Assembly: GCA_030062745.1 (NCBI GenBank) | Contig: CP099841.1 | Coordinates: forward strand, 27,221,398-27,285,397 | Reading direction: 5' to 3' | Source: Capitulum mitella | Taxonomy: Eukaryota; Arthropoda; Thecostraca; Pollicipedomorpha; Pollicipedidae | Length of the DNA stretch: 64,000 bases | In this document: positions 1-64,000 of the stretch, one piece after another | Layout of the letters: each line of letters starts with the position of its first letter | Numbering within the stretch: the stretch's first letter is position 1 | The notes under the pieces: model-generated | The model's database searches: none | Told to the model about the DNA's origin: nothing | The model's input: the letters and a program-made list of their open reading frames with translations, nothing else | Program-made: the position numbers and the translations under genes

Positions 1-384
1 ATCATTCACTGCACATATCCTGTCAAAATTTCAGTCCTGATCAGATCAGGTCACTGACCGACGTGAGCTCAAACGTGCCATCCTCTAAAAAAATGACCTA
101 TAACTTTTTTCGAACATTACCCGAGTTCGGTAAAACTTGCAGGAGTTATAGTATGACACCTTTTTTGAACTGTGCCTAAATTTCAACAGTTTTTTACGGA
201 ATTAGGATGCTTTGATATTACCACCAACATGATTTCTCACCTCACTGCTCATTGCTCTGCCTCCTCACTAAGGCTGGGAATCGATAAAGGTTTTGATTTG
301 TATCAATACATGATAATATGCTATCCTCTTTTCCGATTATCGATAAACATGTCGATAAATTGGGGCGTGTTGTTACGGTTCTTA
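1..384. other. Unassigned non-coding DNA
   Basis: No gene is recognised. The stretch contains AGGTCA/TGACC half-sites near 45-60. The overlapping open frames here use non-ATG starts and show no known domain, so I treat them as chance frames. Confidence 0.5.
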
Positions 385-690
385 AAGGTGTGTCGGTCTG
401 GTGGCCAGGGTCAGTAGTAACAGAGGCGTTATCAGGATTTTTGTATGGGGGGCCAGATCTCACCAATTTTATTCAAACTTCCGATTTTAACTCTTTTTAA
501 CTTGCGGAGTGTTTTAAAATATACTTCTGACGTAAAGTTGCTTATATTTCATGTAAAATAAAAAGGCACAGGCGTCTGATTTTTGTGCCGTATTGCCATC
601 CTTAAGGGTGTGGAAGGGGCTGCCCTTGGGTGAGCATCTGGGTAGTAATAAGACTCTTATAATTATAGTTTCAGTGTAATTGCATCCTTT
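385..690 (+). repeat. Interspersed repeat, copy A of a direct pair
   Basis: This roughly 300 bp sequence recurs in the same orientation at about 1258-1562. Shared blocks include TTCAAACTTCCGATTTTAAC, GCGGAGTGTTTTAAAAT and TTTTTGTGCC. The copies differ by many substitutions and small indels, so the duplication is old. No TG...CA ends or coding potential mark it as a long terminal repeat, and its class is unknown. Confidence 0.65.
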
Positions 691-1257
691 CAATCAGCCA
701 TCCATTCAGTCGGATCCAGAAGACAAGTCAAATGCATTCTAATTTCATTTTAAGGAAAAAGGGATTTTAAGTTTCATCGCTTGTCTGAAGTCAGCTTTTA
801 AGACACAGAACGCTCTCGCTGATGTTTCTTTTGCTTCCCTTCAACTTTCAAGAAAAAACTGGTCTGTTTCCTTTGATTCCTTTAAAATGTTTTTATCTTA
901 GGCTGGCTGCTTCTTGCCTTCGCTTTGCTGCAACTTGGCCTGTTTTTGTCTGTGTCACCGACATGAACCCCATGCTTGCTCTACCGATGATAACGGAGTC
1001 CTGTAGTAGTGTTTTTGCACTTCATAATTACGTTGCATGTTTTGCAAGTAGTCTCGTCGCCTCCACGCCCAAAATGATCCCACACTTTTGATCGCTTGCT
1101 CCTTTCTTGCTGGCAGAGGCCATGGTTTTACCCCTTGTTATCTAAATAACGGGGCATTATGCACAGTCCAATGGCACGTTTCCTTGGGAATCGCCTTCAA
1201 GTCGCAATAAAATTGTCATGAAAATGTCCATCCGTCGGCGGAGAGGCAACAAAACGT

Positions 1258-1562
1258 TGAGTCGGTCTGACGGCGAGGTGACAGCAACAGGGGCGTTCCC
1301 AGGATTTTCGTATGGGGGCCCGGATCCCACTAATGTTATTCAAACTTCCGATTTTAACTCCTTTCACCATGCGGAGTGTTTTAAAATTAGGGTTTGACGT
1401 AAAAGTTATTCATACATCTGATAAACTAAAAAAACATTCACCTCCGGTTTTTGTGCCATATTTTCGGTCCTTAAGAGGGCGTAGGGACCCAGGGGGCCCT
1501 CCCCTTGGATACGTGTCTGAATAGTTATGGGGTCCTTATGTTCATAGTTTACGCGTAATCTT
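1258..1562 (+). repeat. Interspersed repeat, copy B of a direct pair
   Basis: This is the second copy of the sequence at 385-690, in the same orientation and about 870 bp further on. It shares the same ordered blocks (GGGGCGTT...AGGATTTT, TTCAAACTTCCGATTTTAAC, GCGGAGTGTTTTAAAAT). The copies could be two insertions of one family or one segmental duplication; the sequence alone does not decide. Confidence 0.65.
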
Positions 1563-2480
1563 CCTAAAAAAAATTGGGCCAGTCGGTGACTTCATAAACG
1601 GTGCTTTTGGTAAAAAGAGTGGGATTTTTGTCAATAACTGGCATGATTTATCATCAATAAACTACGAAGCACATTAAAACAACTGTCAATGGAATTTACC
1701 GGTAATCCCAGCCCTACTCCTCACACGTGCTACCATCCTGTCGCCGGAACACCGGTGAACTTGGCATGATCTACGAATATGAGAGCATGTTATAAACCCA
1801 AACTTTTTGCCCAGAATTAGGGATTTCCAGCTCTGTACGATTAAAACAGACGATGAATTCGAATTTACGGTCCAAAATAACCTTATAGCACAATGTGGGG
1901 CAAAATCAGGTCACCACAGGTCATCCGAGGTCACTGACCCTTTTTGGCCCGAGCAATGCACTAAGGAATGTGTTGTGCCCTTGAATGAGTCACTGCAATG
2001 TGTACAAACAATGCTAGAGATAAATTGTGAGAACAGGATTCCATGAAAGGAACATTCGTACATGGCCACGTGCACCTTACTTATTCCTCCCCATGGCAGG
2101 CGCATCAAGTGGCGTCGGCGACCGTCCGCTGGTGACCTCGTATCGCCTCTCTTGGCCTCCAACGACCCTTCCTGAACCCTGGAAAATATTCCACTTGCCA
2201 CGTACAAACCGCAAAAACCTCGATTTTTTTATTTCTACCATTTGAAACATCGGTCTTAGTTGACCTCAGCTGACTTTTGGTTCAGCCTGAAATCGTGCTT
2301 GGGTATCTAAAGTGTGCTTGGGTATTTCACAAGCATGCTCTTAAACGTAAATTAGCCATAAAAACATGCTCATTGGTACGATGAAAAAGAGGACGTATAT
2401 TTTGTAAACTGACGATTTTGGAAAGAAGAAGTGACCTGACCTGACACGCACCGAAGGTCAAAGCAGGTAGTTTTACTTGA
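1563..2480. other. Unassigned non-coding DNA with AGGTCA half-sites
   Basis: No gene is seen. Three AGGTCA-type half-sites cluster at about 1910-1940 (AGGTCACCACAGGTCATCC, then GAGGTCACTGACC). The frames that cross here lack an ATG and any recognisable domain. Confidence 0.45.
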
Positions 2481-5235
2481 ATAGGTTGCTTGGAATGTTA
2501 TTAGCTATTGTGTAAGGTATAATCTGAGGCAAGATATGGATTAGTTGCTGAGCTACTAAGAAATAACAAAACTCCTAACTTTGGAATGCTTGGCTATATC
2601 TCTTTAAAATTTTGGGCAGTTTTCAAACATGTTACTAGTTTCGAGCTCTACTCAAGTGCTTTCCAGTGATACATGTTCCATTTTTCCCCAATGCATGGTT
2701 CATTAGCTAGAAATTGGGTTCAAAGTGTTCCAAGAAAGTAGACTGTAGGACCTATTTTCTACCACTGTTAACAAGTGTTCAAATGCCCCTTTCCCTGGTA
2801 TGGGGAGGGGGGATCTGACCACTGGTACAGGATGGGTTAAGACAGCCTTGGAACTAATGCAAGAGATACCTTAATCATGTACATGTGGTTATCATTGGGA
2901 CAACAATAAAACAGCAGGGATGATTTGAGCTACTTTGGTGCTAGTCACATGTCCCACAGGTTAAGCTGACTACTGTCTAGGAGAAGGATAGCAGAAATAC
3001 CACATGATGGTATGTCATGTTTCTTAAAGCATTTAACTTTCAGCACAAAAAATTGGCTGTTGGAACAATATGTCAGGAACTGCATTATGTTTTTTTTTAC
3101 ATAGTGTTTTTGTGAAGTGCTTCTAGCTCTGCAGGGCTAAAAGAAGGATCAGCCTTGCTGGAATCTTACCACAATACTGATCATAGTTGAGCATCATAGT
3201 AGTGCTCCATTGTTGGTGAATAAGTTACACAAGGCCAGGATTTGTCTTCAATTCAAGAAATAACATAGCAACCATCTTCCTCAAAAACAAGGCCTTTTGT
3301 ACATTTCAACACCATCAGTATCCTCAACCAAATCACATCATAAGTCAAGAGTTATGGTAATGGGATACAAGGACTCTGACATTAAACATCCTTGTGGCAG
3401 CACAGTCATATCAAATCTATTTAAATGGTATGGCAAAAGTCTGCATGTCATGACATGATTGGTTACTGTGGGAGGCAGCACAGAACATGAAGAACATTGG
3501 GTATACAGACACTAATTTACACATGGGAGGGTAAGCTGATAAGCTACTGTAGATAACTATCAATTTTGTGTACAAGAGAGAAGGTAGAGACACTCAGAAG
3601 TTATACCAGTAATGTATTTATTCCGGAAAACTGAACAAGTTGCTCATAACCATGCTTCCTTTTCCCATGGCAATGTCTGCAATGAAGTCATGCAAGCCTT
3701 CAAGTGCAGATGGTTTCAAAATGAACATTATGACAGTGTATGTGGCAGATCTGTGCATTTACAGTATAACCATGATGGCCTGAAAGATGACTGACTATGA
3801 GAACTTACTGATGGGCTGGACTATCATAAGAATAGTTGCTCTCTTCTAGAAAGGGCACATAACAGAACATGGTACCCATACCTTATGACATGATGCCAAT
3901 CATTTGCGAGATCTCAAAGGCATTCATATGGGATACTTTGCTGTTCCACTTACCAGGAACAGAATGTTCTTAAATGATCTATGTGGGCAGTTCTGTGCTA
4001 TCCAACATTTCCCAGTACTGAGCAAATAAATGCAACAATAAACTCTGGAGGTACAATGGATGCAATATGCCTATGTTCCAAAAAAGTGTTTCACAGAACT
4101 TTGCATGGCTAACTGGTCATCCATATGGAAGACCTAGGCATTGCTGGTAGAGTACTGCAATGCAATGAAGCCCCCAACACAGCACCTTCCAACTAAGAGT
4201 AAATGTAAATTCAGACATCTTGGTTTGGCAAATGCCAGTGATATCTACAAGAAGGTGGGTGTAGTCAGTGCAACTGGCAGTGAGGACCCCAATATCCTGG
4301 TCAGTAACACCTCCATTTTCTGGGAGCAGATGGTGAGTGTGGCAATGACCTCAAACAGGGGCTTGGAGATGGTTCAGAGAGTGGCTAGTCAAAATGGATA
4401 GCAGCATCTTGCACCTCTGACTTGCAGCAGTGGTTAAACAGTACCAAAAACAAAAGAATTGTGTGACAGAGCACCATCCATTGTGACCAACACAACATTG
4501 TGTAGGTAGTGTAGTAAAGAACAAAGAGGCTGATGTGCATCATAGCCCCTCTAGCATAACAGCACAGGTTCCATACTCCCTTGCTGACTGGAGTTTTTTT
4601 CTGGGGATTAAGAGGTAACATGCTGATGGCTGGCCAGAACATCTCTGCAATGCTCAATTCAACTCAGAGAATATCTTCAAAGAAGGCATTACGTACCACA
4701 TTCTAGAGTATCATCCATGGTAAAAAGCCAGGTGTGAGTTACCTGCTTAGCCAGAAGATGTTCTGCATCCTGTGATCACAGAGCGCAGCAGACAGGCTCA
4801 GACATGGTCCTGTTCCTTGGTGCTTAAACACTTAAGAACCAGCCAGACGAATAGTGGGTCAACAGAATGTGCCAAATAAGATAGCAGCATCAAACTGGAC
4901 AAGTGAAAATGGCTGAGAGTTCAGTTCCTCAACAGCAGAGATCATATCCAAGATGCTCTGGGTCCTACAACATACCTGAGTTAACTTCCTTAGGCTTACT
5001 GTCCCAAACAATATTTATCATTCCAAGTGCCTGTAACCCTTACAGACTGCCAAACTCTCAGCCTTATCAAATTCCAGGTGGGATTTTTCTTCCTCCCAAA
5101 AATATTTTGGGCAACTGTCTGGAAGATGGTATGGAAAAAAGTAAAACCAATGCTCACAAACCAGTCTGTGAACCTTGTCACAGGGATCAAAAAGACATTT
5201 ATAATAGCATAAATTGTTTCCCAAATGGGGAAGCA
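2481..5235. other. CpG-depleted block without a recognised gene
   Basis: The sequence is strongly depleted of CG dinucleotides (hundreds of bases with none or one) and rich in TG/CA, unlike the DNA on either side. This is the usual mark of long-term germline cytosine methylation. No coding exon is recognised. The longest open frame (4903-5292) opens with GTG, runs into the next transposon and has no known domain. The block resumes after the inserted element at 5244-5845. Confidence 0.55.
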
Positions 5236-5853
5236 AGCTGCCCGGTAATCCTTACAGATTGCACACCATGCGCAGAGTCGAGGGTAGGGTAAGGTTAAAG
5301 CACGAGTGTAGTTTCCAATTTCGCCACACCAGGGTGATATTCGTTCTTTTTCTCGCCACTAGGAAGAGTACATAAAAATACTGACATTCGCTAGGATGAT
5401 TCCGCTCAAGAACGCGCGAGTGTAGTTTCCGATTTCGCCACCAGGGTAATATAGGTTAGGTTAGGTTAGGTTAGGTTAGGTTAGGTCTGAACGAATTCAT
5501 CTGCTTTCCATCGTGGTTCGGCAATTCTGGAGAAAGTGGTCCTTTTTTCATGATTGACCTCACCTGTGACGTCATCAGCGGGTCAAAAGTAAAAAAGTGT
5601 GTAAGTCACAGAAACGAAACGTTTGGCGCTATCAACTGGCGTTCGAATCAGCCGAATCAAACTATTGGTTATCATACCATTGGTTCTTGAGCGGAACCAT
5701 CCTAGCAAATGTCAGTATTTTTACATACTCTTGCTAGAGAAGAGAAAAAGAACGAATATCGCCCTGGTGGCAAAATCGGAAACTACACTCACACGTTAAC
5801 CTTACCCTTGACTCAGCGCATGGTGTGCGATCGGTACGGATTACCAGCTGCCC
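5236..5853. mobile_element. Fold-back MITE with GGTAATCC ends, 8-bp TSD and TTAGG core
   Basis: The element proper is 5244-5845 (602 bp). It starts GGTAATCC and ends GGATTACC. The terminal arms are inverted copies over more than 100 bp; both carry GCACACCATGCGC and the blocks GTGTAGTTTCC and ATATTCGTTCTTTTTCTC. It is flanked by a perfect 8-bp direct repeat, AGCTGCCC (5236-5243 and 5846-5853). There is no coding capacity. Its centre holds a TTAGG tract. The flanks on both sides are CpG-poor while the element is CpG-rich, which supports insertion into an older block. A second family member lies at 53845-54162. The TSD length fits hAT (8 bp) or a MULE-like element. Confidence 0.85.
5454..5486 (+). 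repeat. Interstitial telomere-like (TTAGG)n tract
   Basis: About six and a half perfect units of the pentamer TTAGG, the canonical arthropod telomere repeat, lie in the middle of the fold-back MITE. Position and context point to an internal MITE component and not to a chromosome end. Confidence 0.9.
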
Positions 5854-7534
5854 TATTTGGAAAAGAGTGAACAAATTGCACCTACCCCTAAAATATAGTT
5901 TAAGCCACTTCCCTTTAAAACCCACAAAAAATTAATCAAGTAATAATCTTATTTTTTCTGTCATAAAATTAAGAGTCCATGACACATATGTGACAAATGT
6001 AGCCTAGTCTCACCTAACTGAACTTAACATGTTAAGAATTCCTCAATCTAGTGACACCAATGGCACTTAATTGTAGTGCAGCAAACCGAAGCTTCCCTGA
6101 ATTAAACCAGTGTAAAAAGAAGGCATCACAGAGTTTGGACACATTTCTCCATGATGTCATATGATTTAATTCCAACTGGGTATACAACTGGCATGCCTAA
6201 GCATTGTTCATGCAGCATGAAACTTGTCTATCACACTCTGCACTTCACATGGAAGTCTTATCCATAAATGGGTAGGGTAACACATAAATGCACAGACACA
6301 CACAAATAAAACAAGCACCCATAAAAGCATGGTCTGATGACAGATCAACCTCAAACATCCGACATGTTTCACGTGACATCGCCAGTATTACCTTAGGTGA
6401 CTGTTTCAGTACCCGATCCAGCGCAATTTCATTAAATTCAGACCAAACGTTTCGTCAGGCAAACGCCCGTGACTTTGAAACGCAACGGTGAACTAACGTC
6501 ACTTGTCCCAACGTGACCAAAGATGAATCAACCATCAACACGTACGCTGCGCTTTTGTTGCTTAGGCCGACGGCCGATGAACGTGCGCCTCGCTATGGAA
6601 GGTCGTTACTTGCGCCATAAGTGTAGCACACAGGCCGTCCCGCTGAAAACAAAAATATAGATATTTTTTGACTCATTCAAGTATACATAATGTGGCTGAA
6701 TAAATTTTAGTGTTGAGAATCAAGTTCAAGAAATTATTTGGTATGGTAATATGCCCTATGAGTATTCAACAGATAGAAATAATTATCAGCTTGCACTGAA
6801 ATGTCACCAAGTGTGACCCAAACTAAAACATTCAAACCCCCCCAGATTGGAAATCTTATCAGCTGTGGATGTTGTTGACTACGGGATGCATTGTTAACTC
6901 CCTGTTTAGCTTTTGGTGTCATCATAGCCTGTGGGGAATTGCGCGGCTTCGTGCTCTTAAGTCTGGTGTGTATGCTTGTTGTATATGTATGTTTACTGCC
7001 GTTTGTTGGTGTGTGTGTTCGTGTTCGTGTTCTAAGGTTTTATGTCTGTTGATCGGGATCGACATTAATTTCTGGATGTAGAGAATGTTGTATCTGAAAT
7101 ATTCAAACTCCCTCAAATGGAAATGTGAACCGTGGAACTGATGTTGACAACAGTATGCGTCGTTAGCATCGATTCCATGGCACTTGCGACGGTAATTCCA
7201 TCCGGATTTGCTTTCAGATCCCGATTTCAGGGCTCATGGAAACACCTCTTAGCAAACTGGATTGGATTTGCTAATCCGGATGAAAAAGAAGATGCCGCGA
7301 GGAAATCCGGATTACGCGTGATTTGGAAGCATATGGCAGCATAATTCGCCGCATTTGTTTTGGTGTCCTGCAAAGGTGAACGTAAAGATATCTTACTGCG
7401 AAGGGGCACCTAAGACCGAAATCAGTTTCTTGTCTGTTGGCGACTTGTTGACAAAAAAACGGCAAATTGGCACTACCACATTCTCAAGTCTCACACAACG
7501 TCAGTCCATCACGGCGCGCAACGGGGGCCTTTCA
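5854..7534. other. Unassigned DNA, CpG-poor to about 6290
   Basis: The left part continues the CpG-poor block interrupted by the MITE. After about 6290 CpG content becomes ordinary. No exon with a recognisable protein family is seen. Near 7200-7320 the motif AATCCGGAT/ATCCGGATT recurs several times in both orientations, probably from a small inverted repeat. Confidence 0.4.
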
Positions 7535-7810
7535 TAATGCCCAGAGTTCATAATGTCCAAAACTACATAAACGTTCATAACGTCCAAAACTGCGAAAACG
7601 ATCAAAACGTGCAAAGTTCATAATACCCACAGTTTATACACAATGTTCGTTTTACCCAATGATCAAAATGCCCATGGTTTATAAGATCCACAGCTCAAAA
7701 GATGCAATCTCCAAAGCGTCCACGTTTCATAATGTCCAATGGTCAAAACATCCTGCGATCATATCGTCCGCAGTTCATAATATCCAGAGTTCAGAATGTC
7801 CAAGGCCGGC
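7535..7810. repeat. Degenerate tandem array of a roughly 14-bp unit
   Basis: A run of variants of TTCATAATGTCCA: for example AGTTCATAATGTCCA, CGTTCATAACGTCCA, AGTTCATAATACCCA and GTTTCATAATGTCCA. Unit length and sequence vary strongly, so the array is old or assembled from short imperfect copies. Similar loose arrays occur near 28940-29040 and 36420-36560. There is no coding potential. Confidence 0.7.
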
Positions 7811-8139
7811 GGCGCGTTCGGTGCTTCTAAATTAGTTCCAGAATCCCCGCCAGGGTAGTATCATTACAGCCATAATGGCCCTTACTGCCTTACAGGCCTT
7901 GATCTCCCCCTGAGGTCGCCGCTCGGCGGGAGGGGACGGTGGGTCACACGTGTCCGGTGCTAATTGCCCCACCATAAATGGCCTACCCTTTATTTGTCAC
8001 GTTCAAGCCACTCGAGGGAGAGAGCAGAGGTGGCTTGTGACGCACACTTCATGCGTGGAAAACTGGAATAAAATGATGACAGCATCATATTGCATGTGCC
8101 AGTTCGCAAATCACCATTTCCCTTGCCAACAAGTAAGGG

Positions 8140-8365
8140 AACAGAATGGTGGGTGATGTAAACCCGGCAGGCCAGCCCGTCCGACCAGCCGCTGGACGCG
8201 CCACCCGGCCCGGCGGTAATCGCATCCTGCGTCTCGGGACCCGGTCGGACCAATGTCACGGTAGGGGACAACGGGGGCGCCGAGGCCTGCGTGTCGGGTG
8301 GACGGCTGGGTGGCGCGTCCAGCGGCTGGAAGGACGAAGCGGTTTACCGGCGCCATAACAGTGGT
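8140..8365. repeat. GC-rich fold-back element with 22-bp perfect inverted repeat
   Basis: A perfect 22-bp inverted repeat lies at 8185-8206 and 8308-8329 (core CCAGCCGCTGGACGCGCC), separated by about 100 bp. Similarity continues imperfectly outward (GTAAACCCGGC against GTAAACCGC in the other arm). It resembles a short non-autonomous fold-back transposon. The open frames across it are chance products of its GC richness. Confidence 0.55.
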
Positions 8366-9664
8366 GACAACACATTGCTTCAAATGAAAGCAGCAACCAG
8401 AAGAGTGATGTCACCCATTTTTGTCTCATGCCAGAGATGATAAATCTCTCATATTTTCATGCACTAGTATACGGCAGGATTTAGGCGCGCAACTTTTAAA
8501 TGTAATGGATTGAGTGTGTCTTGTCATACAGTACCATACGAACTCCAAATAATTTTCTTTGGCTCCGCTGGCACAGCTCATTTGGCCCTGCTGTAAAGCC
8601 CTTTGTCGGCTAATGACACCACAGACGTTACGCGTAAAATCATGGGTTTAAACCGCAGCCTATTTCAACAAATCTTCACGGCGTATCCAGTTTTTCCGCT
8701 CCCGAAAGTGCTGACAAAGGTTTTTCGGAAAATCGTACGTCAGGAAATTTCCTTTTGTGCAGGTGTTACCACCATTTGGCATGGTCGCAACATGCGACAC
8801 GGACAGCCACTTAGCTGCTGTATGTACTGAAAATCGTGCATCGCCGCATCGGGATCGATAGAAGCGAGTGTGTCTTGCAGCTTGTGCTTCAGACGATTGA
8901 CAGACGCCTGACGAAACACAAGACGACTCGAGAAATGGACGCTTGGGCCAAGAGGCTGTGCGTCCAAAGTCATAACAACTAAACAGGTTTTGGCCGATGG
9001 CTACGTCTAGCCACTGCAGCTATTTGTGTCCTCAAACGTCAGGTGAAACAGCGACGGATATACAGTTTGGCCTGGGAAGCACTGAACGTCAGAAAGACAG
9101 ACAGACAGACAAGGGTTGGAGTGCCACAAGACATTGGCATGGTGATTCTACTGTTATGATATTTGCTGAAGACATGAGATATATGAATATGACAACATAT
9201 ATGAATAAGACATATGAAGATATGAAAGAAGACACAAGACAACGTGAAAGGTTGCTGCTTACACTGATATTTTGCTACGTCGTGATATCATTCCATCCTA
9301 TCAATGGTTTTATTCAACATAAAGCTTCTTCGATTGTTTAACTGATCAGTTTGGAAATAATAATCGATATTGTTTACATCACAGGGATGATACTGCTTGC
9401 CTCCTGCATAGATGAGTACCAAATAACGCTACAAATTAACGAGGCAGTATAGCTACTTAAATTATGACTCATAATTTCAATTGGTATGCCAAACACTTGT
9501 TCTAACTTGCGTTTGGCAACATACGTTCCACTGAGGGTGCGATATGACCGTGTGGTAACCGGCTTGACCCTCTGTTAGACAGCTGCCAGCTGACCCGCGG
9601 GCCAAATATCGAGCGGTTGGGTAACCTTGAACCCGTCGTGCCAGTTCTACATGCATACATAATG

Positions 9665-9667
<3 letters not shown>
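8366..9667. other. Unassigned non-coding DNA
   Basis: No gene is recognised. A short GACA run lies near 9095-9110. A stretch near 8568-8660 faintly resembles a tRNA-derived SINE head, but no complete RNA can be drawn. Confidence 0.4.
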
Positions 9668-9721
<54 letters not shown>

Positions 9722-9722
9722 G
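9668..9722. repeat. (TA)n microsatellite
   Basis: Uninterrupted TA dinucleotides for more than 40 bases, followed by TTTATATA. The frames that run through it are artefacts of the repeat. Confidence 0.97.
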
Positions 9723-12700
9723 TAAACTGGCGAGCCACGAAACTTTCCAACCAGGGAACCAGGTTTCAAGGACCTTGGCTGATCATATCGGTCAGAAATC
9801 AGCTAACCACAATTATCCACGAGTCCAGTTTATGCCACTTTTGTAAGCCAGCTGTAATTAATTTGGCATCAGTACAACAAAGGCAGTCGTATATCATATT
9901 CGTAACGACATCCCTCGGTCCCTGCAAAAACAAAAGCATATCCCGGTGTCGTGATGGACCTGCCCTTATATTGCAATGACCAGCTGGAAAACCATTGCCC
10001 TGTGGACGCCTGTTTTACCCATGCTTGTATGATTATATACTGCCGAGAACGTCATGATTATGAGTGTTCAGGCAAGTTGTTCGTTATCATTGGACAATGG
10101 AGATGTGGCAATGAGTAAATTTGAGACCAGCACACAAATATGCGTTCAGATCAAGTTATGCAGCCCACTTCACCTCCTAGCCACCGGCACCCGCCCGGGT
10201 TGCGATTTCACAGATGATGGGAACATGTTTGTGGTTGGCAATCGTATGTTAACACCACGCACTGCAACCAAGCGCACCACTTCCCTGAACAGGGGAAGGC
10301 CGTACTGGCAGAGACGCGCCCAACAGGATTCGGTGAAGACACCGGTGTCCGGGCCGAACTTCGCGTTTTTGTAACTTGAACAATCTGGGTTAGCTTCCGG
10401 AGGCAACACCTTGGAGGATGGTGGGGAATGTTATCAACAAGCATAAGTAAATGTTCACCATCGCTTACTTCTTTGGAGTTTTGGCATATTTCTCCGGAGT
10501 TTGACCAGAAGGGTCGGTTTTTCTTTACACCGAGCTGTCTGGCATACTCCTGGCACCATATCGTGTTGCTGAAAGCTCACTGACTTCTTTAAGATCAAGT
10601 GGTGAGGTCACTGATCTTATTTGACCTCAAAATACATTGAAAACGCTCTTGCGACGAATTTCGGGGCTCATTGCAGTAATGCAAACTAATTTCCCCTCTC
10701 TCAGTAATCAGAACGCCGTGGTAACAAAACAGTTTCTTGGCACTAGCCGCGTCATAAAGGATGATAAGGATATTTCACCTATCGTTGACCTGCCCTTCAC
10801 CAGGAGAAACAAAAGCAGTAACGTAATACAAAAACTGGCCAGTTCCAAAACAATTTCACTACGAAGGCATGGGTTTCAGGCACTGCTTGTACGGAACTAT
10901 TACGGTGACAGCGAAGATGGCAAGCAGTATTATCTTTCGCAGTGACGTGATGGGCACTCGACGCTCGTCAGACGCTTAGGTGCAAATCTGTATGTCTGGA
11001 CGTACTTTTCGCTTTCTGTTAAGGGAAAATGAGAAACCCTTCATTCCTGTGGTTAAATAGTTACACCGAGTCTTCACTCTTTTTTTCAATTCAGTCTTCG
11101 AGACCTGAGTACCTGCCAGGAGTTCTGTAGCCGCTTGTATATCGGCTAATAGATAATTGCTCCTAAGCTAAAAAAGAACATACGCAAAAACAAATTGCCT
11201 TTGTTACAATTGTAGCTGTGCACTATTGTTACGTTGTATTTCAGAATTACGCCACTGTAGCTGCGTGACATTAACGAGGAACTGCGAGGTGTTGAACAGA
11301 TCTTGATGGCATGGAACCATTACATACGCTCTTTTTGCGACGTAAGTGGCGTTTTGTTTTCTTCAAATATCGGCGTAAGGCCCCATTGAGTTTTGTTAAG
11401 CAAAAAATACACAAGTCCACGGTCAGATCAACAGCTGTGGCGAGACACACTGCATGTTACGAAACCCATGGAGCGAGGAGAAAATTACTGGGAATCAAAC
11501 CAGCTTGGCTTAGAACAGAAGTTAAAGTTGCGATCTAACTCATGTAAAATAATCGGGAACAAAAGTTTCTGCCTGACGTCCTTCGAACAATATTACAAGC
11601 ATGCAGTGGTAAGAAATGCAAGCATTGCCAATATGTCGAATAGTTATGGTACACTCCTGTTCACTAATAAATACATATTCACGTATCAATCCGAATTAAA
11701 CATGTGACGTAGACGTGAGCCTCTAAATTGCCTCGCCTCAGCCATTGCTACAACCACAGCTGTAGGCAATACAAAATCTCCAAAAGACGATTGAATACTC
11801 TTTCAATTATCGTCATCTTTATGCAGCAGTATCTTGCAGAATACCACCACTTCATGGACATCTGAATGAGCTGAGCGCTGAACTGGTGTTAAAAGATGTC
11901 TTGTTGGGGTCATGATTGGTAAATCATTGTCAATATCTGCCTCCCAAACCCTCTGTGACTGGATGTCAATTTTGCGTTATTGGATGTTCATTTTGTTGCA
12001 CTGGGTGTCCATTTGGAGACGTCGTTAACATGCTCAAATAGGTCCTGGTTTCAGCCAGCAGACAGTCCAGTTCCACGCGAGCTTTTATGCCAATCAACGA
12101 CACGCTAACATACAAGCTGAACATATTTCGTTATCAGCGTGGCTGTATGCTGAGAGACTTCATTTTGAAGAGCATGCTGATTAAACTGAGCGGTTTGGCC
12201 CGCCACGGCCGTAATGCCCTTTGCTAGTAAATGGTGTTGCAATCAGTTCAATCAGTTCAAATGGTGTTGCAATCAGCGCAGAATCATGCGTTACAGCTAA
12301 TATCCATATCATTTTTTGAGTCAGTGAACTGCACATTAGCATACAGGATGTGGTGTTCACATAGTAGATCCAGGCCAAAGGTTGCTTCTTCGACAACTTA
12401 TCTGCCACGCTTTCGTACGGCTCGATAAACGATAGCGAACATACCATGGCCAGTAGTGATGTTTCAGCTGACAATTTCTCTAGACGTTGAACGAACGGCT
12501 AAGCCATACGCCTCACCATTTCATTGCGAACCACAACAGTCCGGGCTGCGTTGTAAATTGCCAAATGATGTCTAGACCACTGGCAGCCGAAACGAAACCC
12601 CGCCACCGCAAGACAGCGAGGACAGCTGTCACGCACTCTTCAAGACGTCTCAATGATGTCTTTCTTGTAATGGTCCGAATTCTACGTATTTGTGACCGTA

Positions 12701-14934
12701 ACGCAGTAAAAAGGGTGCATCATAGTGCGAGCTTTGTTACGGCAGGGTACTACTTAACTATTCTAACTTGAAGAATAGGACAGTTTCCAGTACCATCGAA
12801 CCACCGACTCCCGAGTTATGCCACACTTCTGATTCATACTAAAAAGCAAGCGACAGAAATTTGCCTCCTGCCTACCGTCTTTCGGGCTGCGATGTCCGAT
12901 CACTGGAAAATATATAAAGTGCGCCCTTTCTGCTAAGCTCTTTGGATGGCAGGACCATCGTGTTCGTTAAAATTTTGCTGCTGCTTAATGGGCGTTAAAA
13001 AATTTAAAATTTAAAATTTGCTGCTTAATACACTGTACAGATCCGTACACTGGAGCTGTAACACATTACATGCTTAGAAAAAAGGCGATTTGAAAACTAA
13101 TTAGGCAATGTGTTTTATACTAGCTGCACAGCATGCCTTACACATGCAGTGAAGCAACATTGTGATGCAAACTGTGGAGAAGAGCAATAAAATGGAATGT
13201 TTGATGGAATAGACATGACTGGGGACATCTTCAAGAATTTTAAATAGAAAGACAACGAATTCCCGAGAAAACAACGGTGATTTTAAAACGATATCATAGA
13301 AAAAATGGAATAGGCCAAGAGACGAAAGGCCGACAGCGAGCAAGAAAAACGGAACAGCAATGCCATACCCCAACTTCTACTGACATACAGCAAAAAAAAT
13401 GGCGCACGTTATATGTGGTTCGCTCTCAGAAACCTCTAAAGCAGAAGAGGTGAACATGAACTTTTCATCGAACGTAGGAGCCGTTTTCCTCCTGTCCAAG
13501 ATCCACCAGAAGATTCAAGAACCTGTTCATGAGCAAAAGATGTTGCCAGAATAACATCAGGGCATATGGCAATGCTGTCGCGCTGTCAAACATTGCCTTC
13601 GGCGAAGAGGTTGTAATGCCAGTCTTCCCTTGAAATTCAAAAATTCAAGGGACAAGCCTACCACTCCACTGGATCCGTCTTTCCCCAACAAGGGACCAGA
13701 AATAAAACTACCTGGATCTGCATTCATGGTTAAGACATGGCCATGAAATAAGGGGCCTGAAACAGGAAACAAATCAGTCGTGTGTCCTGAATCAGCAAAC
13801 AAAGTGCGAAGCATGGATGCAGCTTGGGTGACTCCATTCTGCTTGACAGCCCTTTTGTCATCGGTTTCAAGGTTGCAGCAAAGCTGCCAGAACAAGTGGT
13901 CGAGGAGACCAAGCTGGTCCTGAGAAAGGACAAAAATCCTGTAATGAACTCAACAGAAGGTACAAGCTTCAACAGAAGGTTTCAAATCCAAATGGGACAT
14001 TTCAAACCCCTGCATTATGTACCTCTCTTCCCACTTAGTGATGAGGGCTGGCATGGTGATTTCTATCAAGTCAAAAATTATGGATCCAGGGGAAACAAGA
14101 TCACGCCATCACTCTTCTACAGCCAACGCCTCGAAGTCAGAGACGGAGAGTCATCATTTCAATCCATTTTTTTCATTTTTACCTTATTTGTCGTTCATTT
14201 TTCATCTATTTCAGCCCATCAGTAGGTCAAGTCGGCTTATAAAAGAGCATGCGGTGGGATAGTAATAAAGAGCCAAAAGACAGGGGCTCAGGTTGATTGC
14301 CAGCTTTTTGTCGACATGCCCGTACACGAGTTTTCCACGTTATATGATTTAAGAGATCAAATGATATTGAATATCTTCATTGTACCACTTGTCACCATTG
14401 TTGCTTTAAAACTGCAGTATTCCCAAATTTACATGGTAATTGTAAGCAAAAGCTGCGGGTTCACGATGGTCTCTTTTTGAAACGGCTGCTCCTGTAGGAA
14501 AGAACAAAGCACTCCTCACGGCACGAGTAATTCCAATTGTTCTTCCCTTTCCACTGAAGACAGGAAGTGACTTGAGATCGAGCACAGGCCGCTGAATGCG
14601 ACCAAACACGCGCACCGGAAGGGGGTCTTTTTGTGCCCGGTCACCTGTTTTTCTTGAATATCTCGGGAACCGCTCGGAGTTGGTTACCGCTACTTTGTGA
14701 TATTTATGGAAATTGAATAACTCGTGGAATAATGCAGAAAAACCGGAAATCGGCCCGACATTTTTCGAGTTGTAAGCATTTGAAGTCAGACAAACACAAC
14801 GAAAACGACGGTTGTTGCTGACAAATAGGAACTTTGTGAAAGATCCAGCGTTGTACCTAAGATTACCTTTTGAACACAGTCACACCACGTCATTCGGGCA
14901 TAAGTGATGGATGTACCAAGACCACAGCCAGAGT
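9723..14934. other. About 5.2 kb without a recognised gene
   Basis: I see no exon of a known family on either strand. Open frames of 60-130 codons occur but lack an ATG or show no domain, for example the 133-codon frame at 13824 that opens with TTG and the 102-codon frame at 10637 that opens with TTG. Minor features are an inverted AGGTCA pair near 10585-10630, a short duplicated ATGGTGTTGCAATCAG near 12230-12280 and an AT-rich run (AAAATTTAAAATTTAAAATTT) near 13000. Confidence 0.4.
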
Positions 14935-15390
14935 CAATAAGGGTCAAGGTCATCAAAGGTCGAGGTCAAACAGCTTGTGACCTGATCCAGATTTGCTTTG
15001 CAATATGTCGGTTTGTATAAAATATGCATCCAGAGACCCTAATAAAAACGCGTGTGCGCACACTGATGCGCTCACATATACAAGGGTCGGTCAAAGTCAA
15101 GGTCATTTAAGGTCAAGGTCAAATATCTTGCGACCTGGCCCAGATTTGTTTTTCAACATGTCGATTTGTATGAAATATGCGTTCAAGGATCCTGATAAAA
15201 ACAAGTGTGCGCACATGGATACGCTTACATATATACCAGGGTCATTTCAGGTCACGGTCATCAAAGGTCAAGGGCAACTATTTTGTGACCTGGTCCAGAT
15301 TTGCTTTGTAATATGTCGATTTGTATGAAATATGCATTCAAGGACCCCACTAAAAACACGTTTGGCACATTGATACTCAGATGTATATGC
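14935..15390 (+). repeat. Three tandem copies of a roughly 150-bp AGGTCA-rich unit
   Basis: The copies begin near 14938, 15082 and 15237. Each opens with a cluster of AGGTCA-like half-sites, continues with TTGTGACCTG..CCAGATTTG and an ATATGTCGATTTGTATGAAA block, and closes with ACATATAC-type sequence. Divergence between copies is moderate. There is no coding potential; the frame through them arises from the shared period. Confidence 0.8.
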
Positions 15391-15722
15391 ACATATACAC
15401 ATACATACATACATAAATATAAACGCTGGTAGTGACCAGATATACCAATGTTGCCTTCCTTCACTTTATTTACACTCAAGCTGTCCCGTGTTGCTCGAAA
15501 TCTGATCTGCAAAGGATGAAAAAATGACGCCATAGGTCAATGACCTGACATGAACTCAACCCGAAATCCTCATTCAAGACGCCAAATGAATGGAAATTGT
15601 CGTATTCTACGTTTCAACGGCCAAACCAACGCCCTTTTCCCGTTTTGTTCGAAACGTTGTACGGAATAGCCTGTATGGGCCCAGAAAGTGTCAAAAGTTC
15701 ACCTTTTCCACCCAATTTGGCC

Positions 15723-16939
15723 TTAACCCTAATCACGGCAGGGGGGGCGGAATCCGCCCCCCCTCGGGTTTTTTGCTTGCCAATTCCAGGCTTTTTAACG
15801 CAGCTTCACGAAACTTGGTGACTTTTCCTAGCTATTCCTTCTACGCGCCGTGACAAAATTTCGAAATTCTATTTTGCTCAGGGGCGGAGCCAGGCAACGT
15901 TTTTGGGAGGCACCTCAGGTCATTTTTGGCCATGTTGAGGGTAAAAGGAAAATGTCTGCCAAAAACAGAGTTTTTAAGATAAAACTTAAAACTTTATATG
16001 AATATATAGCTAAATAGTTGGGCAATGTGAATATGTAATTTTGTTTATCTGAGGTCACTTTACAAGGTCAGGTCAAGGTCAAAAGTCAAAATTTGTTTTT
16101 TCGCAATATTTTCGGCGCCGTTTTTTCAAATGCCAAACCCGGAATATATATGACGCAGAAAGATGCCCTCTACTTGTGTACCAAGTTTCAGCTTGATATC
16201 AGGTTGGGTCACGGAGCTATGACCTAAAATGTCAGTGCACGTACCCTATATCGCAAAAGCCAAAAAATGAATTTTTTGGAATAGAGTGAATTTAATCGAT
16301 TAAAAACGTTTACAGATAATATTGAATGCACACGACATCATTCCAGGTGACCCCAAGGTCACTGGAGGTCATTTAAGGTCAAAAGTCACAAGTTGATCTG
16401 AGAAACGTGTGACCATGACAGTTCCCCCTTTCTCATGTCCCTGGCACCGCCTATGCTAACATTATACAAACATTGTAATGCGATTTGTACTTCTTTAGCA
16501 TAACATGACTAGCAGAAGCTAAAAAAGTGTTTTTACCTTTTTTGTTCATTCCGTTATTAGAAAACTTATCCCCCTATTTTTGAAACCCTGTGAACGCCCA
16601 TGAATTTTCTCAAAATTTCAGATTTGCATACCCATGGTAAAAGCCCTATCCATAATCTCTCGATTGATGCCAGTTTCATCGAAATCGGTCCATAAACAAC
16701 GGAGTTATAAGAAGTCAAAAAGTACCCCCCATTTTAACATTTTTGCCCCCCTGTATCCACAAATTTCAAAATTTTGAAAATTTCTTTTTATCAAATGTAG
16801 TTCACGTCACGGCAAATCGATTGCCGTTTGTTGCGATGAAATCAGATAAGTAGTTCTCGAGATCTCAGGGGGGGGGCCGAATCCGCCCCCCCCTGCCGGG
16901 AATCGGCCATACAGTCTAGCCCTCCGGGAATAGGGTTAA
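15723..16939 (+). mobile_element. 1.2-kb TTAA-flanked MITE, copy 1
   Basis: It begins TTAACCCTAATCACGG (diverged from the family end TTAACCCTATTCCCGG) and ends CCGGGAATAGGGTTAA, with TTAA at both borders, as in piggyBac-type insertions. Internal G-run/C-run palindromes (GGGGGGGCGGAATCCGCCCC type) sit near both ends. The right end is compound: an inner GCCGGGAATCGG is followed by about 30 bp and then the outer CCGGGAATAGGG. The interior holds two clusters of AGGTCA half-sites near 16050-16090 and 16345-16395. It has no transposase. Confidence 0.9.
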
Positions 16940-17384
16940 AGACATTGATCTAGGACCATGAAAATTGCATACAACGTAAATCGCTATGGCCCCACCCTAT
17001 CCACAAAACTTCATGTCTCTAGCTCTGTCCGTTGCCGAGATCGGAGGAGGGCACTTTTGGACCCCACTTCCAGTGCGCGTTAGCACGAAAACCCCTTCTA
17101 CTGCTCGGGTTAAGTGAGCATCAATGTTAAAAACCTATATACCGGGAGAAACTTGGGTTTACAAGCAAAAGATAAATATGTAAACAATGATTCAACCTCT
17201 CGGCAACTTCTTTATGACTAAAACATTGAGTCATCATTTATATTTTAATCTTTTGTATGTAAACCCATGTTTGGCTACACGCACGGCTACATGATTCTCG
17301 AACCTCTTATCGATTTCGTTTGAATACTGTAAAGAAGCCGTTGACTTTACAGTAACGATGACACCGATATGTGCCCGTTCTTAC
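16940..17384. other. Unassigned DNA with a small inverted repeat
   Basis: No gene is seen. ACTTGGGTTTACAAGCAAAAGAT near 17150 pairs imperfectly with ATCTTTTGTATGTAAACCCATG near 17250, giving a fold-back of roughly 130 bp. Confidence 0.4.
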
Positions 17385-17660
17385 GTGCTTTATGTGAACC
17401 GGAAAATATTATCATATTTCTGTGGTTAGATTGCAATCTTTTCATGAAATTTCTATCTTTTCATGAAATGCTGCGTGGAAATTGAAAATATCCGGACATA
17501 GATTTCGACTTTGCAGCGGAAATCATACGGACATGTAGCCCGTTCGTTTGTGCCCCATGTCAATCGAAAACATTATCGTATTTCCATACTTAGTTGGCAA
17601 CGTATATTTTCATCAAGTACCGCATGGAGATCGTGAGCATTCTGACATGGATTTTGCGCA
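17385..17660 (+). repeat. Two tandem diverged copies of a roughly 175-bp unit
   Basis: The blocks GAAAATATTATCATATTTC, TTTTCATGAAATGCTGCGTGG and GGACATAGATTTCG of the first copy recur as GAAAACATTATCGTATTTCC, TTTCATCAAGTACCGCATGG and TGACATGGATTTTG in the second. Divergence is high. There is no coding potential. Confidence 0.55.
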
Positions 17661-19861
17661 TAAAAATGAATAGCTGGTTGGCTGCAGTTGCTGGGCAAAC
17701 TCACATTCAAACAAACTAAATGACGCACGTACAGTCCAATACCTGGGATCCGCTGCGCAAAAACGACCGTTTTTTGTTTTCAAGGCCGGCTCTGTTCCAG
17801 AAGCTTGTAAAGACACCCCAGATTCAGAAATGCTCAAGATGAATGTTACCTCGAAGAAACTTGAACGCTCAATTGCAGTGAATCATGTACGTGCAACGGC
17901 AGACAGCACGAGTCACGTTCAGGCGATCAAAGGCCACATTGGACTTTTGTTGCGTTTTTTTGCATCAGACCTTCAGCCGAACATAGTTTCCACAGACCTT
18001 GGATGCGATGTGCTCCGTTTATCTGGAGAAGAGAAAAGATACTAGAAATTGAAGGTCTGACCTCTCCTGACGTTGCCTTCCTTGATCTACCTCTACATTT
18101 CGTTTCTGAAGGCTGTGACACATCATCCACACTACCTCCCAGCAAAGTTTCGCGATTGCATAGATGGGAAAAGAGGGGTTGGCAGAGTATGTCCCCTACC
18201 AGACCGCATAATTCTCGGAGGGCCAGCGGGGTGATATTTATCACCAACGTTACGGCAATGGTTAAAAGTAACGGCTAAGAATAAACATTACAATGAAAGC
18301 ATCAAAATGGAAAGAGTCCAGGAAAATGCGCTACGCAATATTTCAGAGCATCTAGATGGTGTAGATCTGCGTGCGTTTATGTGTTGTGCGTACATAATAT
18401 CCAAGTATATTTACTGTTGCGAACCTTTGTGAATAGATGTATCATGCATTAACCCTCGCCGGATAGTGAGGAGATGTCATCGCTCCAAGCGGTATTGCCG
18501 GGACCACGGCAATAACGCGCTGGACAGCGCTGTGAAATTTTACATAGCTGACGTCGCACATGTATTGAAAAAGAGGCACCCCAAGTTATCTCAGGGCACT
18601 AAGCTGTGATGCCATTCCCGGAGGATCACAGTGCGGTTTTTGCGCCTCATACCGATTTCTTTTACAGTTTCAGGGCAATAGGTATGCGAAAACGGCAGAT
18701 GACGGACAAGACATTGGTCCAATTGGTTCAAAATGGTATTCACATGCGGACAGGTCACTTTAAATCGGTCAATGACCTTTCAAGGCAAAACAAGGTTAAT
18801 GACGTGAGGCGACCTTTTTTGGCTTTAGAACGTTCCTATGCTAATCTGTGGCATTGAATATCATGAAGGAGACGATTAGAGGCTTATTTGGCCCCAAATG
18901 TTAGTTCCCAAACGTAAAGTTTCACCTGACTAGGAAGGTCACTAGTAAACCTGACGGGATCAAAGACACTGCTGTTGGATTTCTTGCGCATACATCTATT
19001 GATTGCTTTTGGACCCGTGGCGCTACCTCAGTTAAGGGTGAAATGGCCATGGAGTGCTTTTCATTTCTCTCGCCATCCGTACGAGTAAAAATCCCTCTCA
19101 TCCAGCGAAGGTTAATTTACGTCCGTGAATTTGCGCTTGCACGCATTCGAGCATAACCACATGCACACAATTCCGCTTCCACTAATTCCACCAATGCATT
19201 CATTTCCGCTAATAATAACCTGCGTTTACATATGAGTACGTTCACGTATACGTCCCTTCCCGTGCACACATTTACCATCCTTCCATTTTCGCATCTGCAC
19301 ATTCGCCATGTTCACATTTCCCATCTGTCGTTTCCTCATACGTACATTTTTAATACATGTTTACGTACAAATGCTCATGTTTGCAGTGCGAGTGTGATCT
19401 TCACGTACATGCAGTTCTCATGGAATCTGCAGGTTCTCTGTGGCGGTATCAACGGCTTTGCTGCTTTTCTTTCAAAGCCAGCCTCGGAGCATTTTCACTT
19501 GATCCTTCTCTCTGTCCATGATATGCATGCATCTGCATTTTTCCGGTACGGCAGAAACAAAATCAATCACCGCGCGTTTTCTTTGGCTCCTTATGCTCGT
19601 ATTGTGACACTGCCGGCAGTCACAGTACAAAATGGTGCCACGCTTTGAATCAGCAGGTTAAGGAAGCGTTATGCTTCTTCCCGCCTGTGAACCAAACCCA
19701 TTCTTTTTTGTGGTTATCTCGATGATACTCTTATGTGCCAAGCCAGAACCTGAATTTTATGTGTAATGGCAAACTTAGAAGCAAACTTCGTTGTGCCCAT
19801 GCCTGACAATAATTTGGAATGGGTTGTTGGCTTTGATAATTTGGTTATCTCCCGCTGCTTA

Positions 19862-19863
<2 letters not shown>
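17661..19863. other. Unassigned DNA with a degenerate oligomer tract
   Basis: No gene is recognised. At about 19110-19400 the sequence is a loose succession of TTYACRTWY and TTTCGCAT-like words, which produces a 138-codon open frame starting at an ATG (19232) with biased Thr/His/Phe content. I read that frame as a low-complexity artefact. Confidence 0.4.

Positions 19864-19905
<42 letters not shown>
19864..19905. repeat. (AT)n microsatellite
   Basis: An uninterrupted AT dinucleotide run of 42 bases. Confidence 0.97.
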
Positions 19906-19908
<3 letters not shown>

Positions 19909-20169
19909 ATACGTACTTTTTAAATGTTGAGCCTTTGTGACGGGACTGTAACTGGGTGTCAGTTCCTTACCACCGATAAGTTTGACCGATGCCAAAATTT
20001 TGTACCAAAAAGGGAAAACAAAATGGTCTTTTTTGCAAATCATCGCTCCTGTCGTCAAAGTAGACCTCCTGTGCAAGTTATGCAGACAAATGTTTGATGG
20101 GAAAGCTGTTTTTTTTTTTGTTTTCTCACTGTCCGCATGATCTTACCTCCCTTCACCACTGTGTTGCCC

Positions 20170-21388
20170 TTAACCCTATTCCCGGAGGGCTAGACGGTAT
20201 GGCCGATTCCCGGCAGGGGGGGCGGATTCGGCCCCCCCCTGAGATCTCGAGAACTACTTATCCGATTTCATCGCAACAAACGGCAATCGATTTGCCGTGA
20301 CGTGAACTACATTTTTATAAAAAGAAATTTTCAAAATTTTGAAATTTGTGGATACAGGGGGGCAAAAATGTCAAAATGGGGGGTACTTTTTGACTTCTTA
20401 TAACTCCGTTGTTTATGGACCGATTTCGATGAAACTGGCATCAATCGAGAGATTATGGATAGGGCTTTTACCATGGGTATGCAAATCTGAAATTTTGAGA
20501 AAATTCATGGGCGTTCACAGGGTTTCAAAAATAGGGGGATTAGTTTTCTAATAACGGAATGAACAAAAGAGGCCAAAACACTTTTTTAGCTTCTGCTAGT
20601 CATGTTATGCTAAAGAAGTACAAATCGCATTGCAATGTTTGTATAATGTTAGCATAGGCGGTGCCAGGGACATAAAAAAGGGGGAACTGTCATGGTCACA
20701 CGTTCTTCAGATCAACTTGTGACCTTTGACCTTAAATGACCTCCAGTGATCTTGGGGTCACCTGGAATGATGTCGTGTGCATTCAATATTATCTGTAAAC
20801 GTTTTTAATCGATTAAATTCACTCTATTCCAAAAAATTCATTTTTTGGCTTTTGCGATGTAGGGTACGTGCACTGACATTTTAGGTCATAGCTCCGTGAC
20901 CCGACCTGATATCAAGCTAAAACTTGGTACACAAGTAGAGGGCATCTTTCTACGTCATATATATTCCGGGTTAGGCATTTGAAAAAACGGCGTCGAAATT
21001 ATTGCAAAAAAACAAATTTTGACTTTTGACCTTGACCTGACCTTGTAAAGTGACCTCAGATAAACAAAATTACATATTCACATTGCACAACTATTTAGCT
21101 ATATATTCATATAAAGTTTTAAGTTCTATCTTAAAAACTCTGTTTTTGGCAGACATTTTCCTTTTACCCTCAACATGGCCAAAAATGACCTGAGGTGCCT
21201 CCCAAAAACGTTGCCTGGCTCCGCCCCTGAGCAAAATAGAATTTCGAAATTTTGTCACGGCGCGTAGAAGGAAAAGCTAGGAAAAGTCACCAAGTTTCGT
21301 GAAGCTGCGTTAAAAATCCTGGAATTGGCAAGCAAAAAACCCGAGGGGGGGCGGATTCCGCCCCCCCCCCTGCCGGGAATAGGGTTAA
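20170..21388 (-). mobile_element. 1.2-kb TTAA-flanked MITE, copy 2 (inverted)
   Basis: Same family as copy 1 but in the opposite orientation. The compound end comes first (TTAACCCTATTCCCGG, then GGGCTAGACGG, then GATTCCCGGCAGGGGG), and the simple end TGCCGGGAATAGGGTTAA comes last. Length is 1219 bp with TTAA at both borders. The interior matches copies 1 and 3 closely along its whole length, including the AGGTCA/TGACCT clusters. It has no coding capacity. Confidence 0.93.
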
Positions 21389-22320
21389 CCCGACACCGCC
21401 AGGCGTGTTTTTACATCCGTGGCCGCCTGGAGGTGTTAAAAAGGACATCCCCAATTATCTCAGGACCTAATCGTCGGATCTCAATCGGTCTACCTCCAGT
21501 CGATTGCCCTGAGTCTTGCGACTCAGAAAATACCATGTTAGTCCTGGCCACGTGACTGATGAGTAAAACGTATAACACGATGTTGGAAAAACCGACACCG
21601 GTTCGTACATCACATCATCGGCAATGCCAGTCTTACAGCCTTCGGCTGGGGATCAAACGACAGGGTACGGTCTTCCGCATCAAAAAACACGCCAAAATGT
21701 TTATAAACGTCGCGTCAAGGTTAATCAAACTCAAGTGAAATATTGGTCTTGCATTACATGCCAAAGATCTTTACTTATTCGCAGTCGCTTTGGTCATCGC
21801 GAAAAAAAGAGGGCAGTGGGACTTTCTGATGATCATTTTTGCTTCTTGCATGACCTACTCTTCATCCAGTCAAGGTTGGTCTAAGTCAGGTCAGGTAAGC
21901 TTGCGTTAGTCTTCCTGACAAAGAGCAATAATTATTGGCTGGGACTGTGTAGTGCGTCAAGAACAGAGCTAATATGACATCTCTTGATAATCAGACCTGG
22001 TCATTCTGCTTTTTACCAGGACATGGTCAAGCCAGGTCAGGACAGATAATTATTTTTCTTCTTATGACAAGGAATAATAATTGTGCTCTCTTTCTACTGA
22101 ACGATCTTTCACAGACCACGTTGTATTTTATTTCGTTTTGAGATTTGACGTCTACCCACGTGACTTGACATGACCTCACGTTGCATTTGGTAAACCTTGC
22201 TAAGAGGCGAATATAGATTTGCCTCTCCTTGAACGATGGAGAGGGTCAGCGGCAGCCACTTCTACCACCCACCATGCAAATAATGTCCAGTTGCCATCAT
22301 ATATGTGACCTAGCGTGACC
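21389..22320. other. Unassigned DNA between MITE copies
   Basis: No gene is seen. Isolated TGACCT/AGGTCA words recur, for example TCAAGGTTGGTCTAAGTCAGGTCAGG near 21870. One frame of 86 codons at 21624 has no recognisable domain. Confidence 0.4.
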
Positions 22321-23539
22321 TTAACCCTATTCCCGGCAGGGGGGGGCGGAATCCGCCCCCCCCTCGGGTTTTTTGCTTGCCAATTCCAGGCTTTTTGACG
22401 CAGCTTCACGAAACTTGGTGACTTTTCCTAGCTATTCCTTCTACGCGCCTTGACAAAATTTCGGAATTCTATTTTGCTCAGGGGCGGAGCCAGGCAACGT
22501 TTTTGGGAGGCACCTCAGGTCATTTTTGGCCATGTTGAGGGTAAAAGGAAAATGTCTGCCAAAAACAGAGTTTTTAAGATAGAACTTAAAACTTTATATG
22601 AATATATAGCTAAATAGTTGGGCAATGTCCATACGTAATTTTGTTTATCTGAGGTCACTTTACAAGGTCAGGTCAAGGTCAAAAGTCAAAATTTGTTTTT
22701 TCGCAATAATTTCGGCGCCGTTTTTTCAAATGCCAAACCCGGAATATATATGACGTAGAAAGATGCCCTCTACTTGTGTACCAAGTTTCAGGTTGATATC
22801 AGGTCGGGTCACGGAGCTATGACCTAAAATGTCAGTGCACGTACCCTATATCGCAAAAGCCAAAAAATGAATTTTTTGGAATAGAGTGAATTTAATCGAT
22901 TAAAAACGTTTACAGATAATATTGAATGCACACGACATCATTCCAGGTGACCCCAAGGTCACTGGAGGTCATTTAAGGTCAAAGGTCACAAGTTGATCTG
23001 AGAAACGTGTGACCATGACACTTCCCCCTTTTTTATGTCCCTGGCACCGCCTATGCTAACATTATACAAACATTGTAATGCGATTTGTACTTCTTTAGCA
23101 TAACATGACTAGCAGAAGCTAAAAAAGTGTTTTAACCTCTTTTGTTCATTTCGTTATTGGAAAACTAATACCCCTATTTTTGAAACCCTGTGAACGCCCA
23201 TGAATTTTCTCAAAATTTGAAATTTGCATACCCATGGTAAAAGCCCTATCCATAATCTCTCGATTGATGCCAGTTTCATCGAAATCGGTCCATAAACAAC
23301 GGAGTTATAAGAAGTCAAAAAGTACCCCCCATTTTGACATTTTTGCCCCCCTGTATCCACAAATTTCAAAATTTTGAAAATTTCTTTTTATAAAAATGTA
23401 GTTCACGTCACGGCAAATCGATTGCCGTTTGTTGCGATGAAATCGGATGAGTAGTTCTCGAGATCTCAGGGGGGGGCCGAATCCGCCCCCCCCTGCCGGG
23501 AATCGGCCATACCGTCTAGCCCTCCGGGAATAGGGTTAA
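22321..23539 (+). mobile_element. 1.2-kb TTAA-flanked MITE, copy 3
   Basis: A full-length copy of 1219 bp with perfect ends TTAACCCTATTCCCGG and CCGGGAATAGGGTTAA, in the same orientation as copy 1 and near-identical to copies 1 and 2. It carries the same G/C-run palindromes, compound right end and AGGTCA clusters (near 22650-22690 and 22945-22990). The 69- to 74-codon frames in this family are shared between copies but contain no known domain. Confidence 0.95.
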
Positions 23540-24391
23540 ACAATGACGTGACACGGCTGTAGATATTTCGGGGACCGTGTCCTGTGCAAATCCAAATAAT
23601 CCAGGCATTATATTCGCGAATAATATGAAAGAAAACGAAGCATGTTCGCGTCACCGCCCAAACAGGCGAAAACATGCATGCTAGAGTTCACTTATGATAT
23701 CATGTCTCCATGACCTGATCTAGCATAGAGATAGTTTTGATGTCAGAATATGAAAAAAACTGATTGATGAACAGGAGCAGAAAGCTCGGTTGGGCTGGCT
23801 CTGCCGGTTCAGATGTTATTCACGGAAAACCGACGGGGTGCGCTATTTGACACCACCCAGGCGATGCCGGATTAAAATGGGCACTGTTCTGAACAAACAT
23901 TGCTCTGTAATAATCGAGATGCGGACTTTGCTTTCGTGGCGGCATTCTTATACTCAACAAAACGGAGACACGGAGAGCGTATTCCCTGCATCACCCCGAC
24001 AGGCTCTGTCGCGAACACACGAAATGTTGCATATGGCCTCCTGCTGCGACGTTGGTAACTTCGCTCTCGTCGATATTTGTTTTGTTGTTTTGTTTTTTGC
24101 GTTGTTTTGCTCGTGAACGCCAACCGTGGAAGTATTTTAATTACCCGCAGACCCCACTGATCTGTTTGGAAGAATGACCGCTATAGTTCAACGTCAAAGC
24201 TGATGTTGAGTTTGCAAATCTTTTTAATGCGATGGAGAAGATGCTACACTATTCCTTTCTTTACGACATGTTAGACTGAACATTGTGCTCTACAGAAGTG
24301 CTTCACAAATACCGCTTCCTGATATGGTATGTTAGAGACAATGACCAAAATCGTCATTTGGTGCGCAGTGATTGCGAAATCATTAGTTGCT
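23540..24391. other. Unassigned DNA between MITE copies
   Basis: No gene is seen. Frames of 83-108 codons on both strands at 23790-24123 overlap each other and have no known domain. Confidence 0.4.
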
Positions 24392-25608
24392 TTAACCCTA
24401 TTCCCGGCAGGGGGGGCGGAATCCGCCTCACATCGGGTTTTTTGCTTGCCAATTCTAGGCTTTTTAACGCAGCTTCACGAAACTTGGTCACTTTTCCTAG
24501 CTATTCTTTCTGCGCGCCGTGACAAAATTTCAAAATTCTATTTTACTCAGGGGCGGAGCCAGGCAACGTTTTTGGGAGGCACCTCATGCCATTTTTGGCC
24601 ATGTTAAGGGTAAAAGGAAAACGCCTGCCAAAAACAGAGTTTTTAAGATAGAACTTAAAACTGTATATGGACGTATAGCTCAATAGTTGGGCAGTGTGCA
24701 GATGTAGTTTTGTTCTCCTGAGGTCATTTTACAAGGTCAGGTCAAGGTCAAAAGTCAAAATTTGTTTTTTTCGCTATAATTTCGGGGCCGTTTCTTCAAA
24801 TGCCAAACCCGGAATATGTATGACGTAGAAGGGTGCCTTCTACTTGTGTACCAAGTTTTAGCTTGATATCAGGTCGGGTCACGGAGCTATGACCTAAAAT
24901 GTCAGTGCGCGTACACTATATCGCAATAGCCATAAAACGAAATTTTTGAAATAGAGTGAATTCAAATGATTGAAAACGTTTAAAGATAATATTAAATGCA
25001 CACGAGATCATTCCAAGTAATCCCAAGGTCACTGGAGGTCATTTAAGGTCAAAGGTCACAAGTTGATCTGAGAAACGTGTGACCATGACAGTTCCCCCTT
25101 TTTCATGTCCCTGGCACCGTCTATGCTAACATTATACAAACATTGTAATGCGATTTGTACTTCTTTAGTATAACATGACTAGCAGAAGCCAAAAAAGGGT
25201 GTCTGCCTCTTTTGTTCATCCAGTTGTTAGAAAACTAATCCTCCTATTTTTGAAACCCTGTGAACGCCCATGAATTTTCTCAAAATTTGAAATTTGCGGA
25301 CCCATGGTAAAAGTCCTATTCATGATCTCTCGATTCACGCCAGTTTCATCGAAATCGGTCCAAAAACAACGGAGTTATAAGAAGTCCAAAAGTACCCCCC
25401 ATTTTGACATTTTTGCCCCCCTGTATCCACAAATTTCAAAATTTTGGAAATTTCTTTTTATAAAAATGTAGTTCACGCCACGGCAAATCGATTGCCGTTT
25501 GTTGCGATGAAATCGGATAAGTAGTTCTCGAGATCTCAGGGGGGGGCCGAATCCGCCCCCCCTGCCGGGAATCGGCCATACCGCCTAGCCCTCCGGGAAT
25601 AGGGTTAA
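24392..25608 (+). mobile_element. 1.2-kb TTAA-flanked MITE, copy 4
   Basis: A full-length copy of 1217 bp with ends TTAACCCTATTCCCGG and CCGGGAATAGGGTTAA. It is visibly more diverged from copies 1-3 (scattered substitutions through the interior), so it is probably the oldest of the four or belongs to a sister subfamily. AGGTCA clusters are retained near 24720-24760 and 25025-25065. Confidence 0.94.
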
Positions 25609-28600
25609 AGGGAAACGTTCACGCCGCGACGGGTCGAATGCCTATTTGATTTCTTCTATGATGTCATTTGACATGAGCTCCCAGTAGCATGGAGCTAAAA
25701 TCAGCTAAGAATCACAACAGTGGACATCAGGGACATTTGATCACCGTCATAAAATACCTTCTTTTAACGTGCAAATATTATGAGTCGGTGTAATGGAATG
25801 ATATATAAAAGTTCTGTAGTAATGATTCCCTAGAAAATAAGCATGCGTTACCAATCAACTCATGCTCAAATCAAAGTGAAGAGAGTGCAGGATTAGAATG
25901 TGTTACGTATACCCACGCACGTGTCAGATGTCAAGCACTTGTTCACACACTACCTCAGTTCACGCGAAACGGTGTCTCCCTGAACAGCAATAACCAAATT
26001 TGGCCTCATCCAACGAATTTTCTTCACATATTCGCGAGGAGCCCGAATCAGCTTTGATTTGACGATTTTTAGTATGTATAATTTAGCTTGGTCTGGAGCA
26101 TTGATTTGTGGCGTGCTGTTATGCACATAATGGCCTTTTGTTTAGCAAAAGAGATTGCTGATGGTGCAGTGTCTTGCATACTATGATCCTTATTACGGCG
26201 CTATAGCTAAACCGATTTCGTTACCTATGTCATTGGTGTACATCAAAAATCACCCGAGAATTGGTTACCAGTGTGTTACACTGGACATTTGCTGAAATGG
26301 TTACCGTAAATACTACGGTCTCCCATGTTGTATCTTACCTTTCGGGTCTTCTCAGATCACAAAATATCTAGGAAAACTACCTTTTTTGCAAGATATCACT
26401 AAGTGCACTGGACCTCAAATGAAAGCTATAAATAATTACGACCACCGGAATCAGCTGTTGTTAGCGTGGAACCCTGCGTTGCCTAATTTCCCAGGACTTT
26501 TTCCGCAGTTATCAGTGAATTTCAGCGATTCTTTTGGTCGATACACTTTCAAGATTTAGCGCAAATTTCTAGCAAAGGTTGTCAAAACCGGACAACAGAG
26601 ACTGCTTTTTTCAGTTGACGCGTAATGTTTGTATAATTCACCCAGACCAAATATCACACGTACGCTACGGAGGATCAAATTGTTTCTCCAAAAGCAGGTT
26701 TCGCCGCTGCTGGGATGATCTAATTGCGTGTCGGACCATTCCGGTTGGTTTGGCTGGACCGGGTGGCTGGTGGTCTTCACATGGCTATGTTCCATGCCCC
26801 TGCTCATTGTCTCTTGTTACAGATACAGCTGATCGTGAATAATTTTGGTCTTTGGATACATTATGTAATTTGCCTGCGGTATTCCTGGAGTGAACTCGGA
26901 AGAAGAGGGCCCGCAACAAATCAATCAACGTTCTGAGGAGGCAATACGGGTACAGCTATCCTGCATACTGCTTGCGGATATTGTGCCAGTATATCACCGG
27001 ATACTGCGGTCGCTCTGTGTAAACGTTTGCATGATTTCGACGCCTCCAATCAAATGCAATACTGGGAAATTATTCAGGGAAATTTGCTGAGCTGATGTCG
27101 AATGGATTCATGGACCATACCCTTGTTCCTTCAGGAGAAATGAATGATTAAGATCTCAGAGTGTAACTCATTGTTTATATTTTGCGCGTACAGAGGTGCC
27201 GCTGATTAGTATGTCACAAGTGCGAATTATTGACGATGACACCTGCAATGGCTTCTAGGAAGCCAGACGGCATTGCATCTCCACTAAAGGCTGATTCTTC
27301 GTCAGGCTGCCGTCGATGCTGAAGATTGAGGCGTCCCTGCTGTTAATTTAAAGCGCCATTCAGAAGACCTGGGCCTGATTCTAATGCTCTCAGTGAGCCT
27401 GCGCTGGACTGTGTGTGTAGAGCGGCTCTCAATACGAAGTATGTGGCTCTACGGTACTGACAAGAGTGCAGTACTTTGAACGGACGTTACGGTAGCCCTG
27501 TGTTGTGAACATTATCAACAAGAGTGATGGTAATACCATTTAAGCAGTCTCTGTGTGCTCCTTGCCACTTGTTAACAGACAAATTCCAGTGGGTACAGCA
27601 GTTAGTTACGAGTGGGCCTTACACAGCTTTACCTGTAAGACAATCACGTATGAATCAGTGAGCAAAAACACCATTATTTTATCATCGACGTGACAGCCGT
27701 CCCCGTCGCAAATAGTATTTACTGCGTCATTTGATTGCCATTTGTTCACGATTTAAAAGCAAGCATGACACTTGCTTTTAGAGATATGCCCCGTTACAGC
27801 GCATTTTTATTGCATGTTTTCTTTGCTAATATTAGTTTTTGTCGTTACGAGAAAACGATAGAGAACAATTTATTTCAACCACACCGTGTTATCTACATAT
27901 ACCGAAATGCTGAAATATTCCGCACGATTATGAACGTGTAATGATATCGATATGAGGCAAAACGGCTTCATGACATCGGTTTTGGACGTCTTATTTATAT
28001 CTTCACGACAATGCAAAAAAAGTTTATTATAGTGTGTGGTATTGGCGGTCTAACTACAAAATGGCATCGTCCATACAACTTGACTGCGACGTCCCCAAGA
28101 CGTCCACAAAACGTTCATACCACGGCGTGGCGACGTGTCTGTGTGAACCTTGTCTGTATGAAAATACGGCGTCGTCACGAGGTTAGGACAATGTCAGACT
28201 GCTGTGTTCTGTGATTTCAGTCCCCCTTAGACAATGTTTCATTCTTTTTGTTTACATGTGTCATCTTTGCCAAACGTTCTTTTCTGTTTCGACGCAGTCT
28301 ATCAATTAATCTACGCAACTGAGCCATTGTATTCAACATAGATCAAATGACAGACTATGGTTTTCTCCTCGGCAAGACCATGTACTTACAACAACATTCC
28401 TCTCCCGTTAAGTGTATGGTTCCCAAAGAAAAAAGAAGCGCAGGAAGAGAAATGTGGTGAAAATTGACTTAGAATTCTGTTTCATTGTTGTTTCTATCAA
28501 TTAACATTAATTCCATGGTGATCCAAAAACATGGTCCTTTTCGGGTTAGAAGAGTAAACGACGTTTGCATTGGATTAAAAGCTGTCATGTCATTTTGAAC

Positions 28601-29691
28601 GGCAACCGGCATAACATACAGCAATAAACTGAGAACTACGTCGTTCGCAATCCCCGTCATGACTTTCAGGGATATCAACACGACTTGTATGGCGATGACT
28701 GGAAAGAAATAGTGCGAAATCTGATTGAAATAATCGAGGGATTTTCTGAAATTCTCGGGACCGTTTTCCGGTTCAGTTTTCCATCGCATCCGAGCAGGGG
28801 CGTGGATTTCTATAAATGATGGGGGGGCGATCCGAGGGCCTGACAACCTAACCTCCTCCCAAACGTGGATTTCTCAACGGATTTAAACCACTTTAGTTTG
28901 ACCAACGGAAACAGAAGCTTTTTGCTACTTGGCGGGAAGCAGCAAGGGCGAGAATTCGACGTTACAAGCATTGGATCCCACGAACATTGGATGATACGAG
29001 CATTGGCTATTATGACGGCTTGAACATTACGAGCTTTGGACACTGCGGTATAGACCCACAGCAACTCAGTCCATTCAGTAATCTGTAATCGAAGATTTCC
29101 GTACACTCTGAAGGGAACTGTCACATACGCGCTATAATTGGCTAATCTGGCATTTTCTGAAGTAATCCGGACTCGAAATTTCGAATGTAATCCGGATTCG
29201 CTGTGTGCGGTCGTGGAAGAGCCGCTTGGAGTCCTGACTTGCCTCCGGAGGGAAGTCAGACTAGTAACCCAGTCTTGGGCGATACTTTAAGTTTTCACAT
29301 TTTCACAGACTACTTTTGCTATATACGCAGTACAGAAGAGCTCATCAGCTTTCCTACAAAGGCAAGAAATGGTGACACTACCGGATGATTTTCGAAGGAA
29401 ATGGAAGTATATTTCCCAGTAAGTAAACGCGACCGCAACGGGCGGCGCCATCTTGTTTACACTGCCTTCGCTCCAAGGATGACCCGTGCACTGTTTAAGG
29501 TTTGATGACGTCACTAGTAAATGATACTAGAGGCTGCAATCCGATCAGCTGATGTTCACAGGGCATAATGTTGCGGTGAAGGAGGAACCCCGCGCCGGAG
29601 GCTCGGTAAAGAATACTAGAGGCCGCAGGCTGATGAAGGATGTGATCGGTCTTGGCCCTGTCCAAAAGGGGCTAGACCGTGCGACTAAATA
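25609..29691. other. About 4.1 kb without a recognised gene
   Basis: No exon of a known family is visible on either strand. A loose array of ACGAGCATTGGAT-like words lies near 28940-29040. The sequence near 29570-29680 (GAATACTAGAGGCCGCAGGC, then GTGATCGGTCTTGG) is related to the arms of the fold-back element at 36129-37194. Frames up to 125 codons (28469-28846, - strand) have no domain I recognise. Confidence 0.4.
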
Positions 29692-29768
29692 GGTAAGGTT
29701 AGGGTAGGTTAGGTTAGGTTACGTTACGTGACGTTATGTTAGGGTTAGGGTTAGGTTAGGTTGGGTTA
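29692..29768 (+). repeat. Interstitial TTAGG-like tract
   Basis: Degenerate units of GGTTA/TTAGGG/GTTAC, about 75 bp, including TTAGGGTTAGGGTTAGG. It follows the sequence related to the 36-kb fold-back element. It is not a chromosome end because unique DNA continues on both sides. Confidence 0.8.
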
Positions 29769-29984
29769 GTCATCTTTTTGATTGGAAATGGACGCAGCGG
29801 TTATTTTACATAACAGCACCGCTTTCGCGACAAATGTTGCTCATATAAGACGAAGACTACGTACCGCCGATTGTTATTGGACGATTGACTGTGACGTCAG
29901 CAGGCATTAATCAGCTGATCTGTTGTGTCATTGTCGGTAATTAGATATAGAGGTGGTGTATTACAGATGGAAAGTGAATGTTTG

Positions 29985-30357
29985 TAATGTGAATACTGTT
30001 TTCCGCGATAATGGTATGTCCAATACGGGAAAATCGTTGGGAACAGGGGGTTTTGGGTGGGGCTAATTTTCTGTATCGCAACAGGGGGCTTTAGAGAGTT
30101 TTTTCGTATCGGACCAGTGACTGCTAACGGTGTAATCGGTGGCTAGGCGGTGGCCGTGCTATGTGTGAATGCTGTGTTCGACGATATTGGTATGTCCAAT
30201 ACGGGATAAACGCTGGGAACGGGGGGTTTGGGTGGGGTTAATTTTGTATATCGGGACAGGGGCTTCTCCAGACCGGTGATTGGTACTGGTGTTTTCGGTA
30301 GCCGGGCGGTGGCCGTGCAATATGTGAATGCTGTGTTCGGCGATATTGGTATGTCCA
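29985..30357 (+). repeat. Tandem repeat, about 2.2 copies of a 160-173 bp unit
   Basis: The block GTGAATRCTGTKTTC..CGATAWTGGTATGTCC recurs at about 29987, 30161 and 30320. Between these lie paired blocks CAATACGGGA...GGGAACRGGGGG, TTGGGTGGGG and GGCGGTGGCCGTGC. There is no coding potential. Confidence 0.8.
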
Positions 30358-30370
30358 TAAATAAATTGCA

Positions 30371-30422
30371 TTTATCCCATTGTATGTATATATATATATA
30401 TATATATATACAATGGGATAAA
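30371..30422. repeat. (TA)n microsatellite inside a perfect hairpin
   Basis: The arms TTTATCCCATTGTAT (30371-30385) and ATACAATGGGATAAA (30408-30422) are perfect reverse complements around a TA run, so the whole 52-bp segment can fold on itself. It may be a terminal remnant of a small transposon or a microsatellite-seeded palindrome. Confidence 0.85.
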
Positions 30423-31231
30423 TATAATTACTTGATAAATAGTAACAAAAAACTTATGAATTTCCGTTAGTATATCTTAGTACTTATATATATATGTATA
30501 TACATAGGTGGGCACTGGTCCGTTACTCCGTTACTCCGTTACTAACGAAGTTACTTTTTTTAGTAACGGAGTAACGGACCCGTTACTTTTATTTTACTGT
30601 AACGGACTGAGTAACGGAAGTTACTTTTGTGGTCCGTTACTCCGTTACTTTTTGGTCCGTTACTCCGTTACTCCGTTACTCCGTTACTTTTTAAACTCCT
30701 TACAGACACCGCCCGGCTTTATTTGCATCGGCACACGCCATTGGCTACTTGAATAGCCAACACCCAATAGCGTGCGGCGATACAAGCGCGGCTGGGCGCG
30801 CACTCAGCTGACAATCGCGGAGTCGACTTGTTGACAATATTCGTCAGCTGATAAACGTTGACGGCAAGCTGACGACAATGGTTCAGTATAAAGTCCAGCT
30901 GACTTTGGTCTCTTTTGGGACAAAAGTATTGAATTATGCGTAAGTTTGATATGACTTAAAATGATAAATTAACCAGTCGTCAATTTTCAGGCTAAAAGAT
31001 ATCAAAGTTATTGTCATTTATACTGGAACAGCCAGCTGACGGCAGTTTTCAATGTTGTCTCAAGTTAGTCACGGATTGCTTACCACCGCCACACGGTTCC
31101 CCGCCAGGATCACTCAAGGCTGTTGGGCACATGATTACTGCCGCCATGGCCTTGGATCTGCGATGTCCATGGGGCGATGGAGTGGTGATTGATTCTTGAC
31201 TGGCCTGAAATTTTAACTACCTGACACTAAA

Positions 31232-31505
31232 ATGTCCCATCAAGGCGTCTTTACGCCGCCAGTGGAGGTCGAAAACCTTGACTCCGAGTCCGACGATGCC
31301 TCAGCTTCGGAGACAGGACGAGCCCGGTCTGGGTCACCAATGGCCACGTCTAGAAACGTACTTTGAGTTTAAGGAGGAGGGGAAAAACGCCATTTTTTCG
31401 TATGTCCTGTGCCGACCGAAAGAGGTTATAATTAAGGGTCACAAGAGTAGCCTTTCAAGGCTAAAGGCGCATATCAAGAGGAAGCATTATTTACGGTATT
31501 TCCAG
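31232..31505 (+). pseudogene. hAT transposase N-terminal exon, frameshifted
   Basis: An ATG at 31232 opens 44 codons rich in Ser/Asp/Glu, ending at a TGA (31364-31366) just after residues MATSRN. In another frame the sequence continues as a BED-type finger: TYFEFKEEGKN, then FSYVLCRP, then SSLSRLKAHIKRKH, with the His pair present but only one obvious Cys. The exon ends in CAG followed by GTGAGA (donor at 31506). The frame break and lost Cys show decay. BED fingers are the DNA-binding module at the N terminus of hAT transposases; the family call is an inference from the motif and the hAT-type ends. Confidence 0.6.
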
Positions 31506-31587
31506 GTGAGAACAGAATGTGCACAATAAGTTGTCAGTAGTGAAGCATAATTATGAAGCTTGTCGACTATTGCTTGGACTATTTGCC

Positions 31588-32999
31588 TTAACCATATTCT
31601 CTGCAGGCAGTGAGATTCACATTACCCTGGGGGGGGGGGGGCAGATCTGAGGTAATCTACCTTTCGGCCGACGCTTACGCATAATTTTTGGAGACGCGGA
31701 AGTGGCAACACAAGTTGTGTGAACAATTTAGCCCATTCAGGTATTTTTCTAAGCACTGGCCCCTACTGGATGTGTAAACTGACTTGGTTAGGTAACTCTT
31801 GAATTTTGATTCAGTTGACACATGTTTGCCTTCAGCCGATACGAGCTAATTAAACCAAAAAAACAGGCAAATTGAACCTAACAAAAAATTAGTTTTACAT
31901 GCCCATCTAGGGCAATCCTGCAACCATACAGTAGGTTTTAGGTTAGGTTAGGTTAAATCATGTTTAACTTGGAGGACAGGCTACATTGTCCATGCGATTC
32001 GAGTTACCACTCCTGCGTTCCCGAAAAAAATATCAACTGGCCGAAACACCTTTCGGCTGACACATTATTTTTTGTAGACGCAGAAGTGAGGACCCAAACT
32101 CAAACATGATATGAGCCGTTGCCACTTTTGCACCTTCGAAAAATATGCATTGGCCGAAAGGTGAAGATTACCAATTCTGCCCCCTCCCCTCCCCGCCCTT
32201 CCAGAGATCTCGAGATTCATTCGTCCAATGTTGATGTGATGAATGCCATTTAATATGTTTCAACGAGATCTCCAATTCCAGGCCCCAAAAATTCAAAAAT
32301 TGCGAAAATAGGGCGTGGGGGCAAACAAACTCCAAAATTTGGGGATTTTTGAAAGGTCACTGCGGCCGTGTTTACCAACCTATTTTCATGGGAATAACAC
32401 GGTTCAGCTTGGAATGCCCAAGTCTTTTATATACCGAAAGCTGGAATTTAAAATAGAAAACCATAGGCAGTTCCAGGTAGGGCAAGAAGGGTGATTTTTG
32501 AAATAAGAAATTTCCTTTGTTTTTGTTTGTTTTGAGTGATATAAACATCAGATGTACAACTAGCAAGCCAGTTTAAGTTTATATGTAGCGCAGAGGTGGA
32601 TCCAGGTAAACAAAATTGGGAGGGCACCATAAGCACAATAGTGTGCTCCCCCATTTTTTCAGTACCTGGGTGTGCGTTCGCCTGAAAATGTGTGTGCATA
32701 CGCATTGTTTAGGATGTGTATGACTATATAAATGAGTCAGTGATCTATTTCTACTCAGAATATCACGATAGTGAACCGCACAACTTTGCAGCTTCACGCA
32801 CAGCACATTACCGCCGAAAACGGGGGCTTGGAACCGCCTCTGCGGGACCGACTTTTTTTTAAATGTTGACAAAACACATGTGTATCAATTCCATGAAATG
32901 CCAGAAAATCTTGTGGCGCTGCGGCAAACAGTGTGGGGGCGACAAGCAAAAAGACACGGGTAGCAGAATCTGCCCCCCACACACAGGGAATAGGGTTAA
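31588..32999. mobile_element. Nested TTAA-bordered element related to the 1.2-kb MITE family
   Basis: The left border is TTAACCATATTCTCTGCAGG and the right border is GGGAATAGGGTTAA, that is, diverged copies of the TTAACCCTATTCCC end. G-run palindromic sequence follows the left border (GGGGGGGGGGGCAG). The interior does not match the four main copies closely. Length is about 1.4 kb. It probably belongs to the same TIR superfamily and inserted into the hAT element. Confidence 0.5.
31939..31955 (+). repeat. Short TTAGG tract
   Basis: Three and a half GGTTA units inside the nested TTAA element. It is one of four such tracts in the window. Confidence 0.75.
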
Positions 33000-34020
33000 A
33001 TGAAGTGTTTTTAACCCGTCTCCGGCCGGACTCAGAATGCCCTTTGCCCGGCCGGAGGGGAGCGCGGATTTCGGCACCTCCCAGGATCTCGGCTCCCATA
33101 TATCGCACGGAAAAAAGGAAAACACCGGCAGAAAGGTTTTGTCAAACCGAAACGAAAACATTCAAGGGTTTTGACCTCAGGTCAATTTTGAGGCCACCAG
33201 ACGCCATGAAAGGTCAAAACACGTCCTTGGAATTAGAAAAATAGACACAATACCTTGTCCCTGAAAAGCTGAACTTAAACGACATATACTGAACCGTAAG
33301 ACAATAGCGAGTTCATTGATATCAATTTTGGGCTTTCACAGGGGTCATGTCATGTAACGTCATCGTTCCAAAATGTTCCACTTGTGAACGGCTAACATCC
33401 TCCGTTGCATCTTACTTATGACCATGTTTTTATAGCTAATTTGTCTTTTGAAGGGTGCTGAAGAGGTACTAAAGCACCTTTTTTAGTCTTTTATTTCACA
33501 ATAATAAAATCCATATCAGTCATGTTTTTTTAGTCCTTCGTCGTTTGGTATTAAAAAACCGTCAGGGGTATCAGGAATCTTACCTCCACGCACGCGCTCG
33601 TACACAAACTAATACACACATAATTTCAAAACAAAACAAGAAGTTCGCGAGACCGAAACGAGCTCTGAACGGAGACCATTATGTTCAGGGCGGATACTTC
33701 GAGAGGCATTGTTGATCAAACCCAGTCGGTAGATGTCCGCAGTTTGTCGCATTTTGCATGCGTCCGCTCCAGCGCCGGTTGTTCCCGCTCCGTCGGCGCC
33801 GCGGGCAATGAACAGGAATTCGTTGGTTTGAACATTGTCGCTAACGCAGTGGTAGAATACCCGCCGCGGCTGTTGTCCCGGCGCCGCCGACTCTACAACG
33901 GCTGGTGAGGGCAGTGGGCAGCTAACGGAGTATTTTGGGTAAGCGCTTTTTGTTTCTTCCCTTTGTATATGGAATGCGTTTTACAACCACAAAGCAGCAT
34001 AAAAGACTTAAAACCCGCGT
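33000..34020. other. Interior of the hAT element, no intact gene
   Basis: No conserved hAT dimerisation or catalytic motif is visible. A TTAACCCGTCTCCGGCCGG block at 33011 could be the end of yet another TTAA element. The 75-codon frame at 33681 is short and unassigned. Confidence 0.4.
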
Positions 34021-34183
34021 TCGCTTGGTTTTCACTGCATTTAAAAAAGTAACGGAATAACTGAGTAACGGTAACTTCCGTTACTTTTTAAGGCAGAGTA
34101 ACGGAGTAACGAGTAACATCTGGCTTTTTTGAGTAACGGAGTAACGAGTAACGAAGTTACATTTTTTAGTAACGATGCCCACC

Positions 34184-34187
<4 letters not shown>

Positions 34188-34252
<65 letters not shown>
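34188..34252. repeat. (TA)n microsatellite
   Basis: A TA run of about 65 bases directly abutting the right end of the hAT-like element. Confidence 0.97.
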
Positions 34253-34255
<3 letters not shown>

Positions 34256-36120
34256 AGAGACAGATAGATACATCACTTTAGACTTTATTTTGCACTTTTC
34301 CATATGTCTTATGTATTTGAGCCATTCCCTTCATTATTATTTCTCATTTCCCCCTTAAACCAGTAGAAAATATGGGGACCAAACTGGCATTGGGGTGGGG
34401 CCAAATCAACACTGGGGTGGCCAGGGCCCTCTCAAAAGAATGCAAATTGACACCCATGTTTCAGCTGGTAGTTTTACAAGTCATTGTGTATTTATTTGCA
34501 TGCTGGGGCTTTAAGCAATTTTGCTTGGTTTCCATGTCCAATTTACCATGTCCTGTGTACAGGTGTTCTGTGACCTCTTTGGCCATGTCTTGTGTACAGG
34601 TCTTACATGTCTTATTTAACAATGGTGTATTTGCAGAGTTTCCATGTCCTATTTGATATTGCTTTATTCATGGATTTCCATGACTTCTGTAGCATTTTTC
34701 TGACCAAATGGGTCTATGGGAAGTTGCTAAGGTAAAACATTCCCTTCAAGGTCTGTTGTTGCTGATAAGTTTTGCTCATGGGCATTGTGACAAGTGGCAC
34801 TCCATTTAGCCTTGGACACCCAACCAATAAACCTGACTCCAGTCTTCTGTGTCATCTTTTTCTCTTGATTTTGGATGAAGGGTAGATCCAGGGATATGAG
34901 GGGCACATGCTCCCTTGTTTTGCTGTTGTTGGGGATTTGAAACTTGTGATTTCAGAGAAAACTTCTGATGAAGAAGATTGCATGCTGTCTGTTCTTTACT
35001 TTTCCCCTGCTTTTCTTAAACATTGGGTCCTTATCTGTAAGCAGTAGTCATGTGGGTCTTTGCCAAATATTTCACTGATACTGATGAAGGCAGTGTTTTT
35101 AAATGGCTTCAGAATGATATCATTCACCCTGCTAGGCATTATGTCCATAGGCATATTGGATAGGTTGGCATCATCCAGCTTAGTGTGCTGTTGACTGAGG
35201 GCATGGATGTAGCTCTGTGGTACATTTTTGAAATGTGCAAAAAATAGGAAACACATCAACATATGACTTAGTATCTCTTTGTGCATTAGTTTTGCACATT
35301 GTACAAGGCAGATTTGGTCAAGGCCATCTCAGGTTACATTTCATAAAGGCAACCATGTTAACAATTTTTCCCATGTGATACAAAGTTGCTTTTTGCTTGT
35401 GTACATATATACATGTTGCTTGTGTACATGAGTTGCAAGATAATGGTATGTTGCAGCATGTATTGTTACATCACGAAAGGTCATAAGGACCCCATAAATC
35501 GCCCCTGACTTCAATCTGTGTATATTGTGGCTGTATATACTCTTCCCTACCTTTTTTGCACCATTTTTGAATGATGAAATTGTACAAGAAGGAAAAGTAG
35601 GTAAAGTACTGAAATAATTGTACACAAACAGTGGAATGGTATTGAAAAATTTGTGTGTATATTTACATAATCTTTAAACAGTGTTTTTAGTTTAACATCA
35701 CTGGACACCAGAAAAGACATTACAACAGGCATTTAAAACTGGTAAGACATCTTTTTTATTGTTTAAAGGCTGTGAGTTAGTGTTTGATTTGATTGCATCA
35801 GTCAAGTAGTTCATCAAATAATGTACTGTAGGATATCAACATGAAAAGTATTGACAATGTAGATGTACACTTCAACTACCAAGTCATTTGTGATGGAGTG
35901 TGACAGAAACATGATAGCATTTTATATTGTTGTAATGGTCATTAAAAAAATGGTTTGACCTGTAGTTCCATTATTGCTTAGGCCTCATTTTACATTCCTG
36001 GTTTGCATAGAACAGGGCTGTCAATTTGCATTTGAATGATTAAAATCTTATTAGTTAAAAAACCTTTGAGAGGCAGTTTCCCCCCAAGGTAATGGTGCTA
36101 TGCCAGATACCACAGTCATA
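34253..36120. other. CpG-depleted block without a recognised gene
   Basis: CG dinucleotides are nearly absent, as in 2481-5235. No exon of a known family is visible. The block resumes at about 37195 after the fold-back element. Confidence 0.5.
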
Positions 36121-36128
36121 AGCAGTGG

Positions 36129-37194
36129 GTAAGTGGGCTGCATCATATGTTGCATGTTGGCCACTTGATGCTTTAGCAAAAGTAAACTGAACTGCACCAG
36201 GTAGCATATCAGACTGCTTCTTAAACGAACTGTCGATCAGGTGTCACGTCATTCTAATCCTTTGCCACTCGCGACAGTGGCGCCGCCGACGGCGACTGGT
36301 GAAAATATAAAACGGTCCGCTCGCTATTCCGTGTTCCTAGTCCCTTTGACTCACCGTTCGTGGGTAAAGAAGAGGGACTATATGCTATCTCGAGCGACTC
36401 AAGGAAGATAACCGGATCAAGGTTCGTAAGTCAAGGGTTTATATGAGAAAACATTCGTAGCCAAAGGTTCATAAACATAAGGTTGGTATTGGAAAAGGTT
36501 CGGATCGAACAAGGTTCGTATCCGGAACGGATCGAACAAGGTTCGTATCCGGAAAGGTTGATTCCGGATTTGAGCCGAAGGCGCGGTATAGGTTTCTTGA
36601 GGCCGCAGGCCGGTAAAGGGTGCGATCGGACTTGGCTCGGTTCAACAGAGAGGTTGGGTTAGATCAGTTTATGTTAGGCTATGCTGCTTTAGGAATGTAG
36701 GGTCGTTCCTTTTCCGATACCAACCATTTCCGATACGAGCCCTGGAGTTTACAACCTTTGGTTCAGAACTCTTTTCCTTACGAACCTTTTCTATTGCGAA
36801 CCATTGTCATATGAACCTTTTGCAGTACGCACCTAGCCCACCACGCGGTCCCTATTCAGATATAACCTAACACCTCGCTTCGCACGAACTAACCTGTAAT
36901 GAACAGAACCACGTCCGGTCGCACCCTTTTATCGGCCTGCAGCCTATAGTATTCTATATCGCGCCTTCAACGCGGTGTTGCGCATGCCGCACAACGTCGC
37001 GCCATGACCACTCCCGCGGTCAATGAAAGATGGTAGAATGCCTGTCAAGTTAGTGTATGAAACGAGCCTAGTCCTTTAGTTTGACAGCCACCGTCCGCGG
37101 CGCTACTGTCGCAGGTGATGGCGTATTAGGGTGAGTTGACGCCTGGCCGATCGTGCGGGTACATAGCATGCAACATATGATGCAGCCCACTTAC
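36129..37194. mobile_element. Fold-back element with 28-bp perfect terminal inverted repeat
   Basis: A 28-bp perfect inverted repeat sits at 36129-36156 and 37167-37194 (it begins GTAAGTGGGCTGCATC). A second inner inverted pair follows: GCGACAGTGGCGCCGCCGAC near 36272 against the complement of the sequence near 37090-37115. A third joins 36575-36650 with 36915-36985 (GGCGCG..ATA, GGCCGCAGGC, GGGTGCGATCGG). The interior contains repeated AAGGTTCGTATCCGGAA words. It is CpG-rich inside a CpG-poor block and has no coding capacity. It ends about 0.9 kb before the Daxx start codon. Confidence 0.7.
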
Positions 37195-38040
37195 CTACCA
37201 GCAATGACAATTGTATGTGGTAATGTACTTTGGCAACACCTTCCCAGTGAGACATGTTTTGGAATATTGTCAGTTTCCAGATAACCTTTTTTGCATGATT
37301 AGGTAAAGAGTATATCAGTCAGTTTGTACACGTGTTTAAACAAGTGTTTAAATTTTCAGATATCATAATCCATCATCAGAATCAGAATGTCACAAGGACA
37401 ATCCAGCATGCAGTGAAAAATCATGTGATGCACACATTTCTTTAATGAGGGGTTGTAACTTCTGATATGAAAGATGAACAGGAAATGTAGTTCAGCAAAA
37501 AGTTTTAAAATGGTCACCGAGAACATGGCCTCAGAAAATCATCAGCCTCCTGGTTTCTGTAGAGCATTTTGCAACAGAAATGCTATTAATTAGATCCTTT
37601 CACCAGATTCTTGAATGGTGAGCTGTTCCCTTGTGAAATTCTGGTGCCCCTTCCAGGAGATGCATTGTGATAAAGCACAATAAAGTTGTTATCGGATCAA
37701 TGTATTGTTGTTGATTAATATATGTTGTGACATGATATACCACTGTGTATTATGTCACTCATACAGGCTGCTTCCTGCATCTGCCACATATGGATACTAG
37801 TCCTCCATGCACATTTATGGTCAGGGAAGCAAAAGTACCTCGAGTAGGCATCTATAATAACCATGGACTTAATTTTGTTTGAAAGCCTTGTGTTTTTTCA
37901 GGCTAATCTGTGTGTCAGCTAGATGAAGAGCATTCTTGTCCTTGTACATGTGCGGCTATGTATGTATCTCTATCTTTCAGATTTGTTTGATATTTTTGCC
38001 ATTGACTAGATGTTTAATGCGTATGTTTTTCACATTTCAG
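37195..38040. other. CpG-poor DNA, probably intron 1 of Daxx
   Basis: No coding exon is recognised. It ends in a convincing 3' splice site (TTTTTCACATTTCAG, AG at 38039-38040), so at least its right part should be intron of the Daxx transcript. The matching 5' UTR exon and promoter are not identified. Confidence 0.5.
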
Positions 38041-38082
38041 GTACTGGAAGATTAAGGATCATTACTGGTTCTGCACCCCAAA

Positions 38083-39866
38083 ATGGCCGAAGTCATAGTT
38101 CTGAGTGATGATGACACCACTCCACCTGGCAGTGTCACAAAGGCAAGAGAACGAGCTCAGGTTCCTGGAAGCCAGACACTCAAGAATGGACGCACGGTCG
38201 GGATGCGTTGCTTTCCTTGTGACCGTGTTAAACCCTCCGGCACGCGCAATGGGGACTCCGTCGCATCCCCACGGGCTTGCACGGACGATTCGCAGTGTTT
38301 CGCAGTCGCGGACTCGGAAGATTCCGTCGAGGAAATCGAGGTCCACGAGAGCAGCACAAGCCAAAACCTGCGTCGCCCGAGTGACAGGCCGGCGTCGTCC
38401 CCGTGTCCGTGGCCGAACAGAGACCCGGTCCGGGAGGAGACGGTCGTTGTGAAGCGCCGCGCCACCGACGCGGATTCAGCGCCACCTGCGAAACGGCGCT
38501 ACGCGTCCGCGCTGAGCGATGGTCGTGCCGGAGCCTCCCGTGAACCGGTCGCGGAAAATGGCCACGTGAGCCCCCGGAGGCTCGTCACGAGCGCGGCCGT
38601 GAAGACGGCTGAGGGCCTCTCGGGCGAAGACAGGGCCGCGGCGACCGCGGTGCGTGCCGCTGTCGGGTCGACTGCGACGTCCCCCTGCCAGGACAGGGTC
38701 CGAGTGTCCGCGGTGGAGTCGCCACAGGCGTCTCCCGGGCAGGACGTCGCGGCGCCGGACTCGTGCGAGCAGCAGTTGGACGAGCTGTGTGCTGTGCTGA
38801 GGCCGCTACTTTTCGGCGCCGAGACGCGCATCGTGGATCGGCTGCGGCGGCGGCACGCGGCGGTGCTGGCGCTGAGCCCGCGCGGCTCCAGCCACCGCCA
38901 GCGCCTGCTGGACGCATCCCAGCGGTGCGCGGAACGGCTGCGCAAAGAGCCGGGCAGCCACTTCACCGTAGTACGCGGCTTCTTCGAGCAGCTCAACCAA
39001 ATCAAGCTGGCGGCGGCGTCGGTCTGCTCGTTGACGACCGCCGCGGCGCCGGCGACCGACGAGAAGGCGGGTGCGGACGGGGCGCCGGCGGCGCCCGCGG
39101 CCGATCACGCCGAGCAGCAGGAGAAGGAGGCGCGGCGGCACCGCCGGCACGTGGCTAAGCTGGAGAAGACGCTGCGCCGTCTGGAGCGCGAGATTGCCCG
39201 CCAGGAGGAGCAGGATGTGGACTGGGACGACGACGCCGGCTCGGCGTACTTGGTGGGCGCGCGGCTGAAGCGACGGTACGTGCAGGTGTACGAGTATTAT
39301 TGCCGCATTGTGGATGCCGCGGAGGAGGCGGAGCGGCTGGGTGCGCGGCGCATCCACTTCAGAGGCACACGCTACCCGGAGATAAACCGGCGCATCGAGA
39401 AGTTCGTCAACCGGACGCGCGAGTTCCCCGACTTCAAGGACGTGCTGGGCCTGATCGAGAAGGCGAACCAACGGGACGGGCTGCGGCTGGGCCCCGGCGC
39501 CGTGCACGACCAGGCCAAGGACGCGTTCGAGGTGCTGGGCACGCAGCTGCAGCAGCGGCGGCGCGCCGCGCTGGCCGAGTCGATGGACGCGCTGTGCGGC
39601 GCCGACGCCTGGCGCTGCGAGGACCCGGCCGACGACGACCCCAGCCTGGGTCGCCGGCTGGCCGAGAGCGCCGAGTGCGGCCAGAAGCGGCTCAACAAGG
39701 TCTTGAGCGAGTTCGTCGAGCGCCAGGAGAGCGCGGCGGACGAGCGCCGGCGGCGACGCGCCGCCGGCGGCGTCTCCGAGGACCAGGACGACGACGATGA
39801 AGCCGAGGAGGAGGAGGAGTCGGAGGTCACGGACGACGAGCAGGGGGCGCTGCCGGCGGAGGGACT

Positions 39867-39904
<38 letters not shown>

Positions 39905-40032
39905 GCGGCGGCTCGGGGGCAAGTGATGATGAACCGGACCGGTCAGACGCCGAAGACCGCGAGGAGCCAGGCCCGGCGGACGAACAGGAGACGGAGTCGA
40001 GCACATCACAGGAGACCGAGCCGAGCGCGTAA
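38083..40032 (+). CDS. Daxx-like histone H3.3 chaperone
   Basis: A 649-residue protein from ATG (context CCAAAATGG) to TAA in one coding exon; a splice acceptor at 38039-38040 implies a spliced 5' UTR. Daxx proteins are nuclear chaperones that deposit H3.3-H4 with ATRX and also act as SUMO-dependent transcriptional corepressors. Seen here: an N-terminal SUMO-interacting motif VIVLSDDD (residues 4-11), a bipartite nuclear signal (KRR 124-126, AKRRY 136-140), a four-helix bundle domain (about 226-316), a coiled segment (about 345-377) and the histone-binding domain (about 380-550) with the hallmark FRGTRYPEINRRIE (426-439). Then come an acidic tract (566-586), an 11-Gly run (596-606) and a Ser/Glu-rich tail. 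The C-terminal SUMO motif of vertebrate Daxx is absent. Length compares with about 740 residues in human. The ORF is very GC-rich, unlike the CpG-poor flank. Confidence 0.93.
39868..39900 (+). repeat. (GGC)11 trinucleotide repeat coding for poly-Gly
   Basis: Eleven uninterrupted GGC codons (Gly 596-606 of Daxx) separate the acidic tract from the Ser/Glu tail. A pure run is prone to length polymorphism. Confidence 0.95.
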
Positions 40033-40139
40033 CGGGACCAGATCGAGCGCGTCACTGAAGACGATAGGAGACAGCCTAGCATCGCGGTACCGACTGGGCG
40101 CAGTGGTTCGGCCGCCGGCTAGTGCGGTAAATCAGAAGG

Positions 40140-40145
40140 AATAAA
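40140..40145 (+). promoter_or_regulatory. Poly(A) signal AATAAA of Daxx
   Basis: A canonical AATAAA lies 108 bp after the Daxx stop codon, in the correct strand, implying a short 3' UTR. Confidence 0.7.
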
Positions 40146-43035
40146 AAAGTTTCAAAGGGCTAGCGAGCGGAGCGATGAGTTAGCTTACGATCACTGTCTG
40201 TTGTCTGATGCTTGGACCAATTGGGACATCACGAAGAATTGCGGGTTTTGCTGTTTTTTCATCGAACTGCGAGTTGGCCAGCGATGACGCAAAGTTTACT
40301 TCGATCTCCTGTGGCTGCGAATGGTTTCGTCATGTTTCTGAAGTGTCTAAAGGCAAGGTTATGTTTGATATTACTCCACTCATCCAGTGTGTGGAGGGTG
40401 GCAGGTTGTAACTTTCGTAGGTTGTGACCGTTATGGTCGGTGTTTATGTCGTCCGGAATGGCGTGGGATACAGGTTGCTCGCTCCACAGAGCGTGAGCAT
40501 TTCACAGAGCACAAAGTCATCACGGAGTATATGAGTTTGGCGCGTGTGGCGGGTACGCACGTGCTGCCCGCGCCTACCATTTTTACGCAACCGTGGTGTG
40601 ACGCCTGTGAGCTTGATTCAGGCAGAAGTAATATGCTGGAAAATATGATCACATTCTTAATTTCCACGAGCACTTTTTATAGATGAGTTTGTGGCTTTAT
40701 GCATGATGTAATGGTGAACTCATTACGCGAGGCTCTGACGGAGGAACTGCCCACTACTTCCTAAAAGGGCATTTGCATGGTGGACAGAGTGTCAGCCAAA
40801 ATATCACGTGTCGGCAATGTACGGCGGAAAGTCGACCACTGGTGATAAGCGACCTCCCAGCAGTGCCTTGTGAAACCAAATATATGGTACAACGGAAGTA
40901 CCTTTTTCAGCGAGAGGCGTTTCACGGGCAAAACTCGATACAGATTCGTGACAAAATTTGCCGATATTTCGCAGATTACAACTAGGGGCTGTTCGCTAGA
41001 GGTCTGCGGACTGAACGCGAAAGCTGCATCAGGGGGAGAGGGGAGCGCATCCCAAGCTGTTTCTGAACTTAGCATTATGCATGTGGACGTCGGCATTAAA
41101 GCCTTAAAACCTTCCGCCAATCTACGAGCCGCGCCCGGCAAGGCCTTTGATTAGATTACACATCCCAGCGTTGACGGATACAGCAGTCAACGGCAAGGGG
41201 GCGGGAGTGGGGGACAGCTGCCCCTCCCTAATTGCGATGGGTCTGGGCCAAGACTATGTTTCCGCCCCCTCATTTACCATCTTGGGGGCCGTGTAAGAAA
41301 TTGGGCAAAAGAAAATGGGGATGAACGCGATGAACACGCTAACAGCCAAAAAAGAAAGGGGAATGTAAGTATGCAGGCAAGGAAGAAGGCACATGGCATG
41401 CGTGTTTTTTCAAGTCTTACTTTGTTAAGGGCCTCAGCTTTCTTCCGGTAGGGGCCTCAAACAGGTTGGACCTAAAACTGGCCAGAGACCGCGACCTTAC
41501 AATTTTTAAGGGGCCTCGCGGAACGGATCCGGCTGGCCCATCCCGACACACAGTTCGCGCCCTGCTAGGGGGCCTCGTACCGATTGTCACTCAAAAGCAA
41601 GACAGGTCCCGGGAACCTACAGTTTTTTCGAGAGGCTTCATAGAATGGACCCAGGGGCCTTCACTAAACCAGTCCGGGCCTCGGGGGGCGCCCCAGCATC
41701 CGTTCGTAAGAGGGCCTTGCGCAAATTACGCTCAAAAGTGACCCAAAGACCGGGAACTTACAGCTTTTAAGGGGCCTCGCGGAATGGACCCGGCAGACTT
41801 CTGACAGAGTTCGGACCATGTCAGGGGGCCCCCGGCTTCCACCCGAGAGCGGAAGCTGATTTGTTAGCATTATCCTCCATCTTCAATACTGTATTGGTTC
41901 GTGAAGGCACGTCCACACAATGGCCCTTAGGGCTCAGTCAGTACAATGTTAGCATATAAAAGACATCATTGTGTTATGTGTCGTTATATATTAACGCAAG
42001 GACATTGCATTATGTACTCAGTCGATGTTAGGGTTTTCCCAATTTTTGTATCAAATCGCACGACAATTAGACTTGGATTCCGTCGCCACCGCGCCAGTTG
42101 CTTCGGCTCCCGACCAGCTGTCAGGCTGTGGACGTCAGGAGTTCACGGTGGGACCAAGCTGTGCCGCACCTGCCGAGTTTAACGACTGAATGCCAGAGTT
42201 CGCACAACGCACGACTGGATCGTGGACTTACGTCTCCCGGTCGGGCGAAATACGACTTCCATTACGTGAAACATGGACTTTTTGGGGATGAGGACTCTTC
42301 GTAGGAAAGGGGGCCACTCAAGATCAAGGGGCCTCGAAATTCTGCTTCGCCCCCCCCCCCCATGACCAAATACGATCCGCCACCACTGCCCAACGGCGAT
42401 GCTCGAGGTGGCAGATGCAAACCCCTCATTCATTCCTGAGTTAATCTCCAGCGCGGGTCCCAAGCGACTGATATCCCTCTATGAATATCATCAATCGACT
42501 GGTCAGATGCTCGTGCTTTAGGGGTGCTTTCGTCCGGCCAAGAACGCAAGAATCTCAGTTTGACTGGATATAAAGCAGATTTTGAGCAAATTCTTTCCGT
42601 GTGAACCGGCAGACATAAAAATAAAATCCCGAAAACGCCGGGGGTCGTTGCCCACCCATTCACCACCCGTCGCGTTTCAGGATGTCTAGAAAGTTCCAGT
42701 GTTATGCAGCAGATGAAGTAAAAATATGAAACATGCAATACCATAATAATTGTAATATTATGATATTACAATATTGCATGACTACAGTAAATCGTCACAT
42801 GGCTGACAATTGTGCTAGGCATATACGTGTCGAGCTGCTACGCGACCGCGCAAGACGCCTGAAATCCTTCACACTCTTCACCAAGTATTCCGCTTGACCT
42901 TGCATCCGCTAGAGATTCATACCGAGAACGAGAGGTTCTGTTACCGGACGAACCTCTTGGTACTGAAGCAGCCCAACAACCTGTCGTCACCGACGTTCAA
43001 AATGCCAAACAGGCTCGGCACCGACAGCGAGGAAA
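40146..43035. other. Daxx-PDHA1 convergent intergenic region
   Basis: No gene is recognised. It holds a G-rich/C-rich palindromic stretch near 41190-41230, a degenerate tandem repeat (41443-41850) and a C-run near 42345. Frames up to 126 codons lack known domains. Confidence 0.5.
41443..41850 (+). repeat. Three degenerate tandem copies of a 120-140 bp unit
   Basis: The marker block GGGGCCTCGCGGAAYGGAYCC recurs at about 41509, 41629 (diverged) and 41770. Each is preceded by a GACCNNNGACCTTACARYTTTT-like block and followed by a GGGGGCC block. There is no coding evidence. Confidence 0.6.
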
Positions 43036-43041
43036 TTTAAT
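43036..43041 (-). promoter_or_regulatory. Candidate poly(A) signal ATTAAA of PDHA1
   Basis: On the minus strand ATTAAA, the commonest variant signal, lies about 245 bp after the PDHA1 stop codon. No AATAAA is closer. Tentative. Confidence 0.4.
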
Positions 43042-43284
43042 GGCAGCACTGATCCGTCACGAAAACCAGACACCCACAGACACCTAAAACCAAGTAACAA
43101 CACGCGCACCCAACATGCCGGGCCGCGCAGCCTTATTGTCGAAATTGCACGCGCGCCGGCGGCGCGCCCGCCGGCCGGCGACTCCGACCACGAGTCCCTC
43201 ACAACCGTCCGCCCCCGCCCGGCACGCGCCCTCCCCGCGTCCGCCCCCGCCGGTCCGCGCCGCCGCCGCCCCGACCGGCGCCGC

Positions 43285-43476
43285 TCACTTTCGGTTGACG
43301 GCCTGCCCGGTGGCCTTGTGCGGCAGCTGCACGAACGGCGAGACGCCGCGCACGAGCGAGTGGCCCACGTCGTCGCTGAATATGTCGTAGGCCAGGTGCT
43401 CCATGCCGATCTCCGGGTCGGTCTTGGCCGCGTGCACGGCCTCGTCGATCTGCTTCCTGATGGCGGTGTCCATCTC
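43285..43476 (-). CDS. PDHA1 coding exon 10 (residues 337-399 and stop)
   Basis: 63 codons plus TGA, acceptor GGCGCCCGCAG. It encodes [18 protein letters not shown]...[14 protein letters not shown] and a tail QAVNRK. The C terminus is a little longer than the human protein and poorly conserved, as usual. Confidence 0.93.
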   Translation of the reverse strand, partial: EMDTAIRKQIDEAVHAAKTDPEIGMEHLAYDIFSDDVGHSLVRGVSPFVQLPHKATGQAVNRK

Positions 43477-46400
43477 CTGCGGGCGCCGGGCGCGGCCGTG
43501 AGGCGGGGCCCGGCTCGGGCTCGGCCCGCGACCGCCGCCGTCTCCGGCAGGCGCGGGCGGCACGACCGGCAACACTGAACACTGAGCGGCCGTACGACCC
43601 GGACTGGCCGGGAGGCAGCGCACGCGGCTGATGGGGGCGTCCCACAGGGCAATCAGGGGCGCCTGTTGCAACCGTCGGGTACGTCAGTCAAGGATGCCAG
43701 GCACGTCGGACATGATTTTCGTGACCCTTAAGAAGGCTATCACGGACGTCCCGCAAGATCACAATATGCGTCCGACAATAATATAACGCTCATCAGGGAC
43801 GTCGGGGACGAAAATTCTACGCTCCAAAGTGAAAAAAAAACATTTCAACCCTGCCCGCCACTGACCTTGAGCTCATCGGCGGCGACTAGTTCGGCCGAGA
43901 GGATCCTCTCCCGGAACGAGGTGATGGGGTCGCGGTTCTGGCGCACCTCCTGGATCTCGGCGCGCGTCCGGTACGAGGTGCCCGGGTCCGACATCGAGTG
44001 GCCCGAGTACCTGGCGGCCGGCCGACGGCGCGTCAGCGGCGGCGGCTCCGGCCGGCCGCCGGCTGCCCGCCGCGTCGGAGCAGACGCCGCGGTCCGACTC
44101 GCGGCCCGGCCCTCTCAAGCGGACGTCCTTCCGCCGACTTGGACCAAACACAGATCCCATGGCGCGACAACCATTGCCAGACAGCCCACCTCGCGGCCGA
44201 CCGTCGAAAAACAACGCGGCAAATGCCGGCGAGCTTCGCGGCGCTGGCGCCTGAGGGCGAGCGCGTCGCCGCGCCGCGCAGCTGCCGCTCGGCTCGGCCG
44301 CGTCTCTCACCTGTACGTCTCCGTCTCCATGACGATGGGCCCCTTGCCGGCGCGGCACAGCTCGGCCGCCCACCGGGTGGCCTCGCGCACGGCCAGCACG
44401 TCCATGCCGTCCACCTGGAACGAACGGCGGCCCGGTTCCGGTCACCGGCCGCCCACGGACCGGCTCGCCCGCCTCCGGCCGAACGAGCTCAACTAACAGT
44501 GGATGATTACCTGAGAGAGCTGCAGGCGAGACGCCAGTCCGTGCACGGCTGAATAACATATGATCTCTACCGAGTTCGGCACAGCACATCCTCCGGAGGT
44601 TCCGGAGCGGCATGAAGCGGCCAGGCCACGCCACGTCCACTGAAGCTGACGGCGACAACTCCAATTCCAAATAAGTCCTTAAGCCCCACACACGGTCCCA
44701 GCTCTCCATTCACTCTTCACCTGGCCACGAATCCTCGAGCTATCCCCGGAGAGCTCAGACAGTTCTCCACAGCCAACGGTCGCCCGCGCCGGCTGGCGCC
44801 CGCCTACCTTGACGCCGGGGATGAGGTCGCCGCGGGTGTAGTAGTCGGTGTTGTGCGAGGCGCGCGACACGGACGTGCCCATGCCGTAGTGGTTGTTCTC
44901 GCAGATGAAGATGACCGGCAGGTCCCAGAGCGCAGCCATGTTCATCGCCTCGAAGAGCTGGCCCTGCGACGGACAGGTGCGCCGGTGGCGTTCGGAACGC
45001 ACGGGGCTGGTGGTCTGCGACACAAACTCCACACCACGAACGAAGAGTGCGAAGTCTACAATGCCCACATAGGCAGCACGTTCGAACGCCGTTTCGACTT
45101 CCTACATTCCTCGTTCTCAGAGTGGATAAAACAGACATGCCACATTTCCGGCCACCGAGGTCACAACCATCACCTGTTCGATACCGTACATGAGCGGGAG
45201 TGGAACATGGCTCTGTTCAGTGGCACTGCTTACCTGGTTGGCGGCTCCGTCACCATACAGCGTGAGACAGACGTTGTTTGTTTTGTTGTACTTGTGCGCC
45301 AGCGCGATGCCTGCTCCCATCGGGCACTGGAAAGTTTCGTTTCTTTTCACATGTACAGCCCAGAACCAACATAAAGCATGAAAACAACGCAGCACAACAC
45401 AACACAACACAGAGCAACTGGCGTACTTTTCAAGAGTATTCACTTTCACCAATGGCACGTGGCAGGTCAGAAGACGTCACCGACCACACGTTCCGTTAAA
45501 TAAATACATAAATCATCTCAGAGTGCATTCCTGAATGCTGACATGGGTGTTTTGCCCTTTCTTGTGTGTTAACATATTGCTGTTTTAAATGATTTTTTTT
45601 CTTTGTACGGTAAGATGCCCGGAAACTACGTACAGTATGGACGGGCTTAATGAACTAACTAACAACGGGTTTCATAAAATACTTTCATCATAAGTGATAA
45701 CACGGACCACCATCTTACCCAAATCAGCTCAGACATAGGTCCCAAAACACAACACCCGACTATAATTTGAAGACGACCTCTCAGCAGGGGACTGCCAATC
45801 CTACGTGACGCAGACGTACCTGAGCTCCGACTATGCCGTTACCGCCGTAGAAATTCGGGGCGTACATGTGCATGGAGCCGCCCTTGCCCTTGGCGCAGCC
45901 GGATACGCGGCCAGTCAGCTCGGCCAGCACCTGGAAAACCGAACACGGCCCGAGGCGATACGGAGACTCCGACGCGACTGGACGGACGCCACCACACTGG
46001 CCACGTGAGATCAACCCCTAAACATACAGCACTCAAGGGTACTCTAGACCACTCTCAAAACCAGCCACACATGAACATACAAGCTGGCCAACTACCAAAT
46101 CGTTACAAAGGCTGCAGTGATTGAGGGCGCCTGCAGTCCATCGGAATACAATGGCACAGAGCGTTGGAAAGCTTGTTTATGAAGAAATCCACGCGCGCAA
46201 ATTATTATTTACACTTTCAAGCCAATACTTAAAACAAACGTGTGTGTGTGTGTACAAAAAACATATAACCTGAAGCCACATCGTAGCAGATAAGCGTCTT
46301 CAAGCAGTTCACAAACGCATCCCGCTCAGAGTGTGACCGCACCTCTCCCAGCATGGCCGAGTGCGTCCGTGCCCCGGCACCGGGCTCTCACCTCCTTGGG

Positions 46401-49400
46401 CGTGGCGCCCATCTCAAGCGTCCAGCCGTGGCATCGGTAGGCCGTGATGACCGAGTCGCCGTCGATCAGCGCCGCCTTCATGCCCACACAGTTGGCCTCC
46501 TGTGCCGGGCAGACGACGCGTCAGAGTGCGCCGTCCCCCCCCACCCCACCGGCAGGTCACGGACCACAACCGGTAGGTCACAGACCACGACCCGCAGGTC
46601 ACGGGCCAGCAGCGACTCTCAGACTGGCAGGTCAGGGACCGGAACCAGCAGCTCACGGACCAGGAGCGACCCTTCGATCTGCAGGTCACGGAGTACGGGC
46701 AACCCCGACCGGCGGGACGCGAACCAAAAGCGTACCCTGACTGGTAGATCACGGGCCAGGACCGGCCCTTGCACCACATCAACCCTTGAGTTTCGACAGA
46801 CAAACAGAGTTTCGGCCAACAGCAGCTGACGCCACTGGCACATTTGCGGCGAACGCCTACTTTTATCCCTAAAAAAAAAACGTACCGTCCGAGCTCTGCC
46901 GACATTTCCATCTTTTCGCACACCACACGGCACGCCCGTCCGCCGCCGTACTCCACGGACGTACCTGGCCCGAGTAGAGGTGACAGAAGCCGCGGATGGC
47001 CTTCTCCTTGTACAAATTGCCGGCGGCCGTCTCCATGCGCCGTATCGTCTGCATCTGGTGGTACAGCTTGAGCGCGTCGTCGCGCGTGCAGGTCACCGTC
47101 CGCGACGGCTCCGAGTCGGCCCGGTGCATCGCGTACGGCTGCGCGCGGAGACATCTCGTGGGCAACAACGGAACTACAGTATTCAGGCACGCCCGCAAGA
47201 TCTTGCTGAATGCACACGCATGGACGTGTGTCCGCAACAAACAGGATATTTGCTTGACAACTGTCTCCACCAGAATGGGTGCAACTTCGTTTTGATGTGC
47301 TCAAGACACTTCAAATGGTGGAAATCTCAAGCATCCCTTTATCGACACATGATGTAACGTTAGACAGGCTTCTTTCTTGTTATCAGAACGCTCGCGGAAG
47401 ACAAAGCAAGATGCCATGAGAAGTCCTTGCATGCCCAAATTGAGGTAAAGGCTTCGTGTCGCACAACTTGGCAATGTTAACTCAGGGCTCAAAGACTCTC
47501 ATCAAGGGACAATCTGCGAACACTACAGCACCTTATTTCACACCAAGACGCCGCATCCGCTGCGTAGACCTCCATTTCTAATGTACTTACGATAGTAAAT
47601 TAAGTCCAACATGGTTTTTATTGGTTCCGGGGTCCATCCCATGGCTTCGGAAATGAGTCTTCTTTATACCCGGTGAACTTGGTTTTCACACGTCAAAGGT
47701 ACGTATAATGAATATACGACTCGACATTTCCGCTCTACGCCGAAACGTGGCGTCAAATATTTACACATATTTTTTGCGTGTACAGCCAAAATAATCCTAC
47801 ACCGGGTACTCCCAGCATAACGCGCGATATCTGCTTCCATAGTCGTATTCACGACACACGAACAGCCGCACCGCCCACTTCGACGCTCACTACTGTCCCA
47901 CCTTTGTCTCGAACGTGACCTCGGTGCTGAGGCTCTTGGCTCCGGACACCAGCGGAGTGATCAGTTTCTGAAACGGCGCCGGCACGTCACCGTCGTCAGC
48001 GCCAGGCACGGCCGCCGTCGATCCGCCGCGGCCTTCCCGCGCCGATCAAGAGCTTTACCCGACCGAGCCGAGGCGCTCACAGTCCAGCGGACTCCCCGAA
48101 TGGGGCACCCGCACAGCCTGGGGGCCGGGCCGAGCGGTGCTGATTCGGCACCGACGCGGAAGGCGGGCAGAGCGGCACCCGGCAGCACAGTATGGGAGAC
48201 ATCTGACAGCACAATACCGGCGCACCCGGTGCCTAAGCATGAGAGGGGGACGGGGGCGTAAGGGCACCAAAAATCACGGCTTTGGAAGACACTGCTCCAG
48301 CATCACGGCCTTAGGCAAGGTCTAGCTCTAGCACCCCGCACCAAGAGAGCACGATTCCGACAGAGGCAGCAGTACGAGCAGAGCTGCGACCCGGGACGGG
48401 GCGCTGCAGGGGCTCGAGACGCACGCAAGCGACGAAAACAAGAGTAAAAATGTTTCAATGTGCACCCGTCTGAACAAAGCGAAACTCATCACGAACGGCA
48501 CTGGAATGAAAGCTTACAACTCTGAAGGTGTAGCGCTCCGTTTCATGCTTAGCTACAGGTATTTTGCCCCTCAAACAAAAGAGATAAAGCACACAGGGAA
48601 CACGTCACTCCCCTCCCCCAAAGAATCAAGACATTTTTAACGTCCGTGACGAAATGATGTCTGAGTATGAATAAATTAAAAACTTTTGAACGAACCCCAA
48701 ATGAGTTGTTATTCGTATCACGTCTTTCGTATCTATCTAAAAGGAATAAATTAAAAACTTCCGAGCCGACCCCAGATGAGTTCTCCTTCGTATGACGCCT
48801 TTCGTATCTATCTAATAACTCCAGCACACACTGAGCACGCCAAATGTGCGGCTAAAACATGATTAGCGATACAATGGAAAACAAATGAGTCTACTTCTGA
48901 AAAGTACATCAGGTGGGCACGTTACCAGTGATTTCACATATTTTTTCTCATAACCTTCCACTGTCTTCTGTATAAGGCATGCAGAGCAACGCTTGTTCAG
49001 GCCGCAATGTTTGCAATGCATGCAATGCTGGCACATGATCAAGGCCGACCACGATTTCGCGCAAAGTACGTACCGCAGATAGACAGCTACTAACGCCATT
49101 CACCTTGCTCCACGATGCTTAAAACGTGCGTGAGGAGGCAGCTGTTGCCACGAGAAAAATGAGGGAAGTCATCTCAGTGTCAAGGCAGGCACATAAAGTG
49201 AAGTATAATGGAAGGATTGGAATGGGCTTAACCCATAACCAAAACTGAAGATTAGGCAACTGGCAAAATGAAAGATGAAGTTACTACAAAATCCCTCCAG
49301 CCCTAGCTACCTTGGGATGAGATACCTCAAACTGGAATGTGGGTCTGAGTCACAACTACTGGATTCCTGATGTTTCAGAACAACAGAATCGATGAAAACG

Positions 49401-51642
49401 ATAGACTGCCTCCCACTTGCATTAATGCTTCAGCAACTATTTGTCAGTGCTTCTTTTCAGAAGGGGGATATGAAAAACGCATTCCCAGTAATGATGAAAT
49501 CTCACCCTGAGACGAAAATCTTAACATCTAAGACACCATTATCCATCTATTTACCTCTTGCAGAGTCATGTGCCAAAAAGTTATAGGTCTAAAGGTGTGC
49601 ATGTCTACAAATCTGCTGCAGAACTTCCACAAAGGTCACTGGGTCCTGCTTATTGGGTCAAATGGACCAAAAGTAAATCAAAATTCAGTCAGCATGCTGG
49701 CCAACAACACCCAAGAGGTTCAAAACGACAAGATGCAGACTGTCTGACTGCTGCAGGCTGCTGATAAGCATTCAAGTGTGATTGTCCTCAATCATGTACA
49801 ATGAAGGACCCCAGCATCTTGAAATCTGTGAGAAGGGGTTGATATCCTAATCTCCAGCCAACAAATGACTGTGATTCCAAAGGAACTTGTCAAAGGCAAA
49901 AACCAAGCAGATTTGTAAATCAGTGCAGCTGCTTCAATCCCAATGATAATGAATTGCCATGCCTGCTATGTACATAACATTGCAAACCAAAGCAACTTAA
50001 AAAAAAACCCCAGCAAAATTTCATCGCTAAACACATAATATTCAACTACCATTGAGGCGTCCACAAAGTCACCATATCCAAAGTCGGGGGCCTTCCAGGA
50101 GGCTAGCTGCCGACAGCAAGAACACAGCTTTACACCACTGGTTACATTAGCCAAAAGAACAAGCTCAATGGTACATCATAACCATGTCATAACCCACAAC
50201 ATTCTGCAATGGGCATCTTTTGTGCCTTAAATAAAACACAGGAATTACTATGGTACCACCCACATTCTACTCACACAGCAACTCTGTTGCAGGGATGCAA
50301 ATTGGGCCAACACAAATGTAAAAACGAACTCAGCCACATGCTTTAACAAGACTGCTTGTAACACTGTAATCTAAATGATACTCCTAGATTCTGTCCTGTT
50401 TCCAACCAGACTTGAATTCAGCATTGTTCAGCAAATGCAGTTGTTTTTTCTCTTTAACATAACAAAGCTAACTTATGCATGTGAGCCAATACTGCTGCTC
50501 GACAGGGCCAAACCAGAAATGATCATTTGCAGTAGGTCAGAGACTTACAAAAAAACTAGTGAATTTCATGGCATATCAGTGATTACAAACATGATTGTGT
50601 CCCTTCTTTCCCACATGTGTCTGTGTCTCATGATTCATGGTATCAGACATAAACTGATTCAGCATGCCACCCTACAGCTTTGGGAAGGTAACATCTTGGC
50701 CTACAGAAACCCCAAATATTTGGTTCACAGAAGTATTTGAGCCATCCACATAGATAGCATGCATAAAGTTGTGCATTTTGGAAATGAATCCATAAACAAA
50801 ATCTATTCCAGATGAATTAATATGGGCAAGTAAGTGTGCACTGACAATGAATGAAACAATGAACCTTATTTCATATGGGCTCCTTTGGTTCAGAGAAACA
50901 TCTAAGCCATCCCTACAGAAAGCACACATAAAACTGCACATTATGAGAACCGATTTATATGTAAAATCTATTTCAGATGAGTTTAAATTGGCAAGTAGGT
51001 GTGCACTGGAAATGAATGAACCAATAAACTCTGAATAACAATGGACTGTGTTTCATATGGACTCCCTTGAAATGTCCTTAAAACAAAAAAAGACATGAAG
51101 TTGGGGCTGCAAACAAGTAAGCTTTTGCTGCATAAGGTTGAATATAACCAACAGGTAAATGGCGATTGGAATGGCTAGTTGCCTTGAATGCTACCACAGT
51201 TGTCAGTGAGAAAGGAGTTAAACATTAAAACTGCAACTCAAACATATGGCAACAGAGTTAACTGATAGTGAGGCTTAAAATAAGTGTGGGTATACTGTAT
51301 AAAACGTTTTAATAGTTCAGTGCATTAGCATCAAGTCAATAAGTATGAAAGAATACCAAACTTCATTACACCAATAAAATATGGCCACTTCTAGTCCATT
51401 CAAAACCATTTACTTGCTGCACTCTACATTACCTACATCAAGCATATTTCAAGAAATTCCTCACTTACAAAAAAAAATATCCAAAGCATCAGATACCTCC
51501 TCATCTGCAATTCATCATGAACACATACAGTGAATGTCACCAGTCCTGAAATCTGAATACTGGGAGATGCATGATTTCATTATCAGCTCACCTGTCTCAT
51601 GGGCTGAGTCCACAAGGAGGATGCAATCCTGGATGAGATCAT
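43285..51642 (-). CDS. Pyruvate dehydrogenase E1 component subunit alpha, mitochondrial (ten coding exons)
   Basis: This subunit forms the alpha2-beta2 E1 enzyme that decarboxylates pyruvate with thiamine diphosphate in the mitochondrial matrix. I joined ten exons: 51592-51642, 47902-47967, 46965-47138, 46392-46499, 45820-45930, 45234-45326, 44808-44963, 44311-44414, 43866-44010 and 43285-43476. All have GT-AG borders and phases agree; total 1200 nt, 399 residues. Residues 1 to about 30 are Ser/Arg-rich, as expected for a matrix import signal. The ThDP/Mg motif runs from GDG (195-197) to ENN (223-225). The phospho-loop [14 protein letters not shown] (289-302) keeps His292, Ser293 and Ser300, and Ser232 is also present, all at the human precursor positions; these are the regulatory kinase sites. 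Start: the first ATG of exon 1, context GCCACCATGA. An acceptor at 51691-51693 implies a further non-coding 5' exon. The paralogue and testis forms of mammals are alternative names, not distinct here. Confidence 0.95.
43866..44010 (-). CDS. PDHA1 coding exon 9 (residues 288-336, phosphorylation loop)
   Basis: One base completing Arg288 plus 48 codons, acceptor CGGCCGCCAG, donor GTCAGT. It encodes [20 protein letters not shown] with catalytic His292 and phosphosites Ser293 and Ser300, then [16 protein letters not shown]. Confidence 0.96.
44311..44414 (-). CDS. PDHA1 coding exon 8 (residues 254-288)
   Basis: 34 codons plus two bases of Arg288, acceptor CGTTCCAG, donor GTGAGA. It encodes [20 protein letters not shown] and [12 protein letters not shown], conserved with human VDGMDILCVREATRFAA. 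Confidence 0.95.
44808..44963 (-). CDS. PDHA1 coding exon 7 (residues 202-253)
   Basis: 52 codons, acceptor CCGTCGCAG, donor GTAGGC. It encodes [20 protein letters not shown] then [12 protein letters not shown]. Asn225 and Tyr227 complete the Mg-ThDP site and Ser232 is the third regulatory phosphosite. Confidence 0.96.
45234..45326 (-). CDS. PDHA1 coding exon 6 (residues 171-201)
   Basis: 31 codons, acceptor CTTTCCAG, donor GTAAGC. It opens [14 protein letters not shown] (Cys where insects and human have Val) and closes [12 protein letters not shown], the first half of the thiamine diphosphate motif. Confidence 0.95.
45820..45930 (-). CDS. PDHA1 coding exon 5 (residues 134-170)
   Basis: 37 codons, acceptor GTTTTCCAG, donor GTACGT. 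It encodes [20 protein letters not shown] and [12 protein letters not shown], the most conserved stretch of the family. Confidence 0.95.
46392..46499 (-). CDS. PDHA1 coding exon 4 (residues 98-133)
   Basis: 36 codons, acceptor CCCGGCACAG, donor GTGAGA. It encodes [11 protein letters not shown]...[10 protein letters not shown]. The block is conserved with human EACCVGLEAG...ITAYRAHGFT, which lies close to the cofactor pocket. Confidence 0.95.
46544..46770. repeat. Degenerate 21-bp minisatellite in PDHA1 intron 3
   Basis: Repeated CCGGCAGGTCACGGACCACAA-like units, some expanded by a roughly 12-bp CAGCGAC insert. Five to seven copies are recognisable between the coding exons at 46499 and 46965. 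The AGGTCAC core recurs in nearly every unit. Confidence 0.75.
46965..47138 (-). CDS. PDHA1 coding exon 3 (residues 40-97)
   Basis: 58 codons, acceptor CCGCGCGCAG, donor GTACGT. It contains [19 protein letters not shown] and [11 protein letters not shown], the N-terminal start of the E1 alpha dehydrogenase fold. Confidence 0.95.
47902..47967 (-). CDS. PDHA1 coding exon 2 (residues 18-39)
   Basis: [22 protein letters not shown] is split as 22 codons, phase 0 at both ends, acceptor CCGTTTCAG and donor GTGGGA. The STEVTFETK end continues into PYAMHRAD of exon 3, as in insect orthologues (ATFEIKPY). The preceding intron is 3.6 kb, by far the largest of the gene. Confidence 0.9.
48669..48818 (+). 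repeat. Two tandem copies of a 75-bp unit
   Basis: GAATAAATTAAAAACTT at 48669 recurs at 48744, and CTTTCGTATCTATCTAA closes both units. The copies differ at roughly a dozen positions. Confidence 0.85.
50719..51065 (+). repeat. Two tandem copies of a roughly 170-bp unit
   Basis: GGTTCACAGAAGTATTTGAG at 50721 and GGTTCAGAGAAACATCTAAG at 50887 start the two copies; GTGTGCACTG..AATGAATGAA and TTTCATATGG..CTCC recur in both. The pair lies in PDHA1 intron 1 in CpG-poor sequence. Confidence 0.75.
51592..51642 (-). CDS. PDHA1 coding exon 1 (residues 1-17)
   Basis: [17 protein letters not shown], then donor GTGAGC. The composition (Ser, Arg, Trp, no acidic residue) fits a mitochondrial targeting peptide. 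A consensus start context GCCACC precedes the ATG. The exon also carries 48 nt of 5' UTR back to an acceptor GGTTTCAGGTTGCAG at 51691. It was too short to appear as a long frame and was found by scanning for a phase-0 donor upstream of exon 2. Confidence 0.85.
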
Positions 51643-51693
51643 GGTGGCAAATGAGGGGCTGAGCTCTAGATGAGAATTATCCAGAAAGGTCTG

Positions 51694-52649
51694 CAACCTG
51701 AAACCAAAAAAACAGTTTGAGGGCAAGCAAGGAACATCCTTATCACAAACATTTCCCTATGATAGTCAAGCCATGAATTTTAGGTTGTTTTGGCTCAAAT
51801 GAGCTTCAGTGAAATTACTAAGCTGACAGACACAATGCCATGACAAACAGCTTTCAATAGAAATTAAATTGCCCTTCAATGTGAATGACAAAACAGGCTG
51901 AACCAGAGCAGTCACTAATCTTGAATCACTATTTTTAGCACAATGTTGATGGCTTCTGAGAAGCACTGTCAAGGCATAGCCAAATCCAATATCCACATTA
52001 TGCAGCCTTGACAAAGGAACAATTAATAACACAGAATTCTAATCAGGTAGCTTATATTTATTCATGATTAGTTACAGATGGACAATTATCAGCTAACTGA
52101 ATTTTACTTCTGTTGACTTGTTTTCACTCATCATCCCACTGTTTCACAAAGTACGAGTTTTCTCAAAACCTTACTAAAAATGCTTATTCATACATCCTTT
52201 TAACTGAACTGGCCTTGCAGAAACATATTCCAACTATTTCATTTTACTGAGTAGCACACTTTCAAATTCCTTTAACATTATGACATGCATCTAATAATAC
52301 CATAACACAAAAACATAATAATATAACATAGAAATAATAATGTGACAGAAAGTGAGACTGATCTAGCTGTAGTCATTGTGTGCCAGTGGCAACATTGGTG
52401 GGCAAAAGCAGAAAGGGCAGGAGTACATAGTTGTTTCAGAGATCATCAAAGTTTTATTTTGATTGTGAGACATGTCATACAGCTTGAACTTAGTTCCTTT
52501 CACACAACAATTCAATTACAAGTTTTAATGGTTGCCAGCCAGCCTCCCAATTGTTTTAACTACAAAAAATCCAAGTAGTTACCAAGCCACATGGGTACCA
52601 AAAGATACAAAATTACAAAATGCATTAATCACAGATATTTCATGCCTTG
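51694..52649. other. CpG-poor DNA upstream of PDHA1 exon 1
   Basis: No exon is recognised. If the acceptor at 51691 is used, this belongs to a 5' UTR intron of PDHA1 whose first exon and promoter are unknown. Confidence 0.4.
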
Positions 52650-53835
52650 TTTCCACCACCACCTCCCCAAAACAATCTCATGAAGTGCTTCAGCCATCCA
52701 CCACCTAAACAATTGACCCGACTTTGAAGCAAGGAGCATCTCCGTGAGACAAATCAACACCAAATTTTAGGCAGTGATGGTCAACAAATGCACCATACAA
52801 TATGATGTCACTGAAAGACCTATCAAAGTGCATCCCTCAAAACTCAAAATAAGCTGAGACCATTCTGGAGCAGGACAGGGAGGTGGACTGGACTGAACAA
52901 GGACAGATATGAGTGTGGGGGAGGGAACATGGACAGACAAAGAACCTAGGGCAGTACAGAGATATGGAGGGCCTGGAAGAGGTAAGAAGAGAGATGAGGA
53001 CTAACAGAATGGGCATGGAAGGGTATTAGGACAGAATGGTGAAAAGCAACTGGGCTTGGAAAAAGGCAAACATGGGAATGGGGACAGGACAGTGACAAGT
53101 AAGAGGATGGAGCCATCAGTTGGTGTTTGAATGAGCCAAACCAGGGAGTTAAAGGCCCCCAGTCTGTGGAAGGTAATGAAATACCCATTCATTGCCTGGT
53201 TAATGGTCCCATCCAATATCCCATCACTGTGCCAGTCCTGCATCAGTATGTATTTGTTTCTATTGCATGATCCTTGTTCTGCCCCTTTCTGCCCCTTCCC
53301 CCTCCCAGTCCAATCCCAATTTATTCCTTGTCCCTGTCTTGTTACAATCCCTTTCCCTTGGTCCTGCTCTATATTGTTCCCCTGTGGAATGGAACTGGGT
53401 GAAGGAGAGGCAGAAAGGGGGAACAAGGATCATGGGATAGAACCAAATACAGACTGGAATGGGACTGGCACAATGATGGGATATTGGAAGGGACCATTAA
53501 CCTGGCACTGACTGGGGCATTTCATCACCTTCCTCAGAACAGAAGGGAGGCCTTTAACACCCTGGCTGTTTATCTCAGAACCAGCTGCATGATCTGGATC
53601 AAACACCAACTGATAGTCCCATCCCCCTTACTTGTCCCTGTCATGTCCCCATTCCCTTGCTTGTCTCTTTCCAAACCCAGTTGCTTTGCACCATTGTTCT
53701 AATACCCTTCCACACCTGTCTCATTAATCCTCATCTCTCCCAACCTATTTCACAGCCTCCATATCTCTGTTCTGTCCCAGTTTCCTGGTCTGTCCCTGTT
53801 CCCTCCCCAGCACTCATTTCTGTCCTTGTTCAGTA

Positions 53836-54171
53836 CAGTCTGCCGGTAATCCTTTAGAAGCGCGCGCCATAAACCAAGCACACTGGATGACACATATACG
53901 GCGCGCGTGGCAAAAGGAGACGTCAGCTGTTGTAAGAAACAACAACATTATGCACTGGAGCTCCAGGTTGTGGTCACTATTGTAACCTAACCTAACCTAA
54001 CCTAACCTTACCTAACCTAACCTAACCTAAAAGTAACCTACTGTGTAAAACAAGCGCATAGTAGGTGATCTACAACTTGGAGCTCCAGTGCATAATGTTG
54101 TTGTTTCTTTTTGTCGTATGTGTCATCCATGTGCTTGTTTATGTGGCTTCTAAAGGATTGCCCAGTCTGCC
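53836..54171. mobile_element. Fold-back MITE with GGTAATCC ends, 9-bp TSD and CCTAA core
   Basis: The element is 53845-54162. It starts GGTAATCCTTTAGAAG and ends CTTCTAAAGGATTGCC. The arms share ACAACAACATTATGCACTGG and GAGCTCCA in inverted order. A direct repeat CAGTCTGCC (53836-53844 and 54163-54171) flanks it. Its centre is a CCTAA tract. It has the same end sequence and same design as the element at 5244-5845. The opposite arm of the surrounding palindrome lacks it, which confirms both boundaries. Confidence 0.9.
53983..54030 (-). repeat. Interstitial telomere-like (CCTAA)n tract
   Basis: About nine CCTAA units with one CCTTA variant, at the centre of the fold-back MITE. Confidence 0.93.
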
Positions 54172-54709
54172 TCCCTGTCCCATTCCAGTACTGCTCAGCT
54201 CATTTTGAGTTTGGGGACAACCACATCTTGATAAGTCTGCCAGTGATATCATATTTCAGGCACATTTGTCAACCATCAATGCTTAAAATTTCATGTTGGT
54301 CTGTCTTGCGGAGATCCTTCATGCTTCAAACTCGTGCTAGCTGTTGAGGCAGTGGGCAGCTGAATCACTTCAATAGATTATCTTGAGGGGATGGTACATG
54401 GAGTGAAATTGGTCAGTTGAACAAAATCCAGTGAGGTGAATAATTATTCTAACACTTTTAGGCATTGGTGCACCTCTCCATCATTCTGCTATTCCATTAC
54501 TGTTCATCCTATATTTTACCATTCCACATCAACAATTCTGGAGTTCTGATGCTTGAATGCAGCAAATAACAGATGTAAACAAAATGTCATCAAATTACAA
54601 TTTTCCATGTTTTGTGTTTAAGTTCTTGTTTTACGTTTGTGCTATGGAGTGATCAATACAAACGGGTACCTACAACAATATTCCGTCGACATAAGCAAAT
54701 TTATGCATA

Positions 54710-54885
54710 TTCGACAATGTGATAACACAATTCAATCTCACCACCTCAGCCGCCCGGCCAACGCTCGCAACCAGCCCAGCAGTGCCGTACTTGGTGTTTA
54801 GCGCGTAGGCAAATGCGGGAGATGGAGAATCATAAATGTCACAAGTCTCGGCAAAGATATGGTAGTATTTTGAATATGGAAGCCC
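54710..54885 (-). CDS. Possible coding exon of an unidentified small protein
   Basis: On the minus strand an open stretch with protein-like composition reads ...SKYYHIFAETCDIYDS, then PSPAFAYALNTKYGTAG, then LVASVGRAAEV, and meets a good donor GTGAGA (phase 0) near 54742. The frame has no ATG and ends in TAG if unspliced. The KYG..AGLVAS segment is faintly like the small complex I subunit NDUFA11, but that is a guess and I would not assign it. It could be read with the exon at 55784-55912 as one gene. Confidence 0.3.
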
Positions 54886-55783
54886 ACGATCAAAAGAAAA
54901 ATCACATTAGGTAAAGGGGAAAGGGAGCTCGTTTTTCTCGTTTGATCATCGCTGCCAGAGGCAGTCGCGGATTACGGGATCCAGGAAGGCGGGTTTCCGG
55001 TGTGAGAAACCCAAGAGAGGGTGGGATTAGCCACGGATTTTCCTGAATAACAAATTTTTTATGCACTGGACCTGAGTCGGGCGAGTGTGCCGAATGAGGC
55101 CCGAACCATTTCGGCTCGATCAGGGCCCAATAAACTCATGCCAAATATTTTATCTTGGTTCGGCCCTGACTGGGGTCAACAACTGTCGACGTAATTCCAT
55201 TGACTCGTCAGAATATAATCAGCGCGGTTCATGGGGGTCAAACTGTGCTGCCTAATCAAAAACCAAGCTCAACCAAATGCACTGCGACATGGGCTAAAAA
55301 ATGTGGTCATATTTTTGTTCAGGAAAGCATGTCGGATATCTTTTTCCGTGGAAATATTCCAAGAAAGTGAATGCAAACACAAAAATACAAACAGAAAAAA
55401 GGAGCCAACGTGTCTAAACCCGAGCTGATGTCGTTTGGTGAAAATTATAAGCACCTGATCTTGGCTACCAGCCAAGCAGAATGACGAAAGACATGAGAAG
55501 ATCAACTGAAAGTTACCCAGACGTCTCCCAGACTGGATTGTGTAGGCCCATGAAGAGCTGTGAAGAAGAACAGTGAAGAGCCACTCGTTGAGCGGTCTTG
55601 GCAGTGGAATCCGTGGGTGAACAAGTGGTTGGACGGAGCAGTTTTTGAAAATGTGTCTCCGGTGAGAATTCTCCTGGTCGTGCTCATTTAATATGCACAT
55701 TTAATCGTGTTTACATTTCCTGCAATCTTCAGATTGCTCGTCAAGACAGGTTCAGTCACTGGTAGTTCGAGCGTTTGACATAC

Positions 55784-55912
55784 TTGATCTGCAATTTCCT
55801 GGGTTTGGAGACCAAACAATCTATGCGTGAGTTTTATCCAAGGCGATTTCTTGTCTGCTAGGCTGTGCTGAATAGTCGTGGCTGCCCTGCTCACATTTAC
55901 AGCTCCGGACAT
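55784..55912 (-). CDS. Possible first coding exon of an unidentified small protein
   Basis: ATG at 55910-55912 opens MSGAVNVSRAATTIQHSL, then KSPWIKLTHRLFGLQT and QEIADQ, followed by a perfect donor GTATGT in phase 0. Unspliced, the frame runs 74 codons to TAA. The composition is protein-like and the region has ordinary CpG content, unlike the CpG-poor DNA below 54700. No family is recognised. It could form one transcript with the stretch at 54710-54885 (same strand, compatible phase), but the acceptor there is weak. Confidence 0.3.
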
Positions 55913-56212
55913 TGTGAAAGATCAAGATATCGGGTTTCAAGTTCCGGTCATATTAGATTTTCAGTAAGGTTTTTGACCCCATCATCGGTTCTTTTTGTCC
56001 CAGTTGCCAGATGAACTCCAGAAAAGCTGACTTTAAACACGCTCAGTTTCTTAACAGCGCAGACCAGACGCTCACTCTCCCGCCTTTACCTGGAAAATTG
56101 GTGTAATTACGTAGCGACTTCCTAAAGTTCATTTGCGAGCAAAGTTAACCCCATTCGCCTCATTTGGGCAAATCTCCACTGGCGCAGACGAGCTGCATTA
56201 TCACCATATCCC

Positions 56213-56533
56213 ATGGGCTCAACGAGGCATTACGGTGACAAGCTTTCCGTCGGTGCCTGTGAAAACCTAGGGAGTGTAACAGGAATGCTTGCAACAATAA
56301 TCGTTAGTCTGCTCATCGATCAGATGTTTCATCCTCTCTGTTACCACTGCCAGACGACATGGACAATCGTTACAGGAACTGCCCGTAGGACGAGGCCACC
56401 AAAGACCTCCGACGAAGTGGAGGTGTATTTAAGTGACTGCATGGAGCAAGCGGCGGGAAGCCGGTATAACTCCCCCAACCCCTCTCCAGTCCTACCCCAG
56501 TGGGAAGCACCTGTCAAAGATGAAGTCAACTGA
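56213..56533 (+). CDS. Hypothetical 106-residue ORF with one hydrophobic segment
   Basis: It starts at a true ATG (CCATGGG) and ends at TGA. Residues 22-36 (VTGMLATIIVSLLID) are hydrophobic enough for a membrane segment. The rest is unremarkable, with several Cys and a Pro/Ser tail. No family is recognised. The minus strand is also open for 62 codons here, so it may be a chance frame. Confidence 0.22.
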   Translation: MGSTRHYGDKLSVGACENLGSVTGMLATIIVSLLIDQMFHPLCYHCQTTWTIVTGTARRTRPPKTSDEVEVYLSDCMEQAAGSRYNSPNPSPVLPQWEAPVKDEVN

Positions 56534-57549
56534 AGTTCATTTCTTGGAGTAGTAAAGTGAGTTTTTTGTAATGTCGAGGTTTTCCGGCACTATCTTACAT
56601 TGAAATGTTGCGACTGGTTTCACCAAATATATACGATTTCTCAGAATTTTATTTTTTACACTGAGGTGTACTGGCCGCGGTGAGAAAAGGATCAACGTCA
56701 CACAGAACGCTGCTCGGAACTATGACTAGAAGAAGCAAATGAAACGTTATGCATATGATAGCATCGGTAGCCAAACCATGATTCTGTAAAGATGGCGTAG
56801 AGTGAACAACTCAGCGTCTTGCAGATGCAAAAGATTTCGTCATCGAAAATAGCCGTTAAAAAAAAACACTTAACTTATTAATGCTACAGGATGTTATATG
56901 ATATCGCAGCCCTGTCCTGACTTCATGTCCCTTATACCTGCACCGATGTCTTTTATTTAATTATAACATAACATTCTTGTTTGGCCTCATCAGCCCCGCC
57001 ATCGACGAATTCGGCTGGGCTCTGATGTGGCTTTTCCATTTCGCCTATATCAAACAGCCCAGTGAAATTGCATTTGATCAGATTTTCACCGGGCATCACT
57101 ATCCAGCCCCATTTTTATTGATTTCTTGAAGCCCACTGAAGGGTTAGCGTTCTGCTTCCAAACAAACAATGATGTTTTATCTAGCACGCATCAACTCATG
57201 GAAGCGCAAACCAACCACGCATCGCCGGACACACGAAAAACCAATTCACTCGCCGGACAAAATAAGGGGAAACACCACCTTCTACTGTGGGATCATTTGC
57301 ACAAAACATAAGTTACTCTGCTCGCTGCATGTGACAGACCGAAGGTCACCTGACTAGATCGGTCGGCACACGGGCGGCCGCCACAATACGGCACGATCAC
57401 AGGAGACCCACACCACACTCACCCACATACATTTAGGCCATATTTTGTTAAACACTGGAGCATGACTGTGTGTGATAACGACAGTTCACTGGCGTCCGGA
57501 ATCTTCCAATTCATTCTGCTTCCCCCTTCACCTGATGTCACACAGGCCG
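56534..57549. other. Unassigned non-coding DNA
   Basis: No gene is seen. It runs up to the 3' end of the LINE. Confidence 0.4.
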
Positions 57550-58001
57550 TCTCACGGAGGCCGTTCGCTGTTTTTGAACAGCTGGATGAAAGTTGACCAC
57601 TCATAGTTAAATTTACCCATGCTGTGGGTCATACGGGCTATGTATCTCCGAACTGCTATGCATTTGGACGAGTGATTAACGAACTCTTGTGATTTTTGAA
57701 TGAATTTAATAGACCTGCAGTGCAAAATGTACCCCTCGCCCAGTAAAACAAGAACGTGAAGCGCTGGAGAAGAGGGGTTATTGCAGTAGGCAGAGCTTCC
57801 TAAAATTATGTTTGGTCTGGAAGATGAGCGATGCCTGTCATGTTTGGGAATTTTCTCCAAAACCGAGCCACCGCAGGACAGTGCAAAAATAAACGGTGTA
57901 CAGTTTCTCTCCTTCTAGGATACCTGTCACAGTCACATGTGTCTTTAACCCTTTAGTGCCCAATTTATGTCCTGTAACATTTTGCCAAATTTGATGCCAT
58001 A

Positions 58002-58007
58002 TTTATT
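58002..58007 (-). promoter_or_regulatory. Poly(A) signal AATAAA of the piggyBac gene
   Basis: AATAAA on the minus strand, inside the element about 450 bp after the transposase stop and 40 bp before the left TIR. Confidence 0.6.
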
Positions 58008-58224
58008 AGGTCAGTACTTTGGCAAAAAGATAGCTATAGCACCCGAAGCCCCTCATTCGCCGGTTAGAGCTCAGTAGGGGTCAATATATGTATGGCCATG
58101 GGCACCTGGGCGGTCGAAAATCAGCTAGAAGTTGGGGAAAAAGGTGTCGACAACAACTGACAAACAACAAGCGTGTATTCTTGATCAGACAGGACACGAA
58201 CATTGATATGAGTCTGCAGAGCTC

Positions 58225-58555
58225 ACTGAGGATCCCAGTCACGTCCGTCAAGTTCTCTGGACCCATGTATCCCAGCCTACAACCCTTCGGTGTAGAGTGG
58301 GACTCAGCATCCAACGCACAGGTGCACATTACAGTTCTGGCACCCTGTCTTGCGGATGGCCAGATTAGGCCACAATCTAGCACTGGCACACGCATCAGGA
58401 TTACAGTAAAAATCCCAGTCCCGTCTCACAAGTCCCACAGGACCCTCCAGTACCCAACCTACGACCCATCCGCGGTGTGGAACGGGACGAAGCATCCAAC
58501 GCAGAGGTGGACTTGACACTTCTGGCATCCTGTCTTGGGGTGGCTCTTGCAGCGC
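58225..58555 (-). repeat. Tandem duplication of the transposase C-terminal cysteine-rich segment
   Basis: About 183 bp are present twice: the outer copy near 58230-58370 and the inner copy near 58412-58550. GCATCCAACGCA (58309 and 58493), TTCTGGCAYCCTGTCTTG and AATCCCAGTC.CGTC recur at that offset. On the minus strand the outer copy still reads KTGCQNCNVHLCVGC, matching KTGCQKCQVHLCVGC of the protein, but lies beyond the stop codon. Confidence 0.8.
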
Positions 58556-60420
58556 GACTTGTTAGCGCAGGTCCCCTGCTTGGCAAGGGGGACCACGAGG
58601 TGGTTGACCCCATCAAACCGGATATCCTGGAGGACCCGGACGGCGGCCGATGAGGAGCTGGGACGCCCAGACGGTGGCTTGACGCTCTCTGCCATGTAGG
58701 ACTGAAAGATGGTTTGGATGAAATTCAGCTGGGTTTCTTCGGGGTGGTGGCGTCGGTGGATCAGGCAGGCGTTCTGCATCGTAGCTCCCAGAATCCAGTT
58801 GTAGATGCACCACCAGAACTTCCTCTGCCGTATTCCGATCCGGTAGCACCCGATGTTTTGGTCCATGCGATCTGTTCCTCCCATCGCACGGTTGTACTCC
58901 TTGATGACCTTCGGCTGAGACACACCGATGCGCTTTTTCTCCTTCTGGGACCACCGCTGAATCTCACTGGTGGGCTTCGAGCCGTACACTGTTGACGCCA
59001 CCGTGACGGCGGAGCTGTCTTTCCACCTGGCGACGTTGATGCCCACGCTGGTCTCTGTGGCGACGGAGTTCTCTCCCCTCGGCGCCTTTTTCATTGCAGC
59101 AAGGGACTTCAGAGGGCATTCTCTGAGCTGGTTCTGGCGCATGGTCCCGGCGGAGCCTATGCCCTCCTCCTTCAGGGACTTCATCAGGGGAAAACTGGTG
59201 AAGAGGTTATCCATGAAGACATGGACCGAATCTTGCCGCATCTCTCTTGGCATCCTGTCGACAAGGATCTTCACCGCCGCTCCGCACTTCCCGAAAGCGG
59301 CTTCGTACTCTGGACGCTTCATGATCCCGCCTGCTCCCTGGTACACGTCGAATGCCAGGAGGTACCCGTCCGGGCTGTTGAGGCACCATGCCTTGAATCC
59401 GAACCGGATGGGTTTTCCACGCAGGAATTGCTTGCAACCATGCCGGCCATAGTAGGGGATCATGCTCTCGTCAGCGTCAAGGTCGGTGGAGGTCGCGGGC
59501 CTCTGAAAACCCTGGATGAATTTGTCCTGGATGGCGTCGATGAGGGGACGGAGCTTGGCCATCTTGTCGCTGCGGTCGAGCCGTTGGTTGTCAGCGAAGT
59601 GGAGGACCGACAGGATGGCATCGAAGCGGTTCCGCGACATGACTCGGGCCACGAATTCGACGTGCAGGTCCGGATCGACGGACCAGTAGTGACGACGTGC
59701 TGGGACCTGGTGGTAGCCCGAGAAGAACTGGATCGCCATAACGGCTTTCAGCTCGGCAGCTGGCGGCTCCGGGACGTGCTTCCCACTCCACTGGCTGTAC
59801 CGGCGGATCTCGTGCTGAAGGTGTCGGAAGAAGGCGTCGTCAAAGAAGAACTCAAACACCTGGACAGGCGTCATTTTGGAGAAGTCCTGCTGGGGGTACG
59901 GGCAATGTTCCACCCGCTCCTTGAGGAAGGAAGCCACCTCCCGCTTCCCCCATCTGAAGCCACCTGAGGCTGCAGCTACGTCTTCTTCCTCGTCGGAATC
60001 ATCTCCGCCGCGAACGATCTCAGCCTCCACTTGAAGGAGATTGCGATTGAGGTTGTCGACCGTACCGCAGCCGTCCTCACCCCCTGAGTCACCATCGCTG
60101 TCCTCGCGGACGTCAGGAGGACAAATGAAGATGTCGGTGCCATGCTCTCCATCCTCTTCAGCGAGATAAAGGAGGTCCAGCAGCTCCCCACTTCTGAAAA
60201 TAAGAATAAATTGGAAATGCGTAATATTCGACCACCCGACTCCCCATGGCCATATATATATTGGGCTGTGCAGAAGCCTGCTCAGTTGAGGCGCATCTCA
60301 CTCTAGGGAAACTTTTTCAAATCAGGGGGTTCGAGAGTGATTCTGAGGACACCACAAAACAAAATCTAGCTTCCACCATGATTTAGACGCTCCATAGACT
60401 CACCGGCGTGTTTTCGACAT
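58459..60420 (-). CDS. piggyBac transposase (DDE_Tnp_1_7 type), two exons
   Basis: It catalyses cut-and-paste transposition at TTAA. Exon 1 is 60404-60420 (ATG TCG AAA ACA CGC CG, donor GTGAGT). The intron is 210 bp, acceptor TTATTTTCAG. Exon 2 is 60193-58459. The phases fit and give 583 residues. Residues 1 to about 80 are acidic, with LLDLLYLAEEDGEHGTDIF, as usual for the family. The catalytic Asp residues are D247 (DADESMIPYYGRH), D334 (VHVFMDNLFTS) and D447 (NRAMGGTDRMDQ, with D450). The C-terminal cysteine-rich zinc domain has C548, C554, C562, C565, C570, C573 and H578. There are no stops or frameshifts. A GTG at 60030 would give a shorter 523-residue frame, but the spliced ATG start keeps the conserved N terminus and is preferred. 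The gene sits inside its own TIRs, not under host control. Confidence 0.93.
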
Positions 60421-61651
60421 GTAGGCGTAGATCAGTGTAAAGAAGGATGCACGATATAGGTTGGACACTCCGACCAAACACACTCACAGCTCTTCACTAA
60501 ACCCATGGGGTATATTAGAAGTCCTTTTAGTGGCGACCACTCCGCATCGCTCCACGCAAAATGATCTAGAAACACCGTTATAAATACATCGCTATGGGCA
60601 CTAATGGGTTAATGTTGCGTATTTAATAGACGGCTACTAGTAGGCATCATTCTGTGAAAGATCCTAAGCTGGAGCATGTCGTACTGAAGTCCTATGTACC
60701 TTCGTAAAGACGGTTGTTTGTTTGTTCCCAAGAAAACTTTTTGTGTAAGCCTGATTGAATTTCCCACTTTTGCTGTGCTGTTACTGCCTTTTCTACTTTA
60801 ACCAAAAATTTTATGTACGCCTATCATGAACACATTGGGATATTCCTGAAACTCTGTCAGGCTGCTATGACTGGCTGCTCCTCTTAGCTTACCATTTTCC
60901 AATTGTCGCTTTCATTCAGAAATAATAGACGTTTTATGGTTAGATTCTGCATCGGAGGAATAATGAGTTATCTGCTCAGGTGAAAACGATTTCTGATTGT
61001 TCGTATCCTCTGAGTCTTTGACTCGCATTCTGTTCTTGCGCAGAAACAGCCTTTGAGGACGTGTTGGGATTCGTTCCAAATGAATAGGTCCGTTCAGCCA
61101 TAAAATTTGGTTTAATAACTCTCCTGGCGAAAGGTCTTGCTGTTTCATTGCACTCTGCCATGCTAATGTTGTCGCTTTCCAAAATAAGTTGGTTAGCTTA
61201 GCCTGGATTTGCTTTACATCAGGATTACACTCAGATTTGGCAATGTCATCGTTCAGTTACAGCATGGGTCTCACTATATTCAGCCATTAAGCCTGTGTTT
61301 GTTCAAAATATCGTTTTACCCATCTAATCATTAAACTTTTGGCAGTTATAGCTATATGTGGAACTTCCATGCTGCTAATCATTTCCCATCATTGATTACT
61401 AGCTTTATCCCTCTTATTGCCCCAAATGAATCCAAAAATGATTTCAGTTTTCTTCAGCAGGTGTGGAGCCGGCTCGGGCAAGATCGACATCAAGACAGTT
61501 CAGCTGCAATATTCCCTCCGACTTTCCTAGATAAATTCTGTCCTAAGGAGCAAGTCCCCTTTGCAGCCATGGATTTTGCTTCACGTCCAATGACCTCATT
61601 TTGTCTGCGTAATTTATTTCGGCTACATCGGTAAATAACGTTGGACTCACC

Positions 61652-62865
61652 TCAACCCGCGTACGACCATCGGTCGGTTACGATCATGTCCGACTGGGGG
61701 GGGGGGGGCAGTTGGCCGCCCCCCCCTCTAACTCACGAATGGTTGGTCGCGCGATAAAAATAAGCACACATTTCGAAAGCTTGTGACGAGTAGAGCTCGA
61801 AACTAGTGTCATTTGTTAGTTTTAGATCATATGTAAGCAATTCACGTCCTATATATGTTTTCATAGCTGAGTGCATGAGACCGAGAAATGGCCTGAATCT
61901 CAAGGGCTGTGACTAATAAGGAGGTAAAGGCATCAGCGCACAAGTAAAGGTCCGCAAATGCGGATACACATCTAATTTCTCGAATTTGTTCAATATATAC
62001 GCCGAAACGTTGAGTTAAAGACATGGCAATTTTCGCGCCGGCTGTCGGCGTGCGCTGCAGCTGTAGGCAGTAAGAAATTAACGGGAACAAATTTAAGCGT
62101 TTTTTTTATTTTCGCAAAAAGCCTATCCAAGTAAATGTTATTGATCTTAATGGTTCCTGTGATGGTTTTTCATGCTCAAATTTTGGAAAAATTCATTAGT
62201 TGTCAATCTACAAAACTGGCGGGGCTTTATTCGCGAAAGCCTGTTTATTTCCAAAATATGCAATTTTTAAAAACTTTTTGAGGTTCCTAGTATTACTTAC
62301 GTCTTTGGAAGCCAGTTCTGCCATCTTCTACCCATTCTGAGTAATTCATCGCTGATTTTGACGGTGGTGCATTTTGGTTCACTACTGTTATTCGTGGCCT
62401 GACCTCAGGTCAATGGCTAAAAGTCATTGATGCTTTGCCCAATGACGGTAACTAGGTGTCTGCTTCACTCTACACTAAAAATGTTATGAAATATTCCATC
62501 AATTTCCGAATAAAACGACATGTCTTAAAAATGGGCTTAACCTTAGGTTAATGACCAGGAAAATTACGAAAAATCTGAGATAACAGCTTTGTTGCATGTA
62601 CCACGATCACTAATCCCTGAAAGTATTATTGAGATATCTCGTTTTCCGAAAAAGTTACAGGGACTTTTTTGGACATAGGTCCGTTTGACCTAACCTAGGT
62701 CAAGCACCTAACCTGACCTAAAATCAGAACTTTGACACAAGGTGCGAAAATAATGAAGCAAAAGGTACACAAAGTTTCGTGGCTCTGTGTTCGTTCGTTC
62801 TTTCGCAATCCCGGAAAAGCCTCAGGGGGGGCGGTCAATTGCCCCCCCAGTCGGGGGCGGGTTAA
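61652..62865. mobile_element. 1.2-kb TTAA-type MITE of a second subfamily, inserted in the LINE
   Basis: The right border is GGGCGGGTTAA (TTAA 62862-62865) and the left border is TCAACCCGCG (61652-, one base diverged from TTAACCCGC). Both ends carry a G-run/C-run palindrome (GACTGGGGGGG...CAGTTGGCCGCCCC on the left, GGGGGGGCGGTCAATTGCCC on the right). The interior has AGGTCA/TGACCT words (near 62400 and 62685-62720). Size and design match the 15.7-25.6 kb family but the sequence differs. LINE reading resumes on both sides. Confidence 0.75.
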
Positions 62866-63292
62866 CCCCAACAACTCAATAGGACCTTTAGTCCAGGAGA
62901 GGCCAAGCTCTCCACATATACTTTCCTTCTCCAACGCTTGGTCCCACATTGTTAGCGTCTTTTGGTGGTTCAGCTTAAGTTCACTAATATGCTCAAAACC
63001 GCTATAAATGTTCATGCATTCCTTTAATGAGCATTCTGATTCGTCCATAAAAACCGCCAAGTCGTCGGCGTACGCCAATGTTTTCAGTGTAACTGTGCGA
63101 ACGCGTATCCCTTTCGCCCGTTCCTCTTTCCTGATTTTTGTCAGCAACGGTTCAATGCACAAAAGAAACAGGTGATAGCTGAGGGGACAACCCTGTCTCA
63201 AGCCCCGGTTGCTTACGTAAGGCCAGGACAAGCATTTGTTGACCTGCACCCGAGCGATTGGTGCTTGACCTTGGTTGACAGTTATAGATGTA

Positions 63293-63353
63293 AATATATA
63301 CGTATAAGTAAAAATATGTATACATATAAATATAAATATATACATATACACAG

Positions 63354-63414
<61 letters not shown>
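63293..63414. repeat. Compound microsatellite (ATAC-like, CA, TA)
   Basis: A TA/TAAA-rich stretch, then (CA)n at about 63351-63378, then (TA)n to 63414. It marks the point where the LINE coding sequence ends. Confidence 0.95.
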
Positions 63415-63416
<2 letters not shown>

Positions 63417-64000
63417 TGGACAGATAGATATATCCAGGCCCAGTTAGTGAGTTCCCTTTGACTGCAGTTGATCGAGCGGCAATGTGATAGCCCATTGGAG
63501 CTTGAACAAACTGTCTGATCACGACGGCTGGCAATCGGGTTTACTGGGCGGCCCAATGTGGGCCAAATGAAATGTCTGATTTGACCCTCTTCAAAGAGTG
63601 TTGCGAACGCCCATTGGGCCGTCTTTGGGCCCAAATCCGTGATCGGTAGCCCAGTTGGTACAGCGTTTGTTTTTCCGCAGGCTACTTGACAACTGACATG
63701 TAGAGGGATTGCCTTCTGCGTGACTGTGTCGTTAATGTCGGCACGTTAAACTTTCTCCCCAAAATTATGCCGTTAACCTGGTACGCGATTGGATATAGGG
63801 ACGTAGAAGCCTGAGCAATAAGCACTGCTTACCGCTGTCTCTGGTCGCCACGTATCGCAACAAAACACACGGATCAAACATATAAGGCAACTCTCAATCC
63901 AGAAAAAAATCAAACAGGAGGAGAAAACAACCTCGGAGCTGAAAGAAAACTTGAGCCATTTTTGAAAGCGAAGACCATGGGTCTTTATTTTGAGCTCAAA
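63415..64000. other. Unassigned DNA at the window end
   Basis: No gene is seen. Around 63643-63765 the words GGTAGCCCAGTTGGTACAGCG and CACGTTAAAC resemble parts of tRNA-derived SINEs, but no B box or second border is found. Confidence 0.35.

Follow-up and report, generated by a model that had tools for sequence, protein, structure and literature searches.

A piggyBac-superfamily element of Capitulum mitella with a start codon predicted on a 17-nt exon

Described piggyBac systems and the borders of the element

piggyBac from Trichoplusia ni and piggyBat from Myotis lucifugus share with the element described here the TTAA target and the aligned catalytic Asp residues; an acidic N-terminus is also common to them, and the Cys/His-rich tail of the element may correspond to the Cys-rich C-terminus described for these systems (PMC9499001, PMC7351741). 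piggyBac is about 2472 bp long (PMC10813416), near the 2,668 bp of the element, and the moth transposon likewise has a 3' splice site motif ahead of the ORF (PMC2268245). However, the sequences are remote, and the start codon of the element is predicted on a separate exon.

In primates, PGBD3 and MER85 resemble the element in having an acceptor upstream of one large transposase exon and an AATAAA downstream of it, and their TTAA sites and 13-nt TIRs are comparable with its ends (PMC2268245, PMC3902484). Newman et al. 2008 described the combination of a 3' splice site right before the ORF with a downstream poly(A) signal as a natural "exon trap" (PMC2268245). PGBD3 is described as splicing to the host CSB exon 5, whereas the element bears its own predicted start exon. 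In crustaceans, the Pokey element of Daphnia is a mobile member of the superfamily, whose transposase-gene intron was demonstrated by RT-PCR (PMC3575242); an intron in a mobile piggyBac is thus no novelty. According to that report, the Pokey intron is 68 bp long and is situated towards the end of the gene, where it is followed by an additional 3' exon of 585 bp; conversely, the intron predicted here is found on the 5' side, after a first coding exon of 17 nt. Among the matches listed in a literature search, none described a mobile piggyBac whose first coding exon is 17 nt long, which is weak evidence of absence.

The element lies in a window of 64,000 nucleotides, the whole stretch of DNA that was analysed, and spans positions 57945-60612 (2,668 bp). 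Its left border (57945-57962) is formed by TTAA (57945-57948) and the 14-bp TIR CCCTTTAGTGCCCA, and its right border (60595-60612) by the 14-bp TIR CCCATTAGTGCCCA, read on the minus strand, and a second TTAA (60609-60612). The TTAA target-site duplication of the piggyBac superfamily is found at both ends, and so are its short CCC-initial TIRs, which here start with CCCTT and CCCAT. The two TIRs CCCTTTAGTGCCCA and CCCATTAGTGCCCA are identical at 13 of 14 positions, with one mismatch, and the likeness ends directly past them. When every pair of TTAA sites lying no more than 4 kb from the transposase ORF was scored (16 left x 20 right, n=320), the border pair was the best with 13/14 and the runner-up reached 9/14, bearing out the TTAA borders and the 14-bp TIRs with one mismatch that had been proposed from inspection of the sequence. 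Both CCCTT and CCCAT are among the conserved TIR starts reported in a survey of small animal genomes (PMC10813416), and element length, transposase length and TIR starts all fall inside the range given there. On its sense strand the element has a single AATAAA, located within the left end (58002-58007, minus strand), while a TATA-like TTATAA is found close to the 5' end (60578-60583, minus strand), as a weak hint at the level of the motif only. The motifs of the layout described by Newman et al. are both present as predicted sites, with an acceptor at 60194 before the ORF and the AATAAA at 58007-58002 after it.

Judged from its sequence, 57945-60612 is a structurally complete piggyBac-superfamily element, a known kind of transposon. 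The best explanation, to which we assign a probability of about 0.8, is a complete transposon inserted at TTAA, with a 583-aa transposase encoded on the minus strand and a start codon provided by a spliced 17-nt exon. The pre-mRNA would begin inside the right end of the element; removal of a 210-bp intron would then let the 17-nt exon supply the start codon (MSKTR-R), and the AATAAA close to the left end would terminate the transcript. The enzyme so produced would bind both ends, cut the element out precisely and insert it at another TTAA.

The transposase

The main transposase exon (58459-60193, minus strand, stop codon included) encodes an acidic N-terminus, a DDE_Tnp_1_7 core and a Cys/His-rich tail. 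The original prediction of a continuous transposase frame proved correct, since the minus-strand frame is uninterrupted from 60297 down to the stop codon at 58461-58459, and no lesion, either stop or frameshift, was found across the 583 codons. The predicted spliced product, of 583 aa, starts with MSKTRRSGELLDLL. The 577-aa product of exon 2 matches Pfam DDE_Tnp_1_7 over positions 1-348 of the 349 of the profile (E=2.3e-69), and NCBIfam gave no families. In a phmmer comparison of the transposase with solved structures, piggyBat (E=2.7e-23) and T. ni piggyBac (E=6.3e-10) were the only two distinct sequences with E<=0.001. The protein may also be close to human PGBD3, an assumption on which nothing is built here.

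The Asp residues of the DES, DNLF, GGTD and MDQ motifs are aligned to Asp in both piggyBat and piggyBac, in agreement with the conserved catalytic residues that had been recognised earlier; in the numbering of the spliced product they correspond to D247, D334 and D447, plus D450 of MDQ. The catalytic triad of T. ni piggyBac is D268/D346/D447 (PMC7351741). From residue 548 the tail contains six Cys and three His (C548, C554, H557, C562, C565, H568, C570, C573 and H578), which make it a candidate for the Cys-rich zinc-binding domain of the superfamily. The N-terminus is acidic, residues 1-105 holding 27 D/E versus 11 K/R, a property also reported for piggyBac (PMC9499001). A domesticated host gene, instead of a mobile element, could also display an intact frame and a single copy in the window; however, retention of the catalytic Asp residues, together with TTAA and TIRs intact at both ends, argues against this origin, which is ranked low and regarded as highly improbable.

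The GC content at third codon positions of the transposase is 0.752, compared with 0.457 in the left flank and 0.418 in the right one; for a DAXX-like ORF in the same window the third-position value is 0.829. This long open frame (38056-40032, plus strand), resembling a histone chaperone (Pfam DAXX_hist_bd, E=2.9e-18), marks the beginning of a GC-rich stretch (about 38-48 kb) against a surrounding GC content of about 43%, and shows the genome to be that of an animal. No Pfam family was matched by ten further open frames of the window, most of which lie in the GC-rich part, and no Rfam matches at gathering scores were obtained on the window.

The predicted start exon and its alternatives

The predicted first coding exon is only 17 nt long (60404-60420, minus strand) and encodes MSKTR plus two nucleotides. 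It is followed by a predicted GT-AG intron of 210 bp, in phase 2 (60194-60403, minus strand), whose donor is CCG/GTGAGT and whose acceptor is TTATTCTTATTTTCAG/A. Both are the top-ranked sites on the sense strand of the element: the donor at 60403 leads 161 GT sites, and 180 AG sites are headed by the acceptor at 60194. With both strands counted, donors of this strength number 12 in the whole window and acceptors 15. The weights used derive from general knowledge of animal splice sites and were not trained on this host. With weak sites allowed (donor score at least 0, acceptor at least 3), five in-frame start models were obtained: the 17-nt exon was the best at 22.0, the second, at 15.6, was the same exon with a tandem acceptor 3 nt on, and the third, at 14.1, started from the ATG at 60506. 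The tandem acceptor, AAG, which ends at 60191, is weaker, and its use would remove one serine.

Shuffling of the 419-nt leader gave a measure of chance. In 2000 dinucleotide shuffles, an acceptor as strong as the real one occurred in 33 and a donor in 108, with a complete in-frame start in none of them; in 6000 further shuffles the real summed score was never reached, the best value being 21.3, and 4170 of these sequences were devoid of any model. The 17-nt exon at 60404-60420 with its GTGAGT donor, as put forward in the original prediction, is therefore supported by top-ranked sites and by 0 equals in 6000 shuffles, its splicing being predicted; for the acceptor, the site and the phase were right, but position 60194 still belongs to the intron, as the G of its terminal AG, and exon 2 starts at 60193. 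The open frame extends 104 nt beyond the acceptor, into the predicted intron, so that the frame limit by itself is no pointer to this site. Two features speak against the start in exon 1: position -3 of its ATG is a T, and the leader contains short upstream ATGs. On these data, the transposase start with the best support is that in the 17-nt exon, and the predicted splicing of this exon to the main one is very likely.

In exon 2 the earliest in-frame Met is found at 59874, corresponding to residue 113 of the spliced product, and an unspliced transcript could be translated from this internal ATG into a transposase shorter than the spliced form by 112 N-terminal residues. Indeed, this Met is residue 107 of the 577-aa exon-2 product, just ahead of the Pfam domain, which begins at residue 108, and T. 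ni piggyBac without its disordered N-terminus is reported to transpose still in some cell lines (PMC9499001). However, the frame above this Met remains open, up to the nearest in-frame stop at 60300, and is acidic; moreover, the top acceptor above it joins in phase to an ATG via the top donor. The internal start is consequently ranked low as well, and is held to be very unlikely.

A different role for the acceptor would be that of an exon trap, in which the main exon is used chiefly for splicing to upstream host exons, the 17-nt exon then being either a fallback or an ATG and donor present by chance. The top acceptor of the element does open exon 2, which contains no early ATG, and an acceptor before the ORF with a poly(A) signal after it is the layout that Newman et al. 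2008 described in moth piggyBac and PGBD3 (PMC2268245). Nevertheless, an in-phase ATG and the top-ranked donor are supplied by the element itself, a combination that none of the 6000 shuffles could match, and trapping as the chief use of the exon is unlikely.

Starting again from the 17-nt exon as the genuine start, it may be tentatively proposed, as a rather doubtful extension, that it represents a portable start codon and that expression can follow two routes, one from the element's own promoter via the mini-exon and the other through the same acceptor joined to an in-phase host exon. Should this be true, the element would be a modern representative of the exon-trap ancestor that has been postulated for domesticated PGBD genes, and the arm of an internal inverted repeat that lies in the intron could couple end recognition to the same stretch. 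An acceptor abutting the ORF is a feature proposed to ease the capture of piggyBac by hosts; a mini-exon, if real and common to relatives, would explain why a free-living piggyBac carries an acceptor in this position. Surveys that require a single ATG-initiated frame would label such an element as truncated, or would start its protein 112 residues late.

Repeats, copies and surroundings

A 40-nt inverted repeat is present inside the element, with its left arm at 58082-58121 and its right arm at 60224-60263, within the predicted intron; 33 of the 40 nt are paired, versus 24-27/40 for the best of each of 20 shuffles. A candidate subterminal inverted repeat is found near the left end, with 15-nt arms at 57975-57989 and 58018-58032 and 87% matches. 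The Cys-rich domain of piggyBac binds a palindromic 19-bp repeat inside that transposon (PMC7351741). Inverted repeats in subterminal or internal positions are also described in MER75, MER85, Looper and elements of invertebrates (PMC12324416, a preprint). The internal inverted repeats of the element may represent putative transposase-binding sites.

Part of the 3'UTR (58232-58360, minus strand) is a decayed duplicate of the segment that encodes the tail and of the sequence past the stop codon; it aligns with 58412-58544. Its tail part (58289-58351) has 76% identity by tblastn, with a stop where the real tail has Phe and Tyr where it has His. At the nucleotide level, 14 of 83 coding sites differ from the real tail, distributed over codon positions 1, 2 and 3 as 3/27, 3/28 and 8/28, and 8 of 43 sites differ past the stop, in an alignment with 6 gaps. 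Our reading of this sequence is that the duplication of the tail probably predates the insertion and that only the spare copy degenerated, the real tail having been preserved; the excess at third positions is small. The decayed copy may serve as a built-in control when selection on the real tail is assessed.

Within the 64-kb window, the 18-bp end did not recur when up to 3 mismatches were tolerated, a single match with 4 mismatches being located at 41107, and blastn of the element against the window (E<=1e-3) returned self-matches only, with no second copy or short derivative. A search for relatives gave 49 pattern stretches in viral contigs and 95 in prokaryote genome contigs, none of them confirmed by tblastn. 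A degenerate DNA pattern for GKPI(R/S)FG(Y/F)K had no matches in viral contigs; three matches to it in prokaryote contigs were unconvincing as relatives when compared with the transposase by tblastn, with E values of 0.005 for L001 (a short stretch, 28% identity), 0.58 for L002 and 1.5 for L003.

An unconstrained transposase frame would be expected to acquire about 59 stops per substitution per site, and no lesions were observed. The 95% upper bounds on unconstrained divergence of the 1.75-kb frame are about 5% from stops only, and 2% or 1.3% with frameshifts included, assuming 0.05 and 0.1 frameshifts per substitution, respectively. The intact frame is compatible with recent mobility and fits a young insertion, and it is plausible, from the sequence features, that the element is autonomous and was recently active. 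The view that most piggyBac copies are decayed, expressed in the original prediction, is partly apt: in the small animal genomes surveyed, intact copies are reported for 85 of 212 piggyBac types (PMC10813416), so an intact copy alone is unremarkable. It is also possible, although less than even, that this copy only looks intact and is dead or silenced through disabling changes in its amino acids or ends, a state compatible with the structure preferred here. The one TIR mismatch and the single copy within the window point in this direction; against it, CCCTT and CCCAT are both conserved TIR starts (PMC10813416), and the 583 codons contain no stop or frameshift. As a complete copy, the element is a candidate for activity tests.

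Other repeats are found in the window. A reverse transcriptase fragment (62695-63540, minus strand; RVT_1, E=5e-13), probably a LINE remnant, adjoins AT and AC repeats. A minisatellite at 14943-15376 is made of 155-bp units in 2.8 copies with 80% matches, and a tandem pair of 75-bp units with 84% matches is located at 48669-48815. Finally, the telomere-type repeat TTAGG forms three interstitial arrays (5452-5486, 29690-29769 and 53983-54030), which make an arthropod the likely host, in preference to the lamprey-like one that the GC-rich DAXX gene could suggest; TTAGG is described as the telomere unit in all decapods studied and in most arthropods, and interstitial arrays of it are reported in a crayfish (PMC7859515).
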